A DNA stretch of 64,000 nucleotides, taken from positions 7,536,045 to 7,600,044 of the forward strand of contig JACTAT010000040.1 of NCBI GenBank assembly GCA_014526335.1, read 5' to 3'. Positions within the stretch are counted from its first letter, which is position 1. The number at the start of each line of letters is the position of its first letter. Position numbers and translations under genes: made by a program. This stretch comes from Chrysaora quinquecirrha (taxonomy: Eukaryota; Cnidaria; Scyphozoa; Semaeostomeae; Pelagiidae). The notes under the pieces are model-generated. The model saw nothing but the letters and a program-made list of their open reading frames with translations, had not been told where the DNA came from and ran no database searches. Shown one piece after another: positions 1 through 64,000 of this stretch.

Positions 1-450
1 GACCGTCTGGCTACGTCAAAAACATTACATTGCTTAGCGATATTTTTGCAAAGCTTCAAAAACATTTTATGCTGGTGTCAAGCCAGAAATGTTTGACAAG
101 CAATGTTTTGTGACATTGCCAAAAGGTCAAACATTTCCTTGACAAGCAAATATCAAATGTTTTACAAACAATGTTTTATCGTTTGGCCAGCAAACGATCG
201 AACATTGTTAGCCAAACATTTGATATTTGCGCTATTTGACCGTCTGGCCACGTCAAAAACATTGCATGACAAGCAGACTTTGCTTAGCAATACCTTTGAA
301 AAGCTTCAAAAACATTCTATGCTGTTGTCAAGCCAGAAATGTTTGACAAGCAAAGTGATGTGGCCAAGTGGTCAAACATTGTGTTTGACAAGCAAATGTC
401 AAATGTTTGAGCAGCTATGTTTCATCGTTCACCCAGGGCGTAAAAATCTC
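1..450. repeat. Interspersed repeat family R1 (CAAACATTGTT motif), several degenerate units
   Basis: Units built around variants of GATCAAACATTGTTAGCCAA and its complement recur in both orientations here. They recur again near 10770-11130, 39000-39180, 47530-47700, 49733-49965 and 50110-50160. The inverted arrangement, with AAACATTGTT near one end and AACAATGTTTGATCG near the other, suggests non-autonomous DNA transposons (MITEs). No transposase is seen. The open frame through this stretch is repeat-derived. Confidence 0.6.
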
Positions 451-491
451 TGACCTGTAGATTTTCTCCAACAAAACAAACACCACCCTAC

Positions 492-3400
492 CTATCGCTT
501 CCGCAGTTCGAATATGTTTTTGTAAAGCACTGTAAACGTCCATGCAGCAGCACAAATGTAAAATATGACATCACGTAGAAACGGTCGACGTGCCAATTTA
601 AACGTGTTGGTCAGCTGAATACTTCCAACTACAACTGTCGTTACAAACATCCCAGAACCTAAAAGAAAAGTTCAATGAAAATTAATAACAGGTTTTACAC
701 GAAGTTTTGCTTTTGGTTTTCTCCCATCCATACAGTCGGTCGTTCGTTTTCTGCCACAGCAGAAACACATCTTAGTTCCTACTCAACTTAGTTCCAAGTT
801 TAGCAACAATTCATTCTTCAAATCGGGCTTGAAAATGCTTGAAAGTTGCAGTAGCTTTTCACTCGAGTTATCTGAGTTGTCAAAGGAATCAGACTTAATC
901 AAGTATTTCAATTCAAGTCACAATACTCACCATACAACTCTTGAAACGCCAAGGGTGCTGCATCTTCATCTCCATCTGTAATTGCCACAATAACGCTGAA
1001 AATGTCAGGTGCACCATTTCCTAAAGCTAGCAATGTTACACCCTGGGCATAGTTAAGGAAATCCTTGCCTAAGGAGCAGGAATTTATTTAACGTACCAAG
1101 TGGTATAGGAGAAAAATTCCCGATCAGCTACTTCAATGTCCCTCTACCAGTCATGCCCAGTTTTCTTACCCCTAAAGCAAAGTTTTCTCATAAGAAAAAC
1201 GTATTCATAACTTAAGATCATCATTATGAACATTTCTAATGTCTTAGCTTAATTAATTTCAAAGGATACAGCCACACTGTCGCTCATTCGAAGACTTTTT
1301 GCAAATGTTTTCAAACAAGGGCAAAAGCTGAAATGAAAAATACAGAAGCAATTGTAAGATAGTGCGAGTCTAAGCAACGAACTGCTTAAAAATTCATTAC
1401 AAATTCAATCCAATTAGGAGGGTCTTTTTGGGGTTCTAGGTAACATGGGAACATGTGAAATGTATGGACGGAACAAGGGGATGTGGCCAAAATTAAAAGG
1501 GAAAAGGGAACAAGGGAACATCGGAAAACATGGATGTGATAAAATCCTCCATATCGATCCGCTTTGCTTTCACTCTGAAAAATAATCCGAAAAAGCTCCA
1601 GGAAAAAAGGGACTTTCTCAGGGGAACAGGTAAATCCCCTAAACAACCCTGAATTGGCTCAATTAAGAAGAATTACAGTAAGGATGCATGATTGACCATC
1701 CAAAATAATTTGGGAACGTAGATATATGAAATATTCAAACACTTACAATTCCTCTGCTGTTACACCAAGGGCAATGAATAGATATACCAGCCAAAATCCC
1801 TGCAAAAACATAACTGATTAATGAATGCTCTATGTCCCATATATATGGTGACAAGGATATCCCTCCACAGTACTGAATATCCTCCACTGTACTGATGATA
1901 TCCTCCACTGTACTGATGATATCCGTCCACTGTACTGAATATCCTGCACTGTACTGCACACCCTCCACTGTACTGCACATACATTACCCAGGGTGATAAT
2001 CACCATTCATTACGCCTCTCCATCTTAGTTAGATTGCCAGGACACGTCCAATCATGGCTTAGTAAGCAACTCATTCGTTGATTCAACTACATCATAACAT
2101 CATGTATGTTATCCAAACTTTGGTTGATAGCTATGCCTGCCGAAAGTGTTTGAATGCCTGTGCTAAAATTCTATTCACGTCAGTGCTTAAATCCCCCTCC
2201 TCCCTCTGGGCAATGTTGCTACACACAAAATTTCCAGCTACTTTCGACCTCGCACGACTGAGAATTGTCAATAGTATCAACAGTATCAATATTGTTCAAA
2301 GGGGGAGGGGGGATTTTTCTCGTGAATATGCTAGATTGGTTGAAAATGTCCGTGGCTGATAAGAAAAATCTAGCGCTTTCAGACTACATTTGGCAGCCGT
2401 TGGACATTTTTACAAGGTACATCTTTTCATCCTTTCGTTCATTGATCTGACTTGACCCCCTTGACTTTGTAACAAGATCTTCACTGAATTGATCATGAGA
2501 TTTAGAAAATTTCGCAACATTAAGACACAGTGCTATCTGAAACCTTAGAGTGGAAGGGGGGTATTCTCGTATGGAAACAGAGGAAGAAGGCGCTTGCTAA
2601 GCTAGGGTAAGCTATCAAAGAATGTCTAGTAGACAATAAAGGAAAGGGAGTAATAATATAATTAACAATTTTGCAAACCTTGTAAGGAGATGAGCGTGTT
2701 CAATTCGTGAGTAACTAAAAAGAGGCTAACCTAAATCGAACAAACATAAGCATCTTACCAGAATAACAAATGCAAGTGAATGCTTGTTTAAAAGATGGCA
2801 ATAAATAAATTCGTTGTATTCAAAAAATCCACCAGAACAATGACAGTCGTCAGTTTGCAGTACGAACTGGCATCGAAATGATGCATTTTGTTGCCTTACT
2901 TCTGTGCAGTCAACCTAAAAAGATAAAGAAAAAAACTTAAAAACACGTGCATAAAATGCTTCCTTTAATGACGATGACGACGACGACGACGATGACGATG
3001 ATTATGATGCTGATGATGATGATGACGACGACGACAACGACGATGATGACGATGATTATGATGATGATGATGAAGATGATAATGATGACGATGATAATCA
3101 AGATAATGATGATGATGATTATGATTGAGGAAGAATGAATAGGCCCTGATAGTTCGTTCGCGAGAAATCACCACGCGGTTCACTGCCTATTACCCTATTT
3201 CTATTCCTTTATTAATTTTCCTTTAGTTCCCGCTCCTCCATTCTCCTTAACCTCAACAAAGCTTCAAGAAGCCTACAAAATGCATACAATAATTTAAGTT
3301 AGAACTTTCGTTGTTTGAAAATAACAATTTTAAACACTATGTTAAGTCTCTCATGCAATACAATCCAAACTCTTACCGCTTTCGCGTGCGATTTATTGCC

Positions 3401-3514
3401 AACATTTGTAATCAAACTTTGTTCTTCAGATACACTAAAAGCTAAACATCTCTCAGAAAGTAATATAGTTAGTAAAATGAAAAAGAAAATTACGTATTTT
3501 ACACAAAAATTCAT
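492..3514 (-). CDS. NCLX-like mitochondrial Na+/Ca2+ exchanger, tandem copy 1 (5' part, runs off window)
   Basis: Homologue of SLC8B1/NCLX, the exchanger that exports Ca2+ from mitochondria. Six exons are seen: 3377-3514 (start ATG at 3514, hydrophobic signal-like N-terminus), 2759-2914, 1747-1799, 1270-1327, 931-1042 and 492-658. All are bounded by AG/GT sites and match the phases of copy 2. The family motif GNGAPDIFS of the first alpha repeat is in exon 5. Exon 2 carries the conserved Cys-rich luminal segment (RCQFV..DDC...GGFFEYNEFIYC). Exon 6 is 167 bp against 168 bp in copy 2, because one base is missing in the A-run at 517-521. This brings a stop into frame at the exon end. The missing base could be a real lesion or a consensus error. 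The C-terminal half (second alpha repeat) is expected left of base 1. Confidence 0.85.
1862..1980. repeat. Minisatellite (CTCCACTGTACTG units)
   Basis: About six imperfect units of 16-24 bp centred on CCACTGTACTG lie in intron 2 of NCLX copy 1. Open frames on the minus strand here follow from the repeat period. Confidence 0.8.
2966..3127. repeat. (GAT/GAC)n microsatellite
   Basis: About 160 bp of imperfect GAT/GAC triplets in intron 1 of NCLX copy 1. It is open in several frames on both strands, giving Met/Thr/Asp-rich and His/Arg-rich frames that I regard as artefacts. Confidence 0.9.
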
Positions 3515-4216
3515 GATCAAATTGCAGCTGGTGGCTTCCTGGCAAGGTGCAATTGACTGGGGCTGAATTTTTCAAAATCTAGAAATTCGACCCCCTTTTT
3601 TTGGAAAGATCTTATGACCGTATGTGTCTGCGCGAGACTGTTTCTGTATGTACACGAACTTTGTTCGTGGTTTTTCTTTGTTTCCTGTAATTTTATATAA
3701 ACTGTAATAGTTTAAATATTACCGCAAAATCAGAGAAAATTTTACGAGACACCAAGTTTGAAGCCAAAAATGAAGCTAGGCTTAGTAGCTGTTGTTTTTG
3801 GGCGAAAATTAACGAAACGAGAGATGTTTTTATTGAAACGCTTGAAAAACACAGAAGCAAAGGCATGGCTGAAAATTAACAGTTAACAACCTTTCTTAGG
3901 TTGAAAAAGTTTGGAAAAACCAGAGCAAAACTTTTTCAACTTTTTTTATTAGAACCTGGGCACTAAATTCTTTGAGCGACCCTTCTACAAAGTACCTGTA
4001 TTCTCTTTACAAGCTCAACGCAATTATGACACACTTTTAGAAAACCTTCTACTGAGATTCTTTGTTTACATCCATCTAAATGGCTACAGAACCCTGGGTT
4101 AAGCTTAATCTTCCATGGGTCAAGCAACTTTTCAAGAAATCTGTGACCGATCAATCGTATTTACAGGTGCAGCTAAACTAGCTTATTTGGCTAAAAAATC
4201 CTCCAGCAAACTTAAT

Positions 4217-4583
4217 ACACGATTTTTTATAAGAACATTGAAATTGAAGAAAGCCACGCAATGTTCTTAATTTTTCTGATTTGAAGGCTCAAAATGTTCT
4301 TAACATGCTCTTAATTTTCTTGCTTTTTAAAAACCTGTTCTTCTTCAAATTAGATGGTAATTGCTACAAAAAGGGACGCACATGTAAAAATATCACATAT
4401 ATTCACAATGATTGATAGTTCACCTGTTTTCTAGAGTTGAGAACAGGACAGCGCAACTAAAGAAAGTAAATTCTAATTTGTTTCTAGCTTCACAAAGCCT
4501 GTAATGTTCTTAGCATGTTCTTAACTTTTCAGCCTCTGAAGCCTTATGTTCTTATATACTTTGTTCTTATAAAAAAAACGTGT
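4217..4583. mobile_element. MITE, family M3 (ACACG..TTTTTTATAAG ends)
   Basis: The ends are inverted copies: ACACGATTTTTTATAAGAAC on the left and GTTCTTATAAAAAAAACGTGT on the right. The interior has no coding capacity and is rich in 'atgttctta'. Related copies lie at 17375-17734 and 31002-31377, with a partial one near 58020-58120. Confidence 0.7.
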
Positions 4584-4712
4584 ATATAGTAAGCGTTTTA
4601 TAAAAAGGTAAAAAATGCTACAAAAATGCACGAAATATGTATAAAAACACAGAAAATTACAAGCCTTATATTATAAATTTGTACTTCATGACAGATTAGC
4701 TTCACTTTCTTT

Positions 4713-4948
4713 TCAATAAGCAACTGGACTTTTGGTCCATTACTACCAGCTGTTCAAAATATCTAGTATTTCAGGCCTCACAGAAAGACTAGTACCGCTG
4801 TAAAAACTCTTTTTTGGCTCTTTTCATGCTGTTCAATGTAATTGACAAGTTTGCAATGATGTACAGTATAAAGAAAGCTATCTCAACCAAAAGGTCAAAC
4901 AAAATCTCAGCCCTAGTTGCTTATTGACCAGTTGCTTATTAAACAAGA
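4713..4948. mobile_element. MITE, family M4 (AATAAGCAACTGG ends)
   Basis: Begins with TTCAATAAGCAACTGGAC and ends with the inverted form (AGTTGCTTATTGACC, then AGTTGCTTATTAAA). A second member occupies about 4996-5372 with the same terminal sequences. Both are non-coding. Confidence 0.6.
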
Positions 4949-4995
4949 GGGTATATTAATTTACAATTCAAGTGCACGAAACATTATATACTTTT

Positions 4996-5372
4996 TGTTT
5001 CAATAAGCAACTGGGCTTTTATCCAGCCCTCAAAGTTGCTTAAAATTTTAGAAATTCAGCCCTAAAAGTTGCTTAAAAGTTGCTTAACATTTTTGTACTA
5101 AACAGCCACCCCTGATTTCGTAGGTCAAAATCGTCAACTGTTAGGCCTACAACACGACTTTGGGAGACAGTAAGTTGAAAAACCTTTCCTAAAAAACTTC
5201 GACATGGAAAACATAAGAACAAGCAATTTCCTAACAACAAGAAAACGTATAAGCGTGGTTGTTTGACTTCTTAGTTGCTTACAGTAAGTAAATGGAGCCC
5301 TCAAGTTGTTTAATGTTAAGGTCAGTTCAGTCCTAGTTGCTTATTGAACGGTTGCTTATTAAAAAAATAAGT
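4996..5372. mobile_element. MITE, family M4, second copy
   Basis: Starts TTTCAATAAGCAACTGGGC and ends TAGTTGCTTATTGAACGGTTGCTTATTAAA. It adjoins the copy at 4713-4948, and both lie between the two NCLX genes. No open frame of interest. Confidence 0.6.
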
Positions 5373-5526
5373 GAACACTACGTATCAAAGTAATGCTAGT
5401 GTTGCTTTAGTAACAGTGTACATCTATATACAGTTCAAAATATGACCACGTCATCTATATATATAGCTCGCAAATATTTACAAAAAGTCAGATACAGACA
5501 ATTAATTCAATTCAATTTGATCTCTC

Positions 5527-8500
5527 TCACCTTCTACTTCCAGGTAAAAGGTTCAGTTCATTAACAATTGAAATACTTAGATATCCAATATAAAGTAGAA
5601 TCAGATATGTCCCAGCTACTTTGGAAGTAACGAACTTGAAAAACAATGGTATTAATACCAGTGCTGATAACAAACTTGCTGCCAAAAATGCTGCTGAAAT
5701 TATGTATTGGCTGTGTCCACGAATCAACTATGAAAGGAAAGAAATTCACGATGTAAAATGATAAATAGGTAGTTTTCGGTCATATTATTCGTGGAGCAAA
5801 TATTTTCTCCCAAACGGTATTAGCTACTTTCGACTTCAAGTTAAACGGTAGGATTTAGCCCTCCCTAGCCGTAACAGGCTTCCATTGCTGAGCAAGACAA
5901 CTCAATGAAACTGGAAAAAAATGCTTCAAGACAGTCCTCGGGCTCGTTCTACATATCAACTTAATAACATAGTTTTGGAGGCAAAATCAGTCAGACATGT
6001 ACCAGCCATTTGTGCATCGGAATCGAAGAATGTTAGCATGGAATCGTAGCATGTAACATTCTAAGCATAGAATAAATATTAGAAGAAGTGCACTGCCCAA
6101 GTATTGAGGAACAAAGGTTTTCTCTGAAAACACGTACAAGAATTGTAACGAAAGTAAGCAGCGTAATAGATAAACGGCAAAAACAATTACCTTGACATCT
6201 CCATCATGTGTCAAAGATGACAACGTGCAAGAGATACCAACACCAAGCATCATATCTGAGTATTTTGTAAAGGAAACAGGCAAACAGGCATTAAAATAGG
6301 ATTTCAAACTATTTCTAACTATTTCGAACGTATGCTTTGTAATACATGACGATAAATTTCATGTTGGGTATAATTAAAAAAGTACGATAATATAAAGTTC
6401 AAGGATACTGAGGAGTGGTCCACCATAGCAAGCAGCTATCGCCATTCGAGGTGCTCCATTCTTTGCCATCGCCATGTTAGAGATAAAATCTAAAGAAAAA
6501 GAAGAAATCAGTATTCAAACGTTTGCATAGTTAAGGCAAGCGTAGTTAGCAACAACACGGATAGCTTCCAAATAAATCCACTTCAAAGGTACTCATGAAA
6601 GTAGTGGCTTTTTAATGCTTGCTAGGCTAATATTTGAGCGCAAATTAGCAATCAATAGCAATAGAAACATTGCAAAATGTTGGAGAAACTGATGTTTAGA
6701 CTTAAATAGCTACCTCCGATGCTATTACCCCATGCTAATAGCGTCAACCCAAGTACGGCATTGGTCAGTCCAAATGATATACCAAGTGCCTAAGAAAACA
6801 AAAATACGAAGATGGATGAATTGGTGTATTTAGCGCCATTTGCTAGGATCTCAGTAGTAGGTCAACTAATCGACACCTCGACCCTGGCTGTGACGGTACC
6901 GTAGCTCGGACGCGAAACCCGGCCTTGCTGAGCTTCTGACATCACACTAGCCAGGTGGATTAGACCAGGACGCCACAACACCTACTAGTGCGATATGATA
7001 ATAAGTAAAAAAAGAGTTTCTTCGTTAGCAAAAATAGCATATATTGAACAAGTTTGTAATTTCAGAGAACGATTAACTCTGCAATAGAAAGCTCGCTTAC
7101 CATCAATAAGTTGACAATCTCTTGAGCAAATGCGTATATCCAAATGACGGATGCAATAAAACCGGCAATAGCAAAGATCTACAAATGAAATTATCTCCAT
7201 TTATCACTCTAGCATTGTAAAGCGATGCCTTGATAATGACTTTGTTTATACTCCACTGTAAAAGCTAATAAAATTCCTGCAATCTAATGCGGAATGCTGT
7301 CTAGAAAGTTTAAGATGTAAATGCAAGCTTATGTGAACTTATTAAACGATAGAACTAACGCCAAGACAGCTAGTTGTAACTGCCAACATATCTCAACATA
7401 TCAAAAACTAGTCAGAACTTATTGATTGAATACAGTTAATCGGGCGCTAAGGTCGACTCCGTCTGAGGGGAATCAGTTGTCAACTCATCGCAAATGTAGA
7501 ATATATATGCCAAATTTTTTGAACAGTGCGGCGAATAGTTTCTGTCGAAAAGGAACTATTTGCCAGACTGTTCAAGTCGACAGGCAATTCAACGGTTGGC
7601 TTTCAACGTTAAATTCATATTTGTTTGGGATATAGGACGTCAGTCTTCTGCCTCTTATAATATAATGCCTTGCACTAAAAGAGTTACAGTTGAGGCCTTA
7701 GATGCTAGGGCTAAGGTACACGGTACAAATGTAGTATAAAAGGGTAACATTATGTCTCTAAATAAAAAACTCGCAGTCTTCTGTTTCTTATATAATACAA
7801 TGCACGGAAAGAGTTACAATCGAGGTTTTAGAGCATAGAATTTAGGGCTAGGTACACGGTACATGGATAAGAAAAGGGTTATAGACTGAGGGTAACGTTT
7901 TGTCTTAATGAAATACTCCCCGCGTATAGCTGTCTTTCATATAGTTAATATGTTAAGGAAATGTTGATAAAGCAAGGCATCTTATACCAGAGATAGTAAG
8001 GTCCACTATTTCTTATTCAGTCTATGTCTATTTTACATTGTATATTACAAAAGTAGCTACTCACAACAGAAAATCGAGGTGGCCTTGCTCTGGAGGTTGT
8101 AATAATCACAATGATTGCCAGCAATGCTCCGATGCTCAAAAGCAATTCCCATAGCAACAAATTTGCCGTAAATGACGATAAAAGCCTCTGTAAAAAGACA
8201 GAAAACACTTTAAAGAATTACTGGCTAAACAGAACAACCTGATTGATATAACCTGACACTTATTCCTACTTGGGAGGCCCTAGTATTCCGACTTCTCCTA
8301 TTATTTTGGGTCTATAGAGTATTCTGAAGAAACACCGTTATGTAGTTGGAGAAATACTTCGTACAGAAACACCTGAAGCATGCCACAAAGCATCGAAATA
8401 ATGAGGATGACCTGTAAAATACGAGCTTAGGGCAACAAATATTTAAAAATGAAAAAGATTATCAAACTTACTTTTTGTAATAAAAGCACAAGCAACAGGA

Positions 8501-10169
8501 CTTGCCAAACATTGCAAAATTACCAACCATTTATTCCATCGTAAACCAGCAGCATCAACATCAACTACTGGGTTGGTTAAATTCAACGCAATTTGAAGCG
8601 GAACCTAAACAAAATGAAAAATAAACAAACTGATTATCAGCAGAGTAAGGCTAAAAGTTCCAACGGCTAATGCATCTTAGCAATGCCTTTTCAGCCACTT
8701 GCGGTTGCGTGCTAAGGAAAACAAGGGAATAGGCTTATGTCGAGAAACAAAATCAGAAGCACGGTGCTTAATCATAATCATGCGCTAACGGTATCAATTA
8801 ATCATACGAATCAATCAACATCAAGATATCACATATATCAAGATATCACATATGTCATCAACTAATCGTGTGATCAAACATGTAATCACAAACGTCATAT
8901 AACTGAATCAATCAATCATACAAACAGCCAGCTTGATTGGCATCATCAACTTTTGACGTCAAAATGTTAAGAATATGATAAAAATTTGTCCTCATTTTGA
9001 AAAGATATTTTACAATCATATGTTTTTTCAGCCTTCAAGTTACCTTGATAAGATCAAAAATTTTCCAAAACCATGCTTTTGATTTCCACTCTTTGATATT
9101 TATACCAGTTATTCTTTCAAAGAAATTCTCGTTTGGATATAATTCACTATTGATAGAGTCCCGATCTAAAGAACGAAAACGCCCAATTAGTCTCAATTTT
9201 GAAATGAAAACCCATAGAGAAAGAACGTAACTTAGTTTTACGAACACTACGTTTTGAGCATGATTGTTTTCACTTTCGTTTCACTGTTTTGTCAGGACAT
9301 TCTGATATTCTGCCATGCCTGATCCTTCTCAAAAGCGTATTTACGGTGGTGTGTTTCGGGGCAAGTGCTTTCAGATCTAACTGATTACACTCAACTCGAC
9401 TAGCTTCTGCGACTTAACAAACCTTTGACGCAAAGTTCTGCCTTTTGGTATTTAGGTTAATATCATACAAGGACGGGACAGGTTTTGTGAATTGTTTGAC
9501 CCGTTTGATCACTGGGTCTCCCCGAGTCATTATCACAGCAAGAACTCGTTCTATCCCTCTCTAGCTGTATTACTAGGTGGACCTCACGTATATGACCTGC
9601 CAAGAAGATGGGACCCTCCACACTAGGGGGTCTACCACAGCCCCATAGCCAACCGTCACTGAAAAGGAAAAGCTACTAAGCTGAACATAAGATGACAAGG
9701 GTAGCAATATCAAAGGTTAAAAAAACCCCAAGTTTTCCCAATCCCGCCATCTCAAATGCAGCCGAATTTTCGCAATAGATACCTTCGTTATCGTCCTCTG
9801 TTTCATTGATTCTTGTAGGCACATGACTTCGGATATGTTGATGAGGATTTTTGATTAATAGAGATCTGTCATTTGGTTCGAAGAATTCTGTAAAATCTGC
9901 GCTGGCATGTAAGTCTTCAATGATTGCACGAGTTGCATGCCTGATTGAGGGTTGCTGAATATCTAGAATTCAACAAAAACATTAACTAAGTGCTTCAAAG
10001 ACTTCTTGCCACATCAAAGTTATTTAGTTCCTCAGTTGCTTGGTTAGTTTGTTAGTAAGTTATGTCATTGGGTAACTTGTGAGCTGGTTACTTGGCTAGT
10101 TAGTTAGTTATTTAGTTAGCTTGTTACTTAGTTGTTTAGTTAGTTAGTTATTTAGTCAGTTAGTTAGTT

Positions 10170-10220
<51 letters not shown>

Positions 10221-13200
10221 ATTAGTTACTTAGTTAGTTAGTTAATTAGTTAGTTTGTTAGTAAGTTACTTAGTGAATTAGCTACTTAGTAAGGCGGTTG
10301 GTTAGATAGTTAGTTAGTTAGTTAGTTAGTTAGCTAGTTAATTAGTTAGTTAGTTAGTTAGTTAGTTTATTTTAGTTAGTCAAGTTAAGTTATCACGATT
10401 CAGACTCAATAACGAATAAAGACTGCTTTTAACGTTACACATCACTAACGGCAATAATAAAGAGATGAAAAAGCCAAAGCCATCTTACCACCATCATTAA
10501 CAGGACGATGCTCATCATCTTCCTGGTTTTTACTTGATGATCTAATGGTTCTGTTAACAGCTTGGCCTGCTATTACCAGTGTTACGTATATGACATACAG
10601 AACGATGAAACCTAGAGAAGGAAAATGGTGTGTTCAGCGCAAGTCACTAGAATCTCAGAAGCAGATGAACAAACGAAACGAGGCCTTGACCATGGTTGTT
10701 AACGTGGCTGGAACTCGTGACGCCGTCACCACCAAGTTTTTGACACCAATAATAGCTAGCGGGATTAGGCCGTGGCTGAGCTTTCAAACATTGTTGGTCA
10801 AACATTTCAGATTTTCTTTATAAACGATGTTTGATCGTTTGGGCCACGGTGCAAAAATATTGCTTGACCAGTAGAATTACTTGGCATAATGTTTTTGAAA
10901 CACTTCAAAAACATTTTCTGCTTGCCGTAAGCAAAGCATGTTTGATGAGCAATGTTATTGAAATGCGGCGAAACGATTAGGGTTAAAAGCTTCATACCAA
11001 AACAACAAAAGCAGCTACATGTTTCTTTGCAAGACGGCAATAAATGAATTCGTTGTATTGCACAAACATTTTGTTCAACAAGCAAATTTCAGATGTTTGG
11101 CCAACAATGTATGATCGTTTGGCCAGGGCCTTAGACCATGACACCACAACAAATCATAGCCAAGCCATCAGTATGAGCAATGAAACTATTTTGACTCACC
11201 TACTGCCTCAGCTGTTTGAATATCCTTTCTGTACATGACAGCAAAGGTCCAAGCAACAGCACCAATGTAGAATATAAGATCTCGAATGAAAGGTCGACGA
11301 GCTAATTTAAATGAGTTTCGTAGCTGAATACTACCGACGACAACTGTCGTTACAAACATGCCAGAACCTAGAAAAGAACAATTGAAGCATTGAAGAACTG
11401 TTTATCAAAGTCCTGGCAAAGCAATGATGTTTTTTTTGTGGAAAAATCAAGTAATGACTATTTACAATAAACAAGCAACTTACCGTACAGCTCTTGAAAT
11501 GCCAGAGGTGCTGCGTCTTTATCCCCCTTTGTGATGGCAACAAGAACGCTGAATATATCTGGTGCACCATTTCCTAATGCCAGTAATGTTACACCCTGAG
11601 TAACATTAAGGAAAACAATGCAGCTACTAGAAATAGGAAAACTGAAAATCGAGCCTAGACTGTATACAGAGTTGTGCTATTTACTGAAAAAAGTTTTTTT
11701 GGTTGAATCGATAAAAACTAAATCGACATATGACGCTATTTCTATACTGCTGGTTCACTGGTTCATCTGGCTGCCGGTTCACATGGTCTTATGAATGCCG
11801 GTTTACATTGAAAATTCGATTATTGAAGAATCATAGAGCTGGAAAACTTTGCATCCCCGTCATGTTCCCGACGTGATGGCAATGTTCAGTTCCCAATTAA
11901 TCGTAAGCGACGGGGATGACAGAGATACACAGGAACGTCTTCAAGTAGTTGCTGACCACAGCGCGCAGTGGTGTCAAAAACGATGATAAAAAACATGTTC
12001 CCATTAACATCGTAAGAGGCGGTGTAGTTCAAAAATTTTGAAACCACTCAACTTTTTTCTGACCTTTCCTTGTTGCGGTGACATGCTTAGAAAATTTTCC
12101 CAAATCATTGCAAGCATCCCCGTAGCAATGATGGTCATCCTCAACTATATGGAAACTAGGAGTGAAAAGGAACGTTTTGCTAGAAACATGATGTCATATG
12201 GAAACTAGGAGTGAAAAGGAACGTTTTGCTAGAAACATGATGTCATTCAGAACTCTATATCTCTGGATGTCATTCAGATGACCAAATATACTGAAAGGAA
12301 AATGCATCTTATTAAAGCAGATGTTTCTAATTATTTCAAAGGATACAGCCACACTGTCACTCATTCGAAGACTTTTTGCAAATGTTTTCAAACAAGGGCA
12401 AAAGCTGAAATGAAAGATTGTGCCATAAGGTGTAATATGCCTAATCAGAATATCAAACAATGCACAAACACATTACTTAAAGTATTCAGTAAATCAAGCT
12501 CTGCCACTCTAATGAAACATAAAACATGTGAAACATTATAAATGCTTACAACTCTTCTGCTGTAACAGCTAAAGCGATGAATAAATAAATGAGCCAAAAT
12601 GCCTGCAAAAAGATTTATCACATTAACCATTTTATAACTTTTATCTTTGATAGGTAGCAAGCAAGCAAATCAATTCTCAGATAATTTTTAGTTCACAAAA
12701 CCCTGTCATTTGCAATCCTTGTGTAAAATGTCAGTTTTGGGACAGTGTCTAACTTTTATCTCAGAGGGAAGCAAACGTAGTGTAGCGATTAGCACCTGTG
12801 CCATTCATGCTTAAGGTCTGTGGTTCAAAGCCAGGCTAGGAACTAGGGAGCACAAATAACAGATGTTAATACTGTAACCCTCTAGCAGTGACCACCCTCA
12901 GTGCTAGTGAAGAGGTCAATCTGGCATTGATATTCCAGAAATGACTGCCGAGTGAATGAGACCTCAAATTAGTGGAACAAGCCAGAATTAGATATGGGAT
13001 GTTGCTAGTTACTTGAAAATGACTAAGAACTAAGACTAAGAACTACATAAGGACCCCAGCAGGGATGTTTGGGTTTGACTGAATACCAAAAAAGTGAGCA
13101 GTTTCATACCAGACTGGAAAACATGCAAGTTTTGGCATACACGTAGTTGCGACAAATTTTGGAAAAACAATAGATTAATTAACATAACAAGAGGTCAAAC

Positions 13201-13716
13201 AATAGGAGAGGTGCGAGCGTAGTTTTCCAGCCAGGGCTTCATACCAAAACGATAAAAGCAGCTACATGCTTGTTTGCAAGATGGCAATAAATAAACTCAT
13301 TGTATTGCAGAAATCCATCGGAATAATGACAGTCTGCAGTGTCCAGTACAAATCGGCACTGATGTGATGCATTTATATTTCTTACTCCAGAACACTCAAT
13401 CTAGAAGAAAACAGATAATCAAAGGAATAGATTTGTTTTCAACAGGGAGGGGGGTACTTTCCCAGCCCTGAGGGTCTCAACTGAAAATGCACCAAAAGTA
13501 AGTTGAATGACTTTCTTCTCTTTCTCTTTTAGTTCCACTTTGCGTAACATTCATATATACCCAGAACAGCCTTACCGCTTTTCTTTGAGATTTATTGCCA
13601 TGAAATTTAAGTGGACTTTGTCTTTGCAATGTCAAGCTGGAAGTGGAACATGAACAAACAGCAGCAAGAACACAACACAAGATCAAGATGAAATACTTTG
13701 CATAAGGTACCACCAT
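5527..13716 (-). CDS. NCLX-like mitochondrial Na+/Ca2+ exchanger, tandem copy 2 (complete)
   Basis: Cation/Ca2+ exchanger of the NCLX/SLC8B1 type. Exons: 13576-13716 (ATG 13716, signal-like hydrophobic start), 13245-13400, 12550-12602, 12347-12404, 11484-11595, 11200-11367, 10489-10611, 9783-9962, 9044-9165, 8472-8604, about 8350-8411, 8065-8187, 7101-7178, 6714-6789, 6409-6489, 6191-6255 and 5527-5727 (stop 5527). Exon 5 carries the alpha-1 motif GNGAPDIFS. Exons 14-15 carry the alpha-2 motif LTLLAWGNSIGD, then FISNMAMAKNGAPRMA. Exons 7-9 encode the hydrophilic matrix loop between the two membrane bundles. Codon phases agree across all junctions except around the short exon near 8350-8411, whose edges are uncertain. 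It lies head-to-tail with copy 1, so it is a local duplication. Localisation is inferred from the family. Confidence 0.9.
6825..6985 (-). mobile_element. tRNA-derived SINE (family S1)
   Basis: On the minus strand it reads AGGTGTTGTGGCGTCCTGG..., a degenerate box B, then '..GTCGAGGTGTCGATTAGTTGACCTAC...AGCGCTAAATACACC'. The same body recurs near 10618-10760, 45285-45440, 49272-49408, 54968-55115, 57664-57845, 58121-58258 and 62438-62625. Intronic copy. Confidence 0.7.
10084..10384. repeat. (GTTA)n microsatellite
   Basis: About 300 bp of GTTA tetranucleotides with interruptions, in an NCLX copy 2 intron. The complementary CTAA motif forms a 680-bp array at 53270-53960. Confidence 0.95.
10618..10760 (-). 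mobile_element. SINE family S1, diverged copy
   Basis: Contains 'AATGGTGTGTTCAGCGC', 'TAGAATCTCAGAAGCAGATGAACAAAC' and 'GACCTTGACC', which match the S1 body in complement. Lies between NCLX exons 6 and 7. Confidence 0.55.
10770..11130. mobile_element. R1 repeat containing a captured NCLX exon-2 fragment
   Basis: The flanks are R1 repeat (TTCAAACATTGTTGGTCAAACATTT on the left; CCAACAATGTATGATCGTTTGGCCAGG on the right). Inside, 10988-11065 matches the 3' end of exon 2 of the same gene plus its donor site (13237-13315), with roughly ten mismatches over about 78 bp. It is an exon fragment, not a working exon. Confidence 0.65.
12147..12246. repeat. Direct duplication, 49-50 bp unit, two copies
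   Basis: The unit beginning ATATGGAAACTAGGAGTG and ending AACATGATGTCA occurs twice in tandem with almost no change. It lies between NCLX copy 2 exons 4 and 5. Confidence 0.9.
12770..12960 (+). mobile_element. tRNA-like SINE, second family
   Basis: AGTGTAGCGATTAGCACC resembles a pol III box A and GTGGTTCAAAGCC a box B about 35 bp downstream, followed by an unrelated tail. It lies in intron 2 of NCLX copy 2. It does not fold as a normal tRNA by eye. Confidence 0.5.
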
Positions 13717-16700
13717 TATTATTTCTTTGACCCGGCTATGAAGAGCTAAAATAAAAGCTTCTTGATATTTTCTATGAGAAATCTGATCTATTTAATACGC
13801 AGTAATGGCATGTCTTGTTGAAATTTGAGTCTAATTCATCCCCAAAATGAACCTTGAACATGATTGAACACAACAAAGAATTTGTTTTGATCTGGTTTCC
13901 ATCTTCGATCAACCTCGATCACACATTGCCTCGACTTCAAGATGGAGCATTCTGGGATCGAAAGGCGAACAAAACCACGTGCCCCGCGTGTTTCGCCCTT
14001 TCTCAAGTCGACTGTGTTGAAAAAGGTATCGAAATTTTTGGGAAGATAATCTTGAAGTTTTATCAATATTTCCTCTGAGTATTAAGACTTTCAAGTAACT
14101 TCAAGCTTTAAGGGTTCAAAGTGAAAACTCCGGTATTCTACGAGCCAGCAATCTCGCAGTTTGACCACTTTTTGCTTTCCTCCTCGTGCATCGTGTCGGG
14201 CCTATCCTAGGTATCCCTTGATTGAGAATGGCCTTCTTTTGACTGCCATTCCACGCAGAAAATAGTGCAGTGATGATAAACACATAGGGACATATGAGAG
14301 CAAAAGCTTTTTGATTAAAATCTTGTGGATAGTAGAAATATCTGAGCACTTTTGTTCTGCACAGCACAGGCGACCACAAAAAGATGTCAAAATTTCGCTG
14401 TCCTGTGTCTGGGTGAAATTGAAAAAAAGCCGGAGCCGGGACGAGCCTTAGACAATGATCGGGGCAACAGACAATGACCTGTCTTTCTGGGTCGGCAAGG
14501 TCAGCCTGGGTTTGCACGTGTGAGAAAAATTGCACCATGGGACACTTCGTTCTGCCATATTGATGCATGTGAAGTAGGGTAAATCTCTATAAGTAAATCA
14601 AATTTCACAGGGAAAATAGTTGCAGTGTGTTCCCAAGCCAAACATTTTGCATTGCTGGTTCTTTTGTAGTTGCATCATCTCAGGCTGATGCACATTTTTG
14701 AAAATCCCTTGACATGCAAATCACAACAAATAAAATGTATTTTCTTTTGCAGACATGCCATTGGAGAGGATTTTGCTTCCTTTTGGAAACTTGTTTTTGG
14801 CAGGTATAAGATTAAAGATGCTAAACAACTGGAACTTTAGCTTTAGTTTACAAAATGCAGTTTCCGTAGGAAAAACTCTGAAAAAAAGAGTGCATAGTAG
14901 TCAATTGTTTAGTCGGTCAGCTTCATCTGCCCCCAGATTTCTACCAAAATGGTCCAACCTGAAAGCCTTTGCATTGGTTTTGTATAAGTTTACCACCAGC
15001 CTTTCCCTAAATCCCTGCTGGCCACCTTGTACCACCAGCTGCAGATTAAATTAACATTGGGTTAAAAGTTGAACTGAATTGAAAGGCTGTGTGAAGTTCA
15101 ATTGAAAATGCAATGATGATTATCATATAGGGACATATGACAGCCATGCTGTTTGATTTTAAAAATTTTGATAGTGGCAGAATCTGAGCATTTTCAATAT
15201 ATCCACTTGGCTAATTTAATAAATAATAAAAAATGCTTAAAATTGTAAGAAATATATTGTTAAGCAATGTAACTAACATTATCTCAATTGACTCTGTGTA
15301 GGTTGGGATGTGGGAAATGAAAGCTCTTTTCAGAAGCTGTATCAAATAAAGTCATGAAATGATGGCATTACACTGAAAGCTCATCTGGGAAGAATGAATA
15401 ATGCCATTAAAGGTATGTACAATTGCCATCAAATTGCCTTTCAGTTGGTATTACTATCTTATTACTATCTGCCTTTTTGTACACCAATGCTGCCGATGAT
15501 GTTGAATATTTGCTATCTGAATTAAGTCTGAAGAAACTGACCACCAAGATCTCTGAGGCAGCAACAGATACTTCTTGTTTTTGAATAAATCACCAGTAAT
15601 TTTTAAACACCCAGATATGTCTAAAGTTTTTGTACATTTTGATTCATTTTGTAGATCCCTGGAATGCATAGCATCTTGCAAAACATCACTCCATGCATAG
15701 AAACAAGTGGCTTTTAGTTATTATTGTCTCAAGGTTAGTTTTCACATTTAATAATGTTGGTTTACTGTCATGCTTGCACATTCTTGCAGCAATAATGATC
15801 CTGCAGTGGTATTGCCAGATATCCTGTATTGGAGGGGCAAATAGGTATTGTTGACCAAAATTGGGGAGTGGTTTTATGAAGAACTAATGAAGTTTAGTGT
15901 CCTGAAACCTTTTTACATCTGACAGGATGTTTAGAGAACCTATCTTGACAACTTTGGTGGGGCTTTTCCATCCCATTCACTCGCATTCACTATGTCAAAG
16001 AGTTCCATCCACATATGTTAAAACAGCTGTTTGTGGATCTCTTTTGCTTTCTTGCTTCTCCTGTTGCCAATGATGTTAAAGTACTATTTGCTACTAATGA
16101 AAATTATTTGATTAGAAGTACCACCAAGATCTGAGGCAACAAAACTACCTTTGGTTATCATATAATAGACTGCATCATTAAGTGTTAAAAAGAGAAAATT
16201 TAATGGATAAAATGTTTCAATTTTCAGGAAAGAAGATGTCAAAATCTTTTGAATGAGAAAAAGTAAGCTTCATTGCCCTGTTGGGCTCTCAGTTATATTG
16301 TAATCATCTCCTCTTATTTCAAATTTGTTTTGAGTAATTGGTCAGTTTTTTCCTAACCATCAAATGATGAAATCATAGTTCAGCTGATTTTTTGATGTAT
16401 TCAAATCTTTCGCTCCTATCTGATGATGATTAGGATGTTCCTTGCAATCATGGAACTTTTGATGATTAAGAAATTTTGAAAATTGCAAAAAACAGTGGAA
16501 ACAGCTTTTGACTTGCATAGTATACACATACACATTAGTGATCAACAACTGAATAAGGTGGAATTTATACCCAGATGCTGATTGAAATGCACCAGTCAGA
16601 AAGCTCTTTTCATCTGACACTCTTCAGAGTATAAGTTGAAACTCTTCAGAGTATAAATGTCGGAAAACAGCTTTAGTATTTTCAAAAATTTTCTGCTTTT

Positions 16701-17374
16701 TCTCCCAGTTTTGAAACTTGTACTATACTTGAAGAAAATTTTAAATGTTAAGAATTGTGTTGTTAAATTTGCAGATTTTGCATCAAGTTCTCTTGATCCA
16801 TGGAAGTTTTCCTCTGTTGGTCCAGGTAGTTAGACTATCTTGTTTTTCTTTATTTATCCTTGTTTGAAGGATTTTGTTTTGTCCCTTATATTTCCAAATC
16901 ATCAAATGATGATATCATAGTTCAGCTGATTGTTTTGATGTACTTTATTTTATCTTTCGCTCCTATCTGATGATGATTTGAAAGCTTATTGTTATGGTTG
17001 AACAGGTTAAGGATAACTCAAGAGAACAGACGGACGTTTTGCCCAACATTTTATTGTTATTTATTTGTGAAGTCAGCCTCTATATTCAATGTATACCCCT
17101 CTAAAATTAACATAACTATTGGTCAATAAGTTGTTAATTTCGTCGAGGTTCCATTCTATTAGGTTTTTGTTTCAGAAGTCTCAACCCTCAGAGTTTGACT
17201 TTAACTTTGATCATCCTACCAACCCTGCAGAGTTTTAAGGAAACGGTTTTGTCTCCTAGATTGAATTGGCTATTCCAGTACTGCTTAGTGTCTGGCCTTG
17301 TTGGAAAATTGAGAGAGGTAAGATATCTTACAAGTTTGTCTAGGGTTATAATTCATATTAAAGAGTTATTTGGT

Positions 17375-17734
17375 ACACGTTTTTTTATAAGGAACACCTT
17401 TATAAGGAACTCGAGGCTGAAAATTCCCAAAAAATTAAGGAACTTTAAGGAACTGTCGAGGCTCGGATGAAAAACTAAGAAACTCTTTTTTAAAGAACAA
17501 GATGGTTTGTACGAAAAGGAACAGAAGTACAATATATCGTTCTTCCCCAAAATGCTCTATTTATCCTTAAAGAAAGAAATGAAGAATAGTTTCTATGAAT
17601 TTGCTATAAAAATTAGTATTTATACATATCCCACGACAAGGAACAGTATAAGGAACTTTCAGCCTCATTTTGTTAAAAATTTAAGGAACTCCAGCCTCAA
17701 CTCAGACAAAAGGTTCCTTATAAAAAAAACGTGT
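17375..17734. mobile_element. MITE, family M3
   Basis: Terminal inverted repeats ACACGTTTTTTTATAAGGAAC and GTTCCTTATAAAAAAAACGTGT. The interior shares 'AAGGAACT..GAGGCT' and 'GAGGCTCGGATGAAAAACTA' with the copy at 31002-31377. Non-coding. Confidence 0.8.
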
Positions 17735-18251
17735 AGTTGCATGCTGTGCTGATGAGATGAACCTACTTCCTTATAAATGATGAAGGATTTTAATGACTAC
17801 AATTCTCTGAACAGCAAGCAATAAACAAAGTACAGGTGTACATAATTTTTATAAGAAACTTTGCCCCTTGCCTTATGATACAGGTCTAACATGTTTCAAG
17901 GAAACAAGTCAGCAACCTATTAAAATTTTGTCTTGCAGATCATCTTCACAAGCAAAACGAGCCAAATTAACCTGAATGTGTAAAAGTTTGAAAACTGATT
18001 AAAAACTGTAAATTGACTGCTACCCTCTGTACCAAATTGTATCATAAAATGAAATGTTATCGTCTACATTGTAATATTTTGATTAAAGATGTTACTTAAT
18101 TAACATGTGAAACTTTTAATAATGTGATTTGCATATGAAGTAGAATATTCATGCTTTTGAAAACTTTTCCTCTATTTCTGTAGTTTGTTGTCTTGCTCTG
18201 TCATCATCAAACACAGCCCTTGTAAGGTAAATTTCTCTTATTTTGATTTTT

Positions 18252-18257
18252 TTTATT
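18252..18257 (-). promoter_or_regulatory. Polyadenylation signal AATAAA (glycosyltransferase gene)
   Basis: TTTATT on the plus strand, 13 bases beyond the stop codon of the minus-strand gene. The short distance is plausible but unusual. A later signal is possible. Confidence 0.35.
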
Positions 18258-18269
18258 AATTTATCTGCG

Positions 18270-21200
18270 TCACATAAGTTTAGTTCCATCCCATGTTCCA
18301 AGAGTCGAGTGATAAATATGGTAAAAATCAGGCAATCTTTGATGTACTAATTCCAAATTCCCTAACATGACTCTGTCTACAAATTCCCAATCTTCGCCAC
18401 CCCATTTGTAACTGAACATTTCTTCGTTCATTCCTGTGAAAGTAATTGAAACACTTCTTACACCTATTTTTCACCTTGAATATGCTCACGCAATGTTAAG
18501 CTGTGGCTAAACTCTTAAACTAAGTGGCATGTCGCGCGTGACATTGATTCAGCGTGTCTCCCAGGGTGGCCAAACATGCGAGTGCCAAGCAAGCAACGTG
18601 AAGAAAACTCCCAGAAACGTTTTCATGCCTCTCGCTACAAATTCTGTTGCGCGCTACAGAGTTCTGAGTTGGCTAAACTGGGACACATCGAAGGAACATT
18701 TCACCCGCCACATTTTGGCGCGAGACATGTCTCCTAGTTTAGCCATGCCTTTTAGGCATCTTGCACCTGGGTGGCTAAACATTCGAGTGACGAGCGAGCA
18801 ACATGTCCCTCGAGTCGCGGAGATAAGAAATGTGTCTGTTGTCTGCCAGAAAAATTTTCGTGTCTCTCGCTACTTATTTTGTCGCGCGCTAAAAGATTCC
18901 GAGGTGGCTAAACTGGAAAATTTAAATGTCGCGCGCGACGTTTTTCCTTGTTTGCTTTCGCATTTTTAAAATCAGCGTTTTGGTTAATTTCAGGGCGAAT
19001 GCAATTCCAAGCATTAGCTTTAGGGTTCGGCTAAGGGTAGTGTTAAGGTTAATTAATCGTTGTTATAGCGTTACAGTCACTGCTTGAGTTTCACTTGGGT
19101 TAGGGCAAATCTCGATGAATTTTGACAAACTGTTAGTTAAAAGCGGTAGCTAGGTTACCTCCGATTCTTAGCCAATCGCTTTTGTAGAGTGACATCATTC
19201 CATAACCAATATCCATCCATATTGAAGTTGTAATGTTCGTATATTCTGGATGCTGACCGCACTGAAGACGCATTAATATTGGACAGTAAGTCATTTTCCC
19301 TTGAATCGTATGCTAAAAATTAAAATAACAATATCACATTTTCACATCACCGAATATCGGGTGAATAACATACTAGAAATCGCTAAGAATAACGAAACAC
19401 GGGTTCGATGTCTTTTTATGTACCCTATGCCGAGGGGCACTTTACACCACGAAAAAGCGCACGAGATTCCTATTTAAATAAAGGATTCTTACAAGATTCC
19501 CACGAAAACAACAGAGATTCCAGTTGAGGGTGTGCAATATTCCAAGGGTTGAATCGCCCCTCGCTCTATTAAGTTTTTGGCCGGTGGGGTTAGAGCTAGG
19601 ACAATATATCCATTCAGATAAGGTCCCAAATTGGTTAAGATATGCCTGCCTGCCCCGAGAGGGCTAGGGTTTAAAGTGCCCCAATACAAACACTAGCTTA
19701 CTTTTCTTGCTTGGTCGAAGATGTGATCTGGTATCTGCAGCTGTAAATCCATCACAAAAACAATGCTATCATTATTAGGTATTCTTCTAACTCCTTCATT
19801 CAGGGCTCTAGCTTTTGAGAAATTCCCTGACATTCGAATAAATGTGTAATTCAATCTACTAGATTTGATCATCTCCTCCACATCGACATCTGTGCTGCTA
19901 AAATCAATCAATATCAAATGCAGATGCTTATCATGTGTACGATCTATCACCGTCTCTATTGAGTTGATCAGATATCGAACCCAAGGTCTTTGATTCTTTA
20001 TTGCGCATACCATATACACAGTTACGTCTTTTCTCCAGTTACTATAGTCACGAGGCAAGCATAATGGCTGGTCCGCTGATGGTTTGAGGAAATAGTCACT
20101 AAATCTATATATTTTGCCATCATTTAGGTCCTCCATGTCGAGTTCCACAAAATAGCGTTTTCCATTTGTCTGTTCGTTGTTTTCTTCTACATGAACTATG
20201 TGTTTCAGTTTGTATTTGCTGAAAAAATAAGACATAAGTAAATCTAAATACTCATTTAATGCAATTGTGTGGAGTTCAGGGGAAACTGTCGCCAGGGCCA
20301 GTAGTTTTTAGCATTGTTCCCATAGCTATGTCGCGAGGCGTCGGCGATAGCCGCCAACATGATCATCGCGGAATGACCATCTCCGACGCTTCACGTTCGC
20401 GACATATGAGAACCAGGTATTAGTGTTGGCGTTAGAGTTAGCGTTGGGTTCGTGTGTAGGGTAAGTGTCCGTTTATATTAGGGTTTGGGTTATTGTTGGA
20501 TTAGTGGTAGAGTTAGCGTTTTAAGTGTTAAAATAGTTAGTGTCAGGCGTAAGCGTTAGGCCTAAGTTTAGGTTACTGAGGGTTAGTTTTACCTTGGTTT
20601 TACGGATAATGTTAGTGTTAACAGAAGGGTAGTATTAGGGTTACTTTAGGGTTAAAGCTAGACTTAGTTTAGTTGTAGAAGTAAGGCTAGTAGAAATATG
20701 TTGCATGTCCTGGTTGCTTGCTTGTCACTCGCATGCATAGCCACCCTGGGAGACACGCCGAATACAATGTCGCAAACAACATGTCTCCTAATTTAGCCAC
20801 AGCTTTAGAGTTATATCCCCTCCTCTGTGGAAGGATGTTTGCTAAACGGCCCCCTGTTCCGTATCACTATGACCAGAATAAGTTATAGAATAGCTCTCTA
20901 GTTTCTGTTGATTTAGATTTTATCATTCTTACCCATCATTAGTCTTTTTTATGGCTTCAAACACTTCCTTTGCAATTTTCTCCGCTTTCTTTTTCTCTAG
21001 GATCCTTTCAAACAAATCCTTCCCTGGAAATTTCGTATTATCATCTGGGTATATCAAATCCCGTTGCACATACTGTTGGCCATAATATGTTTTCAATTTT
21101 TTCCTTTGAATAAATACGAAGGTTCATAGTCACACGACTTCAGCCCTGTCATGCACGTTTTGCCGTTTAGCGAGACTTTATCACCAAAATAAAGTCGCTT

Positions 21201-22634
21201 ATCTAAGTTGAATTTATCTCGAAGTTTAGATTTCTTGCTGAAGAAAAATGCGTCTGGCATCTCAACATTAACGTTTGTAGAATCATGGTATGGCGAAATG
21301 TAGGATGAATCAATAGTTTTGAATTCAGTATCTCCCCTCTTTTTGATCTTGAGCTCCATTCTGCCAAAAAACGAGCAACTGTGTACTATATCAAAGGGAT
21401 ACTTATGTCCAGCTTTGAGCTCTATTTCCTTTGATGTTTTAGTATATAAATCGAACATTCTTTCCTTATCACTCTCAATTATTTTAGCTTGTTTCATAAT
21501 TTCGTCTTTATCCATACTAAACTGTAATAACTTTTTATCATTTCTAAAATCCCCATCAAATAACATAACAGCCATACCATCTCTCGACAACATCTGAAAG
21601 CTATAGTTTGCTGACTCGGCAATGTGTAGATAGCCAATGAAACGTCTTGATGCTGTCTTTCGTATCCAATCACTGTCTTGTAACCGCTCTAAGAAATATC
21701 CCTTGTGAGGGATTTTGGGAAATAATGGGTTCCAGTAGACATTATAGTTGTCTATATTGATGCAAATATCATTCCACGAGTAAACATTAACTTTTCCTTT
21801 TGCTGATGATGTTTTTGTTGATTTTGCTTTTCTTTTGTCACTTCAACATTCTTATTAATCACGCCTTCTACATCTTTTTCAGTATTTTTAACAAGAGATT
21901 CCTCTATTTTGTCTGAGGATTCAGGAGAAGTTTCAAGACCATCCCTCTTTTGGTATCTGTAGTCTCTTCTGAAGATGGTAAAATTTCGCTTATTTTTCTT
22001 TCATCCTTATCAATGTTGGTTTTTGCATCTAATTTATTGTTTTTCTCTATTATTTCTAAAGATTTCAGAGTTTCTAGGCCATGCTCTGTTTTGATATCTG
22101 TATACTTTTCTTTAGATGTTGCTATTTCCTTGTCTTTTGCAAATCTTTTTCAATGTTGCTTTTCTCATTCAACATGTTCCCTTTCTTAACTGCTTCTGGA
22201 GACATGGAAGACATTTCTAATCCATTCCCTGTTTTCATATTTACAGCTTTTCCCTGAACTAAATCTCCTTCTCTTTGCACCAAATTATCTGAATTGTCGT
22301 GCAAGCCCTTTTTCCCAGCGACAGAAGGGGTGTTTTCATCTTTATCAGCTTTATGATGATGTTTGAGCTGTAATCTTTTCTCAATCATCTTCCTCGGATC
22401 ATGTCCTAATTCTTCCATCTCCTTTCGATGCACCTCCGATCTTCTTTGCTCCTCTAAACCATCTTCACTCAATCCAAGTTTCTCTTCAAAATTATTGTTT
22501 TTTTCAATACTATTACCATCATGTATATAACTTGATTTCTTTCCAATTTTGTAAGTCACATAGTGAAAATAAACTCCAATTCCTACAAGAATGAAGAACA
22601 TAGTCTTCAAGCTAACTCTTCGCTTTATCAACAT
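18270..22634 (-). CDS. B4GALNT3/4-like beta-1,4-N-acetylgalactosaminyltransferase with PA14-like domain
   Basis: Type II Golgi glycosyltransferase of the chondroitin GalNAc-transferase fold. Exons: 20933-22634, 19702-20218, 19159-19312 and 18270-18433 (stop 18270). The start at 22634 gives a short basic tail, then a membrane anchor (residues about 10-30), then a long charged stem with repeats of a 'GLET' type motif. A PA14-like region follows at about 21100-21810 (YNVYWNPLFP, YLHIAESANYSFQML, DGMAVMLFDGDF). The catalytic domain shows VVDFSS-like LILIDFSSTDVDVE, GNFSKARALNEGV, SIVFVMDLQLQIPD (DxD-like), YGMMSLYKSDW and WGGEDWE. Exon 1 contains four frame breaks, each needing one extra base in a homopolymer (22135-22138, 21943-21945, 21822-21825, 21097-21102). 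The frame and splice phases are otherwise coherent, so the gene is probably intact with consensus errors. A young pseudogene is the alternative. Confidence 0.85.
18510..18965 (+). repeat. Interspersed repeat family R2 (GGCTAAACTNGGAGACATG)
   Basis: Contains repeated 'gtggctaaac', 'cgcgcgacatg' and 'gagcgagcaacatg' blocks. These recur at 20700-20805 (inverted) and 23885-24135. The outer parts are inverted relative to each other, as in MITEs. The apparent 146-codon open frame through the repeat has no protein features. Lies downstream of the last exon of the glycosyltransferase gene on the minus strand's own intron 3. Confidence 0.55.
20700..20805 (-). repeat. R2 repeat fragment
   Basis: Complement of the 18510-18600 block (GTTGCTTGCTTGTCACTCGCAT ... 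GGGAGACACGCCGAATACAATGTCGC). Lies in the first intron of the glycosyltransferase gene. The preceding 20400-20690 is a degenerate GTTAGGG/GTTAGCG-rich tract. Confidence 0.55.
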
Positions 22635-23249
22635 GTTTTTTCTTTTCTTGATAACGAATTTAAAAAATGTTTTGCTTTCTTTATTATTATTTCTTTATAA
22701 AAATCTTTTCTTTTCTTGCTATCTTTTTATATACTTTCCGGAACCTTCTTTCTGCCCTCTTGATAACCAATCTACAAAGCCCTCCCCTACTTCATCTACA
22801 ATTTCTTTCGGAGGACTTTTTTGGCTTACTTGATTGCTAATCTTCAATGATTACGTATGACTTTTGCTGGACAGGTGTTGAAACTTTAAAGGCTCAAAAA
22901 GGTTTTATCTTGATCAGATGTCTTCTTTTCCTCTTCTATGTAAAAAAAACATGTCACTTAACTTCCATGAAAATTCAGAATTCAGATGTCTAGTAATGCC
23001 TTTATACCAATTTTCAGATGACCAAAATTTTGCATCTTTTTATGTTTCGTTTAAATCTCTTTCTCAAAACAGGCCACATCTTGAAGAGAAAGGCATAAAA
23101 ACACGCCTCCTACACTATAAACGTGTTCTGTTGCCAGGGTATTGCTATGTATGCGTAATGGAATTCCGAGTTTACGTTAAAACAAATTTAATTTGAATTA
23201 ACCTGTGACAACTTACAAAAGCACATGTGTCAAGGATCAAGCTATGGTC

Positions 23250-23503
23250 TTAACCCATTAATTACCGACGGTACTTCTAACTACCACCATCAAAAGAAAG
23301 CCATAGAAAAATCCGGTTCCGTAGAATACCTATGATTCGTGCGTTTTTACATGGAGTATTAGATGAAGATTACGTAAAATCGTCCATGCCCCCCCCTGAA
23401 AATTTTTCCACCGATTTTGCCCTTTCCCGGCCCAAATCTGTCTGGCTGAAAGGTTTGAATACGTTATCGTGAATATTTCTTATGGTGGTAAATAAAGGGT
23501 TAA
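23250..23503. mobile_element. piggyBac-like MITE flanked by TTAA
   Basis: TTAA at 23250-23253 and 23500-23503 bracket a 246-bp element. It begins CCCATTAATTACC and ends GGTAAATAAAGGG (inverted, two or three mismatches). The TTAA target and CCC-starting ends are typical of the piggyBac superfamily. A related 523-bp element lies at 37496-38018. Confidence 0.7.
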
Positions 23504-23597
23504 TCATGGTAGTTAGAATAAAATTTTTATAAACCTTACTTTATATAACATACGTAAGCCTTTCCACCAGTGTTTTAAAAGCCTGGCTCTAACCATA

Positions 23598-23635
23598 GTC
23601 AATAGAAAAAAGAAAGTGTTTTTTTCTATTGACTA
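23598..23635. repeat. Short perfect hairpin
   Basis: ATAGTCAATAGAAAAAA is followed after a short loop by its complement TTTTTTCTATTGACTAT. It may be a tiny fold-back element. 'ATAGTCAATAG' also occurs at about 52706 in a BRE1 intron. Confidence 0.7.
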
Positions 23636-23884
23636 TGCTCTAACGTACCTGTGAACTAATTTCGATTCGACCTGCCAGCGATCGATTTAACTTAAACTTC
23701 AGGTTTACTACCAATTGGTTTTTTGCCACCACTCTTGATTTTTGCGGGACTATAACAGTATCTCTTGACAGATTTTTTTCTGTTTGCGACAATATCTTAC
23801 TTTAAAGAAGAACAACAGTTGGGTTTGTATTGTTGTTTTGATGGGAGTGGGACATGGAAGAAAATTACTGTAGCTGTTTTCTAA

Positions 23885-24135
23885 AGGCCTGGCTAAAATA
23901 GGAGACATGTCTCGCGTGACATGTCCCATCGATGTCTCCAAGTTTAGCCAGCTCGGCAACTTTTTATAGCGCGACAAAATTTGTAACGAGAGACACGCGA
24001 ATGGTTCTGGGAGACAACAGAAGCATTTCTTGTCGCCGCGACTCGGCGGACATGTTGCTCGCTCCTCACTGTAGCCGGCTGCATTCACCCTGATAGACAT
24101 GCGGAATTCAATGTCTTCTTATTTTGCCACAGCTG
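23885..24135. mobile_element. R2 repeat, about 250-bp copy
   Basis: Starts GGCCTGGCTAAAATAGGAGACATG and ends CAATGTCTTCTTATTTTGCCACAGC, roughly inverted ends, so it is likely a complete non-autonomous element. The interior has no coding capacity. Confidence 0.5.
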
Positions 24136-25181
24136 GCAGCTCAAGACAAGCTAAATTTGGTAACAATTAACTGAGAAAGAGAGCAATACCAAGAAGAGAA
24201 GAATTTTGCGACGTTTCGCGTTTCAGGCTCTCCATCACTTGATAAAGATTAATTCTTGTTCATAGTCCAGTCCATCTGTCTTGCTAATTATACTGTTTGT
24301 CACGTGGTACCTGCTATTATCTTTTGTCTCTCTCTATAGGGCAGAAACAATACTTCTTTCTTCCAAGGCGACTGGATTTTATCGTTGTTGCTAAGACGCT
24401 ATTCAGCTTTTGTTGTTCTGCAAAGAAAATCCCAATGAAATTTCAATGGCTTGGTGAGGTCTGCGAGAACGTAAACGAACGGGAACGGGAAGTCTTCACC
24501 CACAACAACACATAATAAGCAAACAGGCCAAGCCAAGCAGAGAAATCGTTATTGGTAAGAGATTTGCACTGTTTATTTACCTACATCTATATTTATGCGC
24601 ATTACAAACGGCATCTTATTGCATTAGTGCAGAATTTTCACAATTTTCAAACATTTCGAGAATGCTGAATTTTGCAGGTGGGGTCGTGTCGTCTGACAAA
24701 CTCAAACCCAAAATCCAGCTTTCTGCGTCCTGCATTTTTTCAAGGAACTGAAAGTTTATTGCCGGAATTCTTTAAAAATCATCGACTTATTTAGTTTGTG
24801 TCAGAACTGAATAGTTTGTCTTCGTAAGAAAAAGTGTCTTATGCTGATTTTTGTGGCTAATTTTGTTCAACTTTTAGATTAGTTTTGCCATTCGTTTTGC
24901 ACGCATTTAAGATCAATGCCCTAACTTCGGTGAGAAACCTTTGACCTTGTCCCCGCCCTGCCTTCACCTGCGCTGTTTATTGGAACAGTGCGCAGGCGGC
25001 CTGAAGGCAACTACATAAAAACCGGAACACCCATAAGTAGCCCTACGTAAGCCCCTTTGCAGCCTCGTTCTCATTCACTGGCGAGATCTTGGACACATTC
25101 CTTATACCTTTGATAAAACGCCCGGGCTTTTATTGAATTTTCTAAATTTTAGAGAGCGAGTGATATTAAAGTGTTTCCAAG

Positions 25182-28100
25182 ATGTCTACCCACGTGATGT
25201 TATCCTACCAATGGGATAACCAGAATCTTGTCAAGAGTGTTTATGAAAGTTTGGTAAGCCGTGGGCTGCCAGCATGGATGGATATCGAAGGCGGAATGTC
25301 AGGAAACATCAATGATAGGTAAAAAATATAGTTACTTTTAGTTATAATCCTATCATTTACATAGAGTTACATATAGTTACATTTATTGTATTGTAAAATC
25401 AATAGACTTTTTCAAAGGGGTCTGGGTCGGCGCAACATTTTTCAGGAAGATGGCGGTCGTCTTGAGTAAGGGAATCCTCTCTGCACGCAACAACAAGGGT
25501 TGCGGTCGCTTTAAGAGAGGTAGTTCAGTAATTTTGCTTTAAATTCGCGAATATTGAAAGGCAAAGAGAGAAAAGGAATCTGTGACAAAAAATGTTGAAA
25601 ACTTCTGCGGAAATTCAGGAAACAAGGTGCAAGTAAATAAAAAAGGAAAATACACGATTAAACGCTTCCTGGAGCAGATAACCTGGGACTTGCATACTTT
25701 CTTTCAAGTTTACTCCAATAAACATGGATTTGAAGCAAAACTTGTTGCACTATCTCTCCTGACGCGACTCTGCAATTCAGGTCTTTGCAAGCTTTGTAGC
25801 TTATTATAGCGAAATAAAGCAAGGTTTATTCTGTTCTATTTCAGCATGGCATATGGAGTTGACAATGCAGTAGTTGTTGTGCCGTTTATGACTCAAAAAT
25901 ATTTGGTGAATTTTTAACTCATTTCGTCTTTATTCATTTCTGATTTACTTGCTTTAGAGGATTGATTTAATCGAGGATGTTCCACAGAAAGTATAACATG
26001 ATATGATATGATATGATATGATATATATTTCTTTTATGTTAGTTACAACAAATAGTGATATACACTAATTCATACTAACATTAAGCAACCATAGGAATTG
26101 CATTGATCAACTCATTTAGTGCAAAAGGAGCACTCGCATTTTTTAGCGAGGAACCAAGTTTTGATCAAATTTTTAAACTGTTTAGTGTTACTCGCCGTTT
26201 TGATTTCATTAGGAAGGAATTCCATATTTTTGGCCCTTGATAACATAAGGACTTAATGCCAAAGCCTGTGGTTCTAACTTTTGGTATTTCAAGAAGATTT
26301 GTGCTCCGTAGATTGTGGTCTAGTTTTTTAGGTAAAAAATAGTCCTTCATAAAAACAGGATTTAGGTTATTCAAAGTTTTGAATACCTCTAAAGCAAGGA
26401 GCCTTATCGACTGTATATGAATGGTGGTCTCCATTGAATCAGATAGTAGTTTTTCATACGTAGAAGTATAGTCAGAATATGCAAGTCGTAGTGCTCTCTC
26501 ATTTATCTTTTCTAGTTTGTCTTGGCTCCCTTTGGTGCATAACATCCAAATAAGTGGACAGTAATTAAAGTGGCATAAGATAAACGAGTTAATTATAATT
26601 TTCTCTCTTTTCCCCATGAACCTAGCTAAGCGTTTTAGAGAATTAAGTTGTTTTGCTGCTTTTTACAAATTTTATCAATATGGGCATCAAATTTTAAACT
26701 TTCATCTATCTCTATACCTAGCAGAGTTACATTAGTTTCGACTTTTATTTTAGATTCTCATTAATTTCAAAATGTTCTATGTTCTTGTTTTTATTTCCAA
26801 TAGTAATGGCTTGGAATTTAGAACCATTAGCAGTCATTTCGTTTGACTTAAACCATTCAAGACATTTATTGGTGTTTATTTTATCAAATTTATTAATTCT
26901 TCAGTGCTTGAGGTGGTCACTGTCAGTGTGTTGTCATCGGCAAAATTACAGAGAGACCCATCACTGAGGTTATAAAAGATATCATTTATAAAGGAGTTGA
27001 AGAGAAGAGGTCCTAGTATTGAACCTTGTGGGACACCTTGTCCTAATTCATCCCAAGAGCTATATTGTCCTTTTACTTTTACTCTTTGCTTTCTATCTGA
27101 CAAATAATTCTGGATGAATAAGAGTGAATTTTCTTTTATCCCATAAGCATGTAGTTTTGCAAGTAGAAGATTCTTTGGGAGACAATCAAAAGCTTTTGAT
27201 AGATCCATTAGAATCGCCCCTATATGTGCATTTTGCTCTAGTCCTTTTCTCCAGTTTTCTATTAATCTGAAAAGTGCATGTTCGGATGAAAATGCTTTCT
27301 GTACGCACATAAATATGGAGAAAATTTACCTTGGAGAAAAGGGAAAGCTGAAGTTCTATAACTTTTTCAAAAACTTTAGAGAATGTAGTAAGTAGACTGA
27401 TTGGCCTGTAATTTTCTTTGTTAAATGGATCCTTTTCTTGTACACTGGTGTGACTATTGCCTTTTTAAAGAATTAGGAATGTACCTTGCGAAATACATTT
27501 GTTAATTATATCAAGTAAAGGTTTAAGGATAATATCTACAGAGATTTTTAGAAATTTGGCATTTATCATATCATGACCCATCGCTTTTTATGATTAAGAT
27601 CAAGAATAATTTGCTTAAGCACTGGTGCTGGAACTGATAGGAAATTGAAAATTGATTCGTCTTGTAAATTAAGTTTTATTCTCCCAATACTAGGATGGTT
27701 CTCGAAGCCCTTGATGATTTCATCAATTGTCGGGTAGCTCCCAGCGTTCTTATTAGCTGTAGTGCTGGTTTGGCTAATGCTGACAAAATGTTTATTCATA
27801 ATTTCTGCAACAGATTGAGGGTTACTGACAAGACTATCGTTTTCAGATATTGTAATTTCAGAATCAGTGTGGCCTTTGCCGAAGAAGTAGGGTTTCAACT
27901 TCTTCCAAAATGTTTTGGAGTCAAGTGTGCCGTTTTGACAAATCTTGGTAAAGTAATCAGATTTCAGATGTTGACGAAGATTTGCACAGTGGTTTCTTTG
28001 CTTTTAAATCTTTCATAATTAACAGTAGTTTTGATTTGTTATAGGCATTTTTAAATTTAGTTCTTAGCATTATTGCTTTTCTATGTACCTTACTGAGGGG

Positions 28101-31100
28101 TTTATTATTTGCCCTAACTATTTTGGATTTTAATGGTGCGTGATAATTAACTATGCTATCGAACAAATCTTGAAAGTATTCGAATGCCTGATTGCCATCA
28201 TGAATGTATTGGCAAAGATAAAATGGTGTTTCTGAAAGATCTTTGCAGAAGGCATCCTCATTAAAGTTTTTTAAATCTCTGTAGCGAATTATATTAGGAT
28301 GGTGTTTGGGAATTGAAGATTTGCAAGTAGTAAGAATTAGCTTATGGAAGTCACTTAAAGAGGTTTCAATAGTTTTAGTATTTTTAAAATTATGTTTCCG
28401 GTTGGTAAGGATTACGTCAATTGATGACGGATTACAATTTGGTTTGTAACAAGTTGGCTCTTTGATGAGATTTGTGAGCCCAAGAGTAGAACAAATAGTT
28501 TTAAGGCTAGGATCGGTTGGAGTTAGATTCAGATCACCAATTATTATAAAATTATCATATTGTGAGGAACATTTATCAATCAATTTAATTATAGAATTTC
28601 TGAAAATTTTATTATCCGCATTTGGTGGATTGTATGCAGCAATGATGACCCATTTTTCTTTTCGTAGATTTAGTTCAAAGCATATATTTTCTATTTCTTC
28701 ATCTTCAAATTTGTCAGTTCTTCTGCTTTTGAAGGGTTCCTTGATGTAAACAAGGAGACCACCACCATGTGCATTTCTATCAGCACGATAAGGAGCCTTG
28801 TAACCAGGTATTAAAATTGTTCAGTTGCAAAGGAATCATCAAGTTTAGTTTCACTGATGATAATGCAGTCAAAAGAGCTCACTGTAATTAAATATTTGAG
28901 CTCACAAAATTTGTTTCTAATGCTATTTATGTTTAGGTGTGCAAGAATAGGGTTTTTTGGATTTTTGAAACGTGCCTCTTTTAGCTCTTTGTAACTAGTT
29001 GTGTCCCAATTCTTACTCTTATCAGGTGTGTGGTCTAGTAGCCGTCTCCCATTAAGTCATGCTAAATGACAAGTTTTAATGATAGTTATACCAGAGAGTA
29101 CAATGCTGCATTTAGGAGAATACTTCTGAATTTCTTTAGTCACCTCATGCAATTCTTCAGCAATTTGCTGTGGACTCTCGGTTGTGTTCATGATGTCGTT
29201 TACGCCACAATGCAAAACAATCATGTCAGGGTTCTTTGCAAGGCTAGGTTGAATATAGTGGATTAACTCCTTTACTTTCATGCCTCCAATACTAACTTTG
29301 TTTACCAAGGAACGAGGGATTTTGCAAGCTTATGTGGTAGAACATGTTTGATAATTGAATCTCCAATTATGACAATATGCTTTTTGCTCTGCAGATTTGC
29401 ATTTTGGTAGGAAGATTTGGGTTGGTGGCTTGTTGAGGATTTTGTGTTTGATTTGATGTTTGTTGTCTTTGTGCTTGGGTGTTGTTTGGCCTGGATGAAT
29501 TTGTGAATCTGTTGTTTTGGTTATTTGATGGTACCTTGGGAATGATTGCAGTTTTTGGCTTTGTTTGGTCAGTAAGTGGTAATTTGAAAGGACTGATAAA
29601 GTTGGAAGGATTTTCAGGCAAGTGTTGTAAATGGGGATGGTATAATTTAAGATTCAAGATCCAAGATCCAAGATCCAAGATCCCAGATATTAAGATCCCA
29701 GATATTAAGATCCCAGATATTAAGATCCCAGATATTAAGATCCCAGATATTAAGATCCCAGATATTAAGATCCCAGATATTAAGATCCCAGATATTAAGA
29801 TCCCAGATATTAAGATCCCAGATATTAAGATCCCAGATATTAAGATCCCAGATATTAAGATCCCAGATATTAAGATCCCAGATATTAAGATCCCAGATAT
29901 TAAGATCCCAGATATTAAGATCCCAGATATTAAGATCCCAGATATTAAGATCCCAGATATTAAGATCCAATACGTTTTTTATCTCTGAACATCAAAACAT
30001 TACACATAACGTCAATGGGATTTGAAGTTCACCAAAAGGAGGCTTTAAGTTTCCCGCGCTTTTTGCCTCTGACTGACCGCAGACAACAGATGGACGGCAT
30101 GGTCATGGAAAGGGAAGAAAAAGTAAGTTGGTTCGTTATTATCAAATTACTCGTTCCATTGCTTTACAATAAAGAAGTATTGTTTGGGGACGTGTTTGTT
30201 TTTCGAGTAAGAACATTTTTGTTCACTGGCTTGTTTTTATCGACTTTGAGACTAAAATTATAGTTATGTCATTTCACTTCTTACTCAGATTGCCAAAACT
30301 TTATTTAGAGCAATTCTGTCTAAATGTTGGATCTATACACTGCGTGATTTCCTAATAACGGATTTAATTCTTCAGCATTAGCAGTTTCGTGCTTTGCTGT
30401 TATTTTTTAATGGCTGTATTAGGAAAGTCTTCTGAAAGATTAGGAAAGTCTTCTGAAAGATTTTCTTCATTGAGGTTACATAAACTGCTAGGCCTAGGCA
30501 TCTAAACTGTTGGGTAAATGACAGACTTTTGTAGGTGATACCTGCATGATTGACAGTTACAAAATAAGGTGAATGATCTGTTATTTGACTGCTATTTACA
30601 GTTTCATTATATCTGACGTTAGAAAAGATATTATCAGTAGATGTGGATGAATTTTCTGATATTTGTGATTTGATTTGAGTTTCATTTATGAATCTTATCA
30701 GTTAAGCTACTTAAGTCTCTTTCATTTCAAGGGAAGGAAAGGAATTAGTTTCTGTTACAGATGGTTTTTGTATGAGCCTAGCTTATATTTCTTTAATGTC
30801 TCAAGGTATCCTTTAAGGGTATTTATCCCTTTCAACTCTCAAGGCTGGGAGTTCCATGGTTTTGCCCCAAGGATCTACAATAGTGAAGTACCACAGGATT
30901 GTGTGTGATAATAGACTGCATGCTGAATTGAAGGATTCTGGTTATTACAAAAAATTAATGGACTCAAGCAGGAACAAGGCAAAACCACGAAAAATAAGAC
31001 TACACCTTTTTTATATGGAGCACCTTTATAAGGAACTTGAGGCTTAAAATCCCCAAAAGATTAGGGACTTTTAAGGAACTGCTGAGGCTCGGATGAAAAA

Positions 31101-34100
31101 CTAGTAAGAATAATTTTTTTAAGAACAAGACGATTTGTGCAAAAAATAGCAGAATAACAATGTATTTCCCATCATTCTTCCAAAAAAAACTCCATTTGTA
31201 TTTTTTAGAATTAGAAAATGAAGCAAGTTTATATGAATTTGCTGTAAAAATTAGTATTCTCATTAGTATTAGTATCTCACAAAAAGGAACAGCATAAGAA
31301 AATTCAGCCTCATTTTGTTGAAAATTAAGGAACTCTAGCCTCAACTCAGAGTTAAGGTTCCTTATAAAAAAACGTGTGTATGTGCTGAATATTATGCTGT
31401 GGCATCCTTAACAGGCATTGTCACAGCAATGGCAATGAGACATTCTTCAGCCCACCCAGTAACATATGGTTTTCACAGTTTTAATTTCTTTGGGTCTCAA
31501 GGTGTTGAATAGTTTGCAAAAGGAGATCAAATATTTGGAATCAACAGAGTGTCCTGAAAAGCATGTGCGCTGTTTCAGTGGCTGCTGGCTCAGTTTTGTG
31601 ATGTTCATAATTGCGATGAACAGCAGAAACATTTTCAGGCATACTAAACCCTATTTCACATGGCATATTTTTTAGTTGCCTTCACGTGGGGCACTTTTGG
31701 CCCCCTTAATTTTCTCAGTACATGTTACAGCTATAGTAACCAAAACTTGGTATAAAGTACCAAGACCTCGCAGAGATTCAAAATATAGCTTTATATTTTG
31801 ATTTCCGAATGACACATTGCTAGGCAACAGGTTTTTGGTTTATGTTGGTTAATGTAGTATTTATGCAGTATTTATGTAGTTATCTAACTCTTGAGTAGCT
31901 CAGAAGGTCTTGATATCATAGGGTAACAACATTTAAGCAATATTTTATAATTTTCTACACATTTTGCCAAATTCTGCTATATAATTACGTTTTTGTCATA
32001 AAACACTAAGTATACTGGAGATCAAAGCACATTATTCTTGTGAAGCAAGCAATTGATATACCATTATCCATTATTCGTGCTCCCTGTTGTCTTTTCTACA
32101 AATTTTCAATTTAATACAAATTTTCGAAATTTTAACTGTTTTCTTTACATTTATGAGGTCATCAAAATGTATGACGTCATAGTTATCAAAATTATTGAAT
32201 TGGAAATAATGTGGAATGGAGAAACAAGCTTCTGATAGCAGAGGTACACAAGCAATTCATAGGCTGATAAGAATATTCATAATTCTATCATTTTTCGCAG
32301 AAATTGACATGAGGAATGGCCTTTAAAGTCCCAACACTGTTACCTGCAAGAGCAAGTAACCAATGGGTCTTTGCTCCAGACCTACCAACTTTCAATTGGA
32401 AGGATCTTAAGAATAAAGATATCATTGGACAGGGTAGTTTTGGGGTAGTATTCACAGCAGAGTATAACAGCGAAGTAATCGTTGTTAAGAAACTTCTCGG
32501 TGAAAATGATCATGAAAGAAAGCGATTTGTAAAGGAAGCTAGATTTCTGCACAATCTTCAAAGTGACTTTACTGTGAAATTTCTAGGACTGTCATCAAAT
32601 CCAATGAGCATGATGCTTGAGTACGAGTTCTTTGATTTTACCATATTTGGAAATGACAAACAAGTGACTTCACTTAAGGGTCTCATGACAAGTCTACATG
32701 AAGACTTTAGTTTTGAAGGGTTTCATACGCTGCCCCTAACAGCAGCTTGTCAAATTACTACAGCATTGGAGTACTTACATAACTTGCGTATTGCACATAG
32801 GGATTTAAAAACGCTTAATGTCACTGTTTCCAATAAGCATTACAGTTCCCTGAAGGATGGCAAAAAAATCGAAATGGAGTGGGGGAAATGTCCTGTGGTT
32901 TGCAAGCTAATTGATTTCGGGGAAAGTAGGTCCGAGATTCTACAGACTAACACCATTTTAAATTCGCACACGCAGAATTTAGATAGAGGAACTTTGGTAT
33001 ATATGGCACCAGAACTACTGGACCGGGGTACCATGCAAAAGTGTTGCCAAGAACACTTGCTTCGAGCTGATATTTGGAGCTTGGGTCTTATATTTTTCAT
33101 TCTGGTTTCACCCGATTTATCATTTCCTTACGAAAATGATCTTGCTGGTGCTGCCCCTGAACTGTGGCATGATATTGTGAAAAACAAGATAAAGAGTAAA
33201 TTGCAGCCAACAGCCAGCCCAAGATACATAAATCTACGAGATTCCATCTGGAGACCTATAAGGGAGGCACAGGATATGTGTCTTTGCTTCCACCCAGAAG
33301 ACAGAGCTGATGTCAGAGCTATTGGACGGTTTTTCAGAAGTAAAGAAGGGGAGCAACTAGAACCTGGTACTGAGTTGGCCCAAGGGAGCAACTTCACAGA
33401 CAGTAAAGCGCGTCCAGGTCTAGAATTGGATCAGACAGATCAACTCGGACATTCACTGAAATCTTGTCGTAATGAGTCAGAATCCATGGTTGCAGTGTCA
33501 TCAAGCAATGTTTCACATGAGGGAAGGGCTTATTCAGTTGTAAGCGAAATTAAAGCTCCGGATCAACCAGACGTTTTTGAAGTTTTGGACAATCTGTCAA
33601 TTCAAGAAGTGTCCCCAGTCGCCATTGAAGAAAAGGGATCACTGCTCAACAGCAGTAAGTGTGGCTATGCTCAGAAAGAAACGGTTGTGACTGAAGAAAG
33701 TAAAGAACTTGATACAGAGATAGACGACAGCGATTGCAAGATTATGAGTTCATTTGTTACAATGCCAAGTTCCTTGAAAGAACACAGAATTGACGGTGGA
33801 CATGTTACACTTCATCCGGAAACAAATGTTAATAATTCCAAAACTGAGACACCAGATATATGGAAAGGAGCCTCCATCAATTCTGATCTTAGCCCCGTTG
33901 TCTTCTTTGATGAATATCCTGTTCTACAATCAGGTTTGAAGAAGCGAATCACAGCTTACGATGCAGCAAGAGTTTTGCTAAATCCGGTAATCAATCCGAA
34001 GTTAATTTGCCAGTCAGTTCCATGCCGAGTGCAACGAAACTTGATGTTCATTGTCAATTTGCATGCACTCGACAATAACCTTGATATCACAGCAGACGAC

Positions 34101-37100
34101 AACGGAGCAACAAGAGGTGGCCAGGGCAGAAAGTCGCACGTGTATTGCAAAACAAGTGAAACAGCGATTGAATCCTTGAAAATTCAGATTGACATAGTTG
34201 ACAAGGAGGAAGATGAGGATTATTTTGTTCTAACAAAATACAATAGCACCTATGAGTCTGCGAAGGATTTCCACAGATGCATAGTTAAGTTACAGCCAAG
34301 TAGCGGTAGTGAGAAATTCTTCCAATACTGCATCATTCAGTACATCTTCGATGGAGAAGAACATCCATTTGAAGTGTTACCTCACAGAAATTCCAGGCGA
34401 CGAAATGCATGCTATAAGCAGACAGCCAAAAGCGTGCGGGAAAACCTTGTTGACGCCTTGTCATTCTGTAGCCCAAAAGAAGCTCTTTTTAATGTTTCTA
34501 ACTCTGCTGGCGGGTATTTGTCCGCAAAGTCTTCAGCATCTTTGCCAAGGAATTACAGACAAGCAGTTAATCTCAAGGCAGGCAACAAGGTCATATCAGA
34601 CCAAGGCTGCCATAGCACAAAGAGTGTACTTGCAGACTTGATGGAGCAATGCAAAAGGACAATAAACAACCACTCAAAGGCCTTCATATGGAAAGTTGAG
34701 GCTGCTCCCGAGCCTATGTGTATAATAGGCACAGAGAAATCTTTTTCTGAGCTTATTCGTTCATGTTGCACTGGTCCTCAGGGAGAGCACTCTGTACTAT
34801 GCATCGATCCCACATTTGACTTGGGAGAGTTTGCCTTCACTCCCACGTCATTCAGATCACAAGCCATTCTAAAAAGAGCAACCGGTAAAAGTGCTGTTTT
34901 CATGGGTCCTGCTCTGATCCACTACCGCAAGAAATTCAGTAGCTACCACTATTTTACCACATCCATGGTAAGCATAGATCCAAGATTACATTCTTTAAGA
35001 TGTTATGGAACAGACGGCGAAGAGAATCTCATCCAAGCTTGCGAAAAGACCTGGGCTTTTGCTGATTCTTTGAGATGTTTCCTTCACAGCAAGAAGAATT
35101 GCAAAAGTCACCTTTGTTCTTACCTCCCAAATGCAGTTGCCGACACATTTGTCAAAGAAATTTTTGGAGAGAAAATGGGTACACATTACGAAGAAGGCCT
35201 ATGTGATCTTGAGGATGCAGATACATTTGAGGCAGCTGTCAACTCACTGCGGGAAAATTGGATTGAAAGGGAAACACCGTATCGTGGTACATCATGCAGT
35301 GTGCCATATTTTCACGATTGGTTCAAGAATAATGTCACATCCTATATGAGGACTAGTATGCTGAAAGATGTTAGAGCCCGCAATGGCATAGATTCAATTT
35401 TCACGACCAACAGCAGTGAAAGCATAAATGCAGCTTTGAAGCGGAAAACAAATTACAAGGCTTTGGAGTTACAAGAATTTGTCAATACGATGAAAGAATT
35501 CTATGAAAACCAAGACGAGACAGTCCGTTCATCCTTTGTAGGGGATAGTGATCATATTCTAGCAGAAGCTTTCAAGGAATTTGAAATTGGTGAGTCGTAC
35601 TACAGGCTCTCAGCTGACCAACGTATGAAGCACGAACAAAAGTTTTATGCAAAATTATCTGCAGAGATCGCAAAGCCAAAGGCTATGCTCCCAAAAGCAC
35701 TTGTACTTCAAGGTACTAAAAGTCATCAAATTTGTGGTCTTGATCCCAAGCACTCCTTCAACTTGTTACAAAAGGCAGCTAGCATCATTGACAAGGGTTT
35801 AATTATTCCGTCATTCAGCAAAGGATCTTATCACGTAGCAAGTGGAAGTGCAGAAGAGAAGCCCCATTTTGTAAAGCGCATAAAGGCAGGTGAATACAAG
35901 TGTGATCCGGATGACCCAAGAAACGGATGCATAGCCTATAAGAAATCAAAGATTTGTTCACATGTTGTTGCTGCCTCAAAGGTCACTGGCGATTTTGACC
36001 AGTTGGTTGCAAAATTTGCAACCAAGAAAGACAAGCAACCCAATCTAGATAATTTAGCCAAGTATGGAATGCCCTCTGGTGCAGGAAAGAAGCCGTCTGA
36101 GATGAGGAAAAGAAGAGCAGTGCTACCTGTGGAGACAATAACAAAAGCTTCTGATAGATTCCAAAGCCAAGCCCCTTTGAAGGTAAAAATAGTGCATAGA
36201 AATGGCACTCATATTGCGTTTTCCAGCCAAGAAAAGGAGTACAACTTGGAGTTACTCGAGGACCACCCTCAAGTAAATGTTTGTGCAGGCTGTCGTGTTA
36301 AGTTTGCCAGAATGCCTAGTGGTAAACCATATCCACCACCATATGATTTGATTATCAGCCATCCTGAGCATGGATCGAAGAGGAATGCTGCTGGAGTGCT
36401 GCAAGTCTTCAACAAAATAAGCAAGCGGTACTACCACACCAACATTGCTTGTGTGCGAAATGGGAACAATGGATTAAACAGAGCCTTTTCTGCTGAAGCT
36501 CTAAGTTATGACAGAATATTGCAAAGACTAACAGATGAGCACAAAGAAGCTATGAAAAAGAATCTATTTTTGGACATTTTGTAAGTTATCTTTATTGATA
36601 TTTTACAAGTTTTACCCATTGACATTTAGTTTCAGACTCATTCGATTTGATGAAATGGATCAAGGGATGAGGAGCGAATTTCCAATAATCACTTATGATT
36701 CCAGTAAAGAGGGGAGGGCGATACGTCTTTGTCAATTACACTCTGATTCTAAATTTCGTGCAAGATTTGTTAAAAATCAAGTATTTGAGGCCTGTGACAA
36801 GGTAGGGCATTAGAAAAATGACTAAAATAATATGCAATACAACGATTGAAAGAAAAGTGTGTTTGTTCTTTAAAGATATAATTAGAAGTAAAGCTAAAGT
36901 TTTACTTTCAAAATCCAGTCATTTTTACTTTCATTGCATTGAAAGCAAGTTATGAAACATTATAAAAGCAATTTTTGCAAGACAAGTTTCGAAACATCTA
37001 GAAAAATTGAAGAAATCCCTAAATAAATCTTTATAAATCTCTATGAACCCCATAAATTTGATAAGAAAAGGCAAAGAGATTTAGAGATCCTATAAATCCC

Positions 37101-40100
37101 GTACGCCATTTTTTTGAAGTGAGAAACCCGGCGAATTTTATTGTTCAAGGTTGCTTATAGCAATAAGTGTAGTGTAAGAGATAAACCCTCTTTCATTAAA
37201 TGAAAAATAATGTCCTGAGACTGTTTTAATGATAGATAACGTTAGTTGTAAGTTCACTTATGATGCAGTTTTTACTGAACTTTTTAAAGGTATGTGTTGT
37301 CTTATGTTTGGTTTTGTTTGCAAACATGCAGAATATGAGCAAATGATGTTGTGTTTATTTCTTTGTTTTTCTTTGCATTTACCCTCAAAGTTATATAATT
37401 GTTATATGTTGTACGTTTTGAAGGTTGAACATGGGGTGGCGACGTTCCTTCTACATAAGTACAATGAAAAAGTACAACGATATCTGGGATCTTAACCCTT
37501 TACTTACCACACATAGAAATACTTGTCATTTCACAACCAAATCTCCACATTAGACAGATATATGCATAAATATGACAAAACAAGTGAAAAAATTCCCCTG
37601 GGGGGCGAGGCCAAATTTTAATTATTTTTTGACCCCCAGAGGACAATGCCTCATAGCAGCCGCCCCCTTAATGACATCAATTTAGTTTGTTGACAAACAG
37701 CACGGCCCAGTGAAACTATGAAAGAAAAGTGCTCACTTGCTTGTACTGAATTAGCTATTTGAAAATAAATCAAGATTTTATACTTTCCACTTAGGCCCAA
37801 ATTTCCCCTTGGGCAAAAAAATCCCAAACAAGTTCGACACAAATGCTGATTTTCTTCCTGAAGCTACAGCATTGGCCTAAATCTTGGTACTATTCGATTC
37901 CTCATGAAGTACTCTATGTAAGTAATACTGCATGAATTGAAAGTCTCCAATGAGAGGCAGAGGCAATATGGCCGACAAAACTATTTGTTGCAAATTTGCA
38001 ACACTGGTAAGTAAAGGGTTAATATCTGGGATCTTAATATCTGGGATCTTAATATCTGGGATCTTAATATCTGGGATCTTAATATCTGGGATCTTAAAAT
38101 CTGGGATCTTAAAATCTGGGATCTTAATATCTGGGATCTTAATATCTGGGATCTTAATATCTGGGATCTTAATATCTGGGATCTTAATATCTGGGATCTT
38201 GGATCTTGGATCTTGGATCTTGAATCTTAAATTATACCATCCCGTTGTAAATGATGGTATCGGTTTGGGTGATAGAACATTTGAATATTATGTGGCTGTG
38301 TAAATTGAAGTTGTGGGGCATTTTGGTTTGGCTCATATGGGCTTTTTTGGAAACGATAAGTATCAGGTCTTCGTTGAAATGTTTGCCATGGTACATTGTT
38401 TTGATGTTGATTTTTGATGCAATTATTTTCTTCTTTTAAGCACTTAATTTGAGAAATAAGGTCCTGATTTTTCTCTTTTAACTGTAGATTTTCTGTCTTG
38501 ATATTTGCAATTTCATCTTTCATGGCATTTTCTTGTGGTTTCGATATTTTCATTATTTCTTTCTTCATTTCATTTATTTCATCCATAATTGGCTTCAAAG
38601 CAAGATTCAGTTGTATTGGACAAAGACTGGTCTGTATCATATTTCCATTGTAGATTTCATCATCTTTGTGTATTTCTACTTGTTCAATTGCACTCGGAAG
38701 ATTGCTTGTCTGTGATTCGCTTTTAGAACTTGAACTGCAAAGCTTTTGATGTTCAGTTATAGTTGGCAAAATACCAGATTTGAATTCATCTATGCCAGTT
38801 CCAGTTATTACAACTGTGGCAGATGGCACATGGATATTTATATTGACCCATTCATCTTCTGTCTTAGTTATTTCTATCTCTATTTCATCAATATCTTCTT
38901 CATCATCATAACTCAATAGGTCAGTCCATGATATACCATAGTTCTAACGAGGACGTTTTACTGACTCTGCTTGTATTAAGCCCTGGCAAAGCGGTCAAAC
39001 CCGTAACATTTGAGATTTGCTTTACAAGCAATCTTAAATCGTTAGGCCATGTCACAAAGCATTGGTTTGCAAGCATATTCACTCAGGATTGGTTTTAAAA
39101 AGCAAATTTATGCTTGTCTCAAGCTGAAAATGTTTGACAAACAACGTTTCGTGACATTAAACGGTCAAAGATTCTAGACAGAAGAACGTATGTTAACGTG
39201 GAACAAATATAAGGTACTGTGGCTGTAAACGTGCAGCTATTTAAAAGTTTGTCATGCAAATATAATTTTGCTGGTGCAATATTAGAGGCATTAGCCTGAT
39301 AACCAGCCCATTATTCTAAGGAAATAAGTGCACACTTTTTGCACACTTCCTTAGAATAATGGGCTGGTTATCAGGCTAGAGAGGCATAAGACAACGGCAG
39401 TTTGGGCTTCTGATTCTTAATCGATATTTTCATTAATTCATTTCTAGGCCTGGCACAAACTTTGAGAAAAGTGTTGAATCTCTTACAAAAGAACTAATGC
39501 ACGTTAGTGGTGGCAAAATCGAACTGTCACCTCCACAGATTGCCAATGTCGAAGATCAACTTGTCAGCAAACCTGGAAGAGCATTCAGGCATAAACTAAC
39601 TGGAAAATTCCTCGCTGAATCGGGTTGGTGACGAAATTTTGTTATTTTAGAAGGATTGCATGATGTTAGCAGTTGTATTGATCATTGATCCCCTCTCATG
39701 ATTAAGATGTCATTGTGAGCTTTCCCCCTCTCAAATGCTCGTTGTTTTAGATGCTTTCTTCTTATAAAGCAAAAAACTCTTAACCGAATAAACAGTTAAA
39801 AAGGGGCTCCAAAACTCTGGCGCACCGTTGTGGCCCCAAAACTTGGGTATCAAACATGTTTAAGCATGGTTGACTAATACTTAAGACGCAAGTCTTTGGA
39901 AAAAGGAGTTTACAATTTTGACACCGTCTACAGTCGTTTAGGTTTCTTTCTAAGCCTTCATCGTCGTTTTTCGCCGACTTCGCCCTGATGTTTTCAAATA
40001 GATCTATTCGCCTTACGCGCATTGCTTTATCCGACATCCAACAAATCTGACGTAAATTCTGTTTATCTCCAGGTGAAGTGAAGTTCCACGCAGCTAGTGG

Positions 40101-40904
40101 ACATCGTAGCAGCCTCGTTCTGAGAAACACCCCAGAAGATACAAGTTACTGGGTTGAAGAGAGGAAAGGTGAAATTCATTTCTACAAGAATTATGCTACA
40201 GATGGATATTTGGGTAAGTTACGGTGATTTTAAAAAGTGAATTAAAGTGCTCTGATTAAAGTGATTTTTAGCATATTGTTGAACATTTAAAGCTATATTT
40301 GTTGTGACGTCACAATTACGTCATCAAAATGTGTCGGGTTCCATTTTACTGTTTTGGAAATATAGTGGGGGGGGCTTTTAGACCCCCAAGACTGGTGAGT
40401 AAAAACAAACAAAGCCCAGTATGAATGGGGTTAAAGAAATGAAATTTTCTAAAAAATACACTCTTGAATTAATCTGTTAATGCATCATGCATAGTCACAT
40501 ATTTTGAGTCTCAATCAAGACACTCAAAAATTTTTGAAGCCCAAGAAGAATCCACATAAACTCAGTACCGAACTTTCTTTATTTTTTGGGAGCCGATTAC
40601 TACTTTCTTGTAAACAAAAATTATAAACAATTTTTAGTTCAAACAACTTGTAAAAAGGCGTGCAGTGTTATGAGTTCTTTCGATCTGTCTTTCAGGTTAT
40701 GATCCAAATGGCGACTACATTTACACAAAAGCACAACATTATGGCGCAGAAGAATGGCAGCTTATCGCTGATGATAAAATCTCTACTGGAGAGAGAGCTG
40801 TGGTTATATTTGCCATGTATGGCAAGAAGTATTTGGCCATTCGTAATGGAAAACTCACTGGGGTTTCTAACAAGAGCGACGATTGCGTCTGGATTTTGGA
40901 CTAA
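25182..40904 (+). CDS. TIR-domain / fascin-like beta-trefoil gene, interrupted by a 13-kb transposon nest
   Basis: Exon 1 (25182-25318, ATG 25182) reads STHVMLSYQWDNQ..VKSVYESL..RGLPAWMDIEGG and exon 2 (25845-25905) reads SMAYGVDNAVVVVPFMTQKY. Together they are the first half of an animal TIR domain (strands A-C with BB-loop region). Later exons are 39448-39623 (NFEKSVESLTKEL, the usual tail of such TIR domains, then GRAFRHKLTGKFLAESG), 40073-40213 (GEVKFHAASGHRSSL...) and 40696-40904 (YGKKYLAIRNGKLTGVSNKS.., stop 40902-40904). The last three form fascin-like beta-trefoil repeats. Phases match between exons 1-2 and among the last three. The exon that should encode the rest of the TIR domain is not found between 25906 and 39447. 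The gene may therefore be broken, or it may make a shortened TIR. TIR domains act in innate signalling or NAD+ cleavage; the role here is inferred. Confidence 0.75.
26165..28583 (-). CDS. LINE ORF2: endonuclease and reverse transcriptase (frame-broken)
   Basis: Pieces at 28583-27957, 27898-27566, 27310-26876 and 26617-26165 succeed each other in order. The first has the end of the APE-type endonuclease (FIIIGDLNLTP, SSIDVILTNR, SLSDFHKLIL). The third has RT blocks (ILMDLSKAFDCL, GVPQGSILGPLLFNSFINDI and FADD, the catalytic YADD variant). The last matches the C-terminal part of this clade (FNYCPLIWMLC, KINERALRLAYSD). The endonuclease N-terminus lies toward 28800. Frame breaks separate the pieces. 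Confidence 0.85.
29057..29633 (-). CDS. LINE ORF1, 3' part with SGNH/GDSL esterase domain
   Basis: The Pro/Asn/Gln-rich end of ORF1 (29633-29367) runs into an SGNH-type hydrolase. With one extra base at each of the T-runs 29381-29385 and 29320-29323, the frame would give HIVIIGDSIIK (block I GDS) and then PDMIVLHCGVNDI (block III). Such esterases occur in ORF1 of CR1-like LINEs. It is continuous with the 5' part at 38244-38916 once the inserted element and one copy of the duplicated target are ignored. Confidence 0.7.
29624..29633. repeat. Target-site duplication GTTGTAAATG, left copy
   Basis: Identical 10-bp direct repeat at 38244-38253, immediately outside both ends of the Mutator-like element. 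The bases on either side differ, so the duplication is exactly 10 bp. Mutator-superfamily elements typically make 8-11 bp duplications. Confidence 0.92.
29634..29970. repeat. Left terminal inverted repeat with 15-bp subterminal array
   Basis: A unique outer 30 bp, then three 7-bp units (AAGATCC), then about 19 near-perfect copies of a 15-bp unit up to 29970. The repeat has no stop in frame on either strand (KIPDI / LNIWD periods), so the open frames here are artefacts. The inverted partner is at 37480-37495 and 38019-38243. Confidence 0.95.
29971..32315. other. 5' non-coding region of the Mutator-like element
   Basis: Lies between the left array and the kinase-transposase start codon and presumably holds the promoter and 5' UTR. 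A 21-bp direct repeat (ATTAGGAAAGTCTTCTGAAAG) is duplicated at 30419-30460. The M3 MITE is at 31002-31377. A consensus acceptor (TTTTTCGCAG at 32291-32300) just before the start codon suggests an upstream untranslated exon; GAAAAAGTAAGT near 30117 is one possible donor. Confidence 0.5.
31002..31377. mobile_element. MITE, family M3, inside the Mutator-like element
   Basis: The left end ACACCTTTTTTATATGGAGCAC is degraded relative to the right end GGTTCCTTATAAAAAAACGTGT. The interior is collinear with 17375-17734. It is an insertion into the larger transposon, so family M3 was still active after this Mutator-like element or its ancestor arose. Confidence 0.75.
32316..36813 (+). CDS. Protein kinase fused to MULE-type DDE transposase with SWIM-like zinc finger
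   Basis: One uninterrupted frame of 1422 codons from ATG 32316, with TGA in frame just upstream at 32310. Residues about 30-340 form a TKL-like kinase: GQGSFG loop (38-43), Lys58, HRDLKTLN with Asp163 and Asn168, DFG Asp200, and a MAPELL motif. Residues 345-530 are an acidic, Ser-rich linker. A family-typical region follows (NACYKQTAKSVRENL, LPRNYRQ), then the MULE core with candidate catalytic Asp831 (CIDPTFDLG), Asp900 (YGTDGEEN) and Glu1035 (TTNSSESIN). A SWIM-like finger has Cys1196, Cys1205, Cys1214 and His1216. A C-terminal CAGC (1323-1326) precedes further His/Cys residues. GTAAGT at 36581 and AG at 36635 define a 55-bp intron and extend the protein to a stop at 36811. Without splicing it stops at 36584. 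Presumed role: self-transposition, possibly kinase-regulated. Confidence 0.9.
36814..37479. other. 3' non-coding region of the Mutator-like element
   Basis: About 670 bp between the transposase gene and the right array. It is A+T-rich, with repeated 'aaatctctataaatcc' words near 37010-37110. No supported gene. The 88-codon frame at 37229 has no family features. Confidence 0.5.
37480..38243. repeat. Right terminal inverted repeat array, split by a MITE
   Basis: One innermost unit (about 37480-37495) is separated by the 523-bp MITE from about 12 further units (38019-38200) and the unique outer end (to 38243). Two central units carry an AAAATCTG variant. Inverted with respect to the left array. 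Confidence 0.9.
37492..38022. mobile_element. piggyBac-like MITE inserted in the transposon's array
   Basis: TTAA at 37492-37495 and 38019-38022 flank a 523-bp element with perfect 14-bp terminal inverted repeats CCCTTTACTTACCA. The target TTAA is part of the 15-bp array unit (CTTAATATCTGGGAT), so joining the flanks restores a unit. It has no transposase and must have been moved in trans. Confidence 0.9.
38244..38253. repeat. Target-site duplication GTTGTAAATG, right copy
   Basis: Exact copy of 29624-29633, abutting the right end of the Mutator-like element. Confidence 0.92.
38244..38916 (-). CDS. LINE ORF1, 5' part (coiled-coil)
   Basis: Frame from about 38916 with an acidic start (DDEEDIDEIEIEI), then a heptad-rich coiled-coil (MDEINEMKKEIMKI, LKEKNQDLISQIKCLKEE), then a Pro/Gln/Asn-rich tail that stops at the Mutator-like insertion. 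The first codon in this stretch is TTG, so the true start is unsure. Coiled-coil ORF1 products of LINEs are usually RNA-binding. The frame continues at 29633 on the other side of the insertion. Confidence 0.7.
39292..39378. mobile_element. 87-bp fold-back element
   Basis: Perfect 32-bp inverted arms (TAGCCTGATAACCAGCCCAT...) around a short GTGCACA-containing loop. AGAGGCAT occurs just outside on both sides (39284-39291 and 39380-39387), a likely 8-bp target duplication as made by hAT-type elements. Lies in a TIR-gene intron. Confidence 0.75.
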
Positions 40905-42151
40905 GTTTGGACTTTTTTCATTTTGGCTACGATCTGAGCTTTTGCTTTCCTCAGAAAAGCAAACAAGGCCTGATTTTGCAGCTTCATGATTTTGGTTTTA
41001 TGCAGAATGCAGAAAAATTTGCACACCTTGACTGACACGTCCGTTTTTTGTTAACTATCATAATGTGTGCTTTTCTAGCTAACTTAACTTGTTTTTAAAA
41101 CTATAAGCGACAAAAATATTCACGCATGACGCACGCAAGAGCAAACTTGAATGATATATCTTCATTGTTTTATTTTGCCTCTCTTCACAGAATTTTCTTC
41201 GGTTATCAGAAATATCGAAATTTGTAAAACACTATCCCTAAAAGGCTAACCCTAACCATAGCGCTTAACAATACTTAACAATCTGATTCAAAAGCTAGCG
41301 TTAGTAGCCCACGGTGTATTAACATGCTTAGGATTGGCATTAGCGTGTTCCACGCTTATCTTAACGGTAATCTTAAGACCAGCTCTAACGCTAACCCTGA
41401 ATGAAACGCCCGCTTCTCGCTCAAACTCAGACTGCATTCTAGTCAAACTGAAGCCCCGACCCGACCCCCCAAAAATCGAAATTTCCTTCCCGCCCGAACA
41501 ACAGCCTCGATTAAGTGCAGGTTCTTTCTTTCTAAAATGGCGTGCTGGAAGGTTGTTTTGAAACGAATTGGCTGATGACAAATTGGTAAATTACTTACAA
41601 ATAATCAAGCATTAAAGAGTTTTAAGTATTTATTGAATTTAATTAATCATTAAACTCGAGTTTAAGCTCTACTTTTAAAGCTTTCGCTGTTGTGATGCAT
41701 CAGATCTGTTTGATGAAGGAAGGAAAGTGCCAACGGATGGAATGACTGAAATTATTGATAGACATAGAACTGACAACCAAGCATACTGTTGACAAGAATG
41801 CCTTGCTTTCCTTTCTCCCAACTATATTGTCCCTGGGAGCATTCTTTTTTAATACCAATCTGGAGAAGACTGAAGACACAAATCAAAACTGACTTCAGTT
41901 CTGCCCAAGAAACAATAGATCTTTCAACTATCTATCAAAACAGTAGTCCAGACATATTTGTGCCAGTAAAGTTTTGAAACACATGCTGGAGATCTTCACA
42001 TTGGCTTGGAATGCACACTGGCTAGATCATGACATCAATTGTTAAGTAGTCATGGTCACCCATTGTTGTTCCATTCAATACTAATATCTTTTGTTTAATA
42101 CATTCAATTTTTTTACTTGCAGAATATAAGCTGTTTCTATGAAAAGCAAAC
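40905..42151. other. Intergenic stretch between the TIR gene and BRE1
   Basis: No supported gene. It should contain the 3' UTR of the TIR/fascin-like gene and the promoter and 5' UTR of the BRE1 gene. A somewhat G+C-richer patch lies at 41330-41560, open in both directions but with no protein features. Confidence 0.45.
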
Positions 42152-43888
42152 ATGTCTTCAAAAAGATCAGCTTCATCAAGCCAAAGCACACCAAGCAAGG
42201 AAGAACCCCCTCAAAAGAAGCCTTTTGTTGCAATACCCCCTGTCAATATTGGACCTGTTGCCACTGAGGTATGCTCTATGACTGCCAAATCGCATTATTC
42301 CAACTTTGTTTATATATTCTAAAACATGTGTAGATGAAATTGCAATGATTAACTGTATGAGTAACTAGTAACTTGCTGATTTGTCACCCAGCTATTTCTT
42401 TTCAAAAATAACCTTTGGACATGTCTTTGCATGTGGTGTGGTGCCAGTCTACAGAATGTTTCAATGAGATCCCAAGGGTGCTATTGCCAAGAAACTGCTG
42501 GTGCAGGGGAATATGATTTTAACAAAGACTTTTTTGCATTGAAACAAATGAACAATGGTCCATTGGTGCATGGAGCAAAAATAGCTTGGGTGCACCACTC
42601 ACACACTCTGCAGACTGGGTGTGGTTGGGTGGTCAAGACCCTTGTCTTACTATCATAAGGTTGTCGGGTCAAATCCCACCACAACCACTTTCCACAAGCC
42701 TATAGTCAATTCAGCTGATCACCCTTCCAGGTATTCAAGGTAGAAATAACTTTGCACTGATTTTATCCCCTACTTTTCACCCCACCAAAATGACTTGGCA
42801 TAGTTTTTAAACCATTTTTAGCCACCTGGGAAAAAATGCAGATGTTATCTATGCTTTATTCACAGCCATTGAAAAAACCCTTTGTTGGTTATTTCTCATA
42901 ATATTAAAGTTTTATTTACATTCTTCACAGGAAGAGCTGGATTTGAAAGTCTTGAAATTCCAGAACTCAAAGCTCTGTGGAAAATTGGAGGAGAAGAATT
43001 CTGTGATTACTGAATTGAATGCAAAGATATCAGAACTTGATAGACTTAGAGCAAATGATCAGACCATAATATCAACACTTAATGTTGCATGGAATCAGGT
43101 AATTTCATGTCATTCATATATTAAGAAACTTCCATGTTTATAACCCACCATACCTTGCTTATAATATACCAAATTCTATGGTTTCTTCAAGTACTTTACA
43201 ACAGGATTATATAGTATCAAAATTTGGGGAAGCAAAATGGAAAATTTTGAACCACATCCCTTTTTCCATCCAGGGAAAGAGCATCAAATTGGCCCCCTTT
43301 CAATAAGCCCTCCCCTCCAATTAGTCCCAACCCCAAGGTGAGAAATCGTTGATAAGCCTCGCCCCTCAAGTAAGCCCCCACCCCTGACATGTTGGTGTTA
43401 GTCTTTTCAGTCCATTTTTGGTTCTTTATCGAGTTATGACAGAAAAGTGCATTCTCTAAGTCAATGTCAAGTCGTGCTTTTGTGAATACTTTTTCAACCC
43501 ACCCCCTCCTTTAAGCCCCATCTCTAATTTTAGGATTTACAGTACCTAGAAACATTCTGTTTGCTATTGGAAGTGCTTTCTATGTGTATTCTACAAATAC
43601 ATTGAATTGAATTGCTGCTTGCGGCCTCTGCTTGTGCATTGGGTTTAAAGGCTTTGTGTATTTTTGTAGCTTGATCAAGATGTTTCAATCATGCTTGAAA
43701 GATTTACTTCACCTGGAGATGAAGATAGCACATGCTGTAAGTGATCAGATTATTTGATTGTTTGATTAACTGAGTTGAATGATTGATTGATTGATGATTA
43801 ACGGACTGAATTATGGATTGATTGAAGAATTGATTGATTGATTGAATGATTGACTGAATGATTGATTGTTTGACTGATTTATTGATTG

Positions 43889-43921
<33 letters not shown>

Positions 43922-43957
43922 CTGAATGATTGATAATGTGATTGATTTATTGATCAT

Positions 43958-43990
<33 letters not shown>

Positions 43991-46900
43991 CAACTGAATG
44001 ATTGAATGGCTGATTGATCGGTTGATAATTGATTTCTTGATCGGTTTGCTGAGCAGTTTTGCTTTTGACTAACAAATCCGTCAAATGGGTAGACTTGCTC
44101 CAAGTCTATTTCTTAATATCCTTCTCCAAAGGTCCACCATTCCGTGTTAACAAAGGAGAGTGCCAGAGATTTATTTCTCTGGACTCTCCTTTGTTAACAC
44201 GGAATGGTGGACCTTTGGAGAAGGATATTAAGAAATAGACTTGGAGCAAGTCTATCAAATGGGTAACAGTGCCGTAATAATTCTTCATGAACAATAAACA
44301 AATTATTCTGTTGGAACTGTGTGAACTCTGAAAACAGGGGCACTATTCCTGTTTATTACCCAATGGTCTGGGGGGCAACTCTGTTATGCAACCTGATTGG
44401 CTGAAAACGTTCGATTGCGATGCAATGATAGGGCATTTTTATCCAGTAATGCCCGCTCATTGCATTCGAATTTTTTAGATTTAGAATGCACTACCAAATG
44501 GCTTTGTTGAAATGGGTTCAAGCACTAGTGCAATCGTTGAAGGTCATGACCATGCCCTGTCCATAGGGTAATAAACCCTATAATAACTGTTTCCTTCCGG
44601 CAGTACCGAAAGTATTGAAGCCCAGTCAAGGCAGCTGCCTGGCGTTTTGAGGTTGGTAAATGACTGGCCTGGGTATTTTTAAAGCTTCAAACATTGATTA
44701 AATTTGCTAATATTTCGATAAGAAATGAGCTTTGGAGGAAACGATTCAAGCTGGATTCGAGCCCCATAACTTTCAGTCGTTAGTGTAATGCCTTGGCCAC
44801 TAGGCCACATCAGCACAAGGTTAAAATGTTATTGCTTTGTTAAAATGAATACATCATATTTATTGCAGCAATGAGCGATTCAACAGTTGCATTCCTTGAA
44901 AGATTGCACAACAGGACAACGAAAAGGAATTGAAGAAGAAATTGGAAAACGAATGACCTTCTCCAGTAGCATAATAAGTCAGTTGATCAAAGCAATTGAC
45001 AAGAATGTCGTAAGAAACAAAGATCTTGCGAAAATGCTTAATGAATGTTCACAAATGCAAATTAAAAAAGATGACATGAAAGAGAAAGAAAATAAGGATG
45101 AGAAATCTGATGAATCTATGAAGGAAGAGCAAAAAACTGAAGATGAGAAAAGGTCGAGGAAGAGGAGAATAAGAAAGAGCAAGAAGAAGGTACATTTATT
45201 TTTCTTCTATTTATGCATAAAACTTTCAGCTTTGTCACTTTGAAATTGTTTTCTTTGATAATGAAGATGACAGTTTAACTGAAATTGTGTATTTAGCGTC
45301 ATTCGCTAAGATTTCAGTAATAGGCTGACTAATCAAGACCTTGATCCTTGCTGTCATCCTTGCTGTCATCCTTGCTGTCATCCTTGCTGTCAGGCTCGAA
45401 TCCCGGGCTCGCTAAGCTTCTGATACGCCACGTCACCTTCGTCATGTCTGGGTCAAGCTTTTCTTCTTTTGTGCACGTGTTGTACCGTTAAGTATTTGTC
45501 GTTCCCCTTCGACTATTTCGCCTTTGCTTTCCTTCGCAAGAGGAATTATGTTTCTTTCTTTTTTGTTGCTGATCCCTCTCTGATACATAAGTCTACTCAT
45601 TGCTTCTTCGAAATCCAGTCTGCACAAGTCTATCTTTATCACATCAAAATATTTATTTATTTCTTCTATCATGTAATCGCCATATTTCTTCTACAGAAAT
45701 ATTCGTCTTTGATTTTGAACGTATTTTCATTTGGACGCCTGTAATTTCTATGATGATATCAATGTGGGACATCTGTCTTCTAGAAGGCATCTTAATTATT
45801 CTTTATAGTTTTTTTGTAGTCTAGAATTCATGTCGATGATGTTTCTCCTTGGTGCTAAGAGGGTTCAAGGGGGCATCAGACCTAACTTTACTACTTAGGG
45901 CCTTCCTGTGTTTGCCCAAATGTTAAACTTCTTTTAAAGTTACCCTGCTTCTAGAATTCTTTTCTAAGCTTTGAAGTATAGTCTTAGGATATTTTTTCCC
46001 ACAACGTCCTCTTTTAATTTCCATTTTCTTCTTAATTTTAGCTGGTTTTGCTATAGCATCAATAGAAGTGGCAATTAAGCAAGAAAATTCAGAGCTGAAA
46101 AGTGAGAACGTACGGCTTCATGATTTAGTCACATCACTGCATGACAGATACAATACCATGTCAGGAGAGGTAAACATTCTGAATTGTTTAAACTTGTATT
46201 GTTTCTTGGCGTCCTCTATCATTAACAAGGATGTTCCAGCTTGTATTGCAGTGCAATCTAAAGAAGCTGGTCATGTCATGTCGATGCTTTACAAAACATC
46301 CGTTTATCCGAAAGCTCATAGTTCCTCCCTTTCCTAATTTGAGCCATCCTCAAAACAGTATAGGTAACTTTAAATAAGAGAAATTAGTCTAAAGTTTTCA
46401 TGTAATGGTTTAGAGGGCAGCGTATTGCTGTGCTTGGCATGTGACATAGCTATCTAAGTTCTGCTTTCCCGAATCTTATGTATTGTTTAAATAAAAAAAT
46501 CATGAATAAGCAAGTTATTTCTCCAGAAAAATAGCCTTTCCCCAAGATCACCTACAGAAAAAACAAGCTCTGCCATGTATTTGTTACAGTTCTCCTTAAC
46601 TCAAATATTCTGTGAATGGAACATTTTTTTCCCATGCAAGCTCAACTCACTGTCAAGTCACTGGCTCTGTCAATGTCTTATTAACTCACTGCCATATCTA
46701 TCTTCTAGTTCTCCGATATTCATGACAAATACTCGACAGCCCAGAAAGAGATTGGTGACTTGAACACGAAAGTCCAAGATATGCAATATGACTTACAGAA
46801 ATCGCAGCATCAAGTTGAAAAGCTGATTAATCGTGTGAATGAGATTTCAACCCAGAAAGGCGGTGCACCCGCCCCTTCAACTGCAGCAGCAAAAAGCAAT

Positions 46901-49900
46901 GCAGGATCAGCATCAGCAGCAAATCCACAGGTATACACTTGTTTTGCTATTTATGAATTTTCATGCTGCTGTGATGCAGTGGAACAGCACGGTCCATTAA
47001 GTATCCGCCCATAATATATTCAGCAAAGATACCAACCTCGTCCCCAGGGTGAATAGGCCTCTACATGAAACTCCGCTGCCTATATTCGATCCTTGTATCG
47101 GCCTTGTCTATTCGCAATTTGATTGGCTGTTCAAACAATAGATATTTTAAGTGACGTCACAATTTCTTCAGAATTTCACACCAAAATAGGCCGAAAACTA
47201 TGTGGAAAATAATCTATAAAGACCAAAAAATGATGCTACACGATATATTGTATCTTGCCTTACAGTTATCAATGAAATTCTTTGCATTTCCTTTCTAAGA
47301 AGATCTGCTTTTGGAATCTACATCTTGTTTTTATGCCTAGGCCAAAATTGCCAGTATTTTGGCAGATTTTGTGGCCGGTACCAGGGCAAAAATCGATTTG
47401 GCGGTTGAGATTCGAGGAAATTCGATTTGGGGCCTGGGGACGAGGTTGCAAAGATAAAAGCCTCCTTACAACTTCAAACAGTAAAAAGGCAAAGCAATAC
47501 GCTTTAAAACGATCCTGCCATAATAAGGCCCACAATGTTTGAACGTTTTCCCACATCAAAAAACATCGCTGGTCAAATATTTTTTGCTTGACACAAACAT
47601 GAAATGTTTTTGAAGTTGCTGAAGGAATTCTGCTTGTCAAGCAATGTTTTCCGACGTGAGCAACTGATCAAACATTGCTTGTAAAGCATTTTAGCTTTGT
47701 TTCATTTGTAAATACTCTTTGGTGGTCTCTGTTGTGCAGTGGTTGCATGCAGGACTCGCAATGAAATGTTGTTGGTGCGAGGCATGGTCTTCTCATTTGT
47801 GATTGTAGAGATAACAACCATGGAAAAGTTGTTAACACAAATGTGCCTCTCTCTACCCAGGTGTATAAGTGGGTACCTGGTCGGTAGTTATGAGCCCCGT
47901 GTGTGGCTGCACCTTACTATATGCTATATGCATTCAGAAAAGAGGCAAAGTGTTAAGTTGACTGAAGGAACGACAGCTTTACTTTACTCATACTCAAACT
48001 TGTAAGAAAATCAAGCAATCTTTAATTTGGATAGATACAACATGAAAATGTTATATTCAGCTTTTTTATCTTCTCAGCTAATCAATACTTTATATTTTCA
48101 TTTCCAAAACCAGTTAGTGGCTAATATTTTCATTTTCCCAGGTTGATGATTTGAAACTTGAAATTGAAGAGCAGAAAGAAGTTGCAAAAAGCCGGCAAGA
48201 GGAACTGGACAATTTGCAAAAGACTCACACGAAAATGATGAAGGAATACGAACGTCTAAAACTTGAGGTACCAAAGAACCGTATTATCTTAAATTTTAAT
48301 AAACACCACTTTCTAAGCGCCCAATTCTCCAATAAGCGTCCCTTTCTCAGTAAACGCTCATTTTAGAGGCATTTGCATACCCAATCGAGCCTCAATGCAA
48401 GCTGAAGGAGCATCATCCTATTCTCTTTACATCTTTGCGACCTTTGTGTCAGTTTATCTAATAAGTCTTAATCATTCTGAACTTATAATTGTTTAAGCTC
48501 CTATGATGCGAAGGAAATAAAACTTTGCTTATATTTTAGAGTGCTGAAGTATCAGATGAAAATGTCATGAATTCAGCCATGTATAAAACACTTCAAAATC
48601 AATTCACGTTGTTATTTGCAGAAGCCCAACATGTGAGTTTGTTTCTTTACATTTTTCTGTTTTCCTAAACTTTCCTAGCTCCTGGAGTCGGAAGCTTCCA
48701 TCGTTCAAAACCATGTACTGTAAAGACGTATCTCCCGGTGGCCAAACATGATGCACTTATTGCTGCTTTCTGCTTTGATTTGAAGCCTTCCGAAGAGCAT
48801 GTACGTGTATATAAATTAACTGTTCATGAACATAATAGATTGTGGCACAATTTACAATCTATTTGATGTTGCATAAATACACAAAAGCAAGACAGCAGTT
48901 CTTTCTGGCTGCAAATATGCCTTCCCCGATCCTTCTCTAAATTTTTATTGATGAGCAAATTATTGATGAGCAAATTACAACGATGAGTTTTATTTTATGT
49001 AGATCCGAAATCAAGCTGAAGATGCGAGGAAGATAATCAGTGCAAACAGAGAACAGCATTTGTTGCAAATGGAACAAATTGAAGTATGCATGATCAAATT
49101 ATTTTTGTTATCAGTTTGAAAGGGCTCTTTTTCCTAGATATATACAGAGTGTCTCTGATCTTAAGTTTATGTCGATGTCCAGAACAGAGAAACAATCCCC
49201 TTTGCATACCTGACGACAAGTTTTTTATTCCTGCAGATGCTTGTAAATATGTGGATTTTTATCTGAAGGTCAAGGTGAAATGGTGTATTTAGCGCCAGTG
49301 CCTAGGTTGACTTATCGAGACCTTGACCTTGACTGGGCTCGAACCCTGACCACAATGAACTCCTGGCACCCCAAGTCAACTGGACTACACCACGACGCCA
49401 CAGCACCTTCAATCTGTAACCAAATGTTCCTGGATTCATATAGAAAAATTGTAGCTGGTTTTCTAGTAATCCAAATTATCTATACATTGTCTGGCATTCC
49501 TTATTATCGTTTAGGCCGAGGCTTTGGTGACAAGAAAGAAAGTTCGTTACGAAGTATCTCAGCTTGAGAAATTACTGCTTGAGTCTCGACGTGAATTGGA
49601 GTTGCTTAAAGTTGAATATGAACATAACATGAAAGCACATGAACAAATTGGACCAATGGCAAAAGAAATGAGACATCTTATTAACAGTTTACAGGTTAGC
49701 TTCGTTTCATATTTTGCATCCCATTGGATTGGCCTTGGCTAAACAATCAAACATTGTTAGTTAAACATTGAGGTTTGCTTTGCAAGCAAAATGTTTTACC
49801 GTTTGGTAACGCTGCTAAACATTGCTAGATAAGTAGGACTTTTCTTCGTAATGTTTTCGAATTACTTAAGAACGTTTTTGCTTCGTCAACATAGAAAACT

Positions 49901-52900
49901 GATTGAAAAGCAATGCTTGTTGGCATCACCAAACCAACAATGTTTGATCGTTTGGCCTGAGCCTTACGATTTGTCACAGGTATCACTTGGTATGAAATAT
50001 AACCTTGTCCTTCGAATTCTAACAAAACATTTTCTTAAAGAACAGTAAAGAACTTTTTAAATATGTTTTGCTTGCTAGGTTGGTGATTCATTGAGAGAGG
50101 GAACTTAGGCCCTAGTCAAACGATCAAACATTGTTAGTCAGACGAATTTCAGTTGCATTTTTTGGAAAAGTAGAAGTGTACTTGACAATTTTGAAAGTTT
50201 GATGGATCACCATATTATCCCTGATTAGGGTTAGTTAGTCTTAGGGAGGGTTAGGGTTAGGGTAGGGTAGGTTAGGGTATGGTTTGGGTTTTGGGTTAAG
50301 GTTTGTTATTTAAATGGGAAATCGAACACCGACTGGTAGTTTTTAAGTCAATTAATCTGCTGCAAAAATCAAGCCTATAATATCTTTAAGTGATCTGGCT
50401 CAGTTTTACATCACATTGAAATGGCATATGAAGTTAATTTATCGAAATTTGTCTAACTTCATAGCTGTATCTAAGGTTTCAACTTTATGCGCAATTGATT
50501 TCATTTGCATATGCTTCTTGTCTAGAATCATAACCAGCAGTTAAAAGGTGAAGTGATGAGATACAAAAGAAAACTTGCCGAAGCTCAAGCTAAAATCAAC
50601 GAGGTATAGATCTTCATTCACATTTTTCAATATATTTCAAAATTGTCCCACTCCATTTTTCCTTTAGTAAGACACTTATGATAAGCGATGAATAAAAAAT
50701 TTGAACAGTAATATTGTTGGGTTTGCGTCAGTACCTGTTCTGAGGTGCCCATCGCATTGCAGCAAGGCTCATATTTTGGTTAATTAGTTATAAGAATTAA
50801 AGCATATGTTAACAGAGTTCAGAAAAGTATTCAACCATCCTCTTGTTAAAAATACGCCTAGCTGTAAGCCTATCTCACTTTTCAATGAAAACGGAAATGT
50901 TTTGAATGTGGCAAGTGGTTCTCTATAGTTCTAACTAAACTCAACATTTTTCATAGCATACAATCCTGATTATAAGGTGCAAAATATTGTATACTACACG
51001 ACCAAGAGAAGCAGGGCTTATGATTTCTTGGGCCGTTAAATTAAAATATAAAGTAAAATAAACCATTAACAATAAGAGCAAATTAATTCTAAAATACACT
51101 GTTTACGTGAAAATGAGTACAATAACAAGAAATTAGGAACTAGAAAGAAAATAACTAACTGAGCTAACTCCGGTCTGTGCCTGTGTGACCATAACTTTTT
51201 CCTTGATATAGAACCAAAGTTTATCTTCACCATGAATACGATGCTTATTTCAATTGTAATATGCTTGTAATCATAATAGTAGAACAACATAACACATAAT
51301 TTTTTTCACTGTCAAATATAATGATATTTCAATTTCATCTCTTTTCTAATTGTTATGCTTCTATTCCTTTCAAAAGCTTGACACAAAGTTGAAAGAAAGT
51401 CATGAACGTGAAAAGAATGCGCAAGTGGTCAAAGCAGCAGAGCCTGTGAAGGAAGAACCGCCTCCTTCTCAACCAGCAGAGCAAGCACCAAAGCCGACTC
51501 AAGAAGAGGCTGTAGCCGCTAAGGAGGAGCAAGAGCGTACTCCGTCTCCTTCGCTAAAGACAGACCCAAACGAAAGTGAAAATGTTAAAGAACTGAAAGC
51601 AAAGCTCAAGTTTGTTTTTCACAAAATTGAAATAGTTTATTCCTCATTATTATTACAAAAATTTGATTTTGTCTTATATACTCCTTTTCAATATAAGAGC
51701 CTCTTTTATCAAATTTTTGACAATTGTTCTTCAGATATTGTTTTTATGATTTTTCAATAACACTGTATTTTCTTTTTTAACAGGCAGGCTAAAGAAAGTC
51801 AAAAAGAAATGAAACTTCTGCTTGACATGTATAAAGAAGTTGCAAAAGAATCCAGAGAAAAATCGGAGGTAAGCAAATGGACGTATATACGCCTTTATTA
51901 CACTTTATTTGGCTTGACTTGGCTTGACTTGACTTGACTTGACTTGACTTGACTTGGCTTGACTTGGCTTGACTTGGGCTTGGCTTGGCTTGGCTTGGCT
52001 TGGCTTGGCTTGACTTGACTTGGCTTGGCTTGGCTTGACTTTACTTTACTTTACTTTGCTTGACTTGACTTTGCTTGACTTGACTTGACTTGACTTGACT
52101 TGAGTTGGCTTGAGTTGGCTTTAGTTGACTTGATTTGAATCGATTTGACTTGATTGATTGAATGATGGAATGGTTGAGGCTTTATCATTCACCTTTTAAC
52201 ATTCGAAAGGATGGGAGTACAAGCTAAGATTATTCTGACCCTGGTTACGTAAAGCGTCTTAAGCTCACAAACCTTTGAGCCATCCTTGCTTAAACTTTGT
52301 TTTCATTTCATTTCCAATATGAATTGCTCTCTATTTCTCTTCTTTTTGTAGCTTCTTCAAAGTGAAAAACAGCTGAAAGAGGAAATAGTTGTTCTCAATC
52401 AGAAAATCGAGGGCATGGCTAAGGAACTTCAGAAAAGAAACCTGAGATCTGAAGATGATTTACATCGAAGGCTGAAACATGCTGAAGAAACGATCATGCA
52501 ACTCCAGAAGCGTCTTGCCAATACAAAACAGGTTAAAACTTATTTATTTCAAAAGACTAGCTTTGGTAGAACTTCTTATCATACAAAGCCTCATTATTAA
52601 CTCTCCTTTCAAGCAAACGAAACTCTGATGGTCCTGAAAGAAATTGTAGGCCACTAAATGTTGCCAAGCATATCTTCATTAACTTAACCAACTTCTTACA
52701 CTGAACATAGTCAATAGGAAGGAGGTCCTCTTTCGAATATGTACTCAAACTCGACTCTTTTTTACGATAGCAGTTTAACTTTGCAAACAGTAAAACATGC
52801 TTTTATGGCTCTAAAAATCAGTACTCTGCAAGTAATAAGTGTTCACTACTTTGAACTGATAAATGAATTAATCATATAAGTTTGAAGCAGAAGTGCCTAA

Positions 52901-53471
52901 TTCCAAAACAACCAATCCCCGCCCTCAAACGAAGAGCATTATTTGTGATGCTCCAGTTTTTAATGTATCATTCCTTTGTCAATATTTATTATTTTTGTTT
53001 TCAAAGGAGGAAGAAGCTCTTCTGGCTGAAATGGAATTTACAGGACAAGCATTTGAAGAAATGCAGGAACAAAACATCAGATTGATGCAACAGCTGAGGG
53101 AGAAAGATGATTCAAATCTCAAACTCATGTCAGAGGTACTCATATTCTTTTGTTCTGTTTTTAAATACATTATGAGCGTAAATTAAAATGATTTATGAAG
53201 CGTTCTGCTTGATCATGTTCTGTTTTCAGAGCCTCTCGTACACTCTCATGACAGGCACTCTGCTGTAAAGAATTCTAACTAACTAACTAACAGCTAATGA
53301 TGTACCTCACCAACTACACTAACAAACTGACTAACTGTCCGACAAACTAATGAGCTAGCTGACCAACTAACTATTTTACTAACAAATTAACCAACTAACT
53401 AACTAACTGACTAACTAACTAACTGACTTACGAAATAACTAACTAACTAACTAACTAAGTAACTACCTAAC

Positions 53472-53531
<60 letters not shown>

Positions 53532-53792
53532 AGAACGAACTAACTAACTAACTAACTAACGAACGAACTAACTAACTAACTAACCAACTATCTAACTAAA
53601 ACTTACTAACTAGCTGACCAACTACCCAACTTACTAACTACCTGACTAACTGACTATATAACAAACTAACTTACTAACTAACTAACTAACTAACTAACCA
53701 ATTAATTAACTAACTAATTAACTAACTAACTAACCAACTAACTCTGCCTAACTTACTAGCTATAAAAAGCTAACTAACTTATTAACTAACTG

Positions 53793-53849
<57 letters not shown>

Positions 53850-54436
53850 ATAATTAAATAACTACATAAGTAACTAGCTAACTTACTAAATAACTAACTG
53901 CTAACAACTAACTTACTAACTAACAAACTAATTAACTAACTAACTGTCTAGCTAATCAACTAACCAAATAATTGAGAACTATTTTTTTATCGCCATGCCT
54001 TTGAATAAACTTTAATACAATGAACAAATTTATGTTCTAGAGAATCAAAGCGAATCAAGTGCAGAAATTGTTGAAAGAAGAAAAAGAAGTTTTGATTGAT
54101 CAAATTAATGCTTTGAACTCAAGACACCAGACTGTTGAAGAAGTGATTCGAAGACTTGAAGAAAGAGAAAAAACTTTACAATCAGCTGTTCAGAATATGG
54201 AAAAAGAAATTAATCTACGATCACAAGCTTGTGAATTACACAAACGAAAAGCCATGGAAGTTACACAGCAAGTTGCAGAATGCACATTCAAGATGGATAC
54301 ATCAAATAAACAGCTAAATGAAGTAGGTTTGGTTGCGGTTTTATTTTATCAGTCTGTTCCAAACTGTCAGCAAGAGAGTAGGGTAGAATAGTGGTTAATT
54401 AGCTAGTTACTAAATTTTTCAGTTAGTAAGTAAGCA

Positions 54437-54477
<41 letters not shown>

Positions 54478-56797
54478 ATTACTTAGCTGTAGGTTTTTAT
54501 TGGTTTTTTTTATCAGCCTGTTTCAAACTCTGAACAAGTGACTCAGAGCCTGTTACTACGTTGCTGCAGCAGTCATCGAAAAAAGAAAGCGTGCAGATGG
54601 TTTGGTATTTCCAGCATGTTTTTCTGTCTGTACTGTCGATGAAGAAACTGCTGTTATGCTTCAACACATTTGACAAATTGTTATGTTGCTGGATCACCTT
54701 TAAATGAATAGTACTCTCATTTTGATATTGAAAGTTTTGGCTGGTATTATCGTTAAGCTTGCCCTGTATCTGTGAAATATATAAAAATCAACCAATAACA
54801 CCTACTTTTCTCAATACAGTAATAACTTACCTTGTTTAAATAAGCACCAAGTTTTGGTCCCCGGGCTTATTCGAAGTAATGGGGAAGCAACTCTATAACT
54901 AAGATCTTCCTTGAAACCTATGTTTTTATAAAACCATGTGTCTCAGAGATATAGGATAGATGTTAGAAGGTGCTGTGGCATCGTGGATAGGTCAGGGTTC
55001 GAGCCCCAGCTACAGTTGCGTCACAGCCAGGGTCGAGGTCTCAATTAGTTGGCCTACTTCTGAGATTCTTCCAACCAACGTTCAATACACCATTTCAACT
55101 TCACCTTCAACAATGAATTAAGTTACCCTTGTTTGTTAAAAATGTGATTTGACTGTGTTCTTCCCCAACCTAACAAGCTTGTAAATCTCTCAATATCAAA
55201 ATTTTCACCTCAGGCAAAAGAGATGATAAATGAGAAGAACAACCAACTTGAAGAAGAAGCATTCAAATGCAGAAGAGCGTTGGAAGAAAATGCAAGTTTG
55301 CAAAGAAAAGTTGAGAAATTGAAAAGAGTTGAATATCTGGGTTATTCTGATGAAATTCTTGTTGAAGAAGTCAAGATGTACAAGGTTTGATGTAGTTTTG
55401 ACTTTTTTGTCTACTTTTGTTTGTTGCATACTTTTGTTTTTCGCCTACTTTTGTTTTTTGCCTACTTTTGTTTTTGCCTACATTGTTCGTACATACGTCG
55501 GAAAATGCTTATTACATTCTGTTCTTGTCTGAGACACTTGAATATCTTGTCTACGGCTCTATCACCTGGACATTAACAACGGCACAAGAAAGAAAAATCA
55601 GTGGAGCCTACACGAGAATGCTTTTGGTGGCATTGAATGAGCATGGGATGAACATAGCACAAACAAGGAACCATACAGCAAAATTCCAAGCATTTGCCTT
55701 TGCTTATAACAAAGGTTCCTCTTTGCCTGCCACTGCTATCGAAGCAATAAGAAACTGTAGCTGGAGACTTGTTATTGTGGAGACCAATTCATGAACCCCA
55801 AACACCTGGAGGTCCGAGAAAATGAAGAGCTACATTGTTCAGTGAATTGAGGAATTGGTCTGCTCCGATATTGACTACCAAATGCTATGAACGATCGTGA
55901 AAACTGGAGGAAGCCTATCATTAATATCCGAGCAATCTTGACATGATGATTGCATTCAATGATCATGCATTGCTGTTTAATGGAGCTGCTAGGTGCTCAA
56001 ACTATGACCTCGATTAGTACACTATACCAGATTGCTTTTGGATTGTTTTGATGTTTGTATCAGATAGGGGTTTGTGTTTACGTTGTATCACAGCTATCTA
56101 AAATGAAATGCTCGAAAAATCGGAGTGCTGTTTACTCCGTTTTATAGCTCGTATGAAAATATGATCAAATTGACATTCTTGTATGAGTGGGAATTAAAGA
56201 TCGCCTCAGCTACCAGGTATAGCAAAATGAGTCTATCCCATTCGAAAATCAAGATACAACGATAGCTATCAACTGAAATGTAAACATTTGCCCTATCCGA
56301 TAAGAGTCGATGCAAGGTGCAGTGCTGTGAACGCTATCCCGTGCAGTGGAAACAGGGCCAATGAAAAACAATGTGTCCCAGCAATGTGGCAATTAATGTG
56401 TCCCAATTTCAGGGCTGCTGAGAGGCGGAGCGGGCCTCAGGGTATTGTAATCGTGCCAGGCCTTTAGTAAGTTTCATAAGGGGAAAAATTAAGAGAATTT
56501 CAATTTTCATGGGCCCTTCACAGCCTGGGACCTCTGGCCCAATGGACCCCCTCTCTCGGTAGAACTGCCCAATTCGAACCCAAACTATTTTCTTCTTATA
56601 TTCTTCTTTATTCTGTCTTACAGGCAAAGTTAAACTGTCCATGCTGCAACACTCGAAGGAAGGATGCAATTCTGACCAAATGCTTTCATGTCTTCTGCAT
56701 GGAATGCCTGAAAACGAGGTATGACACAAGACAAAGAAAATGCCCAAAATGCAATGCAACATTCGGAAATAACGACTTCCGAAAGATCTACATGTGA
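42152..56797 (+). CDS. RNF20: BRE1-type E3 ubiquitin ligase (RNF20/RNF40 homologue), 18 exons
   Basis: Nuclear ligase that, with an E2 of the RAD6 type, monoubiquitinates histone H2B. Exons: 42152-42268 (ATG 42152), 42931-43098, 43670-43736, 44869-45189, about 46051-46169, 46709-46930, 48142-48267, 48540-48632, 49003-49083, 49515-49694, 50526-50603, 51377-51609, 51784-51868, 52352-52531, 53007-53135, 54041-54322, 55214-55384 and 56624-56797. The product is about 940 residues, nearly all coiled coil, close to the 975-1001 of the vertebrate pair. Hallmarks are [46 protein letters not shown] and a C-terminal C3HC4 RING ([19 protein letters not shown]...QRKCPKC). Exon 4 has two frame breaks, each curable by one extra base in the A-runs 44922-44925 and 44946-44949. 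The edges of exon 5 are uncertain. The single gene probably precedes the vertebrate RNF20/RNF40 split, so the symbol is approximate. Confidence 0.93.
42600..42720 (+). mobile_element. tRNA-like SINE fragment, third family
   Basis: GTGTGGTTGGGTGGTCAAGACCC resembles a Ser/Leu-type tRNA 5' half with box A, and GGGTCAAATCCCACC a box B with acceptor-like pairing. A non-tRNA tail follows. In intron 1 of BRE1. Confidence 0.5.
43745..44035. repeat. (TGAT)n microsatellite
   Basis: About 290 bp of imperfect TGAT/TGAA tetramers in BRE1 intron 3. The Ile/Asn/Gln/Ser-rich minus-strand frame here is an artefact. Confidence 0.92.
44090..44254. mobile_element. 165-bp near-perfect palindromic element with 9-bp target duplication
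   Basis: Arms of about 75-80 bp (TAGACTTGCTCCAAGTCTAT...) are almost exact inverted copies around a loop near 44172. TCAAATGGG flanks both ends (44081-44089 and 44255-44263). The 9-bp duplication fits Mutator-like transposition in trans. A transcript would fold into a long hairpin. Confidence 0.9.
44745..44820 (-). mobile_element. tRNA-like SINE head
   Basis: On the minus strand: TGTGGCCTAGTGGCCAAGGC (box A-like), then GGGGCTCGAATCCAGC (box B-like) at tRNA-like spacing. Probably the head of a SINE, since no full cloverleaf is evident. Confidence 0.5.
45285..45440 (-). mobile_element. SINE family S1 copy with internal CCTTGCTGTCAT triplication
   Basis: Complement of the S1 body (AAGCTTAGCGAGCCCGGGATTCGAGCC..., ...AATCTTAGCGAATGACGCTAAATACAC). 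Inside it, CCTTGCTGTCAT is tandemly repeated about four times (45347-45391), a local expansion not seen in the other copies. Confidence 0.65.
47735..47910 (+). mobile_element. tRNA-like SINE, diverged
   Basis: TGTTGTGCAGTGGTTGCATGCAGGACTCGCAATG resembles a tRNA head. About 100 bp downstream is 'CAGGTGTATAAGTGGGTACCTGGT', a block typical of SINE bodies. In BRE1 intron 6. Confidence 0.45.
49272..49408 (-). mobile_element. SINE family S1
   Basis: Complement reads AGGTGCTGTGGCGTCGTGGTGTAGTCCAGTTGACTTGG..., with box B GGGTTCGAGCC and the body GTCAAGGTCAAGGTCTCGATAAGTCAACC...GGCGCTAAATACACCATTTCACCTT. In BRE1 intron 9. Confidence 0.75.
49733..49965. mobile_element. R1 element, apparently full-length
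   Basis: Starts GGCTAAACAATCAAACATTGTTAG and ends CCAACAATGTTTGATCGTTTGGCC, so the ends are inverted. The clearest single copy of family R1 here. In BRE1 intron 10. Confidence 0.65.
50226..50300 (+). repeat. Interstitial telomere-like tract (TTAGGG variants)
   Basis: Degenerate GGTTAGGGTTAGGGTAGGGTAGGTTAGGG inside BRE1 intron 10, too short and mixed to be a chromosome end. Confidence 0.8.
51905..52160. repeat. (CTTGA/CTTGG)n minisatellite
   Basis: About 250 bp of pentamers CTTGA, CTTGG and CTTTA in BRE1 intron 13. Confidence 0.93.
53270..53960. repeat. (CTAA)n tetranucleotide array
   Basis: About 690 bp of CTAA with many substitutions (CTGA, CCAA, ACGA), filling most of BRE1 intron 15. Confidence 0.95.
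54415..54490. repeat. (TTAG)n microsatellite
   Basis: A short run of GTTA/TTAG units in BRE1 intron 16, in the opposite sense to the CTAA array of intron 15. Confidence 0.92.
54968..55115 (+). mobile_element. SINE family S1, sense copy
   Basis: GGTGCTGTGGCATCGTGGATAGGTCAGGGTTCGAGCCCCAGC gives a tRNA-like head with an exact box B. The body is CCAGGGTCGAGGTCTCAATTAGTTGGCCTACTTC, and the end is TTCAATACACCATTTCAACTTCACCTTCAA. This is the best copy for defining the family. Confidence 0.8.
55520..55800 (+). mobile_element. LINE reverse-transcriptase C-terminal fragment
   Basis: In one frame: [20 protein letters not shown], then [16 protein letters not shown]. This matches the segment just after the RT domain in non-LTR elements ('LLYG..TWTL....LDG.YTRML'). 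No other LINE domain is nearby, so it is a truncated remnant in BRE1 intron 17. Confidence 0.65.
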
Positions 56798-57010
56798 TTG
56801 GGGCGAAGCTGTAAAGATTCACAAAAATCAAATCTCATTGGTACCAGGTGACCTTTTTCTAAGAAAACTATTTTAAGCATTATTAGATGAGGTACTATAG
56901 TCAGAGAACACTGCCAAACACTGCTTTGGACATTAAGGACAGTAATGATGTTGTGCTGACAGTGACAATAGCTTTCAACAGTATGTTAGTATTGTTGTTT
57001 CTTAAACAAT

Positions 57011-57016
57011 AATAAA
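57011..57016 (+). promoter_or_regulatory. Polyadenylation signal AATAAA (BRE1)
   Basis: AATAAA 214 bases after the BRE1 stop codon. The opposing gene's signal, TTTATT at 57050-57055, lies 33 bases further on, so the two convergent transcripts meet tail to tail. Confidence 0.6.
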
Positions 57017-57049
57017 ATTACAAGGAGACAAAAATTCCATGAATTGCCC

Positions 57050-57055
57050 TTTATT
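57050..57055 (-). promoter_or_regulatory. Polyadenylation signal AATAAA (GST gene)
   Basis: TTTATT on the plus strand, 114 bases beyond the GST stop codon in the minus-strand direction. Confidence 0.5.
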
Positions 57056-57168
57056 TTTCATTTTTAATTGAATGACTGGGTGATAAAAAACAGAACAGTT
57101 AAAACTGGTTCTTTAAATCCATGGTAGTTGCTTTCATAGTTTCTTATAAACTAAAAACTCTCAACGCT

Positions 57169-58980
57169 CTACAATTTAGGCTCTGGTTGAACCTTTTTCT
57201 TCATTATGTTCAAAATTGAATGAACATCATCATAATTATTTCCAAGTTGATTTTTGCATTTTCTGATCCATGTTTCAATACTTGGGGTTAGTTTAACAAA
57301 GTCTTTCTCTACTAATTCCAGTTGACTAAATTCACAAATGGCCATCAGATCAGCAATTGATATTTCCTCACTTGAAATAAATGGAGTTTTCTTTAGAAAT
57401 GATTATCAAATACTGTAAAACATCTCATAAGTCTATTCAAACCATTCTCGGCTTTTTTTCATCAACTGGTTTTCCAAGAAGAATTGGGTTGAAAACCTGT
57501 AAAAGAAAAGTAGAATTTTGTTTGCAGCAATAAAACATTTCGAGTATTAACAAGGTGGCTATTGAGAGTCTGAGTACTGCGCTAAGGGACTTTTTGGGGT
57601 ATCAAGAAACTAAAGGTACAAAATAGATAGACTAAGCCCACAACGTAACAATCTCCCAACTCATGAAGGTGAAGTTGGAAGGTGAAATGACATATTGAAA
57701 TGCCCCACTAGGATCTCAGAAGTAGATGAGCAAACAAGACCTTGATGCTACCACGGTTAGGGCTTAAGCTCCCACCTTGCTAAGTTAGTGACACCAGAAG
57801 ATAGCTGGAATTGACCACAATGCCACAGTTCCAATTTAAACATAAAGTGGTCTTAACAATAAAAGAGAGACATTTGCATGTGAGCAAAGCTTGAGACTAC
57901 TCAAAAAAACATTGGATACATGCTTAACGCCAAATTATGTGATTTTTGACTGCAAATGAATGGCACCGGCTTTCTAATTCTTGATTATTTGCAGTGATAA
58001 AAGTATTCAACATTCAAAAGTTCCTTAACGATGTTCTCTTTAGTAGTATAAGTTCTTTAAATTTTTGGGCCTTCTACATGTAGGTTCCTTATAAAGTGGT
58101 TCCTTATAAAAAAAAGCGTGTAGGATCTCAGAAGTAGATGAACTAACAAGACCTTGATGTTACCACGGCTAGGGCTTAAGCCCCCATCTTGCTAAGCTAG
58201 TGACACCAGAAGATAACTGGAATTGACCACAATGCCACAGTTCCAATTTAAACATAATCCCTTAGGAATCAATTTAAGCCCTCTAAGATAGTTTGAAGCC
58301 CCCTGTTTTACAGGGCTATAAAAAACTTACTTTCCCCCAAAGAACTTGATAAGTGCCAATCCTTAGGTTAGTATGATGCCATCCCAAATACTCATCAATT
58401 TTGGCTCTTTTTTCAAGATCTTTAGGATACCAGTGATCAGGCAAATTGTGTTTGGTGCAAATATATTTCATAATTGCTTCACTGAAAATAAAACAAAAAA
58501 TAAATTAATGAAAGGTTTGAAGATGGAAATTGACAGATTTTTTTATTTTCTTGATAAAATTAACATTTGATGCTCTTCCCTGAGCCTTACCTTTCAGACA
58601 ATTTGAAATCACCATCAATTATTGCAGGAACTTTTCTATCAATTGAAGCATTTCCAAATTCCTCATTTGTTAATTGTTCACCTAGAAATAACGAAGAATT
58701 GTCAGCATTCTAAGCTATCTTCTAATCCCACCTTGCATTTTAGAGTTTTCAGAACTACAGTAACCTATTATAGGCCTAAATAAGCCTAGAGGCCAACTTT
58801 TGACACTGACAGGACTCAAAGACTTAAGTTTTGCGAGAGAATAAGATGACGATGTGACGACGTACCTTTTGCAATTTTAATTAATTCTGGTACGAATGCG
58901 ATATTATTCTGTTTTAAAAGCATCATAACAGACCTACAAGGTTGCGACATTGAATCAAAAAACAATCGCAAGGAAGCCAT
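57169..58980 (-). CDS. Theta-like glutathione S-transferase, four exons
   Basis: Cytosolic enzyme joining glutathione to electrophiles. Exons: 58866-58980 (ATG 58980), 58591-58681, 58331-58481 and 57169-57496 (stop 57169). The start LRLFFDSMSQPCRSVMMLLK resembles the theta-class active-site region, where a Ser follows strand 1. The thioredoxin-like domain continues with RKVPAIIDGDFKLSES (cis-Pro and the Glu-Ser glutathione-binding pair). The helical domain includes DEYLGWHHTNLR and ISIADLMAICEFSQLE, the conserved N-capping box. Exon 4 has two frame breaks, each needing one more base in a homopolymer (57453-57459 and 57397-57399). Convergent with BRE1. Confidence 0.88.
57709..57845 (-). mobile_element. 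SINE family S1 copy, duplicated with its flank (copy a)
   Basis: Complement of the S1 body in GST intron 3. The stretch from TAGGATCTCAGAAGTAGATGA to CCAATTTAAACATAA recurs at 58121-58258 with few changes, including non-SINE flank. This is a local duplication rather than two insertions. Confidence 0.75.
58121..58258 (-). mobile_element. SINE family S1 copy, duplicated with its flank (copy b)
   Basis: Partner of 57709-57845. It abuts a partial M3 MITE end (GGTTCCTTATAAAAAAAAGCGTG, ending 58120). Confidence 0.75.
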
Positions 58981-60978
58981 TTTGAATCTTGACAGAGAAG
59001 CATGAGCAAGCTTCTTTCTTTGACCTCTGCATTGGGATCACTTCTGGGGGAGGTTGCACATTTGTAGCACATTTAAGGGTGAAGGTAGTTTAAGTTTGGG
59101 TAACCCCTAAAATTCAAGAAACCCTTCGTTGTAAGCACCCAGAAGTGAATGCACGACCCCATTTTTCAGTATCTGTATCTACATTTCATTTTTAGTCACA
59201 TTTTTAGCTTGTCAAAATGTGATTTTTCACTTCCCTATTTATTACTCCACTTGCCCCTCCCAGCCCCCCTCTAACCCCTTCACTATGCCACTGAAATCTG
59301 CAGCTAAAACCGAGGCAAAATCTCCTAGCTTTGTACAAGTTAAAAAGATTTGAAAATTAAGGAAAAACTGTATTATTGAGGTTTTTAACCGGGGGCTACT
59401 GTCGATCGGAGTTTTAGTATTTTTGGCGTTTTATTGTGAAACTCAGAACTTCTCTTGACATTGAATACTTTGAGAGGGTTAATTGTTTGTGAAAGTTTAA
59501 AAAAGTTATCTTTTAATTGGGATTTTTGTTTAATATTCAAATACTGATATAAATGTTTTGGGTACTATTAAAATTATAACCCCCGTAATTTTGGGGCTTT
59601 GAATTTCTCAGCAGGCCGTTCGTTTGTCGTCATGTTGATCAAAAGATCTTTTCATTCGCAAAATGTGATTCAAAATGTCGGCGAAACTGGCTGAGTTATA
59701 TCTCAAATTATACCATGCTTATTTGGCTTGAATTTCATTGTTTGTAAGTATTAAATAAATCTTTTCTCATATAAATTTATCTCACTTGAAATGGAAATCG
59801 ATCCATGTTTGTTACGGAATTTGATTTGTTTGTAATGTCAAGGGCATCATTATTTGAGAAATTTGTCGTTGTTATGTGTAATCTGTAAATTATTCTTTAG
59901 ACTTTACAACTTACACTGTGCCCAAGATTTGGAAAATTAAATAAATTTAGGATTTACTACTAGCAAGGAAAGTTGCTTGTTGTTTTCAACATGATAGCCT
60001 TGTTTTAAAACAGGCAAGGTAAAACGGAAGCATGAAGGCCAGGCTAGGCCCATTATTCGGAAATGTTCTGGCGAATCGGATTGTCGAATCTTGAAAACTA
60101 ATTCTGCTGGATTTTGCAGTTCAGTGGGATCATGGAGGACTCCTGCTTGGGTTGGTTTAAATTTCACGTGGTCAAATAAGACCAGCAGCTTTCCTCTTAT
60201 AAACGCCCTCGGCGTCAGTTGAAAACAGGAACGATTCTTGGATTAAAGAGACGTTCAAAATCAAATCGAATTGCTGAATCTAAATGTTTCAAAAGCTAAG
60301 GGGAATTTCAGAAACCATTGCTTTAAATTGCACTTTTGATAATAAGGAGAGGTATTAGTTGGTGGCGGCACCCGTTTATCATTATAGGCCATCGTTCTTC
60401 AGAGTCCAGCATGTAATTGAGGGCTCTCCTTGAACGACTTCTGCGACTGTCTGGTAGCCATTGCGAGAGATGCCGGCAGATGCGGGTAGATGCACAAACC
60501 CCCAGCCTCCCGGCCCGGTAGGTTTGTGCATCAAGATCTTGCAATAGTCGTAAGTTTGACCTGACCCTTTCTAAAAGCATAATAGCTAAAAGCAAGGAGG
60601 GGCTTTTGGAGGTATCAAAACTCGAAAACCCGGAAGAAAATTGAGACAAACCCGAAAGCCCGGAGGAACTTAGTTCCAACAACTGTTTTAGGAATTTTAC
60701 TCATTGATATCCTTTATGAGGTTTAAAACCCGAAAACGCGCACAATTTTGCTACAATACCCGAAACCCGAGCTAGAAAAATGGCAAAACCCGTTGCCTGT
60801 TAAATATACTTGACCCGAAGACCCGCACAAGTTTTTGGAAAAACCCGAAAACCCGAGGGCGAAATCGGCCAAACCCGCAACCCGTGGAATCCCAAAGCCC
60901 CCCTAAGCAAGGGCAAATTCAAGAGATATCTATTGATATTTTTTCCTTTCAGGCGTAACGTAGAATGACTTGGTAGCA
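58981..60978. other. Intergenic stretch between divergent GST and coiled-coil genes
   Basis: Presumably holds the two promoters. About 60600-60895 is a degenerate tract rich in AAACCCGAAAACCCG. About 60488-60537 holds an inverted repeat (GATGCACAAACC / GGTTTGTGCATC). No supported gene. The 119-codon minus-strand frame at 60323-60682 shows no family features. Confidence 0.5.
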
Positions 60979-63900
60979 ATGAATTCTCCTTACTTCAACT
61001 GGCAGGCGGATTTGGTAAGCGTGGAAAACCGAGGAGATGCAGCCGAGAATTCTTTGTACGATCTTCTCAACAGCATTCCGACTGATATACCGAGAAATGC
61101 GACGAAATTCGACGAGGAGTTACGGAATTTGATCATCTCGCTTTACTCAGATCAAAAACGAAGCGAAAATGAGTCGAAGAATGGCGGTAAAGGCGTAATT
61201 GGTGATAATTCTCCTGCCGTTGAACAGGGGCCTGAAGAACTGGAGTATTCCGAAGGCGAAAATGGGGCTAAGATAGATTATAACGAAGAAACAGCGACGA
61301 ATATAATTCCTTGCTCTGTTGAAAATGTCTCAGAACTTAAAAATTTCTCGTCAGATAAGGAAACTGGCGACAAAATCAACCGCCTGCATCGTTATTTGCA
61401 ATCCGAGTTAGTCATACAGCGAAACGCAAAATGGGAAATTGAGCCGAAAACAACGCCGAGTGGGGAGGAAATGGGCGTTAGAACCAGCCTTCAAGCATTG
61501 AAAAGTTCCGAGGCAAGCCCTTCAAGGTCGTCTTGTCTTGATCTTGAGGATCGAAATTCTGGACGTTCTGAAGTCCAAGCTCTTCCACCTTCTTCAGAAG
61601 ATCGAAGATATGAATTCCGAGGCCTTGAAGCTTCTTCCGAAGAACGAAATTTTGGATTCTTTGAAAGTGAAGAGAAATATCAACAGAACTTAGACGAGCT
61701 GGATTATGGGAAAACGGCACGAATGTTGACGTCAGTAAGCAGTTGGTTATCGATGATGTCGAACGAATCAAATCCTTTTGGAAGTACTGTTTCTTCTAAT
61801 TTGTTGGATTCGAGTTCTTTGGAAAACACTTTATCACCGGATGATATAAATGGAAAAACTGATAAAGATATAGTCAGGGCTGAGAGGGATATTGGCGAAG
61901 CAAGCGGCGAGAAGATTATGCTTGGAATGGCTGACAACGAATGCTTTGCAGCAGATGGTTCATCCCAGAGACTTGGCGTCGACTCTTATATGGCAAGGCA
62001 TCATTCATTGAGTATAATTTCTGAGGAAAGTGAAGCGTCAGCGAAGAGAATTGTTGAAGAAGCTGAAGATGGGCAGTTGAGTTCGGAAAGTTTTTTGACA
62101 ACTACAACTGGTTTGGATTCTGGAATCGCTTCGTTTGTAACGCTTGGGAAGAACGAAGATGTTAATGATGATGGTGATGGTGATAATGAAGAAACTGATG
62201 TTTCAGAATTGGGCGATTTTAGAGGTATGCTTTGATATACCGTATTTCCTCGAATAAGCGCCTACCCCAAAATAAGGTTGGTCCCAGACACACCTTTGGT
62301 GGTGTTTGTGCAAGCTTCTGATGGGAGGAATCAAGAGACACCTTTTCCTAGTTGCTGCAAAACATAGTTTTCGTCAGAAAGTTAGTTAATTCATACGGTA
62401 TTTAAGAAGTGTCACCAACAACAGCATTCCTTATGGAAGGTGCTGTTGCGTTGTGGTCTGTTAATCCAGCTGACTCGTGATATCAGCAACTCAGCAAGAT
62501 CTAGGCTCAAGCCCCAGACATGGTAGTGTCTCAGTCAGGGTCAAGGTCTCGACTAGTCGACCTACAACTGACATCCTAGCAACTGGCGCTAAATACAACA
62601 TTGCACCTTCACCTTCAACTTGTCGTCATTTGGTTTCTTGGCTAGGGACTTTAAAACAGACCGGCGACTACTGGAATAACGGGTTTCATAGACGCAGCGA
62701 CAGGTTTCTGTTGCAATTTGAAGTGTTGTCGTGGACCTTTTTGTTTCTTCGATCTATTTCGGCTATACAGAAGTTACTCAGCTTTACAGATAGTGGCACA
62801 TAGAAACAGCGTTTTGAACTACAGTTAAAAAACGAATTCCACAACTTTAGCGACACCCAACGACCCTCAGCGATCTATTTGAAGCTTCAGGCTTTACTAT
62901 TGAGCCTCGTATTGTAATGTTTTGGTTTCACTTTCTAGATGTTCCAAGAAGCGAAAGATCATATAATGTGCCTTCTTTGAATAGTAGCCATGCTGCGGAA
63001 AACATCGGAAACTCCCAACACGTCAGTTCTTCAAACATTGAAATGCTGGATTTTGATTTTGAAGCGACGCTCAGAGATTTCGAAAATCGAATGAGGAGTT
63101 GTGATGTATTGAAATGTGAAAATAAATCGGAAGCTGGAAAGGTTGCGGTTGTAAATAGCAGAGTTGAGCATCAGATTGAATCTCTATCCAAAGAATATGC
63201 AGTGCTCGTAAAGGAGAAAGTTGACATGCAGAAACGAATGTGGGAATTGGAGGAGCAGATTCATATTGAGAGGAAAGATAGTGAAGGGTGGGTTAATGAG
63301 AGAAAGAGCTTCGAAGGGCAGAGAAAGGAGATGTTGACAACAATACAGCGCCTTGAGGATAAGTTGGGATTAATGGAGACTCGAAGTAATGAGCGAGAGG
63401 GTTTTGTGAATACAACGGTCGAAAAACTGAGTTTTTCTGAGGAAAAGTGTACAGATTTGATGAAGAAAATCGCAGAAATGGAAGATATCGTCATGAAGAA
63501 GACTAAGGAAATTGAGTGTACGAAAAAAGAGTTACGGAAAAGTGTGGAGTCATGTAAAGAGCTTTCAACAGAGAAAAATAAGTATGAAAATGATTTGAGA
63601 CTTATTTCCGAGGCTTTTCAGAAACTTAAGGCAAGTAAAAATTGGTTAGAATTCCAGTTGAAATCTCTTAGTGAATCGAGAACCAAGATGGAAGTGAAGT
63701 TTGATGAAATTAAAGCGGAGGTCGAGGAAAGACGATGCCATCTTGATTATTTGCAGAATGAAAATATGAATTTGTCAAGTAAATTAATGACGATGAATTT
63801 CAACTCAGTAAAAGAAAAGGAAGAACTGTTTAAAAATATGGAGAAAATTGAACAAGATATGATTAAAAGTCAAGCTGATTACAATGAACTAGAAAATAAG

Positions 63901-64000
63901 TATGAAATGATGAGATCTGCGCTGGATGAGAAAAATAAAATTATTGAAATACACGAGGAAAAAATTAAAGAATTGATTAATATACTGAAGGATGCAGAGA
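60979..64000 (+). CDS. Golgin-like coiled-coil protein (5' part, runs off window)
   Basis: Exon 1 (60979-62224, ATG 60979) encodes about 415 residues that are acidic, Ser-rich and probably unstructured. The donor AGAG|GTATGC joins in phase to exon 2 (62939 to beyond 64000), which is open to the window end. Exon 2 becomes a continuous coiled coil from about 63120 (SRVEHQIESLSKEYAVLVKE, LRLISEAFQKLKASKNWLEF). A disordered head followed by a long coiled coil fits a golgin such as GOLGA3, or another tether or centrosomal protein. The family is not certain without the C-terminus. No frame breaks are seen in this gene. Confidence 0.8.
62438..62625 (+). mobile_element. SINE family S1 in intron 1 of the coiled-coil gene
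   Basis: GAAGGTGCTGTTGCGTTGTGG head, box B-like GGCTCAAGCCCC, body GGGTCAAGGTCTCGACTAGTCGACCTAC, and end GGCGCTAAATACAACATTGCACCTTCACC. Sense orientation. Confidence 0.8.

Follow-up and report, generated by a model that had tools for sequence, protein, structure and literature searches.

We describe in Chrysaora quinquecirrha (Cnidaria; Scyphozoa) an autonomous DNA transposon of the Mutator superfamily, here called kinase-MULE, whose transposase has a complete protein kinase as its own N-terminus. It was found in a 64,000-nucleotide stretch of contig JACTAT010000040.1 (the window), where an 8610-bp transposon at positions 29634-38243 encloses the frame that codes for both. A preliminary description of this stretch had proposed exactly this arrangement, within a transposon with defined ends, and both points were borne out, the first by the single frame, the catalytic residues and the DDE core and the second by the terminal repeats, the 10-bp duplication and the restored empty site. 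The features are as follows (positions in the window).

27957-28583, minus strand: endonuclease-like frame, on the same strand as the interrupted frame (Exo_endo_phos_2, 2.6e-4, below the cut-off)
29367..29623, minus strand: interrupted frame, downstream half; open when the flanks are joined
29624..29633, no strand: left target-site duplication, GTTGTAAATG, the same letters as 38244-38253
29634..29858, plus strand: left terminal inverted repeat, opening with GGGATGGTATAATTTAAGATTCAAGATCC; 225 nt, 99% complementary to 38019-38243
29677-29968: 15-bp minisatellite in the left repeat, reaching past it
32316..36584, plus strand: kinase-transposase fusion, 1422 aa, single open frame
32409..33335, plus strand: protein kinase domain, residues 32-340 (Pfam; alignment of 35 kinases of the group)
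33336..33905, plus strand: Ser/Thr-rich, fast-evolving linker, residues 341-530; relatives have a VTD domain in its place
33906..34655, plus strand: N-terminal part of the transposase, residues 531-780; mostly beta-strand in the model, 46-63% identical to P0001, P0003 and P0004
34656..35705, plus strand: RNase H-like DDE core, residues 781-1130 (Asp831, Asp900, Glu1035)
35706..36581, plus strand: C-terminal part with a SWIM-like finger (C1196, C1205, C1214, H1216), read from the sequence
36636..36813, plus strand: possible last exon, weak, after an intron at 36581-36635; P0001 and P0003 end before it
38019..38243, minus strand: right terminal inverted repeat, with a minisatellite at 38019-38200
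38244..38253, no strand: right target-site duplication, GTTGTAAATG
38254..38916, minus strand: interrupted frame, upstream half; Pfam CENP-H match (2.1e-7) over a coiled-coil-like stretch

The fusion protein and the element around it

The kinase has the complete set of diagnostic features (Gly loop, Lys, Glu, HRD Asp, Asn, DFG Asp and APE), with the catalytic residues Lys58, Glu74, Asp163, Asn168 and Asp200 in place, and is of the Ser/Thr type. Its best sequence matches in the PDB were CTR1 (twice), followed by the BDNF/NT-3 receptor and TAK1, and lower down by TNNI3K, ASK1, LIMK1 and JAK2. The transposase is a DDE enzyme of the IS256/MURA (Mutator) fold, and the Pfam SWIM model scored above its cut-off solely in one relative, P0011. 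The linker between the two enzymes contains neither an SQ/TQ site nor the Cys or Asp-x-His motif of the viral tegument-like deubiquitinases (VTD) found in relatives, and has no Pfam match.

The same fusion is present in other records, as P0001 (1416 aa), P0003 (1344 aa) and P0002 (a fragment, 80% identical), and P0004 is cut inside the kinase. The window protein, P0002 and P0003 share a common start, M-x-F-x-x-P. A misassembly near 33300-33900, raised beforehand as a possible source of the fusion, is contradicted by the recurrence of the join in P0001, P0002 and P0003 and in a second copy (L016) elsewhere in the genome. Against two neighboring genes taken for one, there is no stop in frame between the kinase and the transposase parts. 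We have rejected both explanations as having practically no probability.

The element has the long terminal inverted repeats of Mutator elements (225 nt, 99%) and a target duplication of 10 bp, compared to 9 bp in L016 and 9 bp in eight of ten further stretches bounded by the same ends. Target-site duplications of the Mutator superfamily are about 9-11 bp long. In silico excision of the element along with one of the two duplication copies restored the minus-strand frame that it interrupts, with more than 300 codons open. The upstream half of this frame has the CENP-H match, and the endonuclease-like frame on the same strand would fit a LINE as the target.

Copies and relatives in the same genome

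We have searched the whole assembly (328 Mb, 740 contigs); these searches score the best candidates only and all genome totals are thus lower bounds. L016 has 97% DNA identity to the window element over 7.8 kb, with the same ends, the kinase included, and its own 9-bp target duplication (TTGTCGAAG); its frame has two stops and frameshifts. L017 and L018 are degraded, and the window copy is the only intact transposase found with these ends. The terminal 29-mer, allowing up to 3 mismatches, occurred 164 times versus 0 for the reversed pattern. Among the 100 places listed, 35 neighbor pairs converge within 12 kb versus 3 divergent ones, and 30 of these 35 are less than 2 kb apart, that is, short relatives of the element. 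Exact 9-bp duplications flanked seven of the ten short pairs that were fetched; in an eighth stretch (L039) the duplication was found at an inner 828-bp pair, and none was found in L042 and L044. The interior of the window element gave no match in these ten at E 1e-3, and two kinase queries matched weakly, in L042 (E 0.005) and L038 (E 0.009). The same ends with duplications at many sites indicate that elements bounded by them have transposed on many occasions.

The kinase by itself matched at least 126 places in the genome and the transposase part at least 65 related loci (71 rows minus 6 extra pieces of listed loci, two for C192, one for C212 and three for C2), which are not independent events since they include five near-identical copies (L010-L013 and L015 type). 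A related kinase was located upstream, on the same strand and within 12 kb, at 45 of the 65 transposase loci (in two cases with gaps of 7.9 and 9.4 kb), while the mirror control, downstream or on either side of the other strand, gave 2 of 65. In some local families (L021 and L026) the kinase and the transposase are in separate open stretches that may be spliced together. An upstream kinase was not found at the remaining 20 loci, and five of them (L022-L025 and L027), as well as L020, had no kinase or VTD match in 9.9 kb. Related loci of this kind imply that the kinase is not needed by every relative. Copies lacking the kinase, which had been named beforehand as evidence that would refute the case, exist only among the more distant relatives; the second copy of the element itself keeps it.

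Several database relatives bear the names of host kinases (TAO1, for example in Holothuria leucospilota, mitogen-activated protein kinase and SPK-1), as would be expected of a domesticated host kinase gene that had recruited a transposase, with no transposon involved. Such an origin is contradicted by the terminal inverted repeats, the duplications at two sites, the restored empty site and the many short elements with the same ends, as well as by the kinase lying beside the transposase at 45 of 65 loci, and we give it a negligible probability. Transposon genes listed as host kinases may have inflated the kinase counts of such genomes.

A family of kinase-bearing transposases

The fusion of the window is one member of a large and diverse group and not a single capture. 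Fusions of this kind, which the preliminary description had suggested looking for in related genomes, occur in other records, with a sea cucumber and an octocoral as named sources. Altogether 28 proteins or frames have kinase and transposase in one chain, and VTD motifs lie between the two in 22 of these 28, so that the more frequent layout in the group has kinase, VTD-type deubiquitinase and transposase in one polypeptide. The preliminary description was right about the kinase on the transposase and incomplete about the group to which it belongs. A kinase without VTD was seen in the window protein, P0001, P0002 and P0003, and the genome search placed no VTD match within either the window element or L016; most simply, the window lineage is without the domain by loss. 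All three domains are present in P0011 from the echinoderm H. leucospilota. P0051 of the octocoral Paramuricea clavata, the one named SPK-1, has the kinase and a partial transposase (26% over 253 residues, E 1e-14), P0037 of Apostichopus japonicus kinase and VTD motifs only, and P0049 of the hydrozoan Clytia hemisphaerica kinase and the Cys motif only. In P0052 (1949 aa), a single chain contains VTD motifs, DEAD and Helicase_C domains and a kinase more distant from the others, and it matches MULE weakly (0.005). Some models are incomplete: P0004 and P0014, counted as fragments, start only within the kinase, P0016 and P0036 are without the kinase start, and P0006 and P0008 break off in the transposase. 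VTD motifs without a kinase appeared in the fragments P0004 and P0014 alone, among proteins found with kinase-bearing queries, a census in which relatives lacking the kinase are under-sampled.

In the relatives the middle domain shows the VTD fold. Its site residues Q67, C94, D215 and H217 (numbering of P0014) did not vary among 13 aligned sequences; Glu-x-His replaces Asp-x-His in two local copies, L021 and L026. It is a predicted deubiquitinase, fold matches being no demonstration of function. For the protease part of L030, the PDB sequence search returned 6x1g alone (E 0.36) and the fold search pointed to VTD; this locus had no convincing pair of terminal inverted repeats in 13 kb, searched with exact 14-mers. 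In the genome, VTD matches fell at no fewer than 74 loci (87 rows merged), and an upstream kinase was not found at 15 of the 74. Of 14 genome rows with the kinase only, six were fetched at length, five because their open frames were long and one for having the top score, and a VTD-like domain was found in 6 of 6.

Between the window protein and its relatives P0001-P0004 the kinase keeps 42-86% identity while the linker drops to 12-55%. Against P0001 the values were 55% for the kinase, 16% for the linker, 63% for the DDE part and 60% for the C-terminus, against P0003 they were 42, 12, 58 and 52%, respectively, and against P0002 86% for the kinase and 55% for the linker. For P0001, P0003 and P0004 the ranges are 42-55% (kinase) and 58-63% (DDE part), with the linker as the least conserved part. 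Conservation of the kinase where the linker drifts makes the former look selected. In a nearer set (P0009, P0034 and P0035) the kinase was 86-88% identical, the VTD domain 82%, the linker 67-75% and the transposase 88-92%. The comparison of the window copy with L016 gave a dN/dS of 0.34 for the kinase (9 nonsynonymous and 7 synonymous changes; one-sided p 0.036), 0.62 for the linker, 0.62 for the DDE part and 1.47 for the C-terminus (whole frame p 0.044), a weak sign of constraint, too weak to carry weight.

These data bear on whether the kinase is a useless passenger, a captured piece of a host gene that has yet to decay. MULEs are known to capture gene fragments, according to a review (PMC13317346), and both the 20 of 65 related loci at which no kinase was found and the weak constraint between the window copy and L016 would agree with this. 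Against it, none of the 35 kinases compared in the group has lost the Lys, Glu, HRD Asp, Asn or DFG Asp (24 of them stand in proteins that also have the transposase, the other 11 in proteins or frames with kinase and VTD but no transposase), and kinase identity tracks transposase identity over deep divergence while the linker drifts. Furthermore, when ten other kinases are included in the tree, 34 of the 35 group in one clade (support 100/99) and P0052 falls outside; all 35 split from the ten, a small comparison set, at 71/53 (the kinase trees omit the L026 and L032 halves, and some trees omit P0006, P0007 and P0016, which are rearranged or incomplete models). We have rejected the passenger explanation as very improbable.

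The transposase tree requires at least three changes between loci with the kinase and loci where none was seen, and would fit both one gain with losses and several gains. The kinases of P0038 and P0039 are 42-47% identical to those of P0045, P0046 and P0050, and the transposase parts of these two sets aligned over 87 residues at best. Comparisons of this type suggest that the kinase module has been exchanged between unlike transposases.

Possible roles of the kinase and comparison with known systems

The best explanation that we can offer, with about an even chance of being right, is that the predicted active kinase phosphorylates host proteins and so aids transposition. The transposase would carry the kinase into the nucleus and onto the transposon ends. 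There the kinase may phosphorylate host factors of repair, of chromatin or of the ubiquitin pathway, which would let the element excise and insert or would spare the transposase from removal. In the members that have it, the VTD domain could serve the same end by stripping ubiquitin off the transposase or its neighbors. A host target is favored because the same type of kinase sits on transposases with little in common and its usual partner is a type of enzyme of the ubiquitin pathway, and it is favored over the linker since the latter drifts. What speaks against it is that in many members the kinase is tethered to the transposase, a link that would be superfluous in an effector aimed only at the host.

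The tether is what one would expect if the kinase phosphorylated the transposase to which it is joined, either in cis or from one subunit of the transpososome to another, and in this way timed nuclear entry, end pairing or overproduction inhibition. Kinase and transposase form one chain in the 28 proteins or frames, and there is a precedent in the Mos1 transposase, controlled by phosphorylation: as reported in PMC3902898, PKA acting on S170 blocks assembly of the paired-end complex and nuclear transport. Yet the Ser-rich linker, the obvious substrate and the one first proposed, is not favored by the data, given its 12-16% identity to P0001, P0003 and P0004, its lack of SQ/TQ sites and its replacement by VTD in relatives. 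A kinase type common to barely alignable transposases also makes a conserved site on them unlikely, and the two enzymes are in separate open stretches (maybe spliced together) in L021 and L026. Self-regulation has a lower probability than a host target, well short of an even chance.

Returning to host phosphorylation, a broader version can be put forward tentatively, at somewhat below even confidence: that a class of animal Mutator elements encodes a host-manipulation unit fused to the transposase, consisting of the kinase and usually a deubiquitinase of the viral tegument type, which would pass between unlike transposases (P0052 adds a RecQ-like helicase) and act on host proteins at the transpososome, the window form being the kinase alone. 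By analogy, the unit would act as viral kinases and tegument deubiquitinases do. The existence of the family points to elements equipped with tools of their own for manipulating the cell. A working kinase on the transposase would, to the extent of our searches, give a DNA transposon a previously undescribed means of controlling itself or the host, and the addition of VTD would make its toolkit resemble that of a small virus. The system is testable, with one protein, defined ends, known catalytic residues and short non-autonomous elements as reporters.

The preliminary description knew of no described example, and limited searches of the open-access PMC literature (subscription papers, Repbase reports and bioRxiv being outside their scope) likewise found no description of a kinase-transposase fusion; term look-ups in the accessible parts of PMC9741609, PMC8277862, PMC13317346, PMC6431247 and PMC12062965 gave no such fusion either. 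Within the reach of these searches, the novelty lies in the enzyme that is built into a Mutator element. Compared with Mutator/IS256-type transposases, it shares the DDE fold, the RCxxH between the second Asp and the Glu, the SWIM-like C-terminus, the long terminal inverted repeats and the 9-10-bp duplications, and differs in the N-terminal kinase (in relatives also the VTD). The nearest known systems are the VTD-carrying Helentrons and the Ulp1-carrying plant MULEs. VTD deubiquitinases sit mostly in Helentrons, and in several Cnidaria they are fused to other regions including transposon-associated domains (consulted sections of PMC9741609, in which the word kinase occurs 0 times). The middle domain of our relatives resembles them in the VTD fold, the Cys and Asp-x-His site and the location inside a transposon protein, but Helentrons are rolling-circle elements with RepHel, and the window protein has no VTD. 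The plant elements (Kaonashi/KIU, Vandal) are likewise MULEs that captured an enzyme from a host modification pathway and conserved it; as given in the part of PMC13317346 examined, however, Ulp1 is in a VANC-type accessory gene, off the transposase, and is a protease and not a kinase. Protein kinases often co-occur with transposable element domains, kinase-reverse transcriptase fusions being an example, and SETMAR, KRABINER and CSB-PGBD3 also join a host domain to a transposase (excerpts of PMC12062965). The latter three are host genes, whereas the fusion of the window is the mobile element's own product.

Arrangement of the ends

Both ends of the 8610-bp Mutator-type transposon that encodes the kinase-transposase fusion (29634-38243) contain a 15-bp minisatellite, which may serve as a binding array for the transposase:

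29677-29968, 15-bp minisatellite AAGATCCCAGATATT, 19.5 copies, one end of the element
38019-38200, 15-bp minisatellite AAGATCCCAGATATT, 12.1 copies, the other end

A variant form of this minisatellite is present in the short element L040. Among the terminal repeat matches listed, the ends of the window element form at least 30 pairs spaced by less than 2 kb in the host genome, and its interior had no match (E 1e-3) in any of the ten stretches with these ends that were compared (L037-L046). Two large members of this set, L037 (8404 bp) and L038 (5703 bp), have 9-bp duplications; they gave no kinase or transposase matches (E 1e-3) and possibly carry captured DNA.

Relatives of the fusion

A degraded copy of a related kinase-transposase was found at L017 (C212:58000-67900). 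Its ends, which span 8425 bp, begin GGGACTCCCTAATTCAAGATTC, unlike those of the window element, and additional inverted repeats lie further inside; a search for an exact target duplication found none. The protein P0052 (1949 aa) joins in one chain a kinase, motifs of the viral tegument-like deubiquitinase-type domain (VTD), a DEAD/RecQ-type helicase and a weak MULE match. Since its kinase falls outside the clade formed by the other kinases of the group, it may be a separate capture. Public records name the group's kinases P0011 (Holothuria leucospilota), P0003, P0006 and P0051 (Paramuricea clavata) as host kinases: TAO1, serine/threonine kinase, mitogen-activated protein kinase and SPK-1.

Other matches in the window and host genome

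The window also contains:

19693-20235, minus strand, fragment of a gene resembling chondroitin N-acetylgalactosaminyltransferase (match to Pfam CHGN at 1.8e-5)

No kinase was found upstream of 15 of the 74 VTD loci in the host genome, and these loci may be part of other transposons, for example Helentrons.
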